A DNA stretch of 62,365 bases from Candidatus Saccharimonadota bacterium (lineage in GTDB: Bacteria; Patescibacteriota; Saccharimonadia; Saccharimonadales; Saccharimonadaceae): contig JAEETK010000002.1 of NCBI GenBank assembly GCA_016290315.1, forward strand, positions 1-62,365. The letters are read 5' to 3'. Positions 1 to 62,365 of the stretch are shown here, in pieces. A program made the position numbers and the translations under genes. The notes under the pieces are model-generated. The model made no database searches. It was not told the DNA's origin and saw only the letters and a program-made list of their open reading frames with translations. How positions within the stretch are numbered: position 1 is the stretch's first letter; each line of letters opens with the position of its first letter.

Positions 1-1
1 T

Positions 2-298
2 GATTCAGAGTATTATCGCGATGATCCACGTGCGCAGGAGTATGGCCATAATGGTATCGATGCTCCGGTCTCTGCCGCAAGCACAATGAATGAGCCTTTG
101 ACGGAGCCTAGCCAGACAATGGCAGATCCGGTTAAAGAGGCGGAGCATCACGTCGAGAAAACAGAAGTAGAAACTCAGAGCGCCGATTTTGCCGAGCCTT
201 CTACGGTTAATATGTGGGATAATATTCGCACCGACAATAGTAGTGACGACAGCGACATTCCGGCCATTTTAAGGCGTCGCAAGAAGAACAAAGATTAG
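2..298 (+). CDS. ftsZ: FtsZ, C-terminal tail only (5' truncated)
   Basis: The frame is open from the first bases of the window and has no start, so this is the 3' end of a gene. It encodes a hydrophilic, acidic, low-complexity stretch ending in 'DIPAILRRRKKNKD'. That ending matches the conserved C-terminal peptide of FtsZ (DIPxFLRRR type), which follows a disordered linker and binds membrane tethers such as FtsA or SepF at the division ring. The GTPase domain lies outside the window. The stop codon overlaps the AGGAGG that serves nrdR, so the two genes are probably co-transcribed. The identification rests on the short tail motif and the linker character only. Confidence 0.72.
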   Translation, partial: DSEYYRDDPRAQEYGHNGIDAPVSAASTMNEPLTEPSQTMADPVKEAEHHVEKTEVETQSADFAEPSTVNMWDNIRTDNSSDDSDIPAILRRRKKNKD

Positions 299-308
299 GA
301 GGACTTTC

Positions 309-782
309 ATGAGCCATCTAAAAATTGGCGAGAGTAAAGTCATCGAGAGTCGGGAGTCTCAGGACGGAACAATGATTCGTCGTCGTCGCGTATCTTTGGA
401 TGGAAAACATCGTTTTACTACATACGAGAGAATTGAGAGACCTGGAATGATGGTGCGCAAGCGTAGTGGTTCGCGCGAGGCTTTTGACCGCGACAAGCTT
501 GCTGGAGCGATTCGCAATAGTGTAGGCAAGTATTTTAACAGCGATTTAGATGTCCAAGATATTGTGGATAAGGTGGAAGATTTAATATACGACCAGGGTA
601 AGGATGAAATCCCATCTAGCTTGATCGGTGAGACGATCTTGGAAGTGTTATCTGAAAAGAATGAGATGGCTTATGTTCGCTTTGCGAGCGTGTTTAAAGA
701 GTTTAAATCTCTTGACGATCTAGAGCGCAGCATCGCAGAACAGCGTGAGCGCATGAAGCAGCGAAAAGAAAAGGAGCAATAA
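309..782 (+). CDS. nrdR: NrdR-like repressor lacking the zinc ribbon cysteines
   Basis: 157 aa, the usual NrdR length. NrdR represses ribonucleotide reductase operons by binding NrdR boxes through an N-terminal zinc ribbon and sensing ATP/dATP through an ATP-cone. The family signature is visible: 'ESRESQDGTMIRRRR', 'HRFTTYERIE' and then an ATP-cone from about residue 48 ('MMVRKRSGSREAFDRDKLAGAIRNS'-like). The four cysteines normally found as CPxC in the first residues and again just before RFTTYE are absent: the start reads MSHLKIGESK and the second pair is replaced by VSLDGK. The frame is intact and a strong AGGAGG sits 6 bases upstream. It may be a zinc-free DNA binder or a dATP sensor that has lost DNA binding. 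Confidence 0.85.
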   Translation: MSHLKIGESKVIESRESQDGTMIRRRRVSLDGKHRFTTYERIERPGMMVRKRSGSREAFDRDKLAGAIRNSVGKYFNSDLDVQDIVDKVEDLIYDQGKDEIPSSLIGETILEVLSEKNEMAYVRFASVFKEFKSLDDLERSIAEQRERMKQRKEKEQ

Positions 783-786
783 AGAT

Positions 787-1053
787 ATGAGGGTGGTAGT
801 AATTTGGCGCGAGGAAACGGATTATGCGCGTTCGGTAATTGAATGGTTGCATGACTGTGAACGTCGAGTGGGTGTGGCGCCAGAAAGCTTATCGCCAGAC
901 GAGCCAGAAGGCGAGAGCTTGTGTAGGGCATACGATGTAGTGGAATATCCGACCATCTTAGCGATGAATGATGATGGCAAGATGTTGCAGACGTGGCGAG
1001 GAAGGGATTTGCCGCGCATTGATGATGTAACATATTACTTAATGGAGCATTGA
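787..1053 (+). CDS. Small thioredoxin-fold-like protein without CxxC
   Basis: 88 aa. The pattern 'YDVVEYPTILAMNDDGKMLQTWRGRDLP' resembles the cis-proline strand region of thioredoxin-like proteins (VxxYPT followed by a strand, a turn with DG, and a strand). No CxxC is present: the two cysteines at about residues 20 and 42 are separate. There is no signal peptide, so it is probably cytosolic. It sits 4 bases after nrdR with its GGAG inside the nrdR end, and its TGA stop overlaps the ATG of the next gene (TGATG). Substrate and role are unknown; the fold assignment is by pattern only. Confidence 0.6.
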   Translation: MRVVVIWREETDYARSVIEWLHDCERRVGVAPESLSPDEPEGESLCRAYDVVEYPTILAMNDDGKMLQTWRGRDLPRIDDVTYYLMEH

Positions 1054-1367
1054 TGAAACACAATAAGCTGGTAAGAGATAAGATCCCGGATATTATTTTG
1101 GCGGAAGGACACCAAGTCTCGGCACGCATTCTTAATGATAAAGAATACAAGGTTGAGCTGGAAAAGAAATTAATAGAAGAATGCCAGGAAGTTTTAGGCT
1201 CGAAAGGTGAACATCGCCTGGAAGAGCTCGGTGACGTACTGGAAGTAATGATTGCTTTGGCTCAACGTGAAGGTTTTTCGTTGGACGACATAATTGTAGC
1301 GGCACGACAAAAGCGCGAAAAACGTGGCGGGTTTGACAAAAAGATTTTTTTAGTCGAAGACAAATAA
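1053..1367 (+). CDS. MazG-like/phosphoribosyl-ATP pyrophosphohydrolase-like NTP hydrolase
   Basis: 104 aa, starting at the ATG that overlaps the upstream TGA; a TTG one codon earlier is less likely. It begins 'KHNKLVRDKIPDII' and carries the all-alpha NTP pyrophosphatase pattern EEC-QEV followed by EELGDVLEV, whose acidic residues bind magnesium. Proteins of this group hydrolyse non-canonical or excess nucleoside triphosphates to monophosphates (house-cleaning). No histidine genes are nearby, so a HisE role is unlikely. It is the last gene of the ftsZ-nrdR unit and is followed directly by a terminator. Confidence 0.75.
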   Translation: MKHNKLVRDKIPDIILAEGHQVSARILNDKEYKVELEKKLIEECQEVLGSKGEHRLEELGDVLEVMIALAQREGFSLDDIIVAARQKREKRGGFDKKIFLVEDK

Positions 1368-1390
1368 CTACCCAAATGGGATAGTTTTTT
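1366..1390 (+). terminator. Terminator after the ftsZ-nrdR operon
   Basis: Stem AACTA-CCC / GGG-A-TAGTT with an AAAT loop and one bulged A, followed by a run of T. It begins at the stop codon of the upstream gene. Confidence 0.65.
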
Positions 1391-1406
1391 ATTTTTTGAA
1401 TAAATA

Positions 1407-1415
1407 TGATATAAT
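1407..1415 (+). promoter_or_regulatory. Extended -10 promoter for ileS leader
   Basis: TG-A-TATAAT with no good -35 at the right distance. Predicted transcription start is near 1422, which gives the T-box leader its full length. Confidence 0.7.
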
Positions 1416-1421
1416 GCAAGC

Positions 1422-1600
1422 ATAAAGCGTTTGAGCAGCCATCAACTGCGAGCTGATGAAAGAACGACGTAGCTAGTGCGAGAAGCTAAGTCTAGTAGAA
1501 TCATCCGTGAGTCTGCGTAAAAGATTAATCGAGTGCTAGAACAATCTAGAAATTGGATGGTACCGCTCTGAGGAGTTCCAATGAAAATTGGAATTTTTTT
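1422..1600 (+). promoter_or_regulatory. T-box riboswitch controlling ileS (transcriptional)
   Basis: The leader holds the T-box core TGGTACCGC at 1558-1566. A candidate stem III CTAGA-ACAA-TCTAG lies just before it. Two helices exclude each other: ATTGGA (1552-1557) can pair with the TCCAAT in 1576-1582 (antiterminator), or TTCCAAT (1576-1582) can pair with ATTGGAA (1587-1593) to form a terminator followed by seven T. The bulge UGGU would pair with an ACCA tRNA end, which fits discriminator A of tRNA-Ile. An AUC isoleucine codon lies at 1503-1505 in 'GAATCATCC', a likely specifier, though I cannot fix the fold of stem I. Uncharged tRNA-Ile should allow read-through into ileS. Confidence 0.88.
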
Positions 1601-1625
1601 ATGCAAAAGAAAGGAGTGCGTGGGT

Positions 1626-4529
1626 ATGAAGTATAAATATGGTGAACGACGCCGGGCGAGCGAATACGAAAAAGCCTTGGTGGAGTATTGGAAGAAAAAT
1701 AAAACCTTTGAAAAGTCGGTCGAAAATCGTCCGATTGATAATTCCTATGTATTTTATGACGGCCCGCCATTCATTACGGGTAATCCGCACCACGGTACTT
1801 TATTGTCTTCGATTGTAAAAGATGCAGTGCCGCGCTATTGGACGATGCAGGGCAAACGCGTTGAGCGCCGTTGGGGTTGGGACTGCCATGGTTTGCCGGC
1901 GGAGAACTTTGTTGAGAAGCAGCTCGGTATTACGGATAGGCGCGAGATTGGCACGAAGTGGCCGCTCGAGACATATATTACTAAGGCGCGCGAGTCGATG
2001 GTGGCAAATTCGGAGACTTGGCGCGGTACGATTGACCGGATTGGCCGTTGGGTAGATTTCGATAATTGTTATCGGACGATGAATAAAGACTTCATGGAGT
2101 CGGTTTGGTGGGCTTTCAAAACCCTTTACGAGAAGGGTAAGATTTATGAGGGCGAAAAGGTCTTGATGTATGATACGAAGTTCGCAACGCCGGTCTCGAA
2201 AGCTGAAGTAACGATGGATAACGATGCATATCAAACAGTTACTGACCCGAGTGCATATGTGAAGTTTAAACTAGCCGATAGCGATGAGTATATTTTAGCC
2301 TGGACGACCACGCCGTGGACCTTGCCGGCAAACATGGCGCTGGCAGTGTCTAAAAAGCTCAAATATGGCCTATATGACGTCGAAGGCGACAAAATGATTA
2401 TGGCTAAGGATTTAGCGAAAAAACTTGTTGGAGAGGACGCTAAGGCCATTAAAACGTATTCTGGAAGCGACCTGGAGGGCCTAAAATACGAGCCGTTATT
2501 TGAAATGGACGACGAGATTGCACGTAACGAAAATGCGCATAAGATTTGGACGGCGGATTTTGTTTCCGCCGAAGACGGTACGGGTATCGTGCATATTGCG
2601 CCGGCTTATGGTGAGGATGACTATGCGTTAGGAAAACGCAACAAAGTGCCAGTGCGACATACGATTGATGACAACGGTTATTATTTCCCAGAGTGGGCCG
2701 AAAAATTGCATGAGATCGGCGTGCGCGATACGGACGAGAATGGCATTGAGGTATGGGCAGGCAATAAGTTTATAGCAAAATGTCTAGAAGAAAAGGGTGC
2801 AATTTGGAAGATCGAATATATTAAACACGAGTATCCATTTAACCCACGTAGTAAACAGCGCATCATGTATCGGGCATTTCCAAGTTGGTTCTTTGATGTG
2901 GAGGGGAGCAAAGAATTGATGCTCGAGAAGAACGAAGATATCAATTGGTTCCCGGCGCACTTAAAGCACGGTCGTTTTGCGAAGAATATTGAGCAGGCGC
3001 CAGATTGGAATTTGAGTCGCGATCGCTTTTGGGCGACGGCGATGCCAGTTTGGAAGGGTGACAAGGGCTCTATCAGAGTAGTTGGTTCTTATGATGAGCT
3101 GTATGAGCTCTCGGGTGTGAGGCTTGAGGACTATCATCGTCCGTGGGTGGATGCGATTGAGTTTGATATCGATGGCGAGCATTTTAAGCGCATTGATAAG
3201 GTGTTGGACTGTTGGTTTGAGTCTGGTTCGATGCCGTTTGCGCAGCTACATTATCCATTTGAGAACAAAGAAAAGTTCGAGAAGAACTACCCAGCAGATT
3301 TCATTGTGGAATATGTCGGTCAGGTTCGTGCATGGTTTTATTATGTGCACGTAGTGAATACGGCGCTGTTTGGTGAGTGCGCTTATAAGAATGTAATTAC
3401 CACCGGAACTTTGGCGGGGAACGATGGGCGCAAGATGAGTAAGTCACTCGGCAACTACACTGATCCGAATGAATTGATGGACAAATTTTCGGCGGATGCT
3501 TTGCGTTTCCAGTTGCTATCTAGCCCAGTGCTTGCAGGCGAAGATTTCGCGTTGCTCGACAAGGATGTTTCGGATGTAGCGCGCAAACTAACAATGATTT
3601 GGAATGTCTATGATTTCTTTACGATGTACGCCGAGGTGGACGGTTGGGATTCAAAGAATAGCTGGAAGCCGTCTGGAAAGACAACTTTTGGCGATTTGAA
3701 AAACCCACTGGATCGTTGGATTATTTCGCGTTTGCACCAAGTAAAGGCCGAGATTATTGAGGGGATGGATCAATATAATATACCAAAGGCGCTAGCTGGA
3801 GTATTGCCATTTATTGATGATCTCTCAAACTGGTTCGTGCGTCGTTCGCGCCGACGTTTCTGGAAATCCGAGGATGATGGCGATAAAGCTGAGGCATACT
3901 GGACGTTATATACGGTATTGGTGAAGTTTGCCGCTGTAGTTGCGCCATTTGTGCCATTCTTGGCTGAGGAGTTATGGCTGAATATGACCGGTGGCGAAGA
4001 AGGCGAGTCGGTGCATTTATTGAATTATCCGAAGAATATTGAGGTCGACCAAAGGGTACTAGATGATATGGCGCGTTGTCGCGAGATTATTAAAGATGGT
4101 TTGGCTTTGCGAATGGTGCGCGATGATGGTTTTGGCCAAATTAAGGTGCGCCAACCATTGGCGAAGCTAACATACGGCGGAGATAAGCTTGAAAAATTCT
4201 ATGAAAATATCATTGCCGAAGAGGTTAATGTCAAGAAAGTTGTTCATGGCGAAGAATTAGTACTCGACAAAAAGCTAACAAAAGGACTACGCGAAGAAGG
4301 ATTTGTTCGCGAGTTGATTCGTTTTGTTCAGGCTGCACGCAAAAAAGCTGGGCTTAATGTTGATGATCGCATTAAACTTTCAGTATCAGTAAAAGTTCCA
4401 GCTAAACACCTTGAAATGCTCAAAAATGAGGTGTTGGCAACTGAATTCTCGACTGATGCTAACTATGGGTATGATGAAATAGCAAAAATTGAAGGGGAAA
4501 ATGTAACTATTTCGTTAGAAAAAGCCTAA
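1626..4529 (+). CDS. ileS: Isoleucyl-tRNA synthetase
   Basis: 967 aa class I synthetase that charges tRNA-Ile in the cytosol. The HIGH box is HHGT at residues 55-58 after 'YDGPPFITGNP', and the KMSKS loop is at residues 603-607 in 'GRKMSKSLGNY'. The CP1 editing region ('TTTPWTLPANMALAV', 'GTGIVHIAPAYGEDDY') and the tRNA-binding 'WFVRRSRRRFW' are present. The large form with the DUF5915-like C-terminus and no C-terminal zinc finger resembles the archaeal/eukaryotic-like IleS type. The start is the ATG after AAAGGAG; an earlier in-frame ATG at 1581 lies inside the leader terminator and is rejected. Expression is controlled by the T-box. Confidence 0.97.
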   Translation: MKYKYGERRRASEYEKALVEYWKKNKTFEKSVENRPIDNSYVFYDGPPFITGNPHHGTLLSSIVKDAVPRYWTMQGKRVERRWGWDCHGLPAENFVEKQLGITDRREIGTKWPLETYITKARESMVANSETWRGTIDRIGRWVDFDNCYRTMNKDFMESVWWAFKTLYEKGKIYEGEKVLMYDTKFATPVSKAEVTMDNDAYQTVTDPSAYVKFKLADSDEYILAWTTTPWTLPANMALAVSKKLKYGLYDVEGDKMIMAKDLAKKLVGEDAKAIKTYSGSDLEGLKYEPLFEMDDEIARNENAHKIWTADFVSAEDGTGIVHIAPAYGEDDYALGKRNKVPVRHTIDDNGYYFPEWAEKLHEIGVRDTDENGIEVWAGNKFIAKCLEEKGAIWKIEYIKHEYPFNPRSKQRIMYRAFPSWFFDVEGSKELMLEKNEDINWFPAHLKHGRFAKNIEQAPDWNLSRDRFWATAMPVWKGDKGSIRVVGSYDELYELSGVRLEDYHRPWVDAIEFDIDGEHFKRIDKVLDCWFESGSMPFAQLHYPFENKEKFEKNYPADFIVEYVGQVRAWFYYVHVVNTALFGECAYKNVITTGTLAGNDGRKMSKSLGNYTDPNELMDKFSADALRFQLLSSPVLAGEDFALLDKDVSDVARKLTMIWNVYDFFTMYAEVDGWDSKNSWKPSGKTTFGDLKNPLDRWIISRLHQVKAEIIEGMDQYNIPKALAGVLPFIDDLSNWFVRRSRRRFWKSEDDGDKAEAYWTLYTVLVKFAAVVAPFVPFLAEELWLNMTGGEEGESVHLLNYPKNIEVDQRVLDDMARCREIIKDGLALRMVRDDGFGQIKVRQPLAKLTYGGDKLEKFYENIIAEEVNVKKVVHGEELVLDKKLTKGLREEGFVRELIRFVQAARKKAGLNVDDRIKLSVSVKVPAKHLEMLKNEVLATEFSTDANYGYDEIAKIEGENVTISLEKA

Positions 4530-4540
4530 TAAGTGCTATT

Positions 4541-4586
4541 AATACGCCTAGTTTCAACGCGCTAATCGTTCGACTGGGCGTATTTT
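4541..4586 (+). terminator. Terminator of ileS
   Basis: A 12-base stem (AATACGCCTAGT with ACTGGGCGTATT, one T-G pair) closes a 20-base loop, followed by TTTT. Confidence 0.7.
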
Positions 4587-4604
4587 GTTGCCGCAAATAA
4601 CATG

Positions 4605-4629
4605 AAATTATGCAAAATATGCATAATTT
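4605..4629. repeat. Perfect 10-bp inverted repeat, loop of 5
   Basis: AAATTATGCA - AAATA - TGCATAATTT. It lies in the 339-base gene-free stretch 4530-4868, between the ileS terminator and the next promoter. It may be an operator or a second weak terminator. The rest of that stretch holds two TTGACA hexamers (4699, 4733), the palindrome AAGCATGCTT at 4725-4734 and an A-rich untranslated leader. Confidence 0.6.
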
Positions 4630-4732
4630 TAAATATCAATAGCGGGGTAGTGGAAATATTTTTAGAATTTTTCAAGGGGGTCTTCGCCTCTGTTAAATTT
4701 GACAAATATGCTAAAAATAAGCATAAGCATGC

Positions 4733-4761
4733 TTGACAAAAAAGCACAAGTGTGATAGCAT
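4733..4761 (+). promoter_or_regulatory. Sigma70-type promoter of the 4869 gene
   Basis: TTGACA (4733-4738), 17-base spacer, TAGCAT (4756-4761). The -35 overlaps the palindrome AAGCATGCTT (4725-4734), a possible repressor site. A second TTGACA lies at 4699-4704. Confidence 0.7.
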
Positions 4762-4868
4762 AAGGACAGTTGGAACAGAAACCAACACAAAAACGAAAAA
4801 TCAAATTCCAAAATCGGGTAATAAGGAAGGAGAAAGCGAAAAACAAAAAGAAAGGAAAAATAAAAAAT

Positions 4869-5144
4869 ATGAGTCAATTTGAAAAAATGACAATTCCGGG
4901 AATGGCTGACGGCATCATAGATGACCAGGAGCAATTCGAGGAACAACAAAGAAGAAATGAGGCTCAGCTAGAAGCGGAAATCGAAGATAGTAAAGATTCA
5001 TCTCTTGATAGCCTAATCGGCTACGATGATCGCGTAGAATTCGTACCGTTCAAAGAAGTAAAAATGAGTCCAGAACAACTTGCCAAACTTGCCAAACGAA
5101 GACAAGTAATAGGACACGCTTTACTATCTAAGTTAGCTTCTTAA
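4869..5144 (+). CDS. Small acidic coiled protein, unknown
   Basis: 91 aa from the ATG at 4869 ('MSQFEKMTIPGMADG'), preceded by AAGGA. A TTG start at 4770 would add 33 lysine-rich residues encoded by an A-rich stretch, but it would fall at the predicted transcription start, so I prefer 4869. Residues about 19-43 are rich in E, Q and R and probably form a coiled helix. The C-terminal third ('MSPEQLAKLAKRRQVIGHALLSKL') is a basic amphipathic helix. There is no signal peptide or membrane segment. The gene has its own consensus promoter and is followed by two tiny MPIR minigenes and a terminator. I do not recognise the family. Confidence 0.6.
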   Translation: MSQFEKMTIPGMADGIIDDQEQFEEQQRRNEAQLEAEIEDSKDSSLDSLIGYDDRVEFVPFKEVKMSPEQLAKLAKRRQVIGHALLSKLAS

Positions 5145-5161
5145 ATACAAAATAAGTAGTG

Positions 5162-5229
5162 AAAGGAGTATGCCTATAAGATAGAAAAAGCAAAATAATA
5201 AAAAACTAAAGGAGTATGCCTATAAGATA
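5162..5229 (+). repeat. Tandem 22-bp repeats, each an SD plus the four-codon ORF MPIR-stop
   Basis: Two identical 22-base units (5162-5183 and 5208-5229) contain AAAGGAG-T-ATG-CCT-ATA-AGA followed by TAG in the first copy and TAA in the second. Each copy thus has a Shine-Dalgarno, a start, three codons and a stop. The spacing of one base between GGAG and ATG is short for efficient initiation. They sit between the 4869 gene and its terminator, on the same transcript. Confidence 0.65.
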
Positions 5230-5248
5230 AAGAATAAAAATGCAGAAG

Positions 5249-5279
5249 GAGACCAATCACTAGCCATTGGTCTCTTTTT
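5249..5279 (+). terminator. Strong intrinsic terminator
   Basis: Perfect 9-bp stem GAGACCAAT / ATTGGTCTC with an 8-base loop and five T. It ends the transcript of the 4869 gene and the minigenes. Confidence 0.9.
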
Positions 5280-5289
5280 GTTTTGCATG

Positions 5290-5319
5290 TTGACAAATTA
5301 GAAATGCTAGTGCTAAAAT
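5290..5319 (+). promoter_or_regulatory. Promoter of the 5363 surface gene
   Basis: TTGACA (5290-5295), 18-base spacer containing TG at -15, and TAAAAT (5314-5319). The predicted start near 5326 leaves a leader of about 37 bases with AAGGA. Confidence 0.85.
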
Positions 5320-5362
5320 CGAGGCAAAATAGGTCAAAATAAAAATAAAAAAAGGAATAATA

Positions 5363-7009
5363 ATGGAAAGAGCCCCAAGAAGAGAATCAGCTGGCGAAAC
5401 CCGTACAACTAAGGAGCGAAGCCGAGAAATCTATAATAATAGAGGCATGTCGCACTCTGCGTTCGTGGAGTTAGCTGAGGGAGTTATTTCAGATTTTAAA
5501 TTTTCAAAATTTGCTAAAGGCGAATACTCCCATGATCAAATGGCGCAGCTAGAAGAAAAATTAAGAGAGGCGAGAGAGCAGCCTACTGGTGCAACGAACC
5601 CAGAACCGGCTCCAGCTCCGGCTCCGGCACCACGCCCAACACCGCGCGCTCCTGAGACTCCAAGTAACAGTGGCACGGCTGAGAACGCTGGGATGGAGAG
5701 GGGATCTAATAATACCGGTAACGGTAATATGGGGAGGGCGGTAGCTGCGACTGCTGCTGCATTGGCCGGTGTTGCCGCTGTGTCTGCTGTTGTTGGTGCG
5801 GGCTTGGGTGGCGCATTTAATGGCGATAAGGCTCCAGAAGCAGCGCAGCAGGAAGAGGCTGATGCAGCCGCAGCAGCCGAAGCTCAGGAAGATGGCGAGA
5901 GTTTTGATATTAGCGACAACTATCGCGGTCGTTTTGCGGACGAAACTGGTAATTACGCTAACCCAAACAAAGATAAGCCGTGGAACTTCGGCGAATCATA
6001 TGAATATACAACTCCGGAAGCTTTTAGAGAGGAAGTTCAGGAAGTGGCAAAGCATGAGCCGGCGATGTTTGCGTCATGGTACTATGATTTGGACGACTCC
6101 GTGAAAGTACCTGGCACCGAAAATATGTCGATGGCTGAATTGCAGCAAGCGATGATGGAAGATGAAGACTTGCATAGGCAGATGGTAGAGACATTTATTG
6201 CGGTCACCGAGGATGCCGAGTTTAATGAAGATACGGTTACCGGCGAGTACACGAACGTTTATGCGCAGACTACCGGCGGTAATGGTGAGCAAATTACTTC
6301 CGAGAATACTCACGCTGTGCATTGCGTAACAAACGAGAATGGATCGAAAGTTGTGGTAATGACGTATAAGACCAAAGATGGCAGGACGGTAACATTAACA
6401 TTCCGCGAAGCTTGTGGCTTGCAGAATATTCGTAAGACGGGAACGCCTGAATCGGACAAAATTATTACTTCTACGCCAGAAATCGAGACGCCAGATAATC
6501 CAGATAACCCGGATAACCCGGATAATCCGGATAATCCAGACAATCCGGACAAGCCAGACAAACCGGATAAGCCGGATGAACCAGATGAGCTAAAAGAGAA
6601 GACCGACTTTGATGAAGACGACGTTTTCCGTGACGATGATGCTGGCTCAGAATGGGAGGAAGACGATGAGGCGATATCTGAAGAAACGAAGACGGAAGAG
6701 CCGTCGACTCCTGCGAAAGAAGATTTCCATGAAGATACGGGCAATTATAGTGAGCCAGAGCCGGCATCGGAAGAATCGCAACACGCCGAGCAGCAAACAA
6801 GTTCGCATGAAACTAAAGAAGAGCAAGAATCTAAAGCTGAGGAAAGCAAGGCAGCAGAGACGCAGAAGGAAGCGAATGATAGCGGTAACAAGGCAAATCA
6901 GGCAGCAGAGTCGAAATCTTCTAGTGAAACTAAGAGTGAAGCCCAGAATTATGATACAGATAATGACGGGGAATTTAGTGAAGAAGAGAGAGAAAATCTC
7001 CCTTGGTAA
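5363..7009 (+). CDS. Acidic single-pass membrane protein with proline/alanine and DNP repeats
   Basis: 548 aa with no recognised catalytic domain. The N-terminal 75 residues are charged and helical and would be cytosolic. They are followed by a PAPAPAP stretch (residues about 80-95) and a single membrane segment of A, V and G at about residues 128-152. A mid region of about 200 residues follows ('YANPNKDKPWNFGESYEYTTPEAF...'). Next come tandem DNP/DKP triplets encoded near 6490-6580, and a very acidic, glutamate- and serine-rich C-terminus. There is no N-terminal signal peptide and no sorting signal. The C-terminal side is probably outside. The downstream LPNTG gene starts 35 bases later with no clear promoter of its own and may be co-expressed. 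Confidence 0.75.
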   Translation: MERAPRRESAGETRTTKERSREIYNNRGMSHSAFVELAEGVISDFKFSKFAKGEYSHDQMAQLEEKLREAREQPTGATNPEPAPAPAPAPRPTPRAPETPSNSGTAENAGMERGSNNTGNGNMGRAVAATAAALAGVAAVSAVVGAGLGGAFNGDKAPEAAQQEEADAAAAAEAQEDGESFDISDNYRGRFADETGNYANPNKDKPWNFGESYEYTTPEAFREEVQEVAKHEPAMFASWYYDLDDSVKVPGTENMSMAELQQAMMEDEDLHRQMVETFIAVTEDAEFNEDTVTGEYTNVYAQTTGGNGEQITSENTHAVHCVTNENGSKVVVMTYKTKDGRTVTLTFREACGLQNIRKTGTPESDKIITSTPEIETPDNPDNPDNPDNPDNPDNPDKPDKPDKPDEPDELKEKTDFDEDDVFRDDDAGSEWEEDDEAISEETKTEEPSTPAKEDFHEDTGNYSEPEPASEESQHAEQQTSSHETKEEQESKAEESKAAETQKEANDSGNKANQAAESKSSSETKSEAQNYDTDNDGEFSEEERENLPW

Positions 7010-7044
7010 TAATTAAGGACTTTGTTAGTAAAAAGGAGTAATAC

Positions 7045-8490
7045 ATGCCAAAACAAAAAAATATCAACTTTAAACGGAGGCTGATAGTCGCAGGTTTGTC
7101 AGCGTTGACACTCGCGGTGTTGGCGCCGGCAGCATCTACATATGCATGGGGGCCGGATCGTCCAACCTATACGATGAAGAAACCGGCAGACCATCCGACT
7201 TTCAACTCTATTACCGATAATAACGTTATCGGTGACGAGCGCGACTTCGTACGTGTGACCGAGGTGGGCGGTAACGGCAAGTACGTAAACGAGCTCAAGA
7301 TTACGCCAGGTAAGACCTACGAAGTCTATATCTTCTACCACAACAATGCGGCTTCAAACTTGAATGGTAGTGGTAAGGGTCTTGCTAATAAAGTAAAAGT
7401 TCAGAGCAAATTCCCATCGAAGGTTAACTCTTCTAGCAAGGGCACGATTAGTGCAACAATTTCTGCAGAGGATTCAACGCCAAAGTCGGTGTGGGACGAA
7501 GCTTACTTTACGACGGATTCAAAAGAGGACGTTGAGCTGAGATATCTTCCAGCAACGGCAATCATAAAGAACCAAGGTAAGCTAAACGGTACGGTTTTGA
7601 GCACAGAATTGTTCACTACGGGTGACTACATTGGCTACAATAGCCTAAGTGGTGTATTGCCTGGTTGTGAGGAGTTCTCTGGCCATATTGTATACCGCCT
7701 ACGCGCGGAACAGGCTAGCTCTTCAGTAGCAAAAACAGCTTCTTTGGATGGAAAGAACTTCTTCCAAGATGTAACTGCAAAACCTGGTGACACGGTAACT
7801 TATAAGATCACCTTCAAGAACACGGGTTCGAAAGATTTAACTAACGTAACTTTCCGCGATAAACTTCCTACGGGCGTTACTTTGGTTCCTGGGAGTGTCA
7901 AATTATACGATGATGGAACCAAGAAGACTGTAACCTTGTCGGATGCGGTAGTCGCAAACGGCGTTAATACCGGTTTGTTTGGTATTAATGTTACTGGTAC
8001 TTTGACCTATCAAGTAAAGGTTAATGACGATATCGTTAAAAATGGTAGCTGTGGCACGAATAGCTTTAAGAATATTATTAATGCCACAACCGACCAGACT
8101 GGTACTAAGACTGCAACTTCAACTATTAAGGTTGAAAAGACTTGCGAAGAGCCAGATCCATGTAAGAATGAAGACGGTTCTATCAAGCCTGAGTGCTGCG
8201 ATAAAGAAGAATACAAAGATGCTCCTGAATGCGAAGAGCCAGATCCATGTAAGAATGAAGACGGTTCTATTAAACAAGAATGTTGTGACCAACCTGAATA
8301 TAAGGATTTGCCACAATGTAAAGAAGAACCAAAACAGGTTCCAGAATTACCAAATACTGGCCCTGGCGAAATAGCTTTGGCGGTAGTAGCTGCAGTCTGT
8401 GTAATTACTGGTGTTAGCTATTGGTATCGTAGCCAAAAAGAAGTTGCCGAGGTTCAAAAAGGAATCAAAGGCAACGGTGGCAAAAAATAA
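7045..8490 (+). CDS. LPNTG surface protein with DUF11-type domain and Cys-rich repeats
   Basis: 481 aa. It has an N-terminal signal peptide with a basic start, a hydrophobic core and a likely cut after 'STYA' (residue 34). A beta-rich domain follows, then a DUF11-like module ('AKPGDTVTYKITFKNTGSKDLTNVTFRDKLP') near residues 250-290. Two copies of a Cys-rich segment (DPCKNEDGSIK, ECCD) are encoded by an exact 41-base repeat. A sorting signal LPNTG lies at residues 435-439 with a membrane segment after it. The tail after the membrane segment is about 20 residues long and basic. Sortase should attach it to the wall; the sortase at 46644 is a candidate partner. Confidence 0.9.
   Translation: MPKQKNINFKRRLIVAGLSALTLAVLAPAASTYAWGPDRPTYTMKKPADHPTFNSITDNNVIGDERDFVRVTEVGGNGKYVNELKITPGKTYEVYIFYHNNAASNLNGSGKGLANKVKVQSKFPSKVNSSSKGTISATISAEDSTPKSVWDEAYFTTDSKEDVELRYLPATAIIKNQGKLNGTVLSTELFTTGDYIGYNSLSGVLPGCEEFSGHIVYRLRAEQASSSVAKTASLDGKNFFQDVTAKPGDTVTYKITFKNTGSKDLTNVTFRDKLPTGVTLVPGSVKLYDDGTKKTVTLSDAVVANGVNTGLFGINVTGTLTYQVKVNDDIVKNGSCGTNSFKNIINATTDQTGTKTATSTIKVEKTCEEPDPCKNEDGSIKPECCDKEEYKDAPECEEPDPCKNEDGSIKQECCDQPEYKDLPQCKEEPKQVPELPNTGPGEIALAVVAAVCVITGVSYWYRSQKEVAEVQKGIKGNGGKK
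8143..8270 (+). repeat. 41-bp exact direct repeat inside the LPNTG gene
   Basis: Bases 8143-8183 and 8230-8270 are identical and 87 bases apart, encoding two copies of a Cys-containing segment (CEEPDPCKNEDGS). This is a recent internal duplication. Confidence 0.9.
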
Positions 8491-8527
8491 AAGATTGTAA
8501 TTAGCTCCTTTATACATCTTTATAAAA

Positions 8528-8563
8528 AATAGACGCTAGTCCGGGTATGCTAGCGTCTATTTT
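8528..8563 (+). terminator. Terminator after the LPNTG gene
   Basis: Stem AATAGACGCTAG / CTAGCGTCTATT with a 10-base loop and a following T run. Confidence 0.88.
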
Positions 8564-8575
8564 GTGCTAGAGCTA

Positions 8576-8604
8576 TTGATTTATTTAGATATACATGGTA
8601 TAAT
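8576..8604 (+). promoter_or_regulatory. Promoter of the 8671 membrane gene
   Basis: TTGATT (8576-8581), 17-base spacer, TATAAT (8599-8604) with an extended TG. The 60-base leader can form the stem CAAGTGT / ACGCTTG at about 8613-8633. Confidence 0.85.
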
Positions 8605-8670
8605 ATACTAATCAAGTGTTTTTTGACGCTTGCGTAACTGTGGTTTAGGATCTGAGAGAAGGGTGGTAAA

Positions 8671-9048
8671 ATGATAAAAGAATTATTTACACCGAAATAT
8701 GCTCCATGCATACTTGCTGTGAACGTACTGTTCTTAGCGGGTTGCCTTTGCCTCGTTCATGATTGCTTCAGGAAGTATATCCCGAGCCAGTTCGAGAAGT
8801 GTAAGAAACATCGCAAGATGCGCGATATACTCCGCTTGGCGGTGTCTCTGGTAGGCACGATTATGCTAATAGTCGCGTGCCTTGACTATAGCTTCTTTAT
8901 CGGCATTGCGGTACATCTTTTGGGCTTTGGAGACTCTATTGCTTACGCCCTCTGGGATGGTGGCTTTGCGGCTACTGTGACTGCCTGCATTGTTGGCTGG
9001 CATAAGCGGACAACGAAGACGACGGAAAGCTATGCTCGCGATCGATAA
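8671..9048 (+). CDS. Small polytopic membrane protein, unknown
   Basis: 125 aa with three to four hydrophobic helices (about 12-30, 52-70, 74-92, 97-110) and a basic loop between the first two ('FEKCKKHRKMRD'). There are several cysteines in the first helix. The gene stands alone between terminators, with its own strong promoter and a GAAGGGTGG ribosome site. I do not recognise the family; the isolated setting and consensus promoter resemble the orphan genes at 28929 and 52119. Confidence 0.65.
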   Translation: MIKELFTPKYAPCILAVNVLFLAGCLCLVHDCFRKYIPSQFEKCKKHRKMRDILRLAVSLVGTIMLIVACLDYSFFIGIAVHLLGFGDSIAYALWDGGFAATVTACIVGWHKRTTKTTESYARDR

Positions 9049-9057
9049 CCTAAGCTT

Positions 9058-9080
9058 AGCGCCCCAGTAGGGCGCTTTTT
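9058..9080 (+). terminator. Terminator after the 8671 gene
   Basis: Stem AGCGCCC / GGGCGCT, loop CAGTA, five T. Confidence 0.9.
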
Positions 9081-9108
9081 CATGCACTGAACATTTTCGT
9101 GCTTAGGC

Positions 9109-9137
9109 TTGAAATATGGGGTAGTTTTTGATATAAT
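9109..9137 (+). promoter_or_regulatory. rplU promoter
   Basis: TTGAAA (9109-9114), 17-base spacer ending in TG-A, TATAAT (9132-9137). AAGGA lies upstream of the ATG. Confidence 0.88.
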
Positions 9138-9160
9138 AGCGCAAGTAATAAAGGAATTTT

Positions 9161-9472
9161 ATGAAAAAAGCAGTCATAAAGGTTGGCGGCAAGCAATACA
9201 TTGTCGCTGAAAAAGAGACCCTCCGTGTGGACCTCCTCCCGGAAGGAACTAAAGATCTCGCTTTAGATGCTTTGCTCGTAATTGACGGCGATAAGACCAC
9301 CGTTGGTGATCCGACCGTTAAGGGAGTAAAGGTGAAGGCGAAGGTCGTAGAAGCAAAGGTAGCTGGCGACAAAGTTCGCGTTATTCGCTATCACTCCAAG
9401 AAACGTGTTCATACTGAAACTGGACATCGCCAAAAATACTCAGAGATTGAAATCCAAAGTATTGGTAAATAA
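9161..9472 (+). CDS. rplU: 50S ribosomal protein bL21
   Basis: 103 aa, the normal bL21 length, with the signature 'KVGGKQYIV' at the start and 'YHSKKRVHTETGHRQKYSEIEI' at the end, which binds 23S rRNA. In most bacteria rplU is followed by rpmA. Here it is a single-gene unit between its own promoter and terminator, and rpmA lies 13 kb away on the opposite strand. Confidence 0.96.
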   Translation: MKKAVIKVGGKQYIVAEKETLRVDLLPEGTKDLALDALLVIDGDKTTVGDPTVKGVKVKAKVVEAKVAGDKVRVIRYHSKKRVHTETGHRQKYSEIEIQSIGK

Positions 9473-9480
9473 AAAAGAAA

Positions 9481-9509
9481 AATTCACCCCACAATTGGGT
9501 GAATTTTTT
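9481..9509 (+). terminator. rplU terminator
   Basis: Stem AATTCACCC / GGGTGAATT, loop CACAATT, T run. Confidence 0.9.
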
Positions 9510-9537
9510 GTGTTTTTTAAATGTTTTTGCTTATTTG

Positions 9538-9546
9538 TGATATCAT
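9538..9546 (+). promoter_or_regulatory. Extended -10 promoter of the TasA-like operon
   Basis: TG-A-TATCAT at 9538-9546 without a clear -35. A leader of about 45 bases leads to GGAGG and the ATG at 9597. Confidence 0.6.
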
Positions 9547-9596
9547 ATAAACATAACAGTAATGCCCCTGGAATGAGGGCTATAAGCGGAGGAAAA

Positions 9597-10169
9597 ATGA
9601 GCAAAAAGAAAAAGACGATGCTTGTTGCAGCGATTGTATTAGGTATTGCCGTATTAGGTTTGGCCGCAGGCGTATATGCGAAGTATGTTGCTTCGTTGAC
9701 GGCTGGAAATGGCGGTGTAGCAATTGCCAAATGGGCTTTTAGTGATGACAATTCGAATGCTACGGTAGCTTGTCCGTTGAACTACAATTCTAACACGCTG
9801 GTCGATAATAGGATTGCCCCTGGTACGAGCGGCACATGTACATTAGAGTTGTCTAACGAGAATAGTGAAGTAGGTGTCAAATATACACTCAAGGCTACGG
9901 GTGTTTCGGGCGTCCCTAGCAATTTGGTTCTGACGTATACCAATGATCAAAATCAAGTGGTTAATTTGACACAGGGTGCCACCGTAACTGGCACGATGGC
10001 GCCTGGTGAGACAGGAAAAACTTTTGTAGTTAACTGGGAGTGGCCATACTACACTAGCGATGCGGACGACATTGAAGATACGAACAATGGTATTGCTGGT
10101 GGCGAGAATGGCACCAAAATGGTATTAAATTTCTCGGTTTCTGGCGAGCAAGTTCAGCCATCTGTCTAA
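9597..10169 (+). CDS. SipW-dependent/TasA-camelysin-like secreted protein
   Basis: 190 aa from the ATG behind GGAGG; upstream in-frame codons run back into rplU and its terminator and are rejected. The signal peptide is KKKK plus a hydrophobic core, then 'AGVYAKYVASLTAGNGGVAIAKW'. This is typical of substrates of the SipW-type signal peptidase, which have the pattern 'aYaxfxd...' followed by '(V)AkW'. The mature domain has 'RIAPGTSGTCTLELSNENSEVGVKYTL' and a 'NWEWPYY' motif followed by an acidic loop, as in TasA/camelysin proteins that form biofilm fibres. It is the first gene of a four-gene operon. No SipW peptidase gene is in the window. Confidence 0.78.
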   Translation: MSKKKKTMLVAAIVLGIAVLGLAAGVYAKYVASLTAGNGGVAIAKWAFSDDNSNATVACPLNYNSNTLVDNRIAPGTSGTCTLELSNENSEVGVKYTLKATGVSGVPSNLVLTYTNDQNQVVNLTQGATVTGTMAPGETGKTFVVNWEWPYYTSDADDIEDTNNGIAGGENGTKMVLNFSVSGEQVQPSV

Positions 10170-10192
10170 TAGCGTTATATAGAACAAATAAA

Positions 10193-10257
10193 TGTGGAGA
10201 CTGTTTCAGTCCCCACACGGGTGATGAATAAATAATTTATTATCCATGTGAGGGCTG
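10193..10257 (+). other. Two mutually exclusive hairpins within the TasA-like operon
   Basis: Hairpin A: TGTGGAGACTG (10193-10203) pairs with CAGTCCCCACA (10207-10217). Hairpin B: the same CAGTCCC-CACA can instead pair with TGTG-A-GGGCTG (10247-10257) around an AT-rich inner stem (AATAAAT / ATTTATT). Both cannot form at once. There is no T run. It lies in the 107-base gap between the first and second genes, just before the GGAGGA of the second, so it could tune relative expression or RNA stability. Confidence 0.55.
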
Positions 10258-10276
10258 AAGAATAATAGAAGGAGGA

Positions 10277-11050
10277 ATGCGCGTGAAAGAAAGTAAAGAA
10301 AAGCGAAATATTCTACCAGTAGCGATAATTATATTATTGTTGTTGATGGTGTTTGTTTTGCTTTGGCTTCTTTTGAGACCGCAACCAGAACCGACTAAGA
10401 TTCCGACTGGTAACATTGATGTGTTCGATATTCGAATCGGATGTCTTTGTAAGGGTAAGAATAAAGATGACAAGACCGATGATGGCGGCGACGATGAGTG
10501 TGGCAATGATGCGGATGGCTTTTATCCAAACGTATCGCCTGGCGCGAATGGCCAAAAGAAAGACACGGAAAAGAAAATTAATGGCGATACTAATACGGAC
10601 GTAGATGACGCTGGGATTGTTTATGTGGACGACGACAACGGTTGGTATGTATATCAGAAGAATTTGGAGATATTTAACAATGCTGCTTTTGAGTATACAA
10701 ATAAGATTGCGCCGGGGGTATCAAATTCGTACGATTTTAAGGTTCACAATGAGACTAGCAATACAATTCGTTATAATATCGAGTTTGCTGAAGAATCTGA
10801 GTATGCGATTAACATGAAATATCGCCTAAAGAGAGCTGGGGCCTATGTGGTCGGCAGCGAGACGGAATGGGTAAACGCAAGCCAGCTTTTGACGGCGATG
10901 AAGCAGTTGGTTAATGATGGCGTAGACGCATATACCTTGGATTGGATGTGGCCGTATGAGGACGGGAAAGATGATCAAGATACGGAAGCTGGAAAGAACA
11001 TGGAGTCGGAATATTATTTAGGCATAAAGGTGAACTTCGAGGAAGTGTAG
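10277..11050 (+). CDS. TasA-like membrane-anchored protein, second gene of operon
   Basis: 257 aa. A short basic start, then a strong membrane helix at about residues 13-32 with no clear signal-peptidase site, so it may stay anchored. An acidic Asp-rich linker follows ('KDDKTDDGGDDE'), then a domain with 'EYTNKIAPGVSNSYDFKVHNETSNTIRYNIEF' and 'LDWMWPYEDGKDDQDTEAG'. These motifs are shared with the upstream gene (IAPG, WxWPY followed by an acidic loop), so the two are paralogous fibre-like domains. It may be the anchor or base subunit. Good GGAGGA ribosome site. Confidence 0.7.
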   Translation: MRVKESKEKRNILPVAIIILLLLMVFVLLWLLLRPQPEPTKIPTGNIDVFDIRIGCLCKGKNKDDKTDDGGDDECGNDADGFYPNVSPGANGQKKDTEKKINGDTNTDVDDAGIVYVDDDNGWYVYQKNLEIFNNAAFEYTNKIAPGVSNSYDFKVHNETSNTIRYNIEFAEESEYAINMKYRLKRAGAYVVGSETEWVNASQLLTAMKQLVNDGVDAYTLDWMWPYEDGKDDQDTEAGKNMESEYYLGIKVNFEEV

Positions 11051-11051
11051 A

Positions 11052-11543
11052 ATGACACAAAAGAAACACATGCGGATATGGCAAATCGTCTTGCTGGGCG
11101 CGATGGCGGCTTGTGCTTCGTTTGTTACGAGTGTTTGTGTTGCGAAGATGGTTGGTAGCCAAGTAGAGTTAGAGGCTGAAGCGAGACAGATAGCAAAATG
11201 GTCCGTGGCAATAACTGGTTGTTCTGACAATGGAGTCGATTTAGTGGCGGGCGGCGACATAAAGAACTGTTCTTTGAATGTGGCAAATAACTCAGAGGTG
11301 GCAAGTAGCTATGTGATTGAGGTGTCGAATATACCGAATGGTGTGAAGGTTGGTTTGGGCGCTAGTGGCGCTTTATTAACGCCACAGAATGGCACAGTTA
11401 GATTTACTGATACCGGCGGAACACTAGCTATGAATGATGATAGGGGCCATGTTTTGCGTTTTGGCGCAGATTTGGCAACCAACGTAATTAATGAGAATGA
11501 GATAACTGTAGGCGTATTGTTTGCGCAGGAGGAGCCGCGATGA
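11052..11543 (+). CDS. Small TasA-like secreted protein, third gene of operon
   Basis: 163 aa. The N-terminal hydrophobic helix (about residues 11-30) is followed by 'VELEAEARQIAKWSVAITGC', the SipW-substrate-like 'AKW' start of a beta domain. The rest is a beta-sandwich-like stretch ('DIKNCSLNVANNSEVASSYVIEVSNIPNGV'). It lacks the WPY motif of the other two. The ATG is 1 base after the upstream stop and its GAGGAAG lies in the upstream gene; its own TGA overlaps the next start. Probably a minor subunit of the same structure. Confidence 0.68.
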   Translation: MTQKKHMRIWQIVLLGAMAACASFVTSVCVAKMVGSQVELEAEARQIAKWSVAITGCSDNGVDLVAGGDIKNCSLNVANNSEVASSYVIEVSNIPNGVKVGLGASGALLTPQNGTVRFTDTGGTLAMNDDRGHVLRFGADLATNVINENEITVGVLFAQEEPR

Positions 11544-13513
11544 TGCGAAAGTGCATGAGAGTGCTTGCGATTATTGCAGTATCGGGTTTGCTGTTGAGCG
11601 TCTATGCGATTAATACGCGGGCAAAGTATGCATCTAGAGCCGAAAGCACGGTGCAACTTAGCGTCGTGAAGCCGCATTATACGGTTGCCTTTAATGCTAA
11701 TGGTGGTACTGGTACGATGAATGGTCAGGATTTCACTTACGACACGGCGCAAGCCTTGAATGCGAATAGTTTTACTCGAAGCGATTATCATTTTGTGGTC
11801 TGGAATACGGAGGCGGACGGCAGCGGCGACTCTTACGATGATGAGGAAGAGGTATTGAATTTATCGGAAACTGGTACGGGTACGATAACTCTATATGCGC
11901 AGTGGGAAGAAAATGCGATGCATACGGTATTTGAGCTTAATGGCGAATGTGTTTTTCATGGTTATGATATGCAACAGGGGACAGGGGAAGGCTATATTAC
12001 AGGAAATGGTTGCGAAGTTGGTGGCGTAAATTATGCAGACGGCACACATAAGTTTATAGATACCGGTGTACGGTTGTATGACCAGGATAATTACGAAAAA
12101 GACTACGAGATTGGTTTTACGATTGTTTCTTACGACCCAACTAAACAATACCTTGATCAGGCTATTGGCGACACGGCCAGTCAGGCGTCTTTTATGAATA
12201 CGAAGTTTGAAGATGCGGGAAGAAAATTCCCAGGTTTAGTAGTTCGTAAGAATGGCGACAAAATCGAAGTGACGCAGACCATAAAAGGCAATAAGCCAAC
12301 TCCTGGCCAAAATCCTGCTAGAACGACAACTAAAGTAACGGTCGCGAGAGTGGACGGAGTCGTGTATTATTCCTTTAACGATAATCCTTTTGTGATGTTG
12401 CAGGATATTAATGGAACGGCAGATTATTTTAATACTACAGTATGGTTTGGTGCAGCGGCTAAGTCTGACGGCGCGACTCCGATACGTTTCATAGATGCGA
12501 CTTTATCAAATATGTACGTTAAGATTGGCGAGACTGGCGTAAATAAGCATGTCGTCTCATTTGATGCGGGTGGAGTAACTAGTAATCCTGCGAACGTTAC
12601 GATTATCGGTACGAGAAAAATTGGCAATGCGTTACCGGTATTAGAGAATCAAAATGGGCATTTCTTCAAAGGTTGGTATACGGAAGAGAACGGCGGTGGC
12701 ACTTTAGTCACATCCGACATGGTAATTGATAATGATATGACTCTTTATGCCCTTTGGCGCGATAACGACAATGTTTGTAGCGTGGGGGCGACTATTAGCA
12801 ATTCACTTCAGGGATGTATTAATGCGGCGGGCGCATCTGATACGATAACGTTACTAGATAATGTGAGGGAGCATATTATTATCAATAGTGGAAAAGTTAT
12901 TACGATTGATCTTGGCGGTTATACGTTAGGGGATAATAATGTCGGCGCGGCGGTAGTTAAGAACAATGGTGATTTGAGGTTGATTAATGGTACGATTACT
13001 TCTTCGGTAGACTTTAGCGTTATCGATAACAATCCGGGCGCTAAGTTGTCGGTTGGGCAGGACTTAAGAATAATTGCAACTGGCACAAAACAGGCGATTT
13101 ATAACGATACTGCCGAGCTTCATATAACTGATAATGCGTATTTGAGTTCAGTTTCAACTATACGTCCTGCACTAGAGAATCATAGTAACGGTGGCAAAAT
13201 ATATGTTGAGGGTGGTACGATTATCTCTGTCAACCAGCAGGGAATAAACAATAAGGCTGGAACGCTAGCGATTGGCGTGGGGGATGGAACAATTAATGCC
13301 AATTCGCCAGTTATTCAAGGCGCGACTTATGGAATCACTACCGGCAATAATAATATCTCTATGTATGACGGCATTCTGAGGGGCGAAACAGGGGCAATTG
13401 ATAATCCTGGAAGAATTACCGCTACCGAGAGTGGAGCTACGGCGGTTGGTATAAACCCAGTAGTGACAGAGATTATTGATGGTACTACGTACAAAGTGCT
13501 CTATTACGAATAA
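11540..13513 (+). CDS. InlB-repeat and beta-helix secreted protein, fourth gene of operon
   Basis: 657 aa. The signal-like start 'VLAIIAVSGLLLSVYAINTRAKYASRAE' again resembles SipW-dependent substrates (AKYAS). It contains two InlB/Listeria-Bacteroides-type repeats (about residues 46-112 and 335-392: 'VAFNANGGTGTM', 'VSFDAGGV...GHFFKGWYTEENGGGTLV'). Between them is a lectin/LamG-like region. After about residue 400 there is a right-handed beta-helix-like series ('ITIDLGGYTLGDNN', 'GDLRLINGTITSS', 'GGKIYVEGGTI'). There is no sorting signal or C-terminal helix. It could be a tip adhesin of a TasA-like fibre. It overlaps the upstream gene by 4 bases with GGAGG upstream. Confidence 0.78.
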   Translation: MMRKCMRVLAIIAVSGLLLSVYAINTRAKYASRAESTVQLSVVKPHYTVAFNANGGTGTMNGQDFTYDTAQALNANSFTRSDYHFVVWNTEADGSGDSYDDEEEVLNLSETGTGTITLYAQWEENAMHTVFELNGECVFHGYDMQQGTGEGYITGNGCEVGGVNYADGTHKFIDTGVRLYDQDNYEKDYEIGFTIVSYDPTKQYLDQAIGDTASQASFMNTKFEDAGRKFPGLVVRKNGDKIEVTQTIKGNKPTPGQNPARTTTKVTVARVDGVVYYSFNDNPFVMLQDINGTADYFNTTVWFGAAAKSDGATPIRFIDATLSNMYVKIGETGVNKHVVSFDAGGVTSNPANVTIIGTRKIGNALPVLENQNGHFFKGWYTEENGGGTLVTSDMVIDNDMTLYALWRDNDNVCSVGATISNSLQGCINAAGASDTITLLDNVREHIIINSGKVITIDLGGYTLGDNNVGAAVVKNNGDLRLINGTITSSVDFSVIDNNPGAKLSVGQDLRIIATGTKQAIYNDTAELHITDNAYLSSVSTIRPALENHSNGGKIYVEGGTIISVNQQGINNKAGTLAIGVGDGTINANSPVIQGATYGITTGNNNISMYDGILRGETGAIDNPGRITATESGATAVGINPVVTEIIDGTTYKVLYYE

Positions 13514-13553
13514 TAATGATTTGGGCGTCCGTAAAGCGCTAATGGTGTGCTAT

Positions 13554-13559
13554 TATAAT
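13554..13559 (+). promoter_or_regulatory. -10 box of leaderless rseP
   Basis: TATAAT ends 7 bases before the ATG at 13567, so transcription should start at or next to the A of ATG. No Shine-Dalgarno is present. Confidence 0.7.
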
Positions 13560-13566
13560 TGTTAGT

Positions 13567-14781
13567 ATGAGTGTGGTAATTGGAATAATAATCGGTATAT
13601 TTATGTTAATGTTCCTCGTGACAGCGCACGAGTTTGGACATTTTATTGCAGCAAGGCGTAACGGAGTTGAGGTTGAAGAGTTTGGTATTTGTTTTCCGCC
13701 GCGCGCAATTGCTTGGCGAAAGGTTGGCGGCAAGTGGCGCCGTCTCAAAAAGAGTGAATGGAGCAACCCGCCTGGGAAGGGTACGATAATATCGCTAAAC
13801 TTGTTGCCGATTGGTGGCTTTTGCCAAATGAAGGGTGAGAGCGATGCGGATACCGAAAAAGGTAGTTTTGGTGCGGCAAACTTTTGGGGGAAAACTAAGA
13901 TTCTGTTCGCTGGTGTTGTGATGAACTGGGCGGTAGCTTTTGTATTGCTAACGGTTCTAGCATGGATTGGTATGCCACATTTCTTGGATGGACAATTCAT
14001 GATTGAAAATGATGTTAAAGTGATCGTAGATGAGCCAGTGAAAATTGGTGAAGTTATAAAAGATAGCCCAGCGGAAAAGGCGGGGCTAAGGAGTGGTGAT
14101 TCGGTAATAGCGATGCGCGCTATCGATGACGGATCGGAGTCTGAAGAAATAGTAAAGACGGAAGATTTGCTAGAGTTCAATAAAAAACATGCAGGTGGTT
14201 ACGTATATATGAATTATGAGCGTGACGGTCATGAGATGTTGGCGGAAATAAAGTTAAATGATAGTAATGCAGATTATTTGCTTGGCGCGGGTATTTCGGG
14301 TAGCGTCAGATACATGAGCTCTTGGAGTGCGCCGATTGTTGGGTTGGGGACCACGGCGCAAATAACTGGGGAAACATTCAAAGGCGTAGGAATGTTGCTA
14401 TACAATTTAGTTAGTGGCGTAGTACAACAAATTAATCCGAATGCGGAAGTGCGCGAGAGTGGCGCTAAAGCAATTAAAAGCGCGGGCGATTCAGTAAGTG
14501 GGCCGGTAGGCATAATTGGTGTTTTGTTCCCAGCTTTTGCGGCGAGTGGTCTAAATAACTTAATGTTCTTGGTGGCCTTAATATCAATTTCGTTGGCATG
14601 TATGAATGTTTTGCCAATTCCGGCTCTAGATGGTGGAAGATGGTTATTGATTACGATTTATCGTTTGCGAAAGAAGAAATTGACTAAGGCGAAAGAAGAG
14701 AAGATTGTTGGGCGAGCTTTTATGGTGATTCTGATTTTAGCAGCTATCGTAACTGTAATTGATATTATAAGGTTGTTCTAA
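13567..14781 (+). CDS. rseP: RseP-like site-2 intramembrane metalloprotease (M50)
   Basis: 404 aa. The zinc site HEFGH is at residues 21-25 in the first membrane helix, and the second metal motif 'NVLPIPALDGGR' is near the C-terminus, as in RseP/RasP. Between them is a PDZ-like domain ('IGEVIKDSPAEKAGLRSGDSVIAM'). The 'GSFGAANFWGKTKILFAGVVMNWAVAF' helix is the second transmembrane region. Such proteases cut membrane-embedded anti-sigma factors or left-over signal peptides. It has no ribosome site and is predicted leaderless. Its stop overlaps the start of the CPBP gene (TAATG). Confidence 0.94.
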   Translation: MSVVIGIIIGIFMLMFLVTAHEFGHFIAARRNGVEVEEFGICFPPRAIAWRKVGGKWRRLKKSEWSNPPGKGTIISLNLLPIGGFCQMKGESDADTEKGSFGAANFWGKTKILFAGVVMNWAVAFVLLTVLAWIGMPHFLDGQFMIENDVKVIVDEPVKIGEVIKDSPAEKAGLRSGDSVIAMRAIDDGSESEEIVKTEDLLEFNKKHAGGYVYMNYERDGHEMLAEIKLNDSNADYLLGAGISGSVRYMSSWSAPIVGLGTTAQITGETFKGVGMLLYNLVSGVVQQINPNAEVRESGAKAIKSAGDSVSGPVGIIGVLFPAFAASGLNNLMFLVALISISLACMNVLPIPALDGGRWLLITIYRLRKKKLTKAKEEKIVGRAFMVILILAAIVTVIDIIRLF

Positions 14782-15617
14782 TGAGTGAACGTCGCGGTGG
14801 ACTAATAGCGTCAAAACTAGATGGGATGCGCAAACGCGCAAAGAAAGATGAAAAGTATAAAAAACGCTTGACGATTTTTTGGGCGTTGGCGATTACGTTA
14901 TGGGTCGGCTTCGTATTCTTCGCGGCGCAGATTGTGGTGTTTTTGATTGCGCGCATACTTATTAATGCAGTTAACTGGCCAATAAATGAGAATGTGGCGC
15001 AGACGGTATGCATGGTGATTTCTTATGCGCTAGCGTTAGGAGTGCTTATATTGGTGGCAAAAAAGATTTTTAGTGCTCAGGTTACGCGCGATAGTTTGGG
15101 CTTGCGCGGTTTACCTACTTGGACGGATATATTGTTGTCGCCGGTGGGGTACATCGTGTCCTTGTTGGGTGCGGTTGCGATAGTATATGTGATGCAATTA
15201 ATTTTGCCGGTAGTGAATTGGTCGGAGACGCAAGATGTTGGTTTTAATAATGTCGTATCGTCGATGGACCGAATTATTACTTTTGTAGCTTTGGTGATTT
15301 TGGCGCCATTAATGGAAGAATTGATATTTCGCGGATACCTTTATAGCCGCCTGCGCGGGAAGATGAGCGCATTGCCGGCAATAATCTTGGTGTCCGTATT
15401 GTTTGGCGTTATGCATGGACAATGGAACGTGGGGATTGTAGTTGGCGTGATGAGTGTAGTTTTATGTATAGCGCGCGAGATGACGGGTACTATATATGCG
15501 GGCATATTGATGCACATGATTCGCAATGGCATAGCGTTTTATATGCTTTATGTTAATCCGATGGGGTTGGCTGGATTTGGGGCAGTGGTGCCAGTGCTGC
15601 TACCATTCTTGGTATAA
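14781..15617 (+). CDS. CPBP-family intramembrane glutamic protease
   Basis: 278 aa with about seven hydrophobic helices. The CPBP/ABI motifs are visible: 'EELIFRGYLYSRL' (catalytic Glu pair and FRG), 'SVLFGVMHGQW' (second motif His) and 'AGILMHMIRNG' (third His, N). This family cuts or modifies membrane proteins; relatives act in bacteriocin immunity. It is coupled to rseP by a 1-base overlap, so the two membrane proteases are co-expressed. The stop codon lies within the TATAAT that serves mutM. Confidence 0.9.
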   Translation: MSERRGGLIASKLDGMRKRAKKDEKYKKRLTIFWALAITLWVGFVFFAAQIVVFLIARILINAVNWPINENVAQTVCMVISYALALGVLILVAKKIFSAQVTRDSLGLRGLPTWTDILLSPVGYIVSLLGAVAIVYVMQLILPVVNWSETQDVGFNNVVSSMDRIITFVALVILAPLMEELIFRGYLYSRLRGKMSALPAIILVSVLFGVMHGQWNVGIVVGVMSVVLCIAREMTGTIYAGILMHMIRNGIAFYMLYVNPMGLAGFGAVVPVLLPFLV

Positions 15618-15618
15618 T
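15613..15618 (+). promoter_or_regulatory. -10 box of leaderless mutM, overlapping the upstream stop
   Basis: TATAAT ends 7 bases before the mutM ATG at 15626. The TAA stop of the CPBP gene is 15615-15617, inside the box. No Shine-Dalgarno. Confidence 0.7.
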
Positions 15619-15625
15619 AGGTTAT

Positions 15626-16474
15626 ATGCCGGAGTTGCCAGAAGTAGAGACTATTAGGCGTGGGCTGGATAAGTTCATTTTGAATCAGACGATTCAAGAA
15701 GTGCATGTTTTGTGCGAAAAGAGTTTTCGAGGTAACAAAAAATGGCTATTAGGGCAAAAGATTATTAAGATAGATCGTCGGGGCAAAGCTTTGCTGATTC
15801 AACTCGAGAACAATATGTGGATGATGGTGCATTTACGCATGACTGGTCAGATGATTTTTGTGGGTGATGAAAAGTTTGCGGCTGGACATCCGGATGGCGG
15901 TTTTACGGAGAAGATGCCAGGGCGACATACGCGCGTGTATTTTGATTTTACAAATGGCACGCACTTATATTTTAATGATCAACGTAAGTTTGGTTTTATA
16001 GCTGTGCTAGATGAGTTGGGGCTGCATGAGGACAAATTCTTGAATAAACTAGCACCAGAACCGTGGGATATGAAACCCGATGATTTTTGGACTATGCTAC
16101 AGCGTCATAAAGCGGCGCCAATTAAGGCGGTAATACTTGATCAGGGTAATATTGCGGGAGTGGGGAATATTTATGCGGATGAAGGGTGTTTTTATGCGAA
16201 GATTTTGCCTTGGCGAAGATGCGACAGTCTTGACCGCGATGAGGCAGATTTACTGCTAAGGGGGCTTTGCGAAGTGATGCAGGCCTCGATTGACAGTGGC
16301 GGTTCGACAATGAAAGATTACGTACGCGCAGATGGTACGAAGGGAAGTTATCTGGAGAAATTTGCGCAGGTATTTCGTCGTGAGGGGCTAGAGTGTCGAC
16401 GTTGTGGCGGGATGATTGAAAAAACACGAGTGGCTGGACGCGGCACGCATTATTGCAAGGGGTGCCAGAAATGA
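15626..16474 (+). CDS. mutM: Formamidopyrimidine-DNA glycosylase
   Basis: 282 aa, full length. It starts PELPEVETIRRGL, where Pro2 is the catalytic nucleophile and Glu3 the acid. 'RRGKALLIQL' carries the beta-clamp lysine and 'GVGNIYADE' the helix-two-turn-helix. The last 26 residues are the zinc finger (CRRC...CKGC). It removes 8-oxoguanine and formamidopyrimidines in base excision repair. It overlaps holA by 4 bases (ATGA). Confidence 0.97.
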   Translation: MPELPEVETIRRGLDKFILNQTIQEVHVLCEKSFRGNKKWLLGQKIIKIDRRGKALLIQLENNMWMMVHLRMTGQMIFVGDEKFAAGHPDGGFTEKMPGRHTRVYFDFTNGTHLYFNDQRKFGFIAVLDELGLHEDKFLNKLAPEPWDMKPDDFWTMLQRHKAAPIKAVILDQGNIAGVGNIYADEGCFYAKILPWRRCDSLDRDEADLLLRGLCEVMQASIDSGGSTMKDYVRADGTKGSYLEKFAQVFRREGLECRRCGGMIEKTRVAGRGTHYCKGCQK

Positions 16475-17082
16475 TAAAAATCTTCTATGGCAACGATCGT
16501 CAAAAAGCTCAGGAGGCCGTCAATAAGATTTTGGGGAAGGAATATGAATTAATAGAGGCCGATAGCATTACGTGGGCAGATATGGATTCTATTTTTCGGG
16601 GCACGTCTCTATTTGGCGAGAACCGTAAGATATTATTAAAGGATTTGAGTGAGAACAAAGAATGTTGGGAATCATTTCCAAATTATTTAGATACAACTCA
16701 CGATGTTGTGGTTTGGCTTTCGACATTAGATAAGCGTTCAGTTACATATAAGAACATCTCAAAGAATAAAGCGATTGAGTTTAAGGAATTTGCCGTTGAG
16801 GTAAATGTAGATCGGTTCTTGGCCTTTAAGGTGTTCGATGAGGCTTTTGCGGGGCATGGGGCTAGAGCAGTAAAGATGTGTGAGGAACTTGAGCAGACGA
16901 GTGACGCTTATCTAACAATGGGGGCATTTGTTTCGCAGGCGGGCAAGAAGCTTGAAATAGGAAAGCCGAAAGCCGCAAATGCCATAAAAATACTAGCGAA
17001 GGCTGATTTGGATATGAAAAGTACCGCAGTGGACGGTTGGAAGATACTAAAGATTGCATTATTAAAAATTGCGAGCAAATAA
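16471..17082 (+). CDS. holA: DNA polymerase III delta subunit-like protein (short HolA)
   Basis: 203 aa from the ATG in the ATGA overlap with mutM; the 18 bases earlier reading are rejected. The start 'MIKIFYGNDRQKAQEAVNKIL' and 'IFRGTSLFGENRKILLKDLS' match the N-terminal domain of HolA, the clamp-loader wrench that opens the beta clamp, and 'VVVWLSTLDKRSVTYKNISK' follows. Typical HolA has about 340 aa, so the C-terminal collar domain is shortened. The name is by pattern, with moderate certainty. Confidence 0.68.
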   Translation: MIKIFYGNDRQKAQEAVNKILGKEYELIEADSITWADMDSIFRGTSLFGENRKILLKDLSENKECWESFPNYLDTTHDVVVWLSTLDKRSVTYKNISKNKAIEFKEFAVEVNVDRFLAFKVFDEAFAGHGARAVKMCEELEQTSDAYLTMGAFVSQAGKKLEIGKPKAANAIKILAKADLDMKSTAVDGWKILKIALLKIASK

Positions 17083-17131
17083 ATAATTATTTCTGTTTAT
17101 GCATAAAACTAATGTTTTATATTTTTTCGTG

Positions 17132-17186
17132 TGCTAAAATATTAATAACGTTAGCGTAATGCTTTGATGTAGTTTATATAACGTTA
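17132..17186 (+). promoter_or_regulatory. Promoter and two TAACGTTA palindromes upstream of the giant surface gene
   Basis: TG-C-TAAAAT (17132-17140) is an extended -10. The 8-base palindrome TAACGTTA occurs at 17146-17153, at the predicted transcription start, and at 17179-17186, next to an AGGAGG that has no start codon behind it. The spacing of 33 bases is about three helical turns, as expected for an operator pair. The leader is nearly 100 bases long. Confidence 0.5.
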
Positions 17187-17242
17187 GGAGGTGTAGAGTT
17201 CTTCAAATCTCAACTAGCTGCGAGAGAAATGGAGAATGGTCG

Positions 17243-20200
17243 ATGTTATTCAGGAGGGGTCCTGTAGCATCTCGCGCCAAGGAGCGCAAAACAAAAAGGG
17301 AGAAAAACAACAAACTAGTCCGTATTTTGGTGGCTACGTTCTTGGGAGTTTTTGTCTCTGTTTTTGCATTCAATTCTCTTGCTGAAATTATCACAGACAA
17401 CGATGTCCGCTTGGATGTGGATTCCGAACTCACATATTATCTCAACGTCAAAGAAGATGGTGTTGATGCTTCCGGCATAGAGTCTAGCGACAGCCAAATG
17501 GCAGATATTCGTGGCGGTAGAATAACCGTTACGGATAAACTTCCCGAAGGTCTTATCTTCCAGGGCTTTGTTACTACCTCTGACGGTACCTTTGGTGCCG
17601 TATCCCGTGCAGACAATTCTATCCAATGTTCCGGTAAGGTCGTCGACGACACTAATGAAGCGACGCTAGATGCTGGTACCTGGAACAACGCACATACCGA
17701 ATACTACTATCATGGTCTCCATTATGACGATACAACTCGTACAGTTTCCTTTACGGCCGAGAAGATTAAAGCTGGTTGCCAACTTACGATTGGTATTATT
17801 ACGAAAACTCCAGCAACCGTAGATGATCCAGATACCACACCGGTAGAAACACGTCGAGATTTCTACAACACCGCCTTTGCATCCGAAAAAGACATTACAG
17901 CTATCTCCAATACTGTCCATGCCTGGATAGGTAGTTCTAGTGCCAGAGTATACAAGGTTATGTATAGGTATACAGGAGACATTCCAACTGGTGCGCCGAC
18001 TGTACCAAGCGAGCAATCTTACCCAGCCAACAATGAAGTGGCCGTAAGTATGAATCCAACCCTCGAAGGTTATACTTTCTCTGGCTGGACTACAACTGAC
18101 GCTACGGTAACGGACGGCTCTTTCACGATGCCGGACCAAGACGTAGAGCTAGTCGGCATCTGGACAAAGAATGCGACGGCAACCAAGTACAACGTAACCT
18201 ACGTCATTAATGGCGACAAACCAGCAGATTTCATGCCACCAGCCCAGAAAGAATACGAAGCTGGAGTTAGTGTACCCTTGGATTCTACGGAAGCTAATGC
18301 TGTCATTGATGGTTACCGTTTTAGTGGTTGGAGTACCCAAGACGTAACCCTAAGTGATACCGGCTTCACGATGCCCGCCCAGAATGTTACCATTGTGGGT
18401 AGCTTTGAACGTATTAGCTACAGAGTCTGCTATGAGTTTGAGGGTGCCGTCATTCCGCCTAATGCTAGTTCTATCCTCCCACCATGTGAAACACATTACC
18501 CAGGTGAGACTGTCACAAGAGCTGCTGATCCACAGGCTGATGGCTACGACTTTCTTGGCTGGTACAAGAATGCCACTTTCACTATGCCAGAAGAAAATGT
18601 CACTATCTATGGCGAGTGGATGCGCACAATGGATAAGTTTGCTCCGGCCATCACTAAGACCATCACTAACCCTCAAGACGAATATATGTATGGCGAAACT
18701 GTAAAGTTTAAGATTATTGTTACTAACCCAGAATCCTTTGCTATTACTGATGTTTACCTCCAAGAAGAACTAGATGGCGCAGTCTTTACGGCTCCAAACG
18801 ACAGCAGCTACACGGTCAAGACTAGCACTATAGCCTTTATCCCTACCATTGCCGCAAACTCCAGCATAGACGTCTATGCCGAATACAAAGTAACCGAAAA
18901 CGTTGCCCAAACTCTCACCAACATCGTTGAACTTACTGGCGCTTTGGCAGAAGACCACATTCTAGACACTGACCAAGAATACAAAGCTACTGTAGATTTC
19001 GACACTATTCCTGAGTCTGTACCGATTACAGGCGTTATCTTCAATGCTTTGCCATATGTGGGGATGGTAATATTAGGGATTGTCATTATTATCATTGGAA
19101 CGGTACTGTCTCGCAAGATAACAAACTCAATAGCAAAGTTAACACACTCTCGTAGCTTTGAGATTAATAAAAGGATACTTAAATATTCCATCCCATGTTT
19201 TGCCATGATTGGCATAATACTAGGTGGCATTATTGCTAAGAGTGTTTCGGCAGTAAACTATACAGAAGTAATTAAGTCCGTAGAACTCACTTCGCAACAC
19301 ACAAGCTACACTAATAATGCGCCTGGTTCTTGGAATGTAGAGAAGAGTGCAGAATGGATTGAGGCAGGCAAAGCCAGAATTACCTTTAACGTAGACACAG
19401 TAGCTAATAATAAAGACAACACATATCTAGATCTCGTGATGGTAATAGACAATTCTGGTTCAATGAGTGGCGAAAAGATTACACAAGTTAAACATGACGC
19501 TATAGAACTAATTGAAAGTGTTCTCTCCGACAGCAATAACCGTATAGGACTCGTAAGCTTTGGCTCTAGCGCTTCAAGGCTAAGTAACTTAACGACCGAT
19601 AAAACTGCCCTTATAGATTTGGTTAATGGCTTAAGGCCTGCGGGTAGTACTAATTACTACGATGGTTTCAAAAAAGCTGAAGAAGCTCTCGAAGGTTACC
19701 AGAAACAAAACAACCGCGAACTTATTATGTTGTTCCTAACTGACGGCTATCCAAATGAGCAAACACCAAATGAAATTCCTGAATACCAAGCCCTCAAGGC
19801 AAAATACCCATATATGACCATTAATGGTATTCAATACGAAATGGGCGATGAAGTACTTGATCCAATTAAAGATGTTTCAGATAACCAATTCATTGCCAAT
19901 ATGGATTCATTGAATAACGTGCTCTTTGAAGCCTCTATTATTCCGTATGTTTACAATAACTTCACATTAGTGGATTACATTAATGACGAATATTGGGATG
20001 TAGATAGCATAGATAATATTGAAGCAACAATAGGCGAAACTGCTCTAACCCATAATGGTAATACGCCAGTCGTAACTTGGACAATGAATGAAGTACTCAT
20101 ATCTGGTCAATCCGCAAAACTTACCATAGACATTACACTTAAGAATGCTGGCGCTATAGCAGACGGCACTTTCTTGCCGACCAATGATCATGAAGCTATC

Positions 20201-22168
20201 CAAAGTAGTCTACCTGAAACACCAGACGAAAACATCACAAGTGAACTAACGCCAGTATTAAGGTCTAGTTACAAAGTGACTTACGAGCCAAATCTACCAA
20301 GTGCTTGCTCTACATATGAAGGGACTCTACCGGCAGAACAAAATTATCTGCCACTCTCTGTAGTGGGGAAGTCTAGTGATACCATTTCTTGTGATGGCTA
20401 TAACTTTAATGGTTGGGAGATAGCTGAAGGCGACCCGAAGATTCTAAATGATGATTACTTCAAGATCATGGACGATGACGTAATTCTTCGTGCCACTTGG
20501 ACTAAGCCTTCTATCTCTAAGAGCATGGATGGGGAAGTGGAGGAAGAGGCAGTGGCAACGCTTGATACGGGGCGAAGCATTAATGCCGCCTTGAAGAAAT
20601 TATCTGGCCAAAGTGGCGCAACACATACCACAACGAATACTACTATTACAGCAGTTAAGTCTGCTACCTCCATGCCTGTCTCGCAACAAGCTAACGTCTC
20701 AATAATCTCTACATCTAGCTCTCCAGTTCCGGTTTACGCCTGGTTTGATGATACTGATGGATCAATTTATATCTATTCTGAGGCTGATGTTATTCAGGGC
20801 AATAGTGACATGAGCTATATATTCTATAACGCCTCTAGTCTCGCCAACATCGATGCCTTAGCTAATTGGGATACCTCAAGCGTAACTAACATGAGCTTTA
20901 TGTTCCAAAACGCCTCCAGCCTCACCAGCATCGATGCCTTAGCTGATTGGGATACCTCAAGCGTAACTAACATGAGCTATATGTTCTTTAGCGCCTCCAG
21001 CCTTACCGATATCGATGCCTTAGCTAATTGGAATACCTCAAAGGTAACGAATATGGCCTCTATATTTAACAGCACCTCCAGTCTTACCAACATCGATGCC
21101 TTAGAGAAATGGAACACCTCAAGCGTAACGGATATGAGTCTTATGTTTAACCGCGCCTCTAGTCTCGCCAACATCGATGCCTTAGCTAATTGGGATACTT
21201 CAAGCGTAACGAGCATGAGCTCTATGTTCCAAAACGCCTCCAGCCTCACCAACATCGATGCCTTAGCTGATTGGGGTACCTCAAGCGTGACGAGTATGTT
21301 TGGTATGCTTTGTGGCGCCTCTAAACTTACCGATATATCTGGCACAGCTAACTGGGACACCTCTAACGTAACGAATATGAGCCAAATATTTAACGGCGCC
21401 TCCAGTCTCACCGGTATCGACGCCTTAGCTAATTGGGATACCTCAAAGGTAACGAATATGAGTTTTATGTTCTATGGCACCTCCAGCCTCACCAGCATTG
21501 ATGCTTTAGCTAACTGGGATACCTCAAAGGTAACGGATATGGGCGGTATGTTCTATAACGCCTCCAGTCTCACCGGTATCGACGCCTTAGCTAATTGGGA
21601 TACCTCAAAGGTAACGAATATGGACTCTATATTTAACCGCGCCTCTAGTCTCGCCAACATCGATGCCTTAGCTAATTGGGATACTTCAAGCGTAACGAAC
21701 ATGAGCTATATGTTCCAAAACGCCTCCAGCCTCACCAATATTGATGCTCTAGCTAACTGGAACGCCTCAAAGGTAACGAACATGAGCTATATGTTCCAAA
21801 ACGCCTCCAGCCTCACCAATATTGATGCCTTAGCGAGCTGGGATACCTCAAGCGTGACGAATATGGGCTCTGTGTTTCGTGACGTCTCCAGCCTCACCAA
21901 TATCGACGCCTTAGCTAATTGGGATACTTCAAGCGTAACGAACATGAGCTCTATGTTCCGTGGCGTCCCTAGTCTCACTAACATTGATGCTTTAGGGGAA
22001 TGGAACACCTCAAACGTAACGGATATGCGCTATATGTTCCGAGACGATGGACAAATTACTTCGCTTCGGCCAATCTTTAATTGGACGGTTCGGAGCACTG
22101 CTAAGATGTCGGGCATGTTTTCTGGCATTCCGTCATCCGTAGTGCGACCAGATTGGTACAAAGGCTAA
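17243..22168 (+). CDS. Giant fused surface protein: SHIRT/DUF11 half, membrane hairpin, VWA and DUF285 repeats
   Basis: 1641 aa. Half 1: N-terminal signal helix (about 28-47), a beta region, three SHIRT-like/InlB-like repeats (about 233-445, 'YTFSGW', 'YRFSGW', 'YDFLGW') and a DUF11-like domain. It ends in VPITG at 593-597 plus a hydrophobic helix and basic residues, which is a complete sorting-signal tail. Half 2: a second signal-like helix (about 645-670, ending 'AKSVSA') and a von Willebrand A domain with MIDAS D736-x-S738-x-S740. Another SHIRT-like repeat and fifteen DUF285 units follow. There is no C-terminal anchor. The basic loop between the two helices would be cytosolic, leaving both halves outside. 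GGAG lies 8 bases before the ATG. Confidence 0.88.
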   Translation: MLFRRGPVASRAKERKTKREKNNKLVRILVATFLGVFVSVFAFNSLAEIITDNDVRLDVDSELTYYLNVKEDGVDASGIESSDSQMADIRGGRITVTDKLPEGLIFQGFVTTSDGTFGAVSRADNSIQCSGKVVDDTNEATLDAGTWNNAHTEYYYHGLHYDDTTRTVSFTAEKIKAGCQLTIGIITKTPATVDDPDTTPVETRRDFYNTAFASEKDITAISNTVHAWIGSSSARVYKVMYRYTGDIPTGAPTVPSEQSYPANNEVAVSMNPTLEGYTFSGWTTTDATVTDGSFTMPDQDVELVGIWTKNATATKYNVTYVINGDKPADFMPPAQKEYEAGVSVPLDSTEANAVIDGYRFSGWSTQDVTLSDTGFTMPAQNVTIVGSFERISYRVCYEFEGAVIPPNASSILPPCETHYPGETVTRAADPQADGYDFLGWYKNATFTMPEENVTIYGEWMRTMDKFAPAITKTITNPQDEYMYGETVKFKIIVTNPESFAITDVYLQEELDGAVFTAPNDSSYTVKTSTIAFIPTIAANSSIDVYAEYKVTENVAQTLTNIVELTGALAEDHILDTDQEYKATVDFDTIPESVPITGVIFNALPYVGMVILGIVIIIIGTVLSRKITNSIAKLTHSRSFEINKRILKYSIPCFAMIGIILGGIIAKSVSAVNYTEVIKSVELTSQHTSYTNNAPGSWNVEKSAEWIEAGKARITFNVDTVANNKDNTYLDLVMVIDNSGSMSGEKITQVKHDAIELIESVLSDSNNRIGLVSFGSSASRLSNLTTDKTALIDLVNGLRPAGSTNYYDGFKKAEEALEGYQKQNNRELIMLFLTDGYPNEQTPNEIPEYQALKAKYPYMTINGIQYEMGDEVLDPIKDVSDNQFIANMDSLNNVLFEASIIPYVYNNFTLVDYINDEYWDVDSIDNIEATIGETALTHNGNTPVVTWTMNEVLISGQSAKLTIDITLKNAGAIADGTFLPTNDHEAIQSSLPETPDENITSELTPVLRSSYKVTYEPNLPSACSTYEGTLPAEQNYLPLSVVGKSSDTISCDGYNFNGWEIAEGDPKILNDDYFKIMDDDVILRATWTKPSISKSMDGEVEEEAVATLDTGRSINAALKKLSGQSGATHTTTNTTITAVKSATSMPVSQQANVSIISTSSSPVPVYAWFDDTDGSIYIYSEADVIQGNSDMSYIFYNASSLANIDALANWDTSSVTNMSFMFQNASSLTSIDALADWDTSSVTNMSYMFFSASSLTDIDALANWNTSKVTNMASIFNSTSSLTNIDALEKWNTSSVTDMSLMFNRASSLANIDALANWDTSSVTSMSSMFQNASSLTNIDALADWGTSSVTSMFGMLCGASKLTDISGTANWDTSNVTNMSQIFNGASSLTGIDALANWDTSKVTNMSFMFYGTSSLTSIDALANWDTSKVTDMGGMFYNASSLTGIDALANWDTSKVTNMDSIFNRASSLANIDALANWDTSSVTNMSYMFQNASSLTNIDALANWNASKVTNMSYMFQNASSLTNIDALASWDTSSVTNMGSVFRDVSSLTNIDALANWDTSSVTNMSSMFRGVPSLTNIDALGEWNTSNVTDMRYMFRDDGQITSLRPIFNWTVRSTAKMSGMFSGIPSSVVRPDWYKG
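20810..22060 (+). repeat. Fifteen tandem 81-bp DUF285 (BspA-type) repeats
   Basis: Units of 27 codons with the core ASSLTNIDALANWDTSSVTN and MSYMF. Fifteen SSL-x-x-IDAL-type cores can be counted; copy 7 is the most divergent (SKLTDISGT). DUF285/BspA-type repeats are found in adhesins of Mycoplasma, Treponema and Lactobacillus. The DNA identity between units is high in places, so slippage or recombination can change the copy number. Confidence 0.92.
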
Positions 22169-22261
22169 AAAATGCACCATAGGGAGGGCTGGTCGGTGCT
22201 ACGCTAGGGTGCAGTGCAATGCTATACGAGATGCTATATTTGTCTAATTCTTAACAAATAC

Positions 22262-22296
22262 AAAAAACACCTCTCGTTAAGAGGGGTGTTTTTTTG
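22262..22296. terminator. Bidirectional terminator between the surface gene and rpmA
   Basis: ACACCTCTC / GAGGGGTGT with a GTTAA loop, A run before and T run after, so it can work on both strands for the convergent genes. Confidence 0.85.
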
Positions 22297-22306
22297 ATAG
22301 ATGAAT

Positions 22307-22585
22307 TTAAGCAGCGTGTACTTCGACGCGAGTGCGTGGCACGCTTTTGCCAGAGAAGTGATTCTTCTTGGTCTTTACGAAAACAACTTTACCATCGATG
22401 GCTGCATGAATGGTGAAATTGCGGCTCATGAAGGTGCCGGGACCGGCAATCTTCGTAGCGCCAGTTTGACGAACGAGAACTTCGCCAGTTTTTACTTGCT
22501 GGCCACCAAAACGCTTGACGCCAAGTCGTTGGCCGGCATTGTTGTGTAGGTTTTTGCTGGTACCGCCAGCTTTGACATGTGACAT
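22307..22585 (-). CDS. rpmA: 50S ribosomal protein bL27
   Basis: 92 aa. 'SHVKAGGTSKNLHNNAGQRLGVKRFGGQQVKTGEVLVRQ' is the bL27 signature whose N-terminus reaches the peptidyl-transferase centre. There is no N-terminal extension of the Firmicutes type that needs Prp cleavage. It is not next to rplU, which is unusual. AAGGA lies about 10 bases before the start, and the Trm11-like gene ends 1 base upstream, so both may share one transcript. Confidence 0.95.
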   Translation of the reverse strand: MSHVKAGGTSKNLHNNAGQRLGVKRFGGQQVKTGEVLVRQTGATKIAGPGTFMSRNFTIHAAIDGKVVFVKTKKNHFSGKSVPRTRVEVHAA

Positions 22586-22586
22586 A

Positions 22587-23720
22587 CTACTTTTTCCTTA
22601 ATACTATTATTTGACGCGCAACGATTTGATCCTCTCGGTAATATAAGAGGTCATCGTAAGACGCATAACGATACTTTATGGCATTATACCCCAGCTTGTC
22701 GATTTCGTCAAGGATATTCACCCCTGAATATGAGCCGTCTGGCCGTTTCCAGGAAGGAGTAGCTAAGGCAAGTTGAGTGCCTGCAGAGATTTGGCTACCG
22801 ATATTTTTAAGAAAGCCAACTAAAAGCATTTTGGCGTCTTGTTGAAGCTGCTTAAGCTTGATTTCGGCCGGCGGAGCGGAAAGCGGATGGCCGAGGTATA
22901 TTTCGGAGGCGATATAATCTGGTCTTGTGGCTTTCCATTGATGGTCGGTGGCGTCGCCAGCTTCGAGATAGAGCTTTGGCGCATTGGATTTCTGGAGGCG
23001 CGGAGTGCGACTGGCGATCCAATCAAGGTTTTTCTGTGAATATTGAATCATTTTTTCGGATAGATCGGTGCCATAGGCGGAGTAACCCATCAAAACTGAT
23101 TCTTGGAGAATCACGCCAGTACCACAAAATGGATCAAGTATGGTGCCAGATTTGGCGCCAGTAGTAGCGAGATTGATAAGAATCTGGGCAAGTTTGGGCG
23201 GGAGCATGCCAACAAAAGCGTCGCGGGCGGGGCGAGCTTGGTCGCGTTTGGCATATGCGGTAATGTTTTGAGTGCCAATAGAAATGCCAGTATACTTGCT
23301 GAATTTGACGATTTCGATGTGATTGGTTTTTTCGCCAAGTTGGTTGTGATGAGAGGCGGCAGATGTGAGAATGGGAGATTTGCCGTTCGGTACAAGGCGG
23401 ACGTTGCGGCCGTGACGTTTTAGCATATTCTTGTATTTAAGAGCGAGCTCCCAGGTTTTGCGAGGGTTGGCGTGTTCGGAATAATCCGAAATGCCAAGAG
23501 TAATTTTTCCATCGGGTAGTTTGGACAAGAAATCTTGGATAGGTTCGTCAAGAATCTGTGCCGCCTTGATAGTTCCACCTAGACGATTGAGCGGGATTGA
23601 ATGCGCGGTGACTAGTGCGAGTTGTGGCGCGATGTGTTTAACTTTGCTGCTCGAAAAAATCGCCTCGAGCTCGGCGAGGGATATTTTTGGTTCGCGTCCT
23701 AGTACCAAAAGGAAAGTCAT
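22587..23720 (-). CDS. Trm11/TrmG10-like SAM-dependent RNA methyltransferase
   Basis: 377 aa. An N-terminal THUMP/ferredoxin-like half ('LGREPKISLAELEAIF') precedes a Rossmann methyltransferase with 'TILDPFCGTGVILQESVLMGYSAYGTDLSEKMI' (SAM-binding motifs I-II). Members methylate guanosine N2 in tRNA. The catalytic motif IV, normally DPPYG, is replaced by 'SEIYLGHPL', as in a divergent subgroup, so target and activity are uncertain. The start lies 19 bases from the divergent start at 23740 and has no Shine-Dalgarno; an extended -10 (TG-C-TACAAT, complement of 23730-23735) predicts an almost leaderless transcript. Confidence 0.82.
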   Translation of the reverse strand: MTFLLVLGREPKISLAELEAIFSSSKVKHIAPQLALVTAHSIPLNRLGGTIKAAQILDEPIQDFLSKLPDGKITLGISDYSEHANPRKTWELALKYKNMLKRHGRNVRLVPNGKSPILTSAASHHNQLGEKTNHIEIVKFSKYTGISIGTQNITAYAKRDQARPARDAFVGMLPPKLAQILINLATTGAKSGTILDPFCGTGVILQESVLMGYSAYGTDLSEKMIQYSQKNLDWIASRTPRLQKSNAPKLYLEAGDATDHQWKATRPDYIASEIYLGHPLSAPPAEIKLKQLQQDAKMLLVGFLKNIGSQISAGTQLALATPSWKRPDGSYSGVNILDEIDKLGYNAIKYRYASYDDLLYYREDQIVARQIIVLRKK

Positions 23721-23722
23721 TG

Positions 23723-23735
23723 TGCTAATATTGTA
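23723..23735. promoter_or_regulatory. Overlapping divergent -10 boxes in a 19-base gap
   Basis: Plus strand: TG-C-TAATAT with the hexamer at 23726-23731, 8 bases before the ATG at 23740. Minus strand: TG-C-TACAAT with the hexamer at 23735-23730, 9 bases before the ATG at 23720. The two hexamers share bases, so the two polymerases cannot bind together. Confidence 0.55.
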
Positions 23736-23739
23736 GCAT

Positions 23740-24819
23740 ATGTTTAAGAAAATTCTAAGTGTTGTAACGCTGATTTTGGTGGCGTTTATTGCATATAAAG
23801 CGTTTAGCGCTAACGTAGTAATAGATGGTCAGACGATGACGATGCTGGAGGCGACTTGGTACTCACTCAAGAGTATTAATATTTGGGTTTTATTGCTGAT
23901 TATCCCGGAACAGATTTTGATGTATTATGCGGCAGGGCAGATTTACTTTGCATTTTTGCGACAGCGTAAAAGCTTTAAGATATCGCAGGCAAAATTGACG
24001 CGAATCTCGTTGGAGATTAATTTTGTAAACCATGCGCTGCCGTCTGGGGGTACGAGCGGTTTGGCTTATTTGATTTGGCGTCTAAAAGATTATAATATTT
24101 CCGCTGGACAGATTAGCTTTATACATATTCTGCGTTATGGCATTTGCGCAGTAGGGAATGCATTGCAGACGATGGCGGCAATTGGGGTAGTTTTGATTGC
24201 TGGCTGCGTAATTCCCGGCGGTATGTGGTCGATTTGGCTATCGGCTTTGATCGCTTTTGGGATTATCGGCTTGATTGCGGTGGCGTGGTTAATCGTGCGT
24301 AAGCAAAAGAATATCGACTGGTTGGCGGATATCTCGTCGAAGTTTATCAATAAGATAGTGCGTAAGATTACACGTGGGAAAAAGCGCAAGTTCCTTAAAG
24401 AGGAATCGGTCACGAAGTTTTTTGCCGACTTGCGCGAAGATTATTTGAACTTAAAAAAGAATCGTCGCGTTTTGGGAAAGCCGATGGTTTGGGGGCTGTT
24501 TTATTCATTCCTAGAGTTGGCAACGTATTGGGTGGTCGCATGTTCTTTGGGGCATCCGGAGATTTTGCCGCAAATTATGATTGCGGAAGGGGTTGGTAGC
24601 GTGGTTGGCACGGTTATGGTCACTCCTGGCGGTATGGGTGGCTATGAGGGCGCATTCGTGGCGGTATTAGTGGCCACGGGTGTTGATTTGCAGATTGCGA
24701 CAATCACTGTGATTGTGACGCGCGTATTTGTGATGTTGGGCACGATTATCAGCGGTTACGGTTTCTATCAGCACGCATTAATGCAACGTCCAGATAAATT
24801 CAAGGCACCAGAGGAATAG
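23740..24819 (+). CDS. Flippase-like/LPG-synthase TM-region membrane protein (UPF0104)
   Basis: 359 aa with about eight membrane helices. The family pattern is visible in 'ISLEINFVNHALPSGGTSGLAYLIWRLK' and 'EGVGSVVGTVMVTPGGMGGYEGAFVAVLVATGV'; the conserved P-G-G-x-G-x-x-E motif is typical of the lysylphosphatidylglycerol synthetase TM-region/AglD-type family. It probably moves or modifies lipid-linked molecules. There is no aminoacyl-transfer domain. Predicted near-leaderless; xseA follows after 2 bases. Confidence 0.85.
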   Translation: MFKKILSVVTLILVAFIAYKAFSANVVIDGQTMTMLEATWYSLKSINIWVLLLIIPEQILMYYAAGQIYFAFLRQRKSFKISQAKLTRISLEINFVNHALPSGGTSGLAYLIWRLKDYNISAGQISFIHILRYGICAVGNALQTMAAIGVVLIAGCVIPGGMWSIWLSALIAFGIIGLIAVAWLIVRKQKNIDWLADISSKFINKIVRKITRGKKRKFLKEESVTKFFADLREDYLNLKKNRRVLGKPMVWGLFYSFLELATYWVVACSLGHPEILPQIMIAEGVGSVVGTVMVTPGGMGGYEGAFVAVLVATGVDLQIATITVIVTRVFVMLGTIISGYGFYQHALMQRPDKFKAPEE

Positions 24820-24821
24820 TC

Positions 24822-25916
24822 GTGGAGCCAACGCAGGTATATAGCGTATCAGATTTTCAAGCGGTCTGTAATCAAATTATGGAGACCGCTTTTTCGGGCG
24901 TAGTAATAGAAGGCGAGGTGGCGAGCTTCAAAGTTAACCAGGGTAAATTCGTCTTTTTTGATCTGAAGGATGAACAGTCGAGCGTGGGCTGCTTTATGAT
25001 GAAATTTGCGCTACGTTTTCCGTTAGAGGATGGCATGAAGGTGCGTGTGCGGGCGGTGCCGAAATTGACAAATTGGGGTAAGTTCTCCCTGACAGTGCAG
25101 GCAGTGATGCCAGTTGGTGAGGGTAACTTGAAGAAAAGTTTTGAGCTATTGAAGAAGAAATTGACGGCGGAAGGCCTATTTGCGCCCGAGAAAAAGCGCC
25201 CATTGCCAGATAATATTATAAAAATTGGCGTAATTTCGAGCACACAAGCGGCGGGATATGCGGATTTTTGTAAAATTCTGAATGAGCGTTGGGGTGGCCT
25301 AGAGGTCCAAGTGGCACATACGCAGGTGCAGGGCATGGTGGCAGCGGATCAGATTATGAAGGCGCTGAATTATTTTAACGAGCGTGGCGAAGTGCAAGTT
25401 ATCGCGGTGATACGTGGGGGTGGTTCGGCGGACGATTTGGCGGTGTTTAATGACGAGGCGCTCGTTAGGGCGATTGCGGCTTCGAAGATCCCAGTTATAA
25501 CTGGAATTGGACATGAGGTAGATGAAAGTCTCTGTGATTTGGCGGCTGACGTAGTGGCGTCGACGCCATCTAATGCTGCGCAGATGCTTTCGCGCGATCG
25601 CAAAGAGGTAGTGGCGGCGATTAGGGGTGACATAAAACGAATAAATATTTTGTTCAATACAGAGGCGGATAAACGTATTTCGGAAATCCGAAATGACGTG
25701 GCGCGAGTAGGGCAGGATATTGTTGTAAGAATTACTACAGTAGAGAATGAGATTGTAGCGCAGAGGCGAATTTTGGATCAATTAAACCCCGAAAAAGTGC
25801 TAAAACGTGGATATGCGTTAATTAGGGGCGAAGTGGCCATCGATAATGTTGTAGAAATTACAACTAGTATGCAAGAGATTAAAGCAAAAGTAATAGAGGT
25901 GAAGGAGCGAAAATGA
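24822..25916 (+). CDS. xseA: Exodeoxyribonuclease VII large subunit
   Basis: 364 aa, shorter than the 450 or so of E. coli, mainly in the C-terminal coiled region. It starts with GTG after GAGG. The N-terminal OB fold ('VYSVSDFQAVCNQIMETAFSGVVIEGEVASF'), 'GKFVFFDLKDEQSSV' and the catalytic region ('IGVISSTQAAGYADF', 'VIRGGGSADDLAVFNDEALVRAI', 'GIGHEVDESLCDLAADVVASTPSNAA') are all clear. It degrades single-stranded DNA with XseB. Its stop overlaps xseB (ATGA). Confidence 0.96.
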   Translation: MEPTQVYSVSDFQAVCNQIMETAFSGVVIEGEVASFKVNQGKFVFFDLKDEQSSVGCFMMKFALRFPLEDGMKVRVRAVPKLTNWGKFSLTVQAVMPVGEGNLKKSFELLKKKLTAEGLFAPEKKRPLPDNIIKIGVISSTQAAGYADFCKILNERWGGLEVQVAHTQVQGMVAADQIMKALNYFNERGEVQVIAVIRGGGSADDLAVFNDEALVRAIAASKIPVITGIGHEVDESLCDLAADVVASTPSNAAQMLSRDRKEVVAAIRGDIKRINILFNTEADKRISEIRNDVARVGQDIVVRITTVENEIVAQRRILDQLNPEKVLKRGYALIRGEVAIDNVVEITTSMQEIKAKVIEVKERK

Positions 25917-26113
25917 CGAAAAAAGATAAGAACGTTAGCGATAAGATTGCCGATCTTAAAAATGGGGTCGATTGGTTCTATTCTGATGATTTTAAATTGG
26001 AAGAAGCGAGTGAAAAGTATAAAGAACTGACCGCCTTGGCGAAAGAGATTGAAAAAGATTTGGCTGAAATGAAGAATGAAATAAAGGTGATTGAGGAGGA
26101 TTTTAGTAAGTAG
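25913..26113 (+). CDS. xseB: Exodeoxyribonuclease VII small subunit
   Basis: 66 aa, normal for XseB, with 'GVDWFYSDDFKLEEASEKYKELTALAKEIEKDLAEMKNEI', the two-helix hairpin that packs on XseA. It is translationally coupled to xseA by a 4-base overlap. Confidence 0.92.
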   Translation: MTKKDKNVSDKIADLKNGVDWFYSDDFKLEEASEKYKELTALAKEIEKDLAEMKNEIKVIEEDFSK

Positions 26114-26151
26114 TCGGACGCAAAGGACTTGCGAAAACGCTATTGCTAAAA

Positions 26152-26157
26152 TATAAT
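26152..26157 (+). promoter_or_regulatory. -10 box of leaderless 26164 gene
   Basis: TATAAT ends 6 bases before the ATG at 26164; no ribosome site. Confidence 0.7.
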
Positions 26158-26163
26158 TGTAGT

Positions 26164-27066
26164 ATGGACCAAAACTGGAATAATGGTGCAAACGGTAATT
26201 CCATGCCGGCGCCGAACATGGGCATGGACCCGAATGCCGTGCCGAATAATGGAATGAATCAGGGACAACAGATGAATCCTCCTGCTATGCCGCAGCAGGC
26301 TCCACAGATGATGCCGCAAGCATCTCAAGGGCCGCAAATGATGCCGCCAAATATGAATATGGGTGGCAGTGCTCCAGTTTTGAATCAGCCCGGCGTAGCA
26401 GTGGCGCAGGCTCCAGCAGCGCCAAAAACTAAGAATACTTTAATTGAGACGCTTATTTTAGTGGCAGTTTGTTTAATTGCTGCAGGTGCGATTGTCGCAG
26501 CGGTGATATTCTTTATGCGCTATAACGAGCTAAGTGAAAATTATGATGCAGATCTAAACACTCAGATAGCGGCGGCAAGATTGGAAGAACAAGAAGCTGC
26601 ACAGAAACGACTGAATGAGAAGCTAAAAGAGCCTTACCAAGAGTTTACTGGTCCAGCCGACTACGGTTCTATCAGCTTTGAGTATCCAAAAACCTGGAGC
26701 GTTTATGTTGATAAGGTCGGTAGTGGTGACTTTATGGCTTATTTCCAGCCAAACCAGGTTCCGCCAGTATCCGATGGCAATTCGCGCTATGCTTTGCGTT
26801 TTGCAATTTATAACCGTCAATATGATGTTGTAGCGAAGCCATATATCAAAGACGTAGACAACGGCAAGCTTAAATCCCAAAACTTTACAGCAGACAATAA
26901 TGCGATTTCGGGGATACGTTTCGAGGGTGAAATCTCGAAGAATCTTCATGGTACTTTTGTGATTTTTAAGGTGAATGATAAGACTGCGGTTTTGCAAACG
27001 GACACCGATTTGTTGATGGAAGATTTCGAGAGAATTCTGACTACTTTGCGACGCAATACCAATTAG
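26164..27066 (+). CDS. Single-pass membrane protein with Q/P/M/N-rich cytosolic tail
   Basis: 300 aa from the ATG that follows the TATAAT; a start 7 codons earlier would lie upstream of the promoter. Residues 1-85 are low complexity with repeated Met, Pro, Gln and Asn ('QMMPPNMNMGG'). A membrane helix is at about 98-122 and a charged coiled stretch at about 130-155. The outside domain of about 145 residues ('SISFEYPKTWSVYVDK...DLLMEDFERILTTLRR') resembles a PsbP/Mog1-like fold in 'FEYPKTWSV' pattern. Function unknown. Confidence 0.72.
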   Translation: MDQNWNNGANGNSMPAPNMGMDPNAVPNNGMNQGQQMNPPAMPQQAPQMMPQASQGPQMMPPNMNMGGSAPVLNQPGVAVAQAPAAPKTKNTLIETLILVAVCLIAAGAIVAAVIFFMRYNELSENYDADLNTQIAAARLEEQEAAQKRLNEKLKEPYQEFTGPADYGSISFEYPKTWSVYVDKVGSGDFMAYFQPNQVPPVSDGNSRYALRFAIYNRQYDVVAKPYIKDVDNGKLKSQNFTADNNAISGIRFEGEISKNLHGTFVIFKVNDKTAVLQTDTDLLMEDFERILTTLRRNTN

Positions 27067-27068
27067 TG

Positions 27069-27074
27069 TAGAAT
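27069..27074 (+). promoter_or_regulatory. -10 box of leaderless histidine kinase gene
   Basis: TAGAAT ends 7 bases before the ATG at 27082, right after the upstream stop. Confidence 0.6.
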
Positions 27075-27081
27075 AGGGGGC

Positions 27082-27780
27082 ATGGAGAGTGAGGTTTTTG
27101 GAGCGAATTCGAGCGCGATTGTTGTTGCGCATGAACTAAAAGGGCCATTGAGCCTATCGCGCCAACTCGCTCTTTCTTTGGATTTTGAGGATTCCTTGGA
27201 GGGTGCGCGGGAGATTGGGCGCCAGATTGCTGCCACTTCGGAGCGTGCTTTGCGTCAAGTTGAAGATTTAACGAGAATTGCGCGTCTAGAGGATGCGATG
27301 TTCGAGATGGAGCCGGTAAATCCGCGGATTGTTTGCGATGAGGTGGTCGCGGAGTTGTGGCGGCTATTTAGGTTTAATCGACGAGAATTGCTAATTGATT
27401 ATCGAAATAAGCGTAAGTTAGTGGTGGCGAATCGGCAACTATTACGTTCGGTGGTTTATAATTTTTGCCTGAATGCAATGAACTATGGTGGCGAAGAGCT
27501 GCCGAGTTTGGTTGCGATTCGGGATAAGGGCGATAAGATTCGGATTGACGTGCGTGACTATGGCCCGACGGTGCCAACAAAGGTTTGGCGCGAGATAAAA
27601 AATGGCTTCGTGAAAAAACCAGTTGATATCGCAATGCGGCCGGGTTCTTCGGGGCTTGGATTGTATATTGCGGCGAAGTTTGCAAATTATATGCGAGGCG
27701 ATTTTGGTCTGATTCGCCACCGAGATGGTACGAGTTTTTATATTGATTTACCCGTGAGTGGGCAGTTGAGTTTGGTATGA
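27082..27780 (+). CDS. Soluble minimal sensor histidine kinase
   Basis: 232 aa. The H box is 'VVAHELKGPLSLSRQL' (His17), followed by a dimerisation helix. The ATPase domain has an N box ('NFCLNAMNYGGEELP'), G1 ('VRDYGPTVP') and G2 ('PGSSGLGLYIAAKF'). There is no sensor, PAS or membrane segment; the protein begins only 16 residues before the histidine. It would be a cytosolic kinase that senses through partner contacts. The TGA stop overlaps the receiver gene (ATGA), giving a matched pair. Confidence 0.9.
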   Translation: MESEVFGANSSAIVVAHELKGPLSLSRQLALSLDFEDSLEGAREIGRQIAATSERALRQVEDLTRIARLEDAMFEMEPVNPRIVCDEVVAELWRLFRFNRRELLIDYRNKRKLVVANRQLLRSVVYNFCLNAMNYGGEELPSLVAIRDKGDKIRIDVRDYGPTVPTKVWREIKNGFVKKPVDIAMRPGSSGLGLYIAAKFANYMRGDFGLIRHRDGTSFYIDLPVSGQLSLV

Positions 27781-28121
27781 TTTTCGTAATTGAAGACGAT
27801 CGGGGTTGGGAGAGTTATTATCGCCGAATTTTGAAGGGGTATGAGCTGGAGTTCTTCCACGATGGGGTCGAGGCGATTGCGGCGATGGATGAAAAAACGC
27901 CGAGTCTGGTGATTTTGGATATTCTTTTGACGGGACCGACGGGTTTTGCGGTATTGAATGAAATGCGAAGTTACTCTGAGCTAGAAAGAGTGCCGGTAAT
28001 TATCGTAACGAGCGTTAGTGTGAAGACTAGTATAGCCGAACAATACGGTGTAGTTGAGGTGCTAGATAAGGGTAAAATGATACCACAAGAGCTTTTGGGG
28101 GCTGTTCAGGGAGCATTATAA
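27777..28121 (+). CDS. Stand-alone response-regulator receiver domain
   Basis: 114 aa, a single REC domain: acidic pocket E6-D7-D8, phospho-acceptor D48 ('LVILDILLTGPTG'), T78 ('IIVTSVS') and a Lys near 98-100. There is no DNA-binding output domain. Like CheY or Spo0F it must act by protein contact. It is coupled to the kinase by 4 bases and to recO by 1 base (TAATG). Confidence 0.9.
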   Translation: MIFVIEDDRGWESYYRRILKGYELEFFHDGVEAIAAMDEKTPSLVILDILLTGPTGFAVLNEMRSYSELERVPVIIVTSVSVKTSIAEQYGVVEVLDKGKMIPQELLGAVQGAL

Positions 28122-28843
28122 TGAATTCTGGGAAAAATGTTCGTCGGCAGCCAGATTTGCGTACGGAGGCGATTGTGTTAAGACGGACGGATTATGGTGA
28201 AGCCGATCGGATTCTACAATTATTGACTCCAGAGGGGAAGCGCAGTGTGATCGCGCGCGGCGTACGGAGAGAGAAATCAAAATTGGCAGGCGGCGTAGAG
28301 CTATTTAGCGTATCGGAAGTCGTAATACATGAGGGGCGCACGGAGTTGGGGATTTTGACGGGGGCAAAACTTTTGGAGTATTATGACGCGTTTGTGAAGG
28401 ATATCGAGCTAATCGAAATGGGTGGCGCAATGATGCGCGGCGTAAATGCGCGAGCAGAGCAGATTGAATCGCCGGAGTTTTATAAGATATTGAAACAATC
28501 AATGCAGACAATGCAGAGGCACGCGGGCGAGCGGACGCGTTGGAAGGATATCTTGCGCGCGTGGTGGGGGATTAATTTAACGCGAGCCTCGGGGGAAGAT
28601 GTAAACTTGCGCTTTGATACGGATGGTGAGAAATTAATGCCGGACAGGCGGTACTATTGGGACGAAGAGCAGGCAGCGTTAGCAAAGGCTGATGCCGGAA
28701 GGGTAGGTGCCGACCATATTAAAATGATGCGCTTGATGGCGTCTGGCCCGGCGGAATTGTCTTTGAAGGTGCAGGGTGCGGATGCGCTAATAGATGAGGT
28801 GCTGTACGTGGCTCGCTGTATGGAGAAGGTGACGGCGGTCTAG
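28121..28843 (+). CDS. recO: DNA repair protein RecO
   Basis: 240 aa. The N-terminal OB fold is typical ('RTEAIVLRRTDYGEADRILQLLTPEGKRSVIARGVRREKSKLAGGVELFSV'). The C-terminal helical half lacks the CxxC...CxxC zinc site found in many RecO proteins. It loads RecA with RecR in gap repair. It is the last gene of the kinase-receiver-recO unit. Confidence 0.92.
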   Translation: MNSGKNVRRQPDLRTEAIVLRRTDYGEADRILQLLTPEGKRSVIARGVRREKSKLAGGVELFSVSEVVIHEGRTELGILTGAKLLEYYDAFVKDIELIEMGGAMMRGVNARAEQIESPEFYKILKQSMQTMQRHAGERTRWKDILRAWWGINLTRASGEDVNLRFDTDGEKLMPDRRYYWDEEQAALAKADAGRVGADHIKMMRLMASGPAELSLKVQGADALIDEVLYVARCMEKVTAV

Positions 28844-28874
28844 CGTATATGCGGGGGCGAGAGGATGAAAAAGT

Positions 28875-28894
28875 CCCCAATCTTTCGATTGGGG
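28875..28894. terminator. Hairpin between convergent recO and the 28929 gene
   Basis: CCCCAATC - TTTC - GATTGGGG, an 8-bp perfect stem. The T run is weak on the plus strand; on the minus strand it is followed by GACTTTTTCATCC, so it may serve the minus-strand gene best. Confidence 0.65.
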
Positions 28895-28928
28895 CTATTT
28901 GATGTAGGGCTATTCTCGGTCGGGATGG

Positions 28929-29438
28929 TCACTGGCTTTCGTTACATGCCCAGATTGGATTGTCCTTGGGGAAATACCTTTTCAGCTCCTCGATAACCTC
29001 GGATGCGCTTTTGCTGTAGAACTCAGTCAAAGCGCTATGAAGTCGAAGCCTAGCAATCGAAATGATATTATGGACACTGTCGGCATCGACGTAGTCTTTG
29101 GGCCATCGACGGCGTAGGCTTTGTTTTAAGTCCGCTGCGTCGACCTTTCCGTTTTTGTCTCTAGCCTTGCACGGCGACCTGCTGGGCTTGCCGGATGCGA
29201 CTATTTCGTTGATGAATATGGCAACTTTGTCGCCATTTCCAACGTAGCCACTATCGCTGGTGTATTCGCTGTCCTCGTCGTCGAGGCCGTAGCATAACCT
29301 GATGCAGATAGCTTCGTGATAGTATAGTTTCATATCGATAACGAAGTTTATTAACGGTATGTCGTAAGGGTCGAAAGACGCCTTCTCATGACCGCAATGG
29401 CGGAAGAGTTTATGATATGCCTCTATGTTGTATTCCAT
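28929..29438 (-). CDS. Orphan cytosolic protein, unknown
   Basis: 169 aa from the ATG at 29438, which lies 8 bases after AGGAGG; a GTG three codons earlier overlaps the ribosome site. It is hydrophilic and has no signal or membrane segment. 'IISIARLRLHSALTEFYSKSASEVIEELKRYF' is helical; the middle ('GNGDKVAIFINEIVASGKPSRSPCKARDKNGK') looks like a loop. Seven cysteines are dispersed. The gene is alone, with a perfect TTGACA-N17-TATAAT promoter and a leader of about 50 bases. Its codon use looks slightly richer in G+C than its neighbours. No family recognised. Confidence 0.65.
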   Translation of the reverse strand: MEYNIEAYHKLFRHCGHEKASFDPYDIPLINFVIDMKLYYHEAICIRLCYGLDDEDSEYTSDSGYVGNGDKVAIFINEIVASGKPSRSPCKARDKNGKVDAADLKQSLRRRWPKDYVDADSVHNIISIARLRLHSALTEFYSKSASEVIEELKRYFPKDNPIWACNESQ

Positions 29439-29499
29439 TGGATACACCTCCTTTGTGACTAGAAATGAGACTAGATATTAATGTGCTGATTAGTTTTTA

Positions 29500-29528
29500 A
29501 TTATACTATGGATTGCTTATTCTGTCAA
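29500..29528 (-). promoter_or_regulatory. Consensus promoter of the 28929 gene
   Basis: On the minus strand TTGACA (29528-29523), 17-base spacer, TATAAT (29505-29500). Both hexamers are perfect. Confidence 0.92.
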
Positions 29529-29592
29529 TACTGCTTTTGCTATGTTTGGGCGATTTGGGTCTTTCGACTTGTGAGCAGTGCGCCTAAGGTGC

Positions 29593-29613
29593 ATGTTGTA
29601 GATTTTACAACAT
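29593..29613. repeat. 21-bp dyad upstream of the stalk-protein gene
   Basis: ATGTTGTA - GATTT - TACAACAT, an operator-like inverted repeat. The 341-base gene-free stretch 29439-29779 also holds the minus-strand promoter above, an AT-rich stretch with a poor candidate plus-strand promoter (TTGAAT at 29636), and a small stem GGTTA-TTTT-TAACC at 29711-29724. Confidence 0.5.
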
Positions 29614-29779
29614 TGGCTAAAAACTTGCTTTTTTGTTGAATAAATTTTTTAATTATAAGCGTTATAGGGGTGAAATTGGTCGCTTATGCTTGCATTCTGA
29701 AGGTGAGTTAGGTTATTTTTAACCCAAATACCTCATTTGTGGAGAAGAATGGGGGTCAAAATGTAAAAAGGAGTGTGTA

Positions 29780-32700
29780 GTGAATCTTAAGAAAAGATTT
29801 AAGTATTTCGTAACTTCTTTCTTGATAGTTGCGAATACGATTGCGCCACTAGGCAATGGCCTTGTCCGTAGCGCATACGCCGACGAAGTTGGTGAGCCAA
29901 CAACGACGCCGACGCATAGTAAAACATTAAAAGATAATGGCGATGGTACATACACTATTAATCTAAGCGTAACTGGCGAGACGTCGAGCGATCAGACGTC
30001 TGAAGTTACTAAAGCGAATGTCGTGTTAGTGGTTGATACGTCGAGTTCCATGGTTAATAATCGACCGGACGGCAATGGAACGCCAACTCGTCTAGCATTA
30101 GAGCAGGAAGTCTTAACTAAGGATAATGGCATTATTGATAACTTGTTGAGACAAAATGTCGTAGGTGACCCGGTAAAGAGCGATATTATAGAAGTGTCTA
30201 TTGTTGATTTTGGCAACAAGGGCAAAGTATCGCAGCCTTGGACGACAGATGGCGTGACTCTTAAAAACACCATCAATTCTCTTACTACGACGAGTGGAAC
30301 TAACTGGGAGGAGGGTTTGCGTTATGCTAAAACCCAGGCCGATGATATTAAATCTCGTCAACCGGGCGAAGATGTTTATGTTATTTTTATGACAGATGGC
30401 GAGCCGACGACTCATTATGAAAGCTACGATGTTAACTGGCGGAATATAGATACTGAATGGTCAGCTGCAAGAGATGACGCTCGCGATATTGTTGTTGCGG
30501 GTTATAAGTTTTATTCACTTTTTACTTGGGGCAATCAAGATCGTGAGCGGTATTTATATAGCCTAGTTCAGTATGCATACACTGGTGATAATACGGTTAC
30601 TTCTAGGACAAATCTCGATTCCGTCTATGCTCAGTATTACACTAATGCTACAGACACTAACGCACTGATTAATGCTTTGACGCAAATCGTGAACGATATA
30701 ACGACAAATGTCGGTTATACTGGCGTTGAAATGACAGACGGTATTACGTCGATGACTGCTTCTGGTGTTAAGGCTAATACTAGCGGCGATATCAAGGGCA
30801 TTAAGTATTATCGTAGCGGCGATCCGTATAGTACGACTGCAAATGACGGTTTGGGCGACGAATGGGCAGATGCGCCAAAAGCAACGATAAACGATAAGGG
30901 CGAGATCGACTGGGACCTAGGCGGTTTAGTACTTGAAGACGGTGTGACTTATACGATTTCGTTTGTGGTTTGGCCAAAACAGGCATCATTAGATCTTGTA
31001 GCCGAACTCAATAATGGCGTAGTCAAGTTCGAGAATTTGACCGAAGAGCAAAAATCTCAAATTGCAAAGTCTGGCAATACCTACACACTTAAAACAAACA
31101 CTGATTTTCCAACTTTGACCTATCAAACAGTCACTACTACTACGGTTAATGGTCAAGCTACGACAGTTACGTCAAAACCAAAGACTATTAATATAACTAA
31201 CCCAGAGCCGGTAGGGCTATATTCGGAAGAGATTTTATTGCAGAAGTTGTGGGAAGACTCACTCGACTCGAGCCAACGTGAAGACGAAGTCGACAATGTT
31301 TATCTTCAACTTTATAAAGATGGGATTGAATATGATAAATTCCACGAAAATTACGATGAAGCTCATGGTGGCATAAAGGTAGAAAAAGTTCCAAACAGCA
31401 ATACGTGGACTTCTGGTTCAATTGCAATCGCTCCAGGTTTGATGGTTAGCGAAGGGCATCCGGCATATACCGAGGACGCTGAGTATGGTGTTGTTACTAT
31501 GAATGGCAAGAAATATGCTGTCTTGAACCCTGGTCATGATTATGTATTCGGCGAAAGCGATATTAACAATCACTTTGAGTTGACAAACTATACCTACCAT
31601 CCAATGCGAGTAGATGGCGAATTAATGAACATTACCTTCACGAAGTCTGGCAACACATTTACTGGCGTTGAGTCGGCTAAGCCAATGTCGACGATTTCAG
31701 CGACGAACACCATTAAGGGTGGTATTAATATCCAGAAGAAAATTGTCGATAAGGCTGGTAACGAAGTTACTAATACGGAAGATAAATTTACCGTAAAAGT
31801 TTACTTAAAGAATCCAGGCGACAATAGTAATTACATCTATGATTACCGCATCTATTGTTCGAAAGCGCATGACGATTGTAATCAAGAGTTGAAAGATAAC
31901 AGCGGCAACGTGACCGGGTATCGTTCGGCGCATATTTACGGCGACGGCACGATTGAGAGAGCGATTACGACGGACGATGTGATTCGCGTAGTTAACATGA
32001 ATACTGGGACGCTTTATCGCGTCGAGGAAAGCAATATCCCGGTTGGTTATACTTTGAAAGACGTTGAGTATCAGATTGCTTATGGGGGTGAAAATGCAGA
32101 AGATGACGAGTCTGCTAAGACGATTGATGGCAAAGACTACTACGCTGTGGCTGGTAACTCTGCTTCATTGGTGACAGTAGTGAACACTTATACTTCTGGT
32201 AATTTGAAGATTACGAAGGATGTTGTGGTTCAAAGCGGTAACGCAACTACTGCGAAGGACAAAGAGTTTACCTTTACAGTGAAGCTCTATTCTGATGCTA
32301 ATAAAACTTCGGAATTAGTTAGCAGTTATAAGATTGAGGGCGGCACTAATACGATTAAGTCGGGCGGAACGGTAACGTTGAAAGATGGTGAATCGTTAAC
32401 TATTCTTGATCTGCCAGTTGGTGCATACTATGAAGTTGTCGAGACGAAAGCTGCTGGCTATGCGATTACTAAAACTGGTGATACTGGTACGATTGCAGAG
32501 GATGCAACTTCGACCGCCGCCTTTACGAATACTTACAGCGTAAGCGGCAAGGTAAAGATTGAGGCTAAGAAAGACTTCAACGACTGGCGTACGGGTGATA
32601 AGTTTGTCTTTGAGTTGAGCGGTGACGGCATAACTGATCCGATGACTGCGACGATTGATGGCGCAGGTAAAACGGCCGAATTTGAAGTTCCGATTAATAG

Positions 32701-35700
32701 CACTGGTACTTTTGAATATACGATTACCGAGGACCTTCAAGCTTCGAGCGCACGTGGTGGCATTGCGCAGACTAGCGGCAATATTACCGCTTCCGTGACT
32801 GCGACCGATAACGGCGAAGGTGGCTTGAACTTTGATATCACTTACCAAGGTGGCGAAGGTGAAAAACTAAATACGATCGTGAACCGTTATTCCGCAACTG
32901 GTAAGATTCAGCTTGGCGCAAGCAAGATTTTGACCGGTCGCGACTGGAAAGAAGGTGAACTCTATACTTTTACCTTGATGGGTACGGATGGTAAAGAAAT
33001 TGAAAGTAAAGATGTTAGTAAAGCCCAACCAGATGTGGTTTATAGTGAAATTAGCTATACGCTTGAAGATGCGGGTAAGACTTTTATCTACACGATTCAT
33101 GAGAATACTCCATTGCCTGGTGGCGTTACGAATTCTGGCGATGTTACGGCGACGGTAACTGTAGAAGATAATCACGACGGTACTTTGAAAACTACAGTCA
33201 CCTATAGTGGTGGCCAGGGCGAGAAGTATAATACGATCGTTAATACTTATTCTGCTGAAGGCGAATTCGGTTTTGAGGCGACTAAAGTACTTGAAGGCCG
33301 CGATTGGCAGAGTGGTGAAAGCTATAGCTTCGTATTGAAGGACGAAGATGGCAACGTCGTTGACACGCAAACCGTAGATAAAGATCATACAGCAGTTATC
33401 TTTAAGAAACTCAAATATACGCAAGCTGATGCTGGTGAGCATAAATATACGATTACCGAGACTGGCACGATGCCAAGCGGTCTATCTAAGTCGGAAGATA
33501 TCAATGTGACCTTGACGGTTACTGATGATAAAAATGGCAATTTAGGCTTTAAAGCAGATTATTCGAATAATGGCACGATTACTAATACCTACGTCGCTAC
33601 TGGCGAAGTGCAACTAGAGGCCACAAAAGTACTTGAAGGTCGCGTCTGGCGTGATGGCGAAAGTTTCGACTTTGAACTTTCTGGTGACGGTATTGATACT
33701 CCAGAGATAGTTGCCGTAACGGAAACAAATCCAACAGCTAAGTTTAAGAAGATTAAGTACGATCAAACTGATGCGGGTAAGACTTATACTTATACGATTA
33801 AGGAGACAACTAATCTTACTGGCATGAGTATTGAGAATTCGGGCGACATTACTGTCACAGTGAAGTTAACTGATGATGGTGAGGGTGGTATTGTTCCAGA
33901 AGTAAGCTATTCGAAGGAAGATAAGACAATTAAGAATACTTACTTAGCAAGCGGTAAGACTACGCTTAGCGTTGAGAAGAAACTTGAAGGTCGCAACTGG
34001 AAAGACGGCGAGAGCTATGAGTTTGCTTTGATAGATGAGGCGGGTGAAACGATTGATACTAAGACTGCCTCTAAGAATGGAACGGTAAGCTTCAAGGAAA
34101 TTGAGTATACCAAGATCGGCACTTATAAGTACACAATCGAGGAAACAACTGCAATGGGTGGCGGCATGAGTAATTCCGGTGTCATTGAGGTGACGGTAGA
34201 GGTTACTGATAATTATGACGGTACCTTGACGGCCACCCCTACATATAAAGGTGATAACCAGACGATTGTAAATACTTACAAGGCAAATGGTAAGGCGCAA
34301 CTAGAAGCAACCAAGGTACTTGAAGGACGTGACTGGAAAGATGGCGAAAGCTTCACCTTTGAGTTATTCAAAGGTAGCGAATCGCTTGGTCAGAAGACGG
34401 TAACGAAGAGTAATCCAAAGGCTGTCTTTGACGAGATTAAATATACCGAAGCAGACATTGATGCTGAGTATGTATATACGATTAAAGAAGTCGGCACTTT
34501 ACCAAGCGGCGTAACAAGTTCTGGCGACTTAACAGTTTATGTTAATATTTCAGATAACGGCGACGGCACATTGGATGTAGCTACTGATTACGTAAATGGT
34601 GGCAAGATCACGAACACTTATTCAGCAAATGGCGAGGCTAAGCTGGAGGCTACGAAGGCTATTGAAGGCCGCGACTGGCTCGATTCGGACGAATTTACCT
34701 TTGAACTCTCTGGCGAAGGTATTGAGACTCAGACTAAGACTGTCAAGAAGGGCGCAGAGAAAGCTATCTTCGATGCGATTAAGTATGACGAAGCTGATGC
34801 CTGTAAAACCTTTACCTATACAATTAAGGAGACGACCGATCTGAGTAGTCTAAGCATGACTGCTTCTGGCGTAATAACTGCTACAGTCAAGGTGACTGAC
34901 GATGGCAATGGTAATCTTGAGACGGAAATATCCTATACGAGTGACGATAAGATTACGAACACTTATACTGCGAAGGGTGAAGTTGAATTGAAGGCTACGA
35001 AGACGCTTGAAGGTCGTGATTGGCTCGACGGCGAAAGCTATGATTTCGTATTAAGTGGCAAAGATGGCGAGATTGATCGCCAAGCGGTCGATGCGAACGA
35101 GACCATTACCTTTAAGAAGATTAACTACACCGAAGCGGATGCTGGTAAGACTTATACTTATACCATTGCTGAGGATGGTGAGTTGAAGGCGGGCGTTACT
35201 AAGTCTAGCGACATCAGTGTAACGGTTAAGTTGACTGATGACGGTAAGGGTAAGATTAATGCCGAAGTTAGCTATACGAATGATAGTAAGATTACTAACA
35301 CTTACGAAACAAAACCGGTTGAGGTCGCTAAGCCATTCACGGTCAAGAAGAAGATTAATGACCAGAGTAACAGCAAGAAAGATGCGACATTCAAGTTTGA
35401 ACTCCGTGACGACAAGAATGCGGTCGTGCAGACTAAGGAAGTTACTACAAAAGAGCTAGTTGGCTCGGTCGACTTCGATGCGATTAAGTTTGATGAAGCT
35501 GGTATCTATGAATATACGCTCGTTGAAGTCAACGATAAGCAAGCTGGCTTTAGCTATGATACGAAAGAGCACAAAGTTGTCATAGCGGTTACCGACAATT
35601 ATGAGAAGGCGCAGTTAGTTGCGAAGGTGACGATTGATGGCGAGGAAGTTGGCGTAGTTGAGTTCGAGAACGACTATAAGGCTGAGGCGACCTCAACGAA

Positions 35701-36535
35701 GATTGATCTCGAAAAGATTTTGAGTGGCATCGATCAGAATCTCGCGAAAGAATTTGAATTCATCCTTTCGGACAAGAATGGCATAATTCAAGCCATTAAG
35801 ATTAAGGGTTCTGGTAAGGCGGAGTTTGACGAGATTAAGTTCGACAAGGCTGACGAATATACTTATACCGTTAAGGAGACTAAAGGTAGCGCAAAGGGCT
35901 ATGTCTATGACGAGTCCGAATACACGATTACGATAAAAGTAACCGATAACAATGCGAAACTTGAGGCTGAGGTAAGCTATCAGAAAGATGGTGAAGATAC
36001 GGAAGCAATCGTCTTTGAGAATAGCTACAAGCCAGAAGAGGTCACCTATGGTTGCCCAGAGTGTAAAGTTCCGATTGCGGTCAAGAAAGTGCTTGAAAAT
36101 CGTGATTTGAAGGATAAAGAATTTAAGTTCAACATCTATCTTGATGACGAATTGGTGGCGACTGGCTACAGTACGGCAGACGGAGAAGTCGTACTCGATG
36201 ATGGTATTACGTTTGACGAGGCGGGTACATATACCTTCGTAATTGAAGAAGATGTTACGGATCGCGAACGAGATATTACTTACGATGAAAACGAATATAC
36301 TTTCACGGTCGAGGTCGAAGACGATGGTGAAGGCGAACTAAAGATTAGCTCGGATACGAGTGGTGATGTGACATTTACGAATAAGTACAATGAACCAGGT
36401 AAAGGTTACATTCCGCCTAAGCCGCCAGTAACCAATGATAGTATTACGACTTCGATAGCAACGCTTGCGATTTCGTTAGTCGGCTTGATTGGTAGTTTAG
36501 TGGTCGGCAGACGCTATCTAAAGAAAGAAAACTAA
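29780..36535 (+). CDS. Giant isopeptide-domain stalk adhesin with VWA head
   Basis: 2251 aa, GTG start 6 bases after AAAGGAG. Signal peptide with a likely cut after 'RSAYA' (residue 34). A von Willebrand A domain follows, with MIDAS D86-T-S88-S-S90 ('VVLVVDTSSSM'), then SpaA-like beta domains with Lys near their start. From about residue 920 there are eleven Spy0128/FctA-type domains, each beginning 'ATKVLEGRDW..GESF.FEL' and ending 'Y.YTI.E...ITNTY'. These have the Lys, Asn/Asp and Glu pattern of self-forming isopeptide bonds. The C-terminal sorting signal is unusual: PPVTN, membrane helix, RRYLKKEN. The architecture is that of a pilin-like or long single-chain adhesin for surface attachment. 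Confidence 0.92.
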   Translation: MNLKKRFKYFVTSFLIVANTIAPLGNGLVRSAYADEVGEPTTTPTHSKTLKDNGDGTYTINLSVTGETSSDQTSEVTKANVVLVVDTSSSMVNNRPDGNGTPTRLALEQEVLTKDNGIIDNLLRQNVVGDPVKSDIIEVSIVDFGNKGKVSQPWTTDGVTLKNTINSLTTTSGTNWEEGLRYAKTQADDIKSRQPGEDVYVIFMTDGEPTTHYESYDVNWRNIDTEWSAARDDARDIVVAGYKFYSLFTWGNQDRERYLYSLVQYAYTGDNTVTSRTNLDSVYAQYYTNATDTNALINALTQIVNDITTNVGYTGVEMTDGITSMTASGVKANTSGDIKGIKYYRSGDPYSTTANDGLGDEWADAPKATINDKGEIDWDLGGLVLEDGVTYTISFVVWPKQASLDLVAELNNGVVKFENLTEEQKSQIAKSGNTYTLKTNTDFPTLTYQTVTTTTVNGQATTVTSKPKTINITNPEPVGLYSEEILLQKLWEDSLDSSQREDEVDNVYLQLYKDGIEYDKFHENYDEAHGGIKVEKVPNSNTWTSGSIAIAPGLMVSEGHPAYTEDAEYGVVTMNGKKYAVLNPGHDYVFGESDINNHFELTNYTYHPMRVDGELMNITFTKSGNTFTGVESAKPMSTISATNTIKGGINIQKKIVDKAGNEVTNTEDKFTVKVYLKNPGDNSNYIYDYRIYCSKAHDDCNQELKDNSGNVTGYRSAHIYGDGTIERAITTDDVIRVVNMNTGTLYRVEESNIPVGYTLKDVEYQIAYGGENAEDDESAKTIDGKDYYAVAGNSASLVTVVNTYTSGNLKITKDVVVQSGNATTAKDKEFTFTVKLYSDANKTSELVSSYKIEGGTNTIKSGGTVTLKDGESLTILDLPVGAYYEVVETKAAGYAITKTGDTGTIAEDATSTAAFTNTYSVSGKVKIEAKKDFNDWRTGDKFVFELSGDGITDPMTATIDGAGKTAEFEVPINSTGTFEYTITEDLQASSARGGIAQTSGNITASVTATDNGEGGLNFDITYQGGEGEKLNTIVNRYSATGKIQLGASKILTGRDWKEGELYTFTLMGTDGKEIESKDVSKAQPDVVYSEISYTLEDAGKTFIYTIHENTPLPGGVTNSGDVTATVTVEDNHDGTLKTTVTYSGGQGEKYNTIVNTYSAEGEFGFEATKVLEGRDWQSGESYSFVLKDEDGNVVDTQTVDKDHTAVIFKKLKYTQADAGEHKYTITETGTMPSGLSKSEDINVTLTVTDDKNGNLGFKADYSNNGTITNTYVATGEVQLEATKVLEGRVWRDGESFDFELSGDGIDTPEIVAVTETNPTAKFKKIKYDQTDAGKTYTYTIKETTNLTGMSIENSGDITVTVKLTDDGEGGIVPEVSYSKEDKTIKNTYLASGKTTLSVEKKLEGRNWKDGESYEFALIDEAGETIDTKTASKNGTVSFKEIEYTKIGTYKYTIEETTAMGGGMSNSGVIEVTVEVTDNYDGTLTATPTYKGDNQTIVNTYKANGKAQLEATKVLEGRDWKDGESFTFELFKGSESLGQKTVTKSNPKAVFDEIKYTEADIDAEYVYTIKEVGTLPSGVTSSGDLTVYVNISDNGDGTLDVATDYVNGGKITNTYSANGEAKLEATKAIEGRDWLDSDEFTFELSGEGIETQTKTVKKGAEKAIFDAIKYDEADACKTFTYTIKETTDLSSLSMTASGVITATVKVTDDGNGNLETEISYTSDDKITNTYTAKGEVELKATKTLEGRDWLDGESYDFVLSGKDGEIDRQAVDANETITFKKINYTEADAGKTYTYTIAEDGELKAGVTKSSDISVTVKLTDDGKGKINAEVSYTNDSKITNTYETKPVEVAKPFTVKKKINDQSNSKKDATFKFELRDDKNAVVQTKEVTTKELVGSVDFDAIKFDEAGIYEYTLVEVNDKQAGFSYDTKEHKVVIAVTDNYEKAQLVAKVTIDGEEVGVVEFENDYKAEATSTKIDLEKILSGIDQNLAKEFEFILSDKNGIIQAIKIKGSGKAEFDEIKFDKADEYTYTVKETKGSAKGYVYDESEYTITIKVTDNNAKLEAEVSYQKDGEDTEAIVFENSYKPEEVTYGCPECKVPIAVKKVLENRDLKDKEFKFNIYLDDELVATGYSTADGEVVLDDGITFDEAGTYTFVIEEDVTDRERDITYDENEYTFTVEVEDDGEGELKISSDTSGDVTFTNKYNEPGKGYIPPKPPVTNDSITTSIATLAISLVGLIGSLVVGRRYLKKEN
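32536..35310 (+). repeat. Eight tandem isopeptide-domain repeats of about 347 bp
   Basis: Eight similar units of about 115 codons, followed by three more divergent ones to 36390. Conserved anchors are A/S-x-G-x-x-x-L-x-A-x-K-x-L-E-G-R-D-W at each start and TNTY at each end. One unit (34620-34970) has DSDE where others have DGES, and ADACKT in place of ADAGKT, which adds a lone cysteine. Confidence 0.9.
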
Positions 36536-36546
36536 ACAAAGGAAAA

Positions 36547-36575
36547 AGAGGGCCCCCATGACGGGGGCTCTTTTT
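36547..36575 (+). terminator. Terminator of the stalk-protein gene
   Basis: AGAG-(GG)-CCCCC / GGGGG-CTCT with an ATGAC loop and five T. Confidence 0.85.
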
Positions 36576-36593
36576 GGCGCTTAAGATGTGAAG

Positions 36594-36602
36594 TGATATA
36601 AT
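36594..36602 (+). promoter_or_regulatory. Extended -10 promoter upstream of glyS
   Basis: TG-A-TATAAT with the hexamer at 36597-36602. The transcription start is predicted at about 36609, next to the ATG of the small ORF at 36610. Confidence 0.75.
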
Positions 36603-36609
36603 AATATAT

Positions 36610-36660
36610 ATGAGTAAGTGCTTAGTTAAGTTTGGTTTAGGCATTGGCCTTCGGGCCTAA
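36610..36660 (+). CDS. Possible leaderless Gly-containing leader peptide of glyS
   Basis: ATG to TAA, 16 codons: MSKCLVKFGLGIGLRA. The ATG is 7 bases after a TATAAT, so it would be translated as a leaderless start. Three glycine codons (34-36, 40-42 and 46-48 of 366xx) precede and enter a hairpin. TTAGGC (36637-36642) can pair with GCCTAA (36655-36660), and GGTTTA (36634-36639) can pair instead with TAAACC (36695-36700), just before the glyS AAGGAG. This is the layout of an amino-acid attenuator in front of the cognate synthetase. No classic T-run terminator is visible, so control could be at translation. Speculative. Confidence 0.4.
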   Translation: MSKCLVKFGLGIGLRA

Positions 36661-36719
36661 TATTCTTGTGACTCTGAGAGCAAAAAACGGGGGATAAACC
36701 TAAGCGTAAGGAGAGAAAA

Positions 36720-38036
36720 ATGGCAAAAATGGAAGATATCGTTAGCTTATGTAAACGACGTGGTTTTATATGGCAAGGTTCAGAAGTATATGGCGGTATG
36801 GCAGGAACGTGGGATTTTGGTCCGCTTGGCGTAAGCTTAAAGAAGAAGATTATGGATGCCTGGTGGCAATATTGGGTGGAAGATCGTGAAGATATGTATG
36901 GCGTCGATGCGGCGATTATTATGAATCCGCAAGTTTGGCGCGCTTCTGGTCACACGGAAACATTTAATGATCCGTTAGTAGAATGTAAAGAGTGCCATAA
37001 TCGTTTTCGTGCCGACAAAATGGATGATAGTATATCTGAGCATGTGACAACGAAAGAATTTCAAGCTTTAAAGTTGAAGTGTCCAAATTGTGGCAAGGTT
37101 AACTGGTCGGATATTAAGCAGTTCAATGGTATGTTTAAGACTAGTGCTGGCGTTGACCCAGATAATATTGCATACTTGCGTCCAGAAACCGCACAAGGCA
37201 TTTTTACGAACTACAAGAATGTTATTGATACGATTTATCCAGATTTACCGTTTGGGATTGCGCAACAAGGAAAAGCTTTCCGTAACGAGATTTCGCCACG
37301 TGACTTCATTTTTCGTTCGCGCGAATTCGCACAGATGGAGATTGAATACTTTATTGACCCAGAAACTTGGGAAGAGCATTTCGATAAGTTATTGGCGGGC
37401 TGTCACGATTTTCTAGAGAACAGAATGGGTCTCAAGAAAGAAAACGTTCACGAGTTGGAGGTCCCGGCAGAGGATCGTGCTCATTATTCGAAGCGCACGG
37501 TTGATATTGAGTTTGATTTTCCGATTGGCTGCGAGGAATTGATGGGTATAGCGTATCGTACGGATTTTGACCTCAGCAATATTCAGCGCGAAAGCGGCAA
37601 GAATATGGAATATATCGTAAAAGGAGGCGGCAAACGCTTTATTCCGCACGTTATTGAACCTTCTATGGGCGTAGAACGTCTCATAATGGCGGTTTTGTGT
37701 ACGTCTTATGAAGAAGACGAAGTAAACGGCGAAAAGCGGACGCTTTTGAAGTTGCCGGAGCATTTGGCGCCATATCGTTTCTGCGTATCGCCACTTTTGA
37801 AGAACAAGCCGGAATTAGTAAAGAAGGCGCGAGAAGTTTATACAAGCCTACGCAAGAAATACGGTAACGTGACTTGGGATGATTCTGGAAACATCGGAAA
37901 GCGCTATCGTAAACAGGATGAAATTGGTACGCCAAAATGTATCGTGATTGATTTTGATACGTTGGAGGATGATACGGTCACGGTACGCGATCGTGATACG
38001 ACTAAGCAGGAGCGCGTGAAGATAGCCGATTTGTAA
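36720..38036 (+). CDS. glyS: Glycyl-tRNA synthetase, alpha2 type
   Basis: 438 aa, class II synthetase of the dimeric single-chain type, not the alpha2beta2 type. Motif 1 region 'GTWDFGPLGVSLKKKI', an insertion with a zinc-ribbon-like pair (CKEC...CPNC), motif 2 'KAFRNEISPRDFIFRSREFAQMEIEYF' and motif 3 'PHVIEPSMGVERLIMAVL' are present. The C-terminal anticodon-binding domain is 'YRFCVSPLLKNKPELVKKAREVYTSL'. AAGGAGAG is upstream of the ATG, at the end of a leader of about 110 bases that holds the small ORF. Confidence 0.97.
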   Translation: MAKMEDIVSLCKRRGFIWQGSEVYGGMAGTWDFGPLGVSLKKKIMDAWWQYWVEDREDMYGVDAAIIMNPQVWRASGHTETFNDPLVECKECHNRFRADKMDDSISEHVTTKEFQALKLKCPNCGKVNWSDIKQFNGMFKTSAGVDPDNIAYLRPETAQGIFTNYKNVIDTIYPDLPFGIAQQGKAFRNEISPRDFIFRSREFAQMEIEYFIDPETWEEHFDKLLAGCHDFLENRMGLKKENVHELEVPAEDRAHYSKRTVDIEFDFPIGCEELMGIAYRTDFDLSNIQRESGKNMEYIVKGGGKRFIPHVIEPSMGVERLIMAVLCTSYEEDEVNGEKRTLLKLPEHLAPYRFCVSPLLKNKPELVKKAREVYTSLRKKYGNVTWDDSGNIGKRYRKQDEIGTPKCIVIDFDTLEDDTVTVRDRDTTKQERVKIADL

Positions 38037-38050
38037 TAGAAAGAAAAAGG

Positions 38051-39013
38051 GTGAGACCGGAATATTTTAACGATTGTTCGAGACGAATAGATGATGCTCG
38101 TAAGGCGGGGCAAATTAGTGAGCACCAAGCGAAAACGCTTTACAAAGATTTACAAGGTAAAGAGGAGCAAAAGCAAAAGTTAGACCAGGATTTTGCGGCG
38201 AAAAAAATTGAGCCAAAACTATATAATGAATGGGATGCGAATATCCGCACTGACGTGGCTTATATAAAGAGTCGTGTCGAAGATTATATCGAGGACGGCA
38301 TTCGCCGCAAAAAACGTAAGATTAGATTAAAAATAGTAGGTTTTTTGGTGCTGATAATGGCGGTATGGGCGGTATTTGCCATTCCGCAGCATATTCATGC
38401 CAATCGATCGGTTGCAAATATTCCGGAACCAGTTCAGACAGACGTATCCGTCTTAATAGAGCAGGCGGAAGGGCGCGGTGAGGCCTTTGAAACAAAAAAG
38501 ACAATTAGCGGTGATGGTTACGAGGTGGATATGACTTTCTTGGCGCACTACGACATTAAGGGGCTTGTAGTGGAGTTGGATGACTATGATCATATTAATG
38601 CCTCGGCGTTCGATAAGGCGATTCCGCGCGATATTAGCTTAGCTTGGGGGAAAGTAGCGGAGAATAAGAGTAGATTTAACTGGTCGCACGGTGGAAGGAA
38701 ACTAAGTGTTGGCTACGACGAAAAGACGATTAAGGAGTTGGGATTAAGTCGGAATTCGGTAATGGCGCACGTGTCAAATAATCACTTGTTGGTCGATCGA
38801 AAGGATTTGTACCGAAAGATCAAGCGGGTTCGAATTGGTGATTATATAGAGATGAAAGGTTACTTAATATCGGGCAAAATAAAAGATGGAAACGGAAACG
38901 AAGTGCGTGATGTTAAGTCGAGTTTGATTCGGACGGATTATTCTAGTAGTGTTTTGGATAGGCGAACTAGCTGCGAAATAATGTTTGTAACAGATTTGCA
39001 GTGGTTGGACTAG
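38051..39013 (+). CDS. Single-pass membrane protein, unknown
   Basis: 320 aa, GTG start 14 bases after glyS. The first 90 residues are charged and coiled ('ISEHQAKTLYKDLQGKEEQKQKLDQDFAAKK') and would be cytosolic. 'RRKKRKIRLK' precedes a membrane helix at about 97-115. The outer part of about 200 residues looks beta-rich with a lone cysteine near the end. Probably co-transcribed with glyS. No family recognised. Confidence 0.7.
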   Translation: MRPEYFNDCSRRIDDARKAGQISEHQAKTLYKDLQGKEEQKQKLDQDFAAKKIEPKLYNEWDANIRTDVAYIKSRVEDYIEDGIRRKKRKIRLKIVGFLVLIMAVWAVFAIPQHIHANRSVANIPEPVQTDVSVLIEQAEGRGEAFETKKTISGDGYEVDMTFLAHYDIKGLVVELDDYDHINASAFDKAIPRDISLAWGKVAENKSRFNWSHGGRKLSVGYDEKTIKELGLSRNSVMAHVSNNHLLVDRKDLYRKIKRVRIGDYIEMKGYLISGKIKDGNGNEVRDVKSSLIRTDYSSSVLDRRTSCEIMFVTDLQWLD

Positions 39014-39022
39014 AAAATCGTA

Positions 39023-39028
39023 TATAAT
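39023..39028 (+). promoter_or_regulatory. -10 box of leaderless acyltransferase gene
   Basis: TATAAT ends 8 bases before the ATG at 39037; no Shine-Dalgarno. Confidence 0.65.
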
Positions 39029-39036
39029 ATAGAGTA

Positions 39037-40176
39037 ATGAAAAGTGAGGTAAAGAGGCCGCAGGGTGGGCCTAGGCGGATTGTATATTTTGATTTGCTTA
39101 GGGCATTTGCGCCTTTAGCGGTAATATTGATACATGTATGCCCGAATGCGGCAAAATTGGGCGGTATTAGTTCTACGGATACGGCAGATTTCGTGTTGGC
39201 TAATACGTTGCAGCTGATGCAACGCTGGGCGGTGCCAGTATTTTTAATGATGTCTGGCGCGCTGTTCTTGAATCCCAAAAAGCCTTTTAGTTATAAAAAA
39301 CACTTCAAAAAATACGTTTGGCGTTTGGTGCTAGTTTATATTTTTTGGTCATTTATTTATGCGGCAGTGTCGGCTTTGATTCATTTTGGGCCAGGAGAGG
39401 GAAGATTAGCTTTCTTCCTAAGGCTGTTTTGTGGGACACATTATTATCATTTATGGTATCTGATTGCGTTAATTATGATGTATTTACTGGTGCCAATTTT
39501 GCGGAAAGTGACGGAAGATAGACGGCTGCTGGATTACTATTTGATTATAGGCATCGTGATTTGCTTTGCTTTGCCAATGATTGGCGAGTTATGTGAAATT
39601 ATACTGGCCGGGGCGAAAGGATTGAATCCTGCAATTGCTGGTGTAATGAAGGGCGTGATGGATATGACGGAATATTCTGCCGGAAAACTATGTTTATATT
39701 TTGCGGTATATTTTGTGCTAGGGTATTTCTTACACGCGGAGCGACTTACTAAATTTACGCGTGTGACTTTGTATGTTTTGGGCGCAGTGGCGTTAGTGGA
39801 TGCGATATTGTTGAGCCAAATTAAGTTTAGGTTGCTTGGCCATTCTTGGTCGGGGGCGAGCGAAGAGAATATTAATATATTGGCGCTTACCTATTCGGTG
39901 GCGATATTCGTCGGAGCAAAATATGCGTTGCGGAAGGCGCGAGATTTACCGAAGTGGATCAAGAGCATGGCGAAATATAGTTTCGGCATCTATCTTTGCC
40001 ATGCTTTGTTTGTGGATTACGTGATGTATTATCCAAAGAGACCAAGTATTATTCCGGTAGGACATAGGAAGCTGGAGTTGCTATTGTATCTCGGCGCATC
40101 GTTAGCAATTTATGCGGTGTGTTTCTGTATAACTTGGGTTATGAGCCGAATCCCAGTATTGAAGAAATTTGTATAA
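39037..40176 (+). CDS. Membrane acyltransferase 3 family protein
   Basis: 379 aa with about ten membrane helices. The family start 'RIVYFDLLRAFAPLAVILIHV' carries the catalytic-type His in helix 1, and 'QRWAVPVFLMMSGALFLNP', 'HYYHLWYLIALIMMYLLVPIL' and 'YSFGIYLCHALFVDYV' are typical of acyltransferase-3/OatA-like proteins. These O-acylate wall sugars, teichoic acids or exopolysaccharide. There is no attached SGNH domain. Its likely substrate is cell-surface glycan. Confidence 0.92.
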   Translation: MKSEVKRPQGGPRRIVYFDLLRAFAPLAVILIHVCPNAAKLGGISSTDTADFVLANTLQLMQRWAVPVFLMMSGALFLNPKKPFSYKKHFKKYVWRLVLVYIFWSFIYAAVSALIHFGPGEGRLAFFLRLFCGTHYYHLWYLIALIMMYLLVPILRKVTEDRRLLDYYLIIGIVICFALPMIGELCEIILAGAKGLNPAIAGVMKGVMDMTEYSAGKLCLYFAVYFVLGYFLHAERLTKFTRVTLYVLGAVALVDAILLSQIKFRLLGHSWSGASEENINILALTYSVAIFVGAKYALRKARDLPKWIKSMAKYSFGIYLCHALFVDYVMYYPKRPSIIPVGHRKLELLLYLGASLAIYAVCFCITWVMSRIPVLKKFV

Positions 40177-40181
40177 TGTAT

Positions 40182-41723
40182 CTATTTCTTGATTGATTTA
40201 GCAACAGATTTTGCGCGCTTTTGCTCAAGTTCCTTTTCTTTGGGAGTCTTTTTGTGAGGCTTGTTTTCGTTTTCCTTAGGTTTGGCAACAAAATTTGGAA
40301 TAATAGAGCGTAGTTGACTAACTAGTTTGTGACGGGCGTGGCTGCTGAAGACTTTGTCGAGCCAGCCTGGGTTTGGTTTGGAATTCTTGGCGGTAATTAT
40401 CTCGACAACATCGCCTTGTTCTAGCTTGGTCTTGAGATCGACCATTTTGCCATTTACGATGGCGCCAGTACATTGAGCGCCGATTTCGCTATGGAGGCGA
40501 TAGGCGAAATCTAGAGGCATGGAACCTTTTGGCAAGTCGATAATATCGCCTTTGGGGGTGTAAACGAAGATTTTGTCGGCGAAAAGGTTAAGTTTGAGCT
40601 TCTTTTCGTCTATTTTTTCACCTGATGCTAGTTTGGCGGCGGATTCTTGGAGTTCGCGAATCCAGAGAAGATGAGACGGGAGTTTGCTGACGCGGCCTTC
40701 AGTGTAGGCGGATGTAAGTTTTTGTTCATTATAGAAGAAAGTGGCAGCAAGACCACGCTCGGCGTAGTCGTGCATCTCGCGAGTGCGAATCTGGAATTCG
40801 ACAATCTGCTTATCGCCAGTAATTACGGTAGTGTGGAGCGATTGGTAACCGTTTTGTTTTGGCATAGCGATGTAATCTTTAACGCGACCGTCCATTGGTT
40901 TGAAAAGTGAGTGAATTATGCCAAGGACGAGGTAGCAGGTAGTGGTATCTTCAACGATAAAGCGGAGCGCAATAATATCATAAATGCGGTCGATATTTTG
41001 GTTGTATTTAGCAAGTTTTTTATGGAGGGAATAAATAGATTTAACGCGGCCGTCGCAGCTGTATTTGATATGTTCTTTCTTGAGGGCTTGCTCGACGGCT
41101 TCTTGGGCAGCTTTGAGCTTTTTGTCGGCTTTTTTAAGGCGATCGGCGGTGAGGTTTTTGAGCTCTTCGTAGCGTTTTGGATTGACGTACATGAAGCTAG
41201 TTTCTTCGATTTCGACGCGGACGCGCCCCATCTGTAGACGGTCTGCTAGTGGCGCAAAAACTTCAAGTGATTCGCGGGCGATTTTCTTTTGTTTTTCGGG
41301 CGGAAGTGCGCCGAGGGTGCGCAAATTATGCAGGCGGTCGGCTAATTTAATAATAAGGACGCGAATATCCTGTCCGGTAGCAATAAGTAGCTTCAGGAGG
41401 TTGTCGCCAGTTTGCGGTAAATATTCGTCGAGATCCTTCATGCCAGAACGGGCTTTACTAAGTTTGGTAACTCCGTTGACTAGAAAAGCGACGTCTTTGC
41501 CAAATTGTTCTTCGATTTCTTTGAGTGTTAGAGGAGTATCTTCTACGGTATCGTGCAAAATACCGGCGATGATAGTGTCCTCGTCCATATTCCATTCTTC
41601 AAGTATTTTTTTGACGGCGAGCGGATGAATAATGTATGGTTCGCCAGTCTTGCGGAACTGACCCTCGTGGGCTTTGGTGGCAATATCTATTGCCTGACTG
41701 ATGCGCGGCGTCGATTTGCTCAT
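40182..41723 (-). CDS. relA: RelA/SpoT (p)ppGpp synthetase/hydrolase
   Basis: 513 aa. The HD hydrolase domain is intact (H57-D58 in 'ILHDTVEDT'). The synthetase domain follows ('DGRVKSIYSLHKKLAKYNQNIDRIYDIIALRFIVED', 'KDYIAMPKQNGYQSLHTTVI'), then a TGS domain ('IFVYTPKGDIIDLPKGSMPLDFAYRLHSEIG'). The C-terminal ACT/RIS region is missing and replaced by a short Lys-rich tail, so ribosome regulation may differ. Predicted leaderless: the TATAAT complement at 41735-41730 ends 6 bases before the ATG. Confidence 0.95.
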   Translation of the reverse strand: MSKSTPRISQAIDIATKAHEGQFRKTGEPYIIHPLAVKKILEEWNMDEDTIIAGILHDTVEDTPLTLKEIEEQFGKDVAFLVNGVTKLSKARSGMKDLDEYLPQTGDNLLKLLIATGQDIRVLIIKLADRLHNLRTLGALPPEKQKKIARESLEVFAPLADRLQMGRVRVEIEETSFMYVNPKRYEELKNLTADRLKKADKKLKAAQEAVEQALKKEHIKYSCDGRVKSIYSLHKKLAKYNQNIDRIYDIIALRFIVEDTTTCYLVLGIIHSLFKPMDGRVKDYIAMPKQNGYQSLHTTVITGDKQIVEFQIRTREMHDYAERGLAATFFYNEQKLTSAYTEGRVSKLPSHLLWIRELQESAAKLASGEKIDEKKLKLNLFADKIFVYTPKGDIIDLPKGSMPLDFAYRLHSEIGAQCTGAIVNGKMVDLKTKLEQGDVVEIITAKNSKPNPGWLDKVFSSHARHKLVSQLRSIIPNFVAKPKENENKPHKKTPKEKELEQKRAKSVAKSIKK

Positions 41724-41729
41724 ATAAAT

Positions 41730-41735
41730 ATTATA
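41730..41735 (-). promoter_or_regulatory. -10 box of leaderless relA
   Basis: TATAAT on the minus strand, 6 bases before the ATG at 41723. Confidence 0.7.
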
Positions 41736-41755
41736 ACAGGGGAAAGTAGTTTAGG

Positions 41756-42334
41756 CTAACCTTTATATTCTATTACTGAACGGCATGACTTGCATTTGCC
41801 AACAGTGCCAATAATTGAATTAGTCTTGCCGCAGTGCGGGCATTTAACGGCGTGTGGTGTCTTTTGCTTACTAGTGATGGCTTTTTCTTTGAGCTTTAGA
41901 TCGTTTTCTTTGGCGATTTTTTCGTCGCGTTTCTGGAGGTCCGAATAATAGCCGCTGATTAATTGCGAGAGTTTGCTGCTAATTTGCTCTATGATATTGC
42001 GTAGTAGGAAAGTGACGATAAGTACAATGGCGGCCGTAGTAAAACTGAAACGGGCAAATTCGAGTAGGCGAGAATAATACTCAGAATTAATGACGTCCTG
42101 GAGATAGGGAATATTAAAGGATAAGTGCAGGGCATTGATGAGCCAATTGAGGCAAAAAGGTATTGTTAAAATAAGCGCAAATATCATAATGCAGACGGGA
42201 GCGCGGAAAAAATGGCGTTTGCCGTAAATGACATATCGAAGCAAGAAGACGATGACGCCTAGTGGCGGTAAAAAGAATAATAGTGCCAGTATGACTGGAA
42301 TGCTACAAAATAGTTTCATAAAACGGTTATTCAT
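41756..42334 (-). CDS. Membrane protein with C-terminal zinc ribbon, unknown
   Basis: 192 aa. Three or so hydrophobic helices lie in the first 115 residues, then a charged coiled stretch, and a C-terminal zinc ribbon (CPHCG...CKSC). The ribbon would face the cytosol. It lies 32 bases upstream of relA on the same strand. No Shine-Dalgarno; TG-G-TAAACT (complement of 42346-42341) ends 6 bases before the ATG. Confidence 0.72.
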   Translation of the reverse strand: MNNRFMKLFCSIPVILALLFFLPPLGVIVFLLRYVIYGKRHFFRAPVCIMIFALILTIPFCLNWLINALHLSFNIPYLQDVINSEYYSRLLEFARFSFTTAAIVLIVTFLLRNIIEQISSKLSQLISGYYSDLQKRDEKIAKENDLKLKEKAITSKQKTPHAVKCPHCGKTNSIIGTVGKCKSCRSVIEYKG

Positions 42335-42340
42335 AAATAT

Positions 42341-42377
42341 AGTTTACCAATAAACGGCGATTTGTATCTAGTATAAT
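42341..42377. promoter_or_regulatory. Divergent -10 boxes between the 42334 and 42387 genes
   Basis: Minus strand: extended TAAACT at 42346-42341. Plus strand: TATAAT at 42372-42377, 9 bases before the ATG at 42387. The intergenic gap is 52 bases. Confidence 0.6.
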
Positions 42378-42386
42378 AGATATAAG

Positions 42387-42632
42387 ATGAGAAGATTGAA
42401 GATACATGGAGTCTACCAGCATTACAAGGGTGATTATTATTTAGTTGAAGATACTGCCTGCCATTCGGAAACGGGAGAAGAAATGGTGATTTATCGTAAA
42501 CTTTATGGAGATGGAGGATTATATGTGCGACCAATGGACTTGTTTTTATCCGAAATAGACCACGAACAGCATCCAGAAGTGAAGGCGAAGTATCGGTTTA
42601 CGTTGCAAAATATTAAAAGTGTAAGGAAATAG
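42387..42632 (+). CDS. DUF1653 protein
   Basis: 81 aa. The DUF1653 pattern is clear: 'GVYQHYKGDYYLVEDTACHSETGEEMVIYRKLYGDGGLYVRP'. The fold is a small SH3-like beta barrel with no known function. It is the first gene of a unit with xth. Predicted nearly leaderless (TATAAT 9 bases before the ATG). Confidence 0.9.
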   Translation: MRRLKIHGVYQHYKGDYYLVEDTACHSETGEEMVIYRKLYGDGGLYVRPMDLFLSEIDHEQHPEVKAKYRFTLQNIKSVRK

Positions 42633-42636
42633 TTGT

Positions 42637-43431
42637 ATGAAGCTTTATTCTTGGAATGTGAATGGGCTAAGGGCAATACTCAAGAAAGGGTCGTTGCAGA
42701 GTTTTATCGATGCACATAATCCCGATATCTTGTGTTTGCAAGAGACTAAGGCCAAGCAAGGACAGGCAGAAGTGGATTTGCCAGAGTATGAAGAAATTTG
42801 GAATTCGGCGGAACGAGCGGGCTATTCTGGTACGGCAATATTTACGAAAATGAAGCCACTTGCCGTAGCTTACGGCTTTCCGAAGCGTATTGAGGAGCAA
42901 GTCGAAGGATGGAGTGACCAATTTGGCGATGCTAGAAGAGAAGGGCGAGTATTGATGGCCGAATTTGATGATTTTTATCTAATAAACGTATATGTGCCGA
43001 ATGAAAAGCATGATTTGGGGCGATTGAAATACCGGGAGTTGGTGTGGGATCGCGCATTGTTGGCCTATATGCGCGAATTAGACACAAAGAAGGCAGTATT
43101 AGTGTGCGGTGATTTTAATGTAGCGCATGAGGAAATTGATTTGGCGCGACCGAAACAGAATGAAGGAAATGCTGGCTTTACTAAAGAGGGGCGCCAGGGA
43201 ATGACGAATTATTTGAGTAGTGGTTTTGTTGATACGTGGAGGGATTTGCATCCTAATGAGCAAAAATACACGTGGTGGTCATATAGGGGCGGAGCGCGTG
43301 CGAAGAATATTGGCTGGCGGATTGATTATTTTTTGGCGTCAGAACGCTTACGGGAGAGGATAGCCACGGCAGAAATCTATGACAGCGTGACTGGTTCGGA
43401 TCACTGTCCGATAATGGTGGAATTAAAATAA
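42637..43431 (+). CDS. xth: Exodeoxyribonuclease III/AP endonuclease
   Basis: 264 aa. The active-site motifs of the exo III family are visible: 'SWNVNGLRAI', 'DILCLQETKA' (metal Glu), 'NVYVPNE', 'CGDFNVAHEEIDL', 'KNIGWRIDYFL' and 'GSDHCPIMVEL' (catalytic Asp-His). It cuts abasic sites after glycosylases such as the MutM encoded here. AAGGA is upstream; the stop overlaps the next ATG. Confidence 0.96.
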   Translation: MKLYSWNVNGLRAILKKGSLQSFIDAHNPDILCLQETKAKQGQAEVDLPEYEEIWNSAERAGYSGTAIFTKMKPLAVAYGFPKRIEEQVEGWSDQFGDARREGRVLMAEFDDFYLINVYVPNEKHDLGRLKYRELVWDRALLAYMRELDTKKAVLVCGDFNVAHEEIDLARPKQNEGNAGFTKEGRQGMTNYLSSGFVDTWRDLHPNEQKYTWWSYRGGARAKNIGWRIDYFLASERLRERIATAEIYDSVTGSDHCPIMVELK

Positions 43432-44249
43432 TGTCGGACTACGATTATTGGAGCAAGCAAGGATTGCGGCCATTATTTACGGAAATTGATATGATGCCGC
43501 CCGAGCAACGTCGTTTTGCGGGAAAATTGCTGATAATTGGCGGTAATAAAAATGCGTTTTTCTCGGTGGCGAATGCGATGACGGTGGCTAATCGTACGGG
43601 CGTTGGTGAGGCGCGCGTATTGTTGCCAGCAAGCGTAAAGGGGCAAGTCCCGGTAACTTCGGAAGTGTATTTTGCGCCAGTAGAAAACAGCTCAGGTGCA
43701 TTTGGCAAAGAATCGGTGGCGGAAATGTTGATTCAGGCGGATTGGGCAGACGCGGTTGTATTAATTGGCGATGTTGGTAAAAATGCCGAAACGACGGTGG
43801 CTTTGGCGGAATTTATGCGTAATTGCCCGAAACCGGTTTATGCGACGCGCGATGCGGTTGATGCGATTACTCCAGAAGTTGCGGATTGGAGTATGTTACG
43901 CGAGGCTGAGACGGGCTTATTAATGACCGTGCCGCAGTTGCAAAAGCTGTTGCGTACGCTTTATTATCCGAAGGTAATTACGCTTTCGATGCCCACTAAT
44001 CAGCTGATAGAGATCCTGCATAAGTTTACGATTAGCTATCCCACGATGCCAATAGTAACGTTCCATAACGGGCAGATTATTGTTGCTCAGGATGGAGCAG
44101 TGGTGACGGAGGCATTGTCGGATACGGAATGGACCCAAATCACGCTTTGGGGTGGGGCCTTGATGGTAGAAATGGCCATACTGAAACTATGGAATGCGTC
44201 GGCGGCTAGCCATAAAGTTTTTGCGAGCGCGTTACTAAATAAGAGCTAG
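43431..44249 (+). CDS. NAD(P)H-hydrate dehydratase-like/ribokinase-fold protein
   Basis: 272 aa. 'RRFAGKLLIIGGNKNAFFSVANAMTVANRTGVGEARVLLPASVKGQVPV' resembles the YjeF C-terminal (NnrD) dehydratase start, in which 'GGs..ysGAa.la' and 'G.G.v.l' occur. The usual nucleotide-binding 'GAGDVL.G' near the C-terminus is not evident, so it could be a degenerate or altered-substrate member. It is coupled to xth by 1 base. Moderate certainty on the fold, low on the reaction. Confidence 0.6.
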   Translation: MSDYDYWSKQGLRPLFTEIDMMPPEQRRFAGKLLIIGGNKNAFFSVANAMTVANRTGVGEARVLLPASVKGQVPVTSEVYFAPVENSSGAFGKESVAEMLIQADWADAVVLIGDVGKNAETTVALAEFMRNCPKPVYATRDAVDAITPEVADWSMLREAETGLLMTVPQLQKLLRTLYYPKVITLSMPTNQLIEILHKFTISYPTMPIVTFHNGQIIVAQDGAVVTEALSDTEWTQITLWGGALMVEMAILKLWNASAASHKVFASALLNKS

Positions 44250-44276
44250 AAAAATCCCAGGCCTTTTGAGCCTGGG
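44250..44276 (-). terminator. Terminator of the HAD gene (minus strand)
   Basis: CCCAGGC / GCCTGGG with a 7-base loop, and a T run on the minus strand only. It may also stop plus-strand transcription weakly. Confidence 0.8.
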
Positions 44277-44284
44277 TGTGGTGG

Positions 44285-45241
44285 TTATAAAATAGAGTCA
44301 ATAAGATTGCGTACGGAAGCCACGACGTGACCGTCCGGAGCGGCATTCTTGACCTCTTTGGGAGCGCTTTCGAGTGCATAACCGTCAAATTCTACAATCA
44401 TACCGATGTCATTTTTATCATCGCCGATTGTTGTGATTTTCCGATCCCTGATGAACGAGCTACTGCAGTTATACGCGATGGCATTCTCTTTACTGGCATT
44501 TTTTCCAAAGATTTCGATGACGTTTGTCATATTGGGATTGATCCAGCTTAGGTGCAAATCGTGGTTCTTGCGTACGTCTGTATATGCAAAGAAGCTGAGT
44601 GACTCGCTAAAATGTTTAGCAAGAATAGATTCAGCTATGCGTAAGTCTTCCGCGCGCTCGAACCAAATTCGATATTTACGACTGTGGGGCGCGAAGCCTT
44701 GGATTTCTTTATTGTCGCAATAGCTGATGGCTGCGTATGCTCCAGAGAACTGCGTATCCTCAAACTCTTCGGAAAGCATTTGGGGTAAGTATGCGCCGCC
44801 TCCCAAATCCTCTGATTGAATAACCTTCCCGCGTGCGGTCATAAAAGTCATGCCGCCATTTAAAATCAGGTAATCCGCATATCGATGGATGCGTGGTAGG
44901 ATTCTGACAATGTCGGCATAATCGCGCGAAGAGGCGATAATGAAATAGCCGCCTCTTTTTCGCCAACGGCGAACTGCGCGCAGGTTTTTGCGCGTTTCGC
45001 TGGGCGAATCATGCAGGAAGAGCGTGTAGTCAAAATCGCTGACGATACACTTAATTCCGAGCTCTTCGCGCCAATGGTCTTTTGCTACTTGCTCGGCGAA
45101 ATATCCGATAGTCAGATAGATAGCGAGAGAGAGCACCCCTAACGCTACTCCGCCGTAATTGTGATTAGCGAAGCTGAGTATGGTTACTACTATCGCTATC
45201 AGCATAACTGCTTTGATGACAAATCTGTCCATCCAAACCAT
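44285..45241 (-). CDS. Membrane-anchored HAD-superfamily (Cof-type) phosphatase
   Basis: 318 aa. Two N-terminal membrane helices (about 8-24, 30-47) precede a HAD domain with motif I D69-F-D71-Y-T ('CIVSDFDYTLF'), motif II 'FIIASSRDYADI', a Cof-type cap and motif IV 'TTIGDDKNDIGMI'. A membrane tether is unusual for Cof phosphatases and suggests a membrane substrate. Its AAGGAGG overlaps the stop of the upstream CDP-alcohol transferase, 3 bases away, so the pair is coupled. A phosphatidylglycerophosphate phosphatase role is a plausible inference. Confidence 0.82.
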   Translation of the reverse strand: MVWMDRFVIKAVMLIAIVVTILSFANHNYGGVALGVLSLAIYLTIGYFAEQVAKDHWREELGIKCIVSDFDYTLFLHDSPSETRKNLRAVRRWRKRGGYFIIASSRDYADIVRILPRIHRYADYLILNGGMTFMTARGKVIQSEDLGGGAYLPQMLSEEFEDTQFSGAYAAISYCDNKEIQGFAPHSRKYRIWFERAEDLRIAESILAKHFSESLSFFAYTDVRKNHDLHLSWINPNMTNVIEIFGKNASKENAIAYNCSSSFIRDRKITTIGDDKNDIGMIVEFDGYALESAPKEVKNAAPDGHVVASVRNLIDSIL

Positions 45242-45244
45242 TGC

Positions 45245-46279
45245 TTATTCCTCCTTGGGTCGCTTGCCTGTTAAAGTGCGAATACGATAGATGTCGTAAA
45301 CGATACTAACAAGGCTCATGACTGCAATAATGATCATGGCGATATAATTGGCGCGCGCGAGGCGCTCATGAATGACTGGAACTGCCAGCGATAATGTGGC
45401 GGTCCCGAGCCACACGCAAATTGTTGCCATGCGTATTTTGTCTACTATGCTAGCGCCACTGCCGGTTGGCAGTTTGGCATAATTGCGCACGAACCAAATG
45501 AAGAATATGACGTCGCGCGCAAAAGTGATTACGATGCATACATAGAAGATACTCCGATTAATGATTCCAGGAGCATACAGTGTGGCGTTGGTAGCCAGGA
45601 TATAGGCGACAACCATTGGATAAAAGATAATCTTATCTCCAAGGGGGTCGAGCGCTTTGCCGGCTTTTGTGGTCTGACCAAGCTTTCGAGCTAAATATCC
45701 GTCGGCTGCATCGGTCATGATAGCGACGCCCATGATGATGGTAGCTACGATGCCGCTGATTTCGCCAAAAGGCTGCGCAACGAATATGTGCGGTACTAGC
45801 ACGGATAGCGCCATTCGCCCAATTGAGATCCAATTGGGGGTTCCGACGCGACCGTTGGTATTGGCAAGCCAACTCTCGTCTGTTGCGTGAAGGGTTAGTA
45901 ACACGCAGAAGAATGCGTGACAGATGGCTGCCATAGTTAAGACGTACCATGCATAAATTACAATGGCGCTATTGTTTCCTTCGGCGGATACAATAAAAAG
46001 CGCGACCGTTGTTGATAAGCGTAGTACGATTGGGGTAGGCGTATACCAGGGGCCTTTTTCCGTGTTCGGCTTAGCCTGTAGATAGGCACCATGCGCAAAG
46101 ATCATGATAGTGTCACAGATTGCAATAACTGCCCAAAGGTAGAAATTGCCAGGAAACGAATCGCCGAGGATGTATGCGGCAATATTGCAGGCAATGACGG
46201 TAATTTCTGGTGCAGAAATGTGCGTGATTGCGAGCTCTAACCAAGCTAATAGGGCGGGCGATGATACTTTTGACTCCAT
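45245..46279 (-). CDS. CDP-alcohol phosphatidyltransferase, PgsA-like, with N-terminal membrane extension
   Basis: 344 aa. The full catalytic motif is present: D190-x2-D193-G194-x2-A197-R198-x8-G207-x3-D211-x3-D215. 'NWISIGRMALSVLVP' matches the usual start of PgsA-type proteins, but here it comes after about 145 residues with about four extra membrane helices. Such enzymes join CDP-diacylglycerol to an alcohol (glycerol-3-phosphate, inositol phosphate or similar). The strong AAGGAGG and consensus promoter indicate good expression. With the adjacent HAD phosphatase it could form a two-step phospholipid head-group pathway. Confidence 0.88.
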   Translation of the reverse strand: MESKVSSPALLAWLELAITHISAPEITVIACNIAAYILGDSFPGNFYLWAVIAICDTIMIFAHGAYLQAKPNTEKGPWYTPTPIVLRLSTTVALFIVSAEGNNSAIVIYAWYVLTMAAICHAFFCVLLTLHATDESWLANTNGRVGTPNWISIGRMALSVLVPHIFVAQPFGEISGIVATIIMGVAIMTDAADGYLARKLGQTTKAGKALDPLGDKIIFYPMVVAYILATNATLYAPGIINRSIFYVCIVITFARDVIFFIWFVRNYAKLPTGSGASIVDKIRMATICVWLGTATLSLAVPVIHERLARANYIAMIIIAVMSLVSIVYDIYRIRTLTGKRPKEE

Positions 46280-46375
46280 TTTTGAAACCTCCTTTTTAAG
46301 GTACGGAACAATCGTTCATGTTTGTCGAACGATGCAACTGCAAAAAGTGTCGCGTCGTTGACTCGACTAAGATAT

Positions 46376-46404
46376 ATTTTAGCATAAAAAGAATGATTAG
46401 TCAA
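46376..46404 (-). promoter_or_regulatory. Promoter of the CDP-alcohol transferase/HAD operon
   Basis: Minus strand TTGACT (46404-46399), 17-base spacer ending TG-C, TAAAAT (46381-46376). The leader of about 90 bases can form a stem around CGTTCGACAAACATGAACG. Confidence 0.88.
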
Positions 46405-46439
46405 TATTACGACCCCTACGAAGCGTGAATCCTCTTCGG

Positions 46440-46465
46440 GTTCTGCGCCCCTCCTTGCGCAGAAC
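46440..46465. other. Stable 9-bp hairpin next to the tRNA terminator
   Basis: GTTCTGCGC - CCCTCCTT - GCGCAGAAC. It lies between the tRNA terminator and the promoter of the 46279 gene and has no T run of its own; it may back up termination or insulate the promoter. Confidence 0.6.
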
Positions 46466-46485
46466 AAAAAACAGCCCTCTGGGCT
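46466..46485 (-). terminator. Terminator of tRNA-Leu(CAA)
   Basis: On the minus strand AGCCC-AGA-GGGCT followed by GTTTTTT, starting 13 bases after the CCA end. Confidence 0.8.
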
Positions 46486-46497
46486 ATCTTTTTGCTC

Positions 46498-46584
46498 TGG
46501 TGGGCGAGGAGGGACTTGAACCCTCACGGCATTGCTGCCAACAGATTTTGAGTCTGTCGTGTATACCAATTTCACCACTCGCCC
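46498..46584 (-). tRNA. tRNA-Leu (anticodon CAA)
   Basis: 87 nt including an encoded CCA. The acceptor stem is GGGCGAG / CTCGCCC, the anticodon arm ACAGA-CTCAAAA-TCTGT with anticodon CAA, and there is a long type II variable arm and a T arm with GGTTCAAGTCC. It reads UUG codons. Extended -10 TG-A-TAGAAT on the minus strand (46609-46604). Confidence 0.95.
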
Positions 46585-46603
46585 AGATGGGGATGATGTT
46601 TAG

Positions 46604-46609
46604 ATTCTA
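46604..46609 (-). promoter_or_regulatory. -10 box of tRNA-Leu(CAA)
   Basis: TG-A-TAGAAT on the minus strand, about 20 bases before the mature 5' end. Confidence 0.6.
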
Positions 46610-46630
46610 TCATGAAAACGCTAAATATGC

Positions 46631-46636
46631 TAGAAT
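46631..46636 (+). promoter_or_regulatory. -10 box of leaderless sortase gene
   Basis: TG-C-TAGAAT ends 7 bases before the ATG at 46644. No ribosome site. Confidence 0.65.
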
Positions 46637-46643
46637 AAGGGCA

Positions 46644-47906
46644 ATGGATAATAGTAAAGGTGGGCAGGGTAGTTCGATGCCGAGCTGGAATGCTTGGGCG
46701 GCTGCTGGTAGCTCTGCGCAAAAGGACGCAAAACCTAAGGGTTTGACTGGCGCCCAGATAAGCGCTCGCATGCAGCAGAAGACGGTGACCGATTTGGCGC
46801 GCAAGAAACTACTTGATGCCTATAAGACTACGCAAGGGGGCGAATCTGCGGATGCTAAGAAAGAAACAAAAACATCCCCAGTTCCGCAAGCAACTTCCCA
46901 AGATTGGCGGAAGTATCATTCGGCGTGGCAAAGTTATTATCAGAAGTACTATGGCGAGTATTATGGAAATGCAGCACGTGAATATGTGGCGCGCGAAAAG
47001 ATGAAGATGGAGCGAGCACAGCTAGAGCGTGAGCGCAAAGAAAAGCAGGCTGCATATACACCACCAATGGCGCCGATAGCGACCGCAGAATCACAAGAGG
47101 TGCAGGATGATTTTCGCGAAAAGATTCGTAAGAAAGCCGAGAAACGAGCGAGTGCTATCAAGCGTTCGCGACACTTTATTCCATTATTGATTGGCGGTAT
47201 TATCCTGTTGATCGGTATTTGTTTTCAATACAATCAGGTAATAGCATCGCATATTGTGGCTTATATTTCGCCTGGCAATACGGAGGTCAATGAGATAACG
47301 GAGATTGATCCGACGTTGTCGATTAAGACGCACGATAAGCCATATTTAATGATTCCGAAGTTGAATATTGAGGTGCCGGTAATCTTTGGGGCAAAGAATG
47401 ATGTTAATTCTATGAATATTGCAATGGACAATGGCGTAGCGAATTTCTCTGTGCCTGGTGCGGCGGCAATGCCTGGAGAGATTGGGAATTTTGTAATTTC
47501 TGGCCATTCGGCGGGCAATATCTATCAGCAAAGTAATTACAAATTTATCTTTTCTGGATTGACGCGCATGAAGGATGGGGATTTGATGTATGTGGATTAT
47601 AATGGGGCGCGTTATACCTATAAGGTGACAGGCGCAAAGACCGTGAAGCCGACCGACGTGGCGTCTTTGCGGCAGATAGCGAAAGATAACGAAGGAAAGC
47701 CAATGATGACGTTAATCACCTGCGTGCCGTTGGGGACTTCTCGGGAGCGTTTATTGGTATATGGCGAGCAAATATCGCCAAGTTATGAAAGTGCGCCTTC
47801 GCAAAATCCGAATGAACCTACTGATGACAACGGCAAAACAGAGATGCCGGCCAACCATGACTCGCCGCTAGAGGGGTTCTGGAAGTGGTTAACGGGGCAG
47901 TCATAA
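46644..47906 (+). CDS. Sortase with long charged cytosolic N-terminus
   Basis: 420 aa from the ATG behind the -10; in-frame codons further up cross the tRNA gene and are rejected. Residues 1-175 are polar, with a Tyr-rich patch ('YHSAWQSYYQKYYGEYYG') and a Lys/Glu coiled stretch. The membrane helix is at 179-195. The sortase barrel follows with catalytic H288 ('VISGHSAG'), C360 ('TLITCVPLGTSRERLLVYG') and Arg 367/369. The TLxTC and distal Arg fit class D/E-like housekeeping sortases. It should attach the PxT-signal proteins of this window. Confidence 0.93.
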   Translation: MDNSKGGQGSSMPSWNAWAAAGSSAQKDAKPKGLTGAQISARMQQKTVTDLARKKLLDAYKTTQGGESADAKKETKTSPVPQATSQDWRKYHSAWQSYYQKYYGEYYGNAAREYVAREKMKMERAQLERERKEKQAAYTPPMAPIATAESQEVQDDFREKIRKKAEKRASAIKRSRHFIPLLIGGIILLIGICFQYNQVIASHIVAYISPGNTEVNEITEIDPTLSIKTHDKPYLMIPKLNIEVPVIFGAKNDVNSMNIAMDNGVANFSVPGAAAMPGEIGNFVISGHSAGNIYQQSNYKFIFSGLTRMKDGDLMYVDYNGARYTYKVTGAKTVKPTDVASLRQIAKDNEGKPMMTLITCVPLGTSRERLLVYGEQISPSYESAPSQNPNEPTDDNGKTEMPANHDSPLEGFWKWLTGQS

Positions 47907-47934
47907 ATAATCCCGCCGATGTGGCGGGATTATT
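47906..47934. terminator. Bidirectional terminator between sortase and the PEGA gene
   Basis: AATAATCCCGCC - GATGT - GGCGGGATTATT followed by TT-A-TT. It starts at the sortase stop and sits between convergent genes. Confidence 0.9.
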
Positions 47935-47959
47935 TTATTCTGTTTGCTGATTAATTATT

Positions 47960-49435
47960 TTATTCAAGCTTTTGACGCTTTAGAGTGTAAATTGTTTCCG
48001 ATTTGGCGGCATCTGTTTCTTTGTCTGCTTCGGCCTCTTTTATTTCGAAGTAGTATAGCCAGCGGTTATTTTCGGTAATGTTGATTGGCTGTTGGTTATT
48101 TACGGTGAGGATCTCGCGACGATTGTCGCCATCGAAATCGCGAATAATAATTTTATTATCATTGTTTTCCCAGAAGATGTAACCGTCTAGCCAGTTCAGT
48201 TCGGATGATTCGGCTTCCGTGACGCTGTCGAAGTAGTTACGTGTTTCGATATCGATAGTAGTTACATTTGAGCTACCTGCAAATGCCACGATGCGACCAA
48301 GCTGGTTAGTGCTGGCAACAGTGGGCGTGAAGGGTAATTCGCGTTTTACGTATTCTTTAAGACTATTCTTGCTAGGTTTATCGAAAGACGGGTAGGTCCC
48401 GCCAAAAACGGTAATTTGATTATCGAGACTATAGCCAAGCCAAGATTCGTTCCAATAACTACCCATCGCCAGAGTGATATTTGGCTTTTTATCCTTCAGG
48501 TCTAGAATGTTCGTTGAACCTTCCTCGCCTTCTTTGTAGATGCGGATTTTTCGGTAATTATGATCTTTTACATCAATACCGACGTAGGCGATAACGTCTT
48601 TATTGTTTGTGAATTGTTCGACGTTTGAAATTAGTACGCCCGAAATAGTGTGACTGCTACTGTCGATAATGTGAATATTATTTTTCTCGAGTGCCCATAA
48701 TTTTGAAGCGGAGTCATTTAGGATACGTATGTCGCTAAATTCTAGGCCGAACTTTTCGTTAAGATTGATACTTTTTTCGATATTCTCCAAATCCAAGATG
48801 TGCCAAGTGGTCTTGTCATTGCGTCTCCAAGTTGCCAGTACCTTGTTGCCATTTTCATTCCAGGCGCGTATGCTAATTTCGCCTTCTAGCACATTTTCGT
48901 TGTTGCCGAGGGCTTGATTGAGTGATAGTTTGTGGACGTTGATTTTTTCGCCTTGAATGTCGCTGTATAGAATTATAGGGGAGTCATGCTCAATGGTGAG
49001 CAAATGTTTGCGGTTGCTTGAGAATTCGGCGAGGCGCAGATTGTTGTAATTTGCGACGTTTGTGGTTTCGACTTTGACAGGGAATAGGCGAGCCCACTCG
49101 ATACGAGTCAAAAGTCCAGCATCAACCTTGATGGTCTTTTCCCAAGTATCATATCCGCTTTTGCCGATTTTAACGCGATGTCCGCCCGAGCTGAGCATCT
49201 TATTAAAGTCGGTGCGGCTAAACTGGGTCTCATTGTCGATTTCGACAGATGCGCCTTTTGGGTTTGAGCTGATTTGGATTAATCCAGACTGTTCGATCCC
49301 GCCTTGCTCATTAAACCCATAGCCCATCGCGACGAGCATTAACACAAATACGATTGCAATTACAGAAATGCCCATAAAGATATTTGTCATAACGACGCGG
49401 GCGTTTTGAATCTTCTTTTTTCTCTTCCTGTCCAT
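47960..49435 (-). CDS. PEGA-domain membrane protein with beta-propeller-like region
   Basis: 491 aa. A basic start (RKRKKK), a membrane helix at about 16-40, then a PEGA domain ('ISSNPKGASVEIDNETQFSRTDFNKML...HRVKIGKSGYDTWEKTIKV', about 52-108). The remaining 370 residues have repeated short blades ('ILYSD', 'WHILDLENI', 'IHIIDSSSHT', 'TTIDIETRNYF', 'IIIRDFDGDNRREIL') that suggest a beta-propeller outside the cell. Wall-associated or adhesive roles are known for PEGA proteins; none is proven here. Confidence 0.8.
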   Translation of the reverse strand: MDRKRKKKIQNARVVMTNIFMGISVIAIVFVLMLVAMGYGFNEQGGIEQSGLIQISSNPKGASVEIDNETQFSRTDFNKMLSSGGHRVKIGKSGYDTWEKTIKVDAGLLTRIEWARLFPVKVETTNVANYNNLRLAEFSSNRKHLLTIEHDSPIILYSDIQGEKINVHKLSLNQALGNNENVLEGEISIRAWNENGNKVLATWRRNDKTTWHILDLENIEKSINLNEKFGLEFSDIRILNDSASKLWALEKNNIHIIDSSSHTISGVLISNVEQFTNNKDVIAYVGIDVKDHNYRKIRIYKEGEEGSTNILDLKDKKPNITLAMGSYWNESWLGYSLDNQITVFGGTYPSFDKPSKNSLKEYVKRELPFTPTVASTNQLGRIVAFAGSSNVTTIDIETRNYFDSVTEAESSELNWLDGYIFWENNDNKIIIRDFDGDNRREILTVNNQQPINITENNRWLYYFEIKEAEADKETDAAKSETIYTLKRQKLE

Positions 49436-49607
49436 AGTTTAGTCTAAGTAGTTTATTAATTCTGAATATAATTATATAACAAAAAACCGCTTATGGTTAA
49501 AATTTGAATACGCGTCCGTATAATATTTTTGGTTTCTATATTAAAACGCTATTGATTTTCAAATATTTATGTTTTAAGATTACATTAGCAGTATAAAGTG
49601 AGGAGAA

Positions 49608-50720
49608 ATGGACGGAGTTATCAAGAATTCAAGGCGGGGTGGTGTGGCAAATCATGCTAGTTCGGTGGACCATCGGCGCGTGCAGAGATCCTCAACTTTA
49701 AATCGGAAATTTGTCAAAAAACCAGTGGCGAGGCCAAAGGTGACCAGCTCTGTTGCGGCGGGTGCAAAGAGCCTTCGTAGAGCCGTGGGTGGTCGTACAA
49801 TTTTGCAAAAAGGTGGTAGCGTAAAGTTGCAGCCGATTCATAATGTGGCCGCTAAACAGCAGCCTGCGCAGGCGCAGAAAGCAGAGCGACATATTAGTGT
49901 TGGTGAAATAGAAAGAGTAACAGTTCATCATTCGATTGATCAGCAAAACGCCCAGAAGCAACAGGCCCAATCTGCTCAGGCCCAACGCAAGGCGGCGATT
50001 CAGCAAGTGGCAAAGAAACGTGACGATGGTGTTTATGCAAAGAATGCGCGAGTGCAAGCCGTAAAGGAACGCATGGCTGCCAAAAAAGCCGCCGCAAAAG
50101 ATGACGGCGCAAAAAGGTTGACCGCCAAACAGATGAAAGATCGCGCAATTCAACAGGCCTTGAGTCGTATGAACCGTATCGATAATGCGAGGGGTGCGGG
50201 CGCTAAAAGTGCCATGCAAATACAGCTGAATAACGACTCGCAAAGTAAAAAGGGTATATTCCGCGGTAAGAAGTTTGCAATTGCGGCTAGCATGGCAGTA
50301 GTGACTGTGGCGTTGCTTGGCTATCTAGTATATTTGAATATGCCAGATATTTCGGCTCGTGTAGCTGCGATGCATGCTGGTATTGAGAAGTCCTATCCTA
50401 GCTATATTCCTTCTGGCTATCGCTTGGACGGTCTCGTAAAGGAAGATAATGGTCGTATTACGATGAATTTCAAGAATGAACAGAACCGTAAGTTTACTTT
50501 GCAAGAAGAAAAATCTAGTTGGGATTCAGTTGCTGTACTTGCGAATTATGTAAAAAAGAATTGGGGTACGGATTATTCGATTGCAAAAGGGCAAGGGTTG
50601 ACGATTTATATTTCTGGGTCAAATGCAGTTTGGGTGAATGGCGGAGTATTATATGTCATCAATGACCCGGACAGTGGTCTAAATTCAAACGATTTGCACG
50701 ACATTGCAGTAAGTTTGTAA
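49608..50720 (+). CDS. Membrane protein with long basic Gln/Ala/Lys-rich cytosolic tail and DUF4367-like outer domain
   Basis: 370 aa with GAGGAG upstream. Residues 1-225 are rich in K, R, A and Q ('NAQKQQAQSAQAQRKAAIQQ'), helical and strongly basic, and could contact nucleic acid or the wall-synthesis machinery from inside. The membrane helix is at about 227-245. The outer domain of about 120 residues ('YPSYIPSGYRLDGLVKEDNGRITMNFKNEQNRKFTLQEEKSSWDS', 'GLTIYISGSNAVWVNGGVLYVI') resembles DUF4367/RsgI-anti-sigma-like sensor domains. Function unknown. Confidence 0.72.
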   Translation: MDGVIKNSRRGGVANHASSVDHRRVQRSSTLNRKFVKKPVARPKVTSSVAAGAKSLRRAVGGRTILQKGGSVKLQPIHNVAAKQQPAQAQKAERHISVGEIERVTVHHSIDQQNAQKQQAQSAQAQRKAAIQQVAKKRDDGVYAKNARVQAVKERMAAKKAAAKDDGAKRLTAKQMKDRAIQQALSRMNRIDNARGAGAKSAMQIQLNNDSQSKKGIFRGKKFAIAASMAVVTVALLGYLVYLNMPDISARVAAMHAGIEKSYPSYIPSGYRLDGLVKEDNGRITMNFKNEQNRKFTLQEEKSSWDSVAVLANYVKKNWGTDYSIAKGQGLTIYISGSNAVWVNGGVLYVINDPDSGLNSNDLHDIAVSL

Positions 50721-50728
50721 ATGTATAC

Positions 50729-50751
50729 GCCCACCGCAAGGTGGGCTTTTT
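50729..50751 (+). terminator. Terminator before pgi
   Basis: GCCCACC - GCAA - GGTGGGC, five T. Confidence 0.9.
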
Positions 50752-50761
50752 GTTCCTTTGG

Positions 50762-50767
50762 TATAAT
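50762..50767 (+). promoter_or_regulatory. pgi -10 box
   Basis: TATAAT directly after the upstream terminator; AGGAGGAAAG lies before the ATG at 50787, giving a leader of only about 13 bases. Confidence 0.65.
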
Positions 50768-50786
50768 GATAAAAATAGGAGGAAAG

Positions 50787-52043
50787 ATGATTGGATTTAA
50801 ATATACTGGCGGCATTATAAGCGAAGAAGAGTATCAGAAAAAGATTGATATTGCGCGTACTTTTGTTGCGCGCGCCGAGCAGGATGCTTTTGGCGGCTGG
50901 GTAAACTTGCCAATTAATTATGATAAGACGGAGTTTGAATGCATCAAAAAGGCAGCTAAGAAGATTAACAACGATTCGGACTATTTGATATGTATCGGAA
51001 TTGGTGGCAGCTACCTTGGTCACCGTGCGGTTATTGAGACGCTTGGTGGCGAGAGGGGAAGAACAAAAATTTTATACGCAGGTAACTCTTTGAGCGCACG
51101 GGAGATGCGACGCGTGATAGATAGGTTAGGCGATGCAGATTTTTCGGTTAATGTAATCTCGAAGTCGGGTACTACTACTGAGCCGGCGGTGGCTTTTCGG
51201 GTATTTAAACAGATGCTAATAGACAAATATGGTGCCGAAGAAGCTGCAAAGCGTATTTATGCGACGACGGACGCTGCGAAAGGGGCGCTACACGATGAAG
51301 CGGCGGCTAAAGGTTACGAATCGTTTGTGGTACCAGATAATATTGGCGGCCGTTACTCGGTTCTAACGGCAGTTGGATTACTGGCAATTGCGACGGCGGG
51401 GATGGATATTGATGCACTAATGGATGGTGCTGCAGAAGAGCGTACGAGCTTGATATCTGATGGTGGTTTTGCGGCAGAATATGCAGCCATGCGTAATCTT
51501 TTATTCGAGAAAGATTATAATATTGAGATTCTGGCGAATTTTGAGCCGCAGTTTATGTATTTTAATGAGTGGTGGAAGCAGCTATTTGGCGAAAGTGAAG
51601 GCAAAGATCAGACGGGCATTTACCCGGCTAGCGTTATTGACTCAACTGATTTGCATTCGATGGGGCAATATATCCAGCAAGGGCGTCGCAATCTGTTTGA
51701 GACTTTTGTGGAGGTGGCGGCGGACTATAACGGAATTACGGTTCCAAAAATGGATGAGAATTTGGACGGGCTTAAGTATCTAGAAGGAAAAGAGCTAGAC
51801 TATATCAATAAGACGGCGAATGCGGCAACAAGAGAGGCGCATACTTCTGGCGGTGTTCCAGTGTTGGAAGTCACTATGCCGAGGATTGACGAGCGGTCAC
51901 TAGGTGCGCTGATTTACTTCTTCGAGATGAGTTGTGCTTTGAGCGGTTTTACGCTCGGTGTCAACCCGTTTGATCAGCCTGGCGTAGAAGCATATAAGAC
52001 AAGGATGTTCGAGCTCTTAGGCAAGCCTGGTTACGAGAAATAG
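50787..52043 (+). CDS. pgi: Glucose-6-phosphate isomerase
   Basis: 418 aa, start at the ATG behind AGGAGG; an earlier TTG/GTG-type start lies in the terminator. Signatures are 'CIGIGGSYLGHRAVIETL', 'VISKSGTTTEPAVAFRVFKQML', 'VVPDNIGGRYSVLTAVGLL' and, near the end, 'SLGALIYFFEMSCALSGFTLGVNPFDQPGVEAYK'. It is of the Firmicutes-like size. It interconverts glucose-6-P and fructose-6-P in glycolysis; eno nearby is the other glycolytic gene here. Confidence 0.96.
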   Translation: MIGFKYTGGIISEEEYQKKIDIARTFVARAEQDAFGGWVNLPINYDKTEFECIKKAAKKINNDSDYLICIGIGGSYLGHRAVIETLGGERGRTKILYAGNSLSAREMRRVIDRLGDADFSVNVISKSGTTTEPAVAFRVFKQMLIDKYGAEEAAKRIYATTDAAKGALHDEAAAKGYESFVVPDNIGGRYSVLTAVGLLAIATAGMDIDALMDGAAEERTSLISDGGFAAEYAAMRNLLFEKDYNIEILANFEPQFMYFNEWWKQLFGESEGKDQTGIYPASVIDSTDLHSMGQYIQQGRRNLFETFVEVAADYNGITVPKMDENLDGLKYLEGKELDYINKTANAATREAHTSGGVPVLEVTMPRIDERSLGALIYFFEMSCALSGFTLGVNPFDQPGVEAYKTRMFELLGKPGYEK

Positions 52044-52058
52044 TTTGAATAATAAAAA

Positions 52059-52092
52059 TGGCGCTCACCAGAAGGCGGGCGCCAGTTTTTTT
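52059..52092 (+). terminator. pgi terminator
   Basis: TGGCGCTCACC - AGAA - GGCGGGCGCCA with wobble pairs, then seven T. Confidence 0.85.
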
Positions 52093-52118
52093 GGAGGAGA
52101 TATGAGCGGGGTTGCCGC

Positions 52119-52517
52119 TTACTGGAAGCGGTTCACGCGGAACCTCGAGGCCGTGTGGGGCTGGTTGCGGCGAAAACTGCCGTTCATAAGCTTATCTTCC
52201 TTTGCGGAAGGGACCCTCGGCTGCCAGTTGCGGGCAGAGATGCGCTCTTTGATGGCATAATCGATCTTTCTGCGCATATCCTTGTCGCTTGTGGCGAGAG
52301 CCCGCTTGGCAAACAGCTTTGCGCTCTGCAGGTCCATTGCATAGATCAGAGCCAGAATTAAGGCATCTTTATCGATGCGCCGGCGATGATGGCAAGGTGC
52401 CACCTCGCGTACATGCGCCGTGTGGTCTGCCGTGCACGCGGCTATTGTGGTAGGGAGGTTGTCTTCCAGGGTGATGGATGCGAGAAAATCCTCGAGGGTA
52501 AGGTTTTTGTTAGTCAT
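52119..52517 (-). CDS. Orphan protein, unknown
   Basis: 132 aa with GGAGG upstream. The N-terminal helix-rich segment ('LTLEDFLASITLEDNLPTTIAACTADHTAHVREV') is followed by 'CHHRRRIDKDALILALIYAMDLQSAKLFAKRALATSDKDMRRKIDYAIKERI', which is helical and could form a small metal site (C, H, H). The C-terminus is basic. Its base composition is more G+C-rich than the neighbours. It stands alone, with a perfect consensus promoter. No family recognised. A short plus-strand ORF overlaps its 3' end and is considered less likely. Confidence 0.62.
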   Translation of the reverse strand: MTNKNLTLEDFLASITLEDNLPTTIAACTADHTAHVREVAPCHHRRRIDKDALILALIYAMDLQSAKLFAKRALATSDKDMRRKIDYAIKERISARNWQPRVPSAKEDKLMNGSFRRNQPHTASRFRVNRFQ

Positions 52518-52575
52518 ATTTCCTTCCTCCTATTAAAGAACGTGTTTATAGCAACGCAAAGGTATGCTTATTTGT

Positions 52576-52604
52576 ATTATAGCATAAGCGCCATTATTTG
52601 TCAA
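52576..52604 (-). promoter_or_regulatory. Perfect consensus promoter of the 52119 gene
   Basis: Minus strand TTGACA (52604-52599), 17-base spacer ending TG-C, TATAAT (52581-52576). The leader is about 55 bases. Confidence 0.93.
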
Positions 52605-52629
52605 TAGCACCTTAAGTTTTTCTGGATAA

Positions 52630-52659
52630 AAATACTCTCTAGATGCACTAGAGAGTATT
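52630..52659 (-). terminator. Enolase terminator
   Basis: AAATACTCTCTAG - TGCAT - CTAGAGAGTATTT, then T on the minus strand. Confidence 0.88.
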
Positions 52660-52682
52660 TGGGAGAAGATTATCGCTGACGA

Positions 52683-53978
52683 TTAGCGTTTGAATGGATT
52701 CTCGAGACCGAGGCGGGAATTGGCTTCGGCAATGCGCATTAATTCGTTGTATTTTGCAATACGTTCAGTGCGTGATAGAGAACCAGTCTTAATTTGGCCT
52801 GTGCCGAGACCGACGGCGAGATGGGCGATAGAAGTATCTTCTGTTTCGCCGGAACGGTGCGACATAACGCAACGATAGCCGTTTTGCTTGGCGAGAAGGA
52901 CGGCGTCGATAGTTTCGGTGAGGGTGCCGATTTGGTTTGGTTTGATTAAGATAGCATTACCGGCGTGTTCGTCGATGCCGCGTTGGAGCAGTTTGGAATT
53001 TGTAACGAAGAGATCGTCGCCAACGAGTTGGATACGATCACCGAAGCGCTCGGTAAGCATACGCCAGCCACCCCAGTCGTTTTCGCCAAGACCGTCTTCG
53101 ATGGAGACTACTGGATAATTATCGGTAATCCATTGATACCAGTTGGCGAGATCTTCGCTAGATTTCCAGTCGCCATTGGTCTTAAGTTCGTAGTGGTCAC
53201 CGTTGGCGAATTCGGAGGCGGCGATATCCATAGCAATAGCAATATCCTTGCCAAGCTCGTAGCCAGCCTTTTCGACGGCTAGTTTGATGAGTTCGAGCGG
53301 CTCATTGTTGCCATCTTTGACAAATGGGGCATAGCCGCCTTCATCGCCAACCGTGGTGGCATACTTGCGCTCCTTTAGTACGTTTTTGAGTACATGGAAG
53401 ACTTCGGCGCCCATGCGAACAGCTTCGGCCATGTTGCCGGCGCTGACTGGGATAATCATGTATTCTTGGAAATCGGTAGACCAATCAGCGTGTGCGCCAC
53501 CGTTCATGACGTTCATCATCGGCATCGGAAGTTTCATGTCGTCTTGGGTGCCGGCGATTTCGGCAATATATTCATAAAAACGCATACGCTTGGCATGGGC
53601 GACGGCTTTTGCGCAGGCTAATGAAACGGCAAGGATAGCATTAGCGCCGAGATTGGATTTATTTTCGGTTCCGTCTAGATCTAGCATGAGGCGGTCAATT
53701 TGACGTTGGTTGCTTGCGTCATTGCCGACAAGAACATCGCTAATTTTATTGTTCACATTCCAGACGGCTTTGAGTACACCTTTGCCGTCGTACTGACTCT
53801 TGTCGCCATCGCGAAGTTCGAGTGCTTCGCCGGCTCCGGTAGATGCGCCAGACGGGACGGCAGCACGACCGGCGTGGCCGCTGTCGAGAATAACGTCCGC
53901 CTCAACGGTTGGATTGCCGCGTGAGTCAATAATTTGGCGCGCATGAATAAGTCTAATATTGCAATTTGGTTTTTGCAT
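52683..53978 (-). CDS. eno: Enolase
   Basis: 431 aa, full length. '[17 protein letters not shown]', '[19 protein letters not shown]', '[24 protein letters not shown]', '[18 protein letters not shown]', '[11 protein letters not shown]', '[20 protein letters not shown]' and '[13 protein letters not shown]' carry the metal and catalytic residues. It converts 2-phosphoglycerate to phosphoenolpyruvate. It is a single-gene unit with TG-C-TATAAT (complement of 54032-54027) and GAAAGG upstream. Confidence 0.98.
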
Positions 53979-54026
53979 AATTGATGCCTTTCTTCTCCCT
54001 AAGTTATGCGTAATCTTCTGAACTAA

Positions 54027-54032
54027 ATTATA
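54027..54032 (-). promoter_or_regulatory. Extended -10 of eno
   Basis: TG-C-TATAAT on the minus strand with no good -35; leader of about 40 bases. Confidence 0.7.
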
Positions 54033-54118
54033 GCATAATGCTTATGAAAAATATTGGGTTTTGAATATTTTTGTGTTATATTTATGCTAAATACAACTTA
54101 TAGGAGGGCATATTAGCT

Positions 54119-54451
54119 ATGGCAACGAAAACTGCCACAAAAAAGAAAACATCAACGGGTGCGAAGAAGTCCACTACTACCGTGAAGAGGAGTACGGCAA
54201 AAAATAAGCTTCCGATTGGTATCTACAAAGAGAATTATCCAGAGGATCATATTGCAACTGGCAAATACAAATTCTTCTTTGTATTGTTTGGCGTAATGAT
54301 GGTACTATTCGCCGCAATTTCTGTTTGGCTATGGATGTTCTCCAGCGAATTATTGATTAAATATCAGAAGATTGAGACCTGCGCTCGTAACGGTGAGACC
54401 TGCGAAGTTCGAGTTAACTACAACGTTGAATCAGAAGTTGACGCTGAATAA
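54119..54451 (+). CDS. Small membrane protein with Lys/Thr-rich tail
   Basis: 110 aa. The first 30 residues are K, T, S and A only ('KTATKKKTSTGAKKSTTTVKR'), like a histone-H1-type tail. A membrane helix is at about 53-75, followed by a short outer part with two cysteines eight residues apart ('CARNGETCEV') that could form a disulphide. GGAGG lies 12 bases before the ATG. Unknown function; probably co-transcribed with the next gene, 18 bases away. Confidence 0.68.
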   Translation: MATKTATKKKTSTGAKKSTTTVKRSTAKNKLPIGIYKENYPEDHIATGKYKFFFVLFGVMMVLFAAISVWLWMFSSELLIKYQKIETCARNGETCEVRVNYNVESEVDAE

Positions 54452-54469
54452 AAATAAGGTATAACGCCG

Positions 54470-56239
54470 ATGTTGGACGCCGACGAGGAAAAGAAAATCG
54501 ACGAGGAGGCTATTGCCGAAGAAGAGTTCGTAGCGGATTTGGAAGATACGATCGAAAATCCACTAGTATTCGATGGCGATAAGATTACGGTCGAGAACAA
54601 AAAGAACGAGTCGGCGTCTAAGCCAGAGAGGGAAGAGTTGCCAGGGGCGGTGGGGTCAGGCGATTTGATTCCTGAAGAGAAACCCTTTAATAATGAAGAA
54701 GCTTTAAGGAGCGAGAACGTGAATAACGATCAAAATCCATTTAGTCCAGACAGCCCTTCCGAGAAAGGCTTTGGCGGACCAAATATTGCGCCGTTGGAAG
54801 ATGCGGCAGAAACGATTGCGCCAGCTGCTGCTGCGGCGGAAGCAGAGACTGTTGCTGATGCGCCAGCGGCAAACCCATTTGCAGGGCCGGCAACCGAAGA
54901 GTCTGATGCCACGCAAGGCGATAATAATACTAATTCAACAGAAAGCAGTACAAATGCTGGCATATTCGCTAGCACGGAACCTGCTGCGACTACAGCAGTC
55001 ACAAGCGGCGCAGCCGAAAGTGCACCTACAGTGCAAGATTTAGCTAATGGCGCTAATAAACCAAAGAAGAAAAAGACAGGCTTAGTAATCGGAATCGTGT
55101 TGGCGATTTTATTGTTAGGCTTGATTGGTGGCGGCATTGCGTTCTATTTGATACACGAGTCAAAAGAACGTGTGATTAGCGATTCAATTGTTAACTTGAT
55201 TGAAGCTAATGCGCGTCAATTTGATGGTACTTATACTCAAACAAACTTATCTGACGAGGATGATTCATTCGAGTCATTTACGTTGACATTTAAGGGCGAT
55301 AGTAATAGCGCTAACTTTAGCGGTAGCGGCTCTCTTCGCATTGATTTGAAAGAGGGTAAGGATATTGAGTTGGAAGTTAGTGGCGCATATATTAGCAATG
55401 ATGCTATCTATGTAAAGATTAACGGTATCAAGAAAGCTATAGACGATGCTATGAAAGAAGGCATGGGCTCTTCTGGCGGTGGTTTATCTTCTGACGAAGA
55501 AATGGCATTCATGATGGATATTATTGGTTCTATCGTGAAGCCGTTGGATGATCAATGGATTAAGATTAATGCTAGTTCGCTTAAACCTTATGCCAATTTA
55601 AAGAGCGGCTATGATTGTATGTCGAATGCAATTGACGGCTTCGCGAAAGAGGAGAATAAGGAAAAGATTGTAGAAGCCTACAAGAATCATCCGTTTGTGA
55701 TGGAAGCCGATAAGGATAGCAAGTCGTCTGATGGCTTGAATTATTATTACATCAAGAGTGACAGCGAAGAGTCGAAGGCATTTAGTGAAGAAATTGGGAA
55801 GATTGATTTTGTAAAAGATTTCAAATCTTGCGCCAATATTAAGTCGAGTAAAGATGATGACGACGATGATGAATCAGATTTGACTAGCGAACTCAGTATT
55901 GGTATTTCACCGTGGGCACATGAGCTCAAACATGTAAAAGGCACAGCCAAGAGCAAAGATTATAGTGCTGAAATGAACATTAAGATCAGCTATGACGATA
56001 AGTCTGTGGCGGCGCCAACTAGCGACGCTAAGACGCTAGATGAATTGGCGAAAGATTTGAGTAAATCAATAAAAGACGCACTAAGCGAACAGATTGCAAC
56101 CATGTGCAAGGAATACAAGAAATACGGCGAATCAGTATATAATTACTGCGTAGAGCAGTATACAAAAGAACTTGGTGAAGAATTTAATTTCGAGAATCTA
56201 ATTAATTCAGGTCAGGGTATGATAAAAACTTCCATCTAG
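54470..56239 (+). CDS. Single-pass membrane protein with acidic tail and large outer domain
   Basis: 589 aa. Residues 1-200 are acidic and then Ala/Pro/Thr-rich and disordered. 'KPKKKK' precedes a membrane helix at about 205-228. The outer domain of about 360 residues has beta-strand repeats ('FTLTFKGDSNSANFSGSGSLRIDLKEGKDIELEVSGAYISNDAIYVKI', 'WIKINASSL'). These look like the LppX/LolA-type half-barrel seen in lipoproteins, with an acidic insert of seven aspartates near 460. Four cysteines are in the C-terminal half. Function unknown; a lipid-binding role would be an inference. Confidence 0.7.
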   Translation: MLDADEEKKIDEEAIAEEEFVADLEDTIENPLVFDGDKITVENKKNESASKPEREELPGAVGSGDLIPEEKPFNNEEALRSENVNNDQNPFSPDSPSEKGFGGPNIAPLEDAAETIAPAAAAAEAETVADAPAANPFAGPATEESDATQGDNNTNSTESSTNAGIFASTEPAATTAVTSGAAESAPTVQDLANGANKPKKKKTGLVIGIVLAILLLGLIGGGIAFYLIHESKERVISDSIVNLIEANARQFDGTYTQTNLSDEDDSFESFTLTFKGDSNSANFSGSGSLRIDLKEGKDIELEVSGAYISNDAIYVKINGIKKAIDDAMKEGMGSSGGGLSSDEEMAFMMDIIGSIVKPLDDQWIKINASSLKPYANLKSGYDCMSNAIDGFAKEENKEKIVEAYKNHPFVMEADKDSKSSDGLNYYYIKSDSEESKAFSEEIGKIDFVKDFKSCANIKSSKDDDDDDESDLTSELSIGISPWAHELKHVKGTAKSKDYSAEMNIKISYDDKSVAAPTSDAKTLDELAKDLSKSIKDALSEQIATMCKEYKKYGESVYNYCVEQYTKELGEEFNFENLINSGQGMIKTSI

Positions 56240-56261
56240 TTAGCGATGGGAATATGCAAGA

Positions 56262-56289
56262 ATCACCAGTGTAAAAGCTGGTGGTTTTT
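56262..56289 (+). terminator. Terminator after the 54470 gene
   Basis: ATCACCAG / CTGGTGGT with an 8-base loop and a T run. Confidence 0.85.
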
Positions 56290-56299
56290 GTTTGAGTGA

Positions 56300-56305
56300 T
56301 ACAAT
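56300..56305 (+). promoter_or_regulatory. -10 box of leaderless uvrC
   Basis: TG-A-TACAAT ends 7 bases before the ATG at 56313; it lies right after the terminator. Confidence 0.65.
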
Positions 56306-56312
56306 AAAGAAT

Positions 56313-57593
56313 ATGAACGTTACGCCAAAATTAAAAGCGAAACTGAAAGAACTCCCAAAGGAACCGGGAGTGTATTTTCATAAAAACCGTGACGGAGAAG
56401 TAATTTATGTAGGGAAAGCAGCGATATTGCGTAATCGTGTGCGACAGTATTTTCAATCGCCCGAACGGAAGGATGCGAAGACGCGAGCGCTAGTGGCGGA
56501 AATTGATGATACGGATTGGATTGTAGTCGATACGGAGATGGATGCGCTTTTTCTTGAAAGCGAAATGATAAAGCGCTATATGCCAAAGTGGAATATACTT
56601 TTGCGAGACGACAAGTCCGTAAGCTATGTGAGAATCGATATGAAGTCGGAAGTTCCGTATGTGTCAATGACGCGAAATCCCGACGATGATGGCGCGGAAT
56701 ATTTTGGACCGTATTATGGAAAAGTGGCGATTACGCGTGCCCTTAGAATTTTGCGGAGGATTTTTCCTTATTATGATAAGCCGTATAATGGCAGAAAAAC
56801 ATTAAACACGGATTTGGGTCTTACGCCGGGGATTGAGGTAGGCAAGACGACGGCGCGCGACTACAAGCATTCGTTGAGGCATATGATTAGCTACCTAAAA
56901 GGCAATCGAAAGAAGTTGGTGCGTGACATTGAAAAGCTAATGTATGAGGCGGCGGAGAAAGGGGACTACGAGAGGGCGGCGGAGTATCGCAATCAGTTCT
57001 TTGGCCTGAAGGGGTTGGGGACGAAGATTGTATTTTCGGATAAGGAGTTGTTGGATATTTCCTCAGATAAAGCATTGGAAGAATTGCAAGATATATTAAA
57101 AATGGACAAACCACCGGTTCGAATTGAGGGCTATGATATCAGTCATCAATCTGGCAAAAACGTGACAGGGTCGATGGTGTGTTTTATTAATGGGGCTGCG
57201 GATCGGACAAAATACCGACGTTTTAAACTACGAAAGCAACAGAATAATGACCCAGAAAGTATGCGAGAAGTAATTACGCGACGTCTGAATCATCTTAATG
57301 ATTGGGGAATGCCGGATTTGATTATTTTGGATGGATCGGTTGGGCAAATATCGGCAGTGCGAGAAATTGTAACAAAAGCAAAAATACCAATCATTGGGCG
57401 CGACAAAAGTGGCGATCATAGCAAGAACGCGCGTGTGCGAATTGTGATTCCAGAGGGTGATGAGGATTATCGGATGGTAGAGTTAGCGAAGGATGGCCAT
57501 ATCGCAAAGCTGATAGCGCGAATCGATGAGGAGAGTCACCGTTTTGCAATTCAATACCACACGCTATTAAAACGTAAGGATGCATTGAGGTGA
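56313..57593 (+). CDS. uvrC: Excinuclease subunit UvrC, short form without HhH domain
   Basis: 426 aa, against about 600 in E. coli. The GIY-YIG nuclease ('GVYFHKNRDGEVIYVGKAAILRNRVRQYF', 'ESEMIKRYMPKWNILLRDDKS'), a UVR motif ('YEAAEKGDYERAAEYRNQ') and the RNase H-like 5' nuclease ('GYDISHQSGKNVTGSMV', 'ILDGSVGQI', 'EESHRFAIQYHTLL') are present. The chain ends there, so the C-terminal tandem helix-hairpin-helix domain is absent, not frame-shifted: the stop is clean and the next gene starts 3 bases on. It makes the two incisions in nucleotide excision repair. Confidence 0.94.
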   Translation: MNVTPKLKAKLKELPKEPGVYFHKNRDGEVIYVGKAAILRNRVRQYFQSPERKDAKTRALVAEIDDTDWIVVDTEMDALFLESEMIKRYMPKWNILLRDDKSVSYVRIDMKSEVPYVSMTRNPDDDGAEYFGPYYGKVAITRALRILRRIFPYYDKPYNGRKTLNTDLGLTPGIEVGKTTARDYKHSLRHMISYLKGNRKKLVRDIEKLMYEAAEKGDYERAAEYRNQFFGLKGLGTKIVFSDKELLDISSDKALEELQDILKMDKPPVRIEGYDISHQSGKNVTGSMVCFINGAADRTKYRRFKLRKQQNNDPESMREVITRRLNHLNDWGMPDLIILDGSVGQISAVREIVTKAKIPIIGRDKSGDHSKNARVRIVIPEGDEDYRMVELAKDGHIAKLIARIDEESHRFAIQYHTLLKRKDALR

Positions 57594-57596
57594 GCG

Positions 57597-58118
57597 ATGG
57601 AATATCTTGATATTGTCGACGAGTATGGTAATGAAACTGGCGAAATTCTGGATAGGGAGACGGCTCATAATTTGAATAAGTTGCACTGGGAAGTGACAGT
57701 TTTTGTAGTCAATAAAAATGGGCAACTATTGCTGGAAAAGAGATCTGCGAGCAAGAGGTATAGCCCAAATAAATGGGCGCCTTGTGCGGGACATGTGATG
57801 AGCGGCGAAGAGGTTGATGTGGCGGCCTGCAGAGAATTAAAAGAAGAACTTGGCCTAGATTTGCCAACAGCCGATCTTGTTATGATGGAGAATGGATTAC
57901 TTAGGCGGCAGGAGACTAATTCGCGCATTGCGAGATACTTCTACGTGATATGCAATGAGGACGAGAGCTTTTTTAAAATCCAGGAAGAAGAGTTAACGGA
58001 AGTAAAGTGGTTTGATATCGATGAAGTGATCGAGATGGTGAGGCGTGCAGATAATCCGACCTGCATCCATGCCGATAGATTATTTTTGCTGGAGAGGTTA
58101 AAGAAAGAAGTGTCATGA
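57597..58118 (+). CDS. Nudix hydrolase (IDI/YfcD-like)
   Basis: 173 aa. The Nudix box GHVMSGEEVDVAACRELKEELGL is complete. The start 'EYLDIVDEYGNETGEILDRETAHNLNKLHWEVTVFVVNKNGQLLLEKRS' is typical of the subgroup related to isopentenyl-diphosphate isomerase and YfcD. The substrate is uncertain: a nucleotide derivative or isopentenyl diphosphate. TGAGG lies before the start, and the stop overlaps the next Nudix gene (ATGA). Confidence 0.88.
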   Translation: MEYLDIVDEYGNETGEILDRETAHNLNKLHWEVTVFVVNKNGQLLLEKRSASKRYSPNKWAPCAGHVMSGEEVDVAACRELKEELGLDLPTADLVMMENGLLRRQETNSRIARYFYVICNEDESFFKIQEEELTEVKWFDIDEVIEMVRRADNPTCIHADRLFLLERLKKEVS

Positions 58119-58687
58119 GGACTACGGAAGCATCAATTAGAAAAAATATTGAAAGCTATGCTCCGCGTGATGCTCGGGAAGAAAAAGATAAGCAGCAGAT
58201 ACTGAGATTTATTGATAGCTTTGATGATGTTTTGACGAGAGATAATACCTTGGGCCATTTTACAGCCTCTTCGTTTATAGTCAACAAGGATAGAACGAAG
58301 ATGCTGGCGATTTATCATACTATCGGCAACGGATGGGCGCATCCTGGCGGCCATGCAGATGGAGAAAAGGATTTTCTGTCGGTCGCAGTACGTGAGGCAA
58401 AAGAAGAGACGGGGCTAGACGTGAGTGTGTTGGACGAAAGGCCGTTTTTGCTGTCGGTTAATCCCGTAAGTGGACATATGAAAAAAGGCGTATTTGTGTC
58501 ATCGCACTTACATTTCGATGTATTTTATCTTATGGAAGCGGACGATACTGCGCCGTTGGTTTTTAGAAAAGATGAATCTAAGGGCGTGAAGTGGATTCCG
58601 TTCGATAACCTCGACAATGAGCAGATTGCTAACTCGATGCGCCCAGTTGTGGAAAGACTTATTAATTCTTTGAAAGTGTTAAAATAG
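58115..58687 (+). CDS. Second Nudix hydrolase
   Basis: 190 aa. The Nudix box GGHADGEKDFLSVAVREAKEETGL is complete. It differs from the upstream gene: a longer N-terminal helical part ('ASIRKNIESYAPRDAREEKDKQQILRFIDSF') and 'FTASSFIVNKDRTKMLAIYHTIGNGWAHPGGH'. Substrate unknown. Coupled by a 4-base overlap. Confidence 0.88.
   Translation: MRTTEASIRKNIESYAPRDAREEKDKQQILRFIDSFDDVLTRDNTLGHFTASSFIVNKDRTKMLAIYHTIGNGWAHPGGHADGEKDFLSVAVREAKEETGLDVSVLDERPFLLSVNPVSGHMKKGVFVSSHLHFDVFYLMEADDTAPLVFRKDESKGVKWIPFDNLDNEQIANSMRPVVERLINSLKVLK
58680..58685 (+). promoter_or_regulatory. -10 box of leaderless 58692 gene
   Basis: TG-T-TAAAAT ends 6 bases before the ATG, overlapping the end of the Nudix gene. Confidence 0.65.
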
Positions 58688-58691
58688 AAAT

Positions 58692-59069
58692 ATGACAAAA
58701 AAGCAATTAACGACATTCTTGATTCGTTGGGCAATTTCAGGTGTGGTGATGTATATTTGCATCAACCTCTTTGGTGCTTTTAGCGATGGGGCAGAATGGA
58801 TGAGAAGTTCTTTTTGGCTCTATTTATCGGCGGGTTTGATATTTTCGCTCGTTAACTCTATCGTGAAGCCAATTGCAAAGATAATATCCTTGCCACTAAT
58901 ATTCTTAACTTTAGGGTTATTCACGGTTATCGTTAATGCCGCGATGGTCGGCTTAACAATATTGCTGATTCCGGGCGTAACGATGACTTTTGGTGGTGCG
59001 ATTTGTAGCTGTCTCTTGATTTCCTGTATAAACTTCCTTGTCAACATAGCGGTGCCTAGTGTAAAATAG
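58692..59069 (+). CDS. Phage_holin_4_2-family (DUF/mycobacterial holin-like) membrane protein
   Basis: 125 aa with four membrane helices. 'LIFSLVNSIVKPIAKIISLPLIFLTLGLFTVIVNAAMVGLTILLIPG' matches the PF04020-type family, common in non-phage chromosomes. There are no lysis or phage genes nearby, so a holin role is unlikely. Predicted leaderless; its end contains the -10 of secG. Confidence 0.85.
   Translation: MTKKQLTTFLIRWAISGVVMYICINLFGAFSDGAEWMRSSFWLYLSAGLIFSLVNSIVKPIAKIISLPLIFLTLGLFTVIVNAAMVGLTILLIPGVTMTFGGAICSCLLISCINFLVNIAVPSVK
59062..59067 (+). promoter_or_regulatory. -10 box of leaderless secG
   Basis: TAAAAT ends 6 bases before the ATG at 59074 and overlaps the stop of the upstream gene. 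Confidence 0.6.
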
Positions 59070-59073
59070 ACCT

Positions 59074-59295
59074 ATGGATATTGGTGTGTTTCTAAATGTT
59101 ATGATCTTTGCGTCAGCAATTTTGTTGATTCTGCTGATTTTGCTACAGCAACGTGGAGCATCGCTTGGTGCTGGTTTTGGTGGGTCGGGTGAGCTTAATA
59201 CTGAGCGTCGCGGTCTAGAGAAATCACTATTTAATGCGACGATTGTGTTTGTCGTAATATTCGTTTTGTCGATTTTAGCAATTCTAATCGTTTAA
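59074..59295 (+). CDS. secG: Protein-export membrane protein SecG
   Basis: 73 aa with two membrane helices. 'ILLILLILLQQRGASLGAGFGGSGE' is the SecG signature, and the second helix is 'LFNATIVFVVIFVLSILAILIV'. It assists SecYE, the route for the many signal-peptide proteins of this window. No Shine-Dalgarno. Confidence 0.93.
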   Translation: MDIGVFLNVMIFASAILLILLILLQQRGASLGAGFGGSGELNTERRGLEKSLFNATIVFVVIFVLSILAILIV

Positions 59296-59298
59296 TAA

Positions 59299-61086
59299 AT
59301 GAACAAAAAACAGCAAAAGAGTGGGCGCAGTAAGGAAAGAGTTGGCCGTAGGGTTGTTTTGGCGGCTAACGAGTTTAATGAACGTGCCGGAAAGCACTTT
59401 AATGAGCGTTTTGTGCGCCGTTTAGAGAATATTCGAGAGGTACGTATATGGGTTGCGGAATGGGCGTTATTAGTCTTGATAGTTTTTTTGCTAGCCGTAG
59501 TTCAGAATAATTGGTATGGCGAATCATTCGAGACGGAGGCTTTCGTGAAAGGTGGCGAGTTTAGCGAGGCGACGCTAGGGAAGATTAACTCTATGAATCC
59601 GCTTTATGCCACCACGAGTTCAGAAAAGACCTTAGCACGGTTATTGTTTGCTAACTTGGTAGCGCCGGACTCGACTGGTCATCTAAAGAATGAATTAGCG
59701 GACAAAATCACGGCAGATGACGCTAGGCGTGTTTGGACGGTAAAACTGCGTAATGATTTGCGTTGGTCGGATGGAGAACAGATTAAGGCGGATGACGTAA
59801 TTTATACGATTGATTTAATTGCGGACACTACAGCGAAGACGACGATTTCAGTAGATTTTGCAAACGTAAAGATAAAGAAAAAGGACGATTTGACGGTGAT
59901 TTTCACTTTGCCATCGTCGTACGCGGATTTTTCAGATAGTCTGGAATTTCCAATTGTGCCAAAACATATTTTAGGTGATATTTCGCCAGCTTTGGTTTAC
60001 GAGAGTGACTTTTCGACGCATCCGGTTGGCTCGGGGCCATTTGTGCTGAATGCTCTACAGGCAGCAAATGCTACTAATGCAAGCCTACAGACGGTTTATC
60101 TGAATCGTAATGAGAAATACTTCAAAAAAATGACAAAGTTAGATAATTTTACCCTAAAAACTTATGAAAATGCGCAGCAGATTAAAGATGCGATAAGCAA
60201 TGCAGATGTGATTGCAACGGCGGAACTTAGTAAGAGCGAGGCGGAGGATTTACCGGGTTCAATTGTGCGCAATAACACACTAATTAATGGTGGGGCGTTT
60301 GCATTTTTGAATACGATTAGTAGCAACTTGAGTAATGTTAAGATTCGCCAGGCTATTCAGCAGGGCGTGGATATGAAGAAGGTGCGCGAAAATATTGATG
60401 ACTCGCAGATTATGGATTATCCAATATTGCAAAGACAAGAGGATCTGAAGATGCCAAAACTCGCTGGGTATGATTTGGATGCGGCAAAGAAATTAATAGT
60501 AGATGCTGGACTAAAATACCAAGAAGATAAGATAGTAGACAAGACAGGCAAGGCTGTAACATTGAATATTTCCGTTCCGCAACGCGATGTTCTCACGGGC
60601 GTAGCGGAGCGTTTCGGTGAGGAGTTGAAAAAAATAGGTTTTGAGATTGTGTTGAATGTCTATGACGAGTCGAAAGCGTCGTCAGATTTCTTTTCGGCCG
60701 TAGTGAGGCCGCGGGATTATGACATCTTGATTTATGAGGTGGACTTAGGGGTTAGCGCGGATCCGTTTGTGTATTATAGCTCGTTGCAAGCTGGTGAAGC
60801 GGGCTGGAATTTGAGCAACTATAGTAATAGTTTGGCGGATGATGCTTTGATTTCGGCACGTATGACAGCGAGTGCAAAAATGCGCAAAACTAAATATGAA
60901 TCGTTCTTGAAGCTATGGGCGCGCGACGTGCCTTCGATTGGCCTCTATCAGTCAACGATGATTTATAGCCATATGGCAAACGTGCATATTTATTCCGAAA
61001 ACAGTGAATTGACAGATGCGCTAGATCGTTTCAGCGAAATACAGAATTGGGCTAGTCGTAAGGCTAGCGTAAATATGACGCCTTAG
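59299..61086 (+). CDS. Membrane-anchored family 5 solute-binding protein (oligopeptide type)
   Basis: 595 aa. A charged cytosolic start of about 50 residues and a membrane helix ('WALLVLIVFLLAVV', about 53-68) replace the usual lipoprotein signal. The binding domain follows: 'INSMNPLYATTSSEKTLARLLFANLVAPDSTGHLKNELADK', 'WTVKLRNDLRWSDGEQIKADDVIYTIDLI', 'HPVGSGPFVLNAL', 'NVKIRQAIQQGVDMKKV'. The family binds peptides, nickel or other solutes for ABC importers, but no permease or ATPase gene is in the window. It is 3 bases after secG and has no ribosome site. Confidence 0.9.
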   Translation: MNKKQQKSGRSKERVGRRVVLAANEFNERAGKHFNERFVRRLENIREVRIWVAEWALLVLIVFLLAVVQNNWYGESFETEAFVKGGEFSEATLGKINSMNPLYATTSSEKTLARLLFANLVAPDSTGHLKNELADKITADDARRVWTVKLRNDLRWSDGEQIKADDVIYTIDLIADTTAKTTISVDFANVKIKKKDDLTVIFTLPSSYADFSDSLEFPIVPKHILGDISPALVYESDFSTHPVGSGPFVLNALQAANATNASLQTVYLNRNEKYFKKMTKLDNFTLKTYENAQQIKDAISNADVIATAELSKSEAEDLPGSIVRNNTLINGGAFAFLNTISSNLSNVKIRQAIQQGVDMKKVRENIDDSQIMDYPILQRQEDLKMPKLAGYDLDAAKKLIVDAGLKYQEDKIVDKTGKAVTLNISVPQRDVLTGVAERFGEELKKIGFEIVLNVYDESKASSDFFSAVVRPRDYDILIYEVDLGVSADPFVYYSSLQAGEAGWNLSNYSNSLADDALISARMTASAKMRKTKYESFLKLWARDVPSIGLYQSTMIYSHMANVHIYSENSELTDALDRFSEIQNWASRKASVNMTP

Positions 61087-61108
61087 CTAGAAATAGTTAG
61101 TGGAATAT

Positions 61109-61137
61109 TTGGCAGAGTAGAGAAGATGTGATATAAT
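61109..61137 (+). promoter_or_regulatory. Promoter of tRNA-Leu(GAG)
   Basis: TTGGCA (61109-61114), 17-base spacer ending TG-A, TATAAT (61132-61137). Confidence 0.85.
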
Positions 61138-61148
61138 CTTAGTATTAT

Positions 61149-61239
61149 GCGCCCGTGGTGGAATTGGTAGACACGCTAGCTTGAGGTGCTAGTGGCTATT
61201 CAAACGGCTGTGCTAGTTCGAGTCTAGTCGGGCGCACCA
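61149..61239 (+). tRNA. tRNA-Leu (anticodon GAG)
   Basis: 91 nt with an encoded CCA. Acceptor GCGCCCG / CGGGCGC, anticodon arm CTAGC-TTGAGGT-GCTAG with anticodon GAG, a type II variable arm, and T arm GGTTCGAGTC-like (AGTTCGAGTCT). It reads CUC and CUU. Confidence 0.95.
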
Positions 61240-61349
61240 AGATTGAAGTTAAAATCGCCCATCTGGGCATTTTTTCTTGCCGTTGCTCGGTCGATAACCG
61301 CGCAAGACAAGAAGAAAATACCCATCTGTACGATTTTATTCTTCAATCT
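61240..61349 (+). other. 110-base long inverted repeat after tRNA-Leu(GAG)
   Basis: Outer arms AGATTGAAG (61240-61248) / CTTCAATCT (61341-61349), then TAAAATCG (61250-61257) / CGATTTTA (61331-61338), then GGG-C-ATTTT / AAAAT-A-CCC, TTCTTG / CAAGAA, and a tip CGGT / ACCG. One continuous imperfect hairpin results. A short terminator GCCC-ATCT-GGGC-A-T6 (61257-61275) is nested inside. The gene-free stretch 61240-61581 otherwise holds the items listed separately, and 61443-61527 shows nothing I can identify. Confidence 0.7.
61257..61275 (+). terminator. tRNA-Leu(GAG) terminator
   Basis: GCCC-ATCT-GGGC then A and six T, 18 bases after the CCA. Confidence 0.75.
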
Positions 61350-61362
61350 CTAAAAAGACAGG

Positions 61363-61373
61363 CGGGCGCACCA
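61363..61373 (+). repeat. Second copy of the tRNA-Leu 3' end
   Basis: CGGGCGCACCA repeats bases 61229-61239 exactly, including the CCA, and the following bases are similar (AGAATGAA against AAGATTGAA). The copies bracket the 110-base inverted repeat. Confidence 0.7.
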
Positions 61374-61383
61374 GAATGAATTC

Positions 61384-61406
61384 AGGTCCTCTTCGAGGCC
61401 TTTTTT
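61384..61406 (+). terminator. Second terminator in the tRNA-Leu downstream region
   Basis: AGG-(T)-CCTC / GAGG-CCT with a TTC loop, six T. Confidence 0.7.
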
Positions 61407-61417
61407 CATCTGTTCTG

Positions 61418-61442
61418 GAGCGGTTCGAGCCGCCTCTTTTTT
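61418..61442 (+). terminator. Third terminator in the tRNA-Leu downstream region
   Basis: GAG-CGG / CCG-(C)-CTC with loop TTCGAG, followed by a run of T. Confidence 0.65.
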
Positions 61443-61527
61443 AGCTTCTAAAATCTATCTTTCCGATTTCGCATCCAAACTTAGCGGCAAAGAACTTGCG
61501 AACTAACATAAGAATACGCAGACACTT

Positions 61528-61561
61528 AAAAACTCCCCCCCAAATCGTAGGGGGAGTTTTT
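61528..61561. terminator. Bidirectional terminator before the MucBP gene end
   Basis: AAAAACTCCCCC / GGGGGAGTTTTT with a 10-base loop; serves the minus-strand gene and blocks plus-strand read-through. Confidence 0.9.
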
Positions 61562-61581
61562 GTAGAGCTATATGTTTCCTA

Positions 61582-62364
61582 TTAGCGGCGCTTAATGAGA
61601 TAGATGATTGCTCCAGCAGCAGCCGTAACTAGCCCAAGCGTGCCTGCGATGTAGCCGGCTATACCGTTGTCGGCAGTGATTGGGTTGCTAATCTTGTTGT
61701 ACCAGATTTTAACTATATTGTTATCTCTACTATAGAAACAATCGTATTCTGCATTCTTGTCAACGAGATTGTAGCCAGCGATAGTCTTTGGTTTGCAGAT
61801 TTCGGAGATGTCACCGTCTTTGCCTTCGTCAGTTTCAATTGGAGCAAGGTTACAGTTACCAGTAGCCTTGTCGCAGAAGCGGACTTCTACGGTGCCTTTG
61901 ACGATGCGGTAGTAGTAGATGACTTCCGTATTACCTTTAATATCGCCCTCGGCGTTGTCTGGAGTTTTAACGAGTTCGTACTTTGGATCGAGATTCTTAG
62001 CAGGTTCAGTCGTATAGTGTTCGTCGTAGGTGAGACCATCTTTGGTGACATCGTCTGCTACAGAGAAAGGTGGCTCTGTACCTTCAAGGTAGTGATGTAC
62101 GATGAGAGTATAGCCAGTGGTTGGCTCAAATTGGACATCGATGCGATGATCGCTAACAACATCATTGAAGGTATGTTCGACTACGCCGTTAGCGTTTGGC
62201 GTGAAGGAGATTGGCGTACCGTCAACAGTGACTTTGGATACTTTGTAGCCGGCATCTGGCGTCATCACAATCTTCTTATCTTCCTTCCAGAGCACTTCGT
62301 TGTCCGTAACGGTAATTTTACCCTTGTCTGCGTAGTCGCCAGAGGTGGAGGTGATGACCTTGGA
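61582..62364 (-). CDS. MucBP-type surface protein with NPITA sorting signal (5' end outside window)
   Basis: The frame stays open to the window edge, so only the last 260 codons are seen. 'VTPDAGYKVSKVTVDG'-like beta segments are followed by a MucBP-like domain ('YTLIVHHYLEGTE...YELVKTPDNAEGDIKGNTEVIYYYRIVKGTVEVRFCD') and a second related unit with three cysteines. The C-terminus is NPITADNGIAGYIAG, a hydrophobic helix and KRR, a sorting signal in which the usual LPxTG reads NPITA. MucBP domains bind mucin in lactobacilli; here the ligand is unknown. Confidence 0.85.
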   Translation of the reverse strand, partial: SKVITSTSGDYADKGKITVTDNEVLWKEDKKIVMTPDAGYKVSKVTVDGTPISFTPNANGVVEHTFNDVVSDHRIDVQFEPTTGYTLIVHHYLEGTEPPFSVADDVTKDGLTYDEHYTTEPAKNLDPKYELVKTPDNAEGDIKGNTEVIYYYRIVKGTVEVRFCDKATGNCNLAPIETDEGKDGDISEICKPKTIAGYNLVDKNAEYDCFYSRDNNIVKIWYNKISNPITADNGIAGYIAGTLGLVTAAAGAIIYLIKRR

Positions 62365-62365
62365 G

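Follow-up and report, generated by a model that had tools for sequence, protein, structure and literature searches.

A conserved four-gene cassette of Saccharibacteria that may encode a SipW-processed, TasA-like surface fibre

In Bacillus subtilis, the tapA-sipW-tasA operon encodes a fibre subunit, a SipW peptidase and an accessory protein that has been proposed to start or anchor the fibre (PMC9674648, PMC10151520). An aromatic residue at position P2' of the cleavage site renders TasA a poor substrate for LepB (PMC10269814). Saccharibacteria are known to tether their hosts with type IV pili, and additional close-range adhesins have been proposed to hold the host after pilus tethering (PMC12206443). 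We found no literature on SipW in Saccharibacteria.

Here we describe a four-gene cassette (A to D) in a 62,365-nucleotide stretch of DNA, hereafter the window, from a Saccharibacteria-type genome (G000; 1.2 Mb, 98% complete, assembly contamination 8.4%). Several related Candidatus Saccharibacteria records are of sheep or goat rumen and omasum origin. The cassette resembles tapA-sipW-tasA in its small exported subunit with a predicted beta-sandwich, in a putative accessory protein for the start or anchoring of the fibre, in the aromatic P2' residue at the main subunit's cleavage site and, in distant relatives only, in a co-encoded SipW-type peptidase. It differs in that its proteins match neither PF12389 nor TIGR04088 and the window operon has no peptidase gene, and it adds a putative adhesin gene (D), a conserved RNA hairpin and a hypervariable main subunit. 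On balance, we think that the cassette probably specifies a surface fibre of Saccharibacteria that is processed by a SipW-type peptidase and built in a donor-strand-like manner; TasA-like but distinct, it would have its base anchored in the membrane and a tip resembling a lectin.

Gene layout and predicted proteins

The four collinear genes reported in the initial annotation are present (Table 1), with rplU and a terminator upstream of A and rseP downstream of D; the terminator-like hairpin appears to set the cassette apart from rplU. The close coupling described for genes 2 to 4 also stands: B and C are one base apart, and C and D overlap by 4 bases (ATGA). A gap of 107 bases, which holds the conserved RNA hairpin, separates A from B, and B likely starts at the GTG at 10283, 7 nt past an AGGAGG at 10270-10275. 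Co-inheritance of the genes as a unit across genomes agrees with the proposal of one operon for exported proteins. Elsewhere in the window, positions 7045-8490, just upstream of rplU and kept in relatives, encode an LPNTG motif and a C-terminal membrane segment (sortase-substrate type), while positions 17243-22168 encode a surface protein of 1641 aa that combines InlB-type repeats with numerous NWDTSxVTNM repeats; the latter are resembled by Fib_succ_major repeats in the D-like protein of a relative (G265; L112 3811-7968).

Table 1. Coordinates of cassette features (window positions unless residues of D are given)
Feature	Position	Strand	Basis
Terminator-like hairpin (intrinsic) after rplU	9477..9509	+	13-pair stem plus T-run
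Gene A, 190 aa, exported, predicted beta-sandwich, proposed main subunit of the shaft	9597..10169	+	ORF, alignments, AlphaFold model
Mature region of A, hypervariable	9681..10166	+	Identity comparison with nearest relatives
RNA arm 1 (TGTGGAGACTG), pairs with 10207-10217 as competing hairpin I	10193..10203	+	10/11 pairs
RNA hairpin II, arm 2 (partner 10239-10259)	10205..10225	+	RNAalifold, 16 loci
RNA hairpin II, arm 3, ending 10 nt ahead of B's AGGAGG	10239..10259	+	RNAalifold, 16 loci
Gene B, up to 257 aa, proposed base of structure	10277..11050	+	ORF, alignments, profile comparison
Gene C, 163 aa, exported, A-related, proposed minor/adaptor subunit	11052..11543	+	ORF, alignments, profile matches
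Gene D, 657 aa, exported, proposed tip adhesin	11540..13513	+	Pfam Flg_new, AlphaFold, fold matches
Variable block 2, covering the jelly roll and the second InlB repeat of D	11912..12769	+	Identity comparison
D, first InlB repeat	residues 46-124	+	Pfam Flg_new
D, laminin-G/CBM40-like jelly roll	residues 125-332	+	AlphaFold, fold matches
D, second InlB repeat	residues 333-410	+	Pfam Flg_new
D, right-handed beta-helix	residues 411-657	+	AlphaFold, fold matches

Protein A begins with a lysine-rich start and a hydrophobic core, and its signal runs to residue 28 (site VYA↓KY). The extension AKY...AKWAF follows the cleavage site, and A also carries IAPG; a W-x-WPY motif (W-x-W(P)Y across homologues) precedes an acidic loop, and cysteines C59 and C81 are invariant in the alignment of homologues. 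Such TasA-like features had been ascribed to all three small genes, but only A has the full set, and B and C each lack some. B has IAPG and WMWPY but neither a cleavable signal nor an AKY/AKW exit; its N-terminal membrane anchor is uncleaved and is followed by an acidic linker with two invariant cysteines and by an A-like Ig-type domain. C has the site VA↓KM and an AKM...AKW exit, with neither IAPG nor WxWPY. Profile comparison bears out the kinship claimed for the small subunits: hhalign scored A against B at 97% (E 5e-11) and A against C at 96% (E 2e-9), versus less than 9% for each of four unrelated window families used as controls, and the A profile directly matched B genes at E 1e-6 to 1e-10 and the C of G265 at 7e-7. 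Homology between A and D beyond the signal was set aside, as the similarity (80%) was restricted to the signal region.

The proposed membership of the TasA/camelysin family did not hold up against Pfam, NCBIfam or PDB sequences. A to D had no Pfam match to PF12389 up to E 5, nor did 13 A homologues up to E 0.1; the SipW-cognate signal model TIGR04088 matched neither A to D nor the A homologues, and a PDB sequence search with the A, B and C profiles gave no credible match. The AlphaFold model of A is a beta-sandwich (pLDDT 70.8) in which the donor segment has low confidence. Its best fold matches, to Csu and Fim/Pap-type pilins, reach only Z 6.4 (Ena2A and cannulae are also listed), and the TasA fibre 8aur scores Z 5.1 (rmsd 5.0, 139 aligned), below several unrelated pilins. 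These matches fall below the secure level and may reflect only the common beta-sandwich. Given the weak fold scores and the absence of a sequence match in these searches, it is plausible that A works like TasA, but membership of the TasA family is not established.

The fourth gene does encode InlB repeats and, by prediction, a beta-helix, as the initial annotation had it. D is exported (site RA↓KY), and Pfam Flg_new (E 6.5e-20) identifies its two InlB/Listeria-Bacteroides repeats; in its AlphaFold model (pLDDT 84.3), the beta-helix matches that of GH87 at Z 14. The model also predicts a laminin-G/CBM40-like jelly roll that was missing from the earlier description: modelled residues 126-361 have a concanavalin-type fold and match sialidase CBM40 domains at Z 12-13 and agrin and neurexin at Z 10-11. 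The predicted jelly roll is similar to domains that bind sugars or proteins; with the beta-helix and the fold matches, it makes D look like the adhesin that had been proposed.

Alternatively, anchored B could hold secreted Ig domains of the A type, together with the adhesin D, in a surface complex that does not polymerise, with no fibre at all. An operon without an assembly machine would suit such a complex, as would a fold of A that is not clearly TasA-like and B as the sole anchored part. We nevertheless consider this unlikely: A has a separate AKY...AKW extension of the kind typically seen in subunits that donate strands, one operon encodes three A-related proteins, and the RNA element that lies between A and the other genes points to unequal amounts, as would be expected for a polymer.

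SipW-type peptidases and the route of processing

The search for a SipW-type peptidase, called for by the initial annotation, succeeded in part. The genome encodes two (TIGR02228; contigs C69 and C13) and relatives have them within the operon, but the window operon itself contains none, and none was found in G032, a cassette-bearing genome rated 100% complete. The in-operon genes occur in three distant relatives, with the orders peptidase-A-B-peptidase-C-D-like (G265), A-B-peptidase-C-like-D-like (G249) and A-B-two small exported proteins-peptidase (G102), and all four encoded peptidases score above the TIGR02228 cut-off. With about 1.3 such genes per genome, and independence assumed, the chance that three of four distant loci have a peptidase within 10 kb is approximately 1e-5. 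An aromatic P2' residue (A↓KY) is present in 14/14 A and 14/14 D proteins; C has A↓KM, and Met is not aromatic. Co-occurrence of the cassette with SipW was dropped as evidence: TIGR02228 matches are found in 40 of the 45 genus genomes, and such peptidases are nearly as common in cassette-free genomes of the genus, so co-occurrence is uninformative.

Three observations would be compatible with the proteins being ordinary Sec/LepB substrates, unconnected with SipW-type peptidases: the cleavage sites are of the AxA type, the window operon lacks a peptidase, and G032, where no TIGR02228 member was found, does encode LepB and another P-type peptidase. This interpretation seems rather doubtful in light of the in-operon peptidase genes of the three distant relatives and the aromatic P2' residue conserved in A and D (PMC10269814). 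Processing by a SipW-type peptidase is the reading we prefer, and judged from the genomes, the SipW part of the earlier interpretation holds better than the TasA part.

The two peptidases of the source genome look, from their neighbours, as if they act on proteins other than A. The first belongs to a separate operon (C69 10371-13902; L006) that also encodes three small exported proteins, two of which pass the TIGR04088 signal model and one of which bears a weak resemblance to BsaA, as well as a fourth protein that has a membrane segment at its C terminus. This operon is kept in G039 and, in part, on a G022 contig; C69 is unlikely to be a contaminant contig, as G039 and G022 carry its SipW at 98% and 96% identity, respectively, with the same neighbours. 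Although it likewise combines SipW with small exported proteins in the same organism, it differs from the cassette in being a separate locus whose proteins are similar to the A profile only in their signal peptides. The second peptidase (C13 1079-3516; L007) is fused to an N-terminal part with multiple membrane spans, an arrangement that recurs in the genus (L041, L114); a small A/TasA-like exported protein precedes it, and a third conserved protein, weakly DUF5305-like, follows it.

Distribution, strain variation and the RNA hairpin

At E 0.01, a search matched A in 16 of 45 genomes of the genus, one match (G008) being weak and situated in another kind of SipW locus. The order A-B-C-D is kept in 15 of the 45 (the source genome and 14 further) and in G227, conservation that appears far beyond chance expectation, and most cassettes of the genus are placed between rplU and rseP. 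Broader profile searches added G227, G249 and G265 (one other genus) and G102 (another genus). Searches of order and phylum samples with the B and A profiles gave no full-length match outside the genus and two other genera of its family, and tblastn with the A of the window or of G265 gave no match in plasmids. Since matches are confined to the genus and two further genera, the cassette appears to be a discrete accessory unit with a patchy distribution in a single family. In G227 (L111), the complete genus-type cassette and the same hairpin lie at a different chromosomal place, which suggests horizontal transfer of the whole unit.

Variation between strains is concentrated in two parts of the cassette. 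Mature A is only 38-42% identical to its nearest relatives, versus 91-99% for most flanking genes, and the A signal peptide is 93-100% identical between near relatives; within D, identity is 67-75% for the jelly roll and second InlB repeat, versus 88-92% for the first repeat and beta-helix. At the nucleotide level, the nearest relatives (G039 and G003) are about 90-98% identical to the window across most of the locus, 48-66% across mature A and approximately 70% across the part of D that encodes its jelly roll and second InlB repeat; cpbp varies too in G003. Four-fold sites are saturated in A (0.69-0.76, versus 0.06-0.28 in most neighbours), suggesting replacement by divergent alleles beyond mere fast amino-acid change. 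In G022, the whole cassette has been exchanged, with rseP, cpbp and mutM 97-98% identical; its D has no match to the beta-helix of window D and carries repeats of a different kind. Assembly breaks within A on G022 contigs C60 and C61 (L040, L020) are expected where strains differ in A alleles, and in G039 the A frame is broken near a T run (L039 5490-5500), reflecting either assembly error or phase variation.

Such a pattern is what would be expected of an exchanged surface subunit, or of an exposed structure that is under diversifying selection. It could also indicate a polymorphic surface locus whose varied parts act as decoys against phages or host defences, not as an attachment device: the replaced alleles centre on mature A and on the jelly roll of D, and G022 has exchanged its entire cassette between intact flanks. 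We regard a decoy function as quite improbable, since D carries conserved domains of predicted binding type and B and C are conserved between near relatives; moreover, evasion and attachment are not exclusive.

Hairpin II is present in 16/16 A-B gaps, with 21 consensus pairs, 8 of them with compensatory changes (RNAalifold). In the alignment, 95.5% of cells are paired and 28 cells are changed on both sides, compared with 12 in shuffles (0/500 shuffles as high), and sliding the partner by one to three columns reduces pairing to 41-52%. The competing arm 1 arrangement was recovered in 12 of the 16 loci by script and in the other 4 by eye. Action from the opposite strand is disfavoured by the scores (73-90 bits on the + strand, 29-51 on the - strand) and by the many G-U pairs on the + strand. 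A search of 12 genomes on both strands, in which scoring covered part of the first-look candidates, placed the hairpin at the cassette site only in 8/8 cassette-bearing genomes and found none in 4 genus genomes without the cassette; a dispersed repeat was rejected because none of the 12 had a second site. The hairpin is missing from the peptidase-bearing relatives G265, G249 and G102, whose A-B gaps are short. A strongly covarying hairpin without an Rfam match is of interest on its own.

Double-stranded RNA of about 21 pairs falls within the substrate size range of RNase III, and processing that leaves A in excess is thus the favoured putative role of the hairpin. Two mutually exclusive hairpins that share arm 2, with arm 3 just ahead of B's ribosome site, could also form a transcription attenuator or ligand-sensing switch for B-C-D in place of a processing or stability element. 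That possibility strikes us as fairly unlikely: no U-run follows hairpin II on the + strand, both hairpins leave B's AGGAGG free, and Rfam has no match.

The proposed fibre among known filaments

For the favoured fibre model, we infer polymerisation, peptidase dependence in this genome, the roles of B, C and D, the function of the RNA and the target cell. A would be exported and cut after VYA, exposing the extended AKY...AKW N-terminus ahead of its beta-sandwich, and would polymerise by insertion of this extension into the next subunit. B, with an A-like domain and an uncleaved anchor but without the extension, would take up the first donated strand and keep the fibre attached to the cell, while C and D, which have A-like exits, would serve as adaptor and tip, the D jelly roll contacting another cell. 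The 21-pair hairpin and its competing arm would split the A mRNA from the B-C-D mRNA, through processing or stability, and so supply A in excess. Host attachment would be one of several possible uses.

A bolder and more tentative proposal, which we hold to be possible but less than probable, is that the cassette represents an undescribed class of epibiont surface fibre for recognition of a bacterial host, in which A subunits are unrelated in sequence to TasA, recombination between strains swaps the mature subunit and tip domain, and the dosage of subunits is set by a dedicated RNA hairpin with two states. In either form, the cassette offers a testable candidate for how parasitic epibionts touch other cells, probably through a sugar-binding fibre with strongly varying parts. 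Its four genes and their pattern of variation, together with a predicted binding domain and the link to a peptidase, also make host holding after pilus tethering testable.

Three further systems invite comparison. Like the sipW-tasA, calY and capP system of Bacillus cereus (PMC13082335), the cassette would rely on several SipW-processed subunits independently of sortase, but it has no CapP/DUF4047 protein and has the membrane-anchored, A-like B in its place. The strand-exchanged pilins of chaperone-usher pili (Csu, Fim) are closest to the predicted fold of A (the same top-scoring matches), but the operon has neither chaperone nor usher, and the likeness is perhaps just that of a common sandwich. 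Finally, the type IV pili of Saccharibacteria occur in the same phylum, but the cassette differs from them in its unrelated proteins and assembly (PMC12206443).
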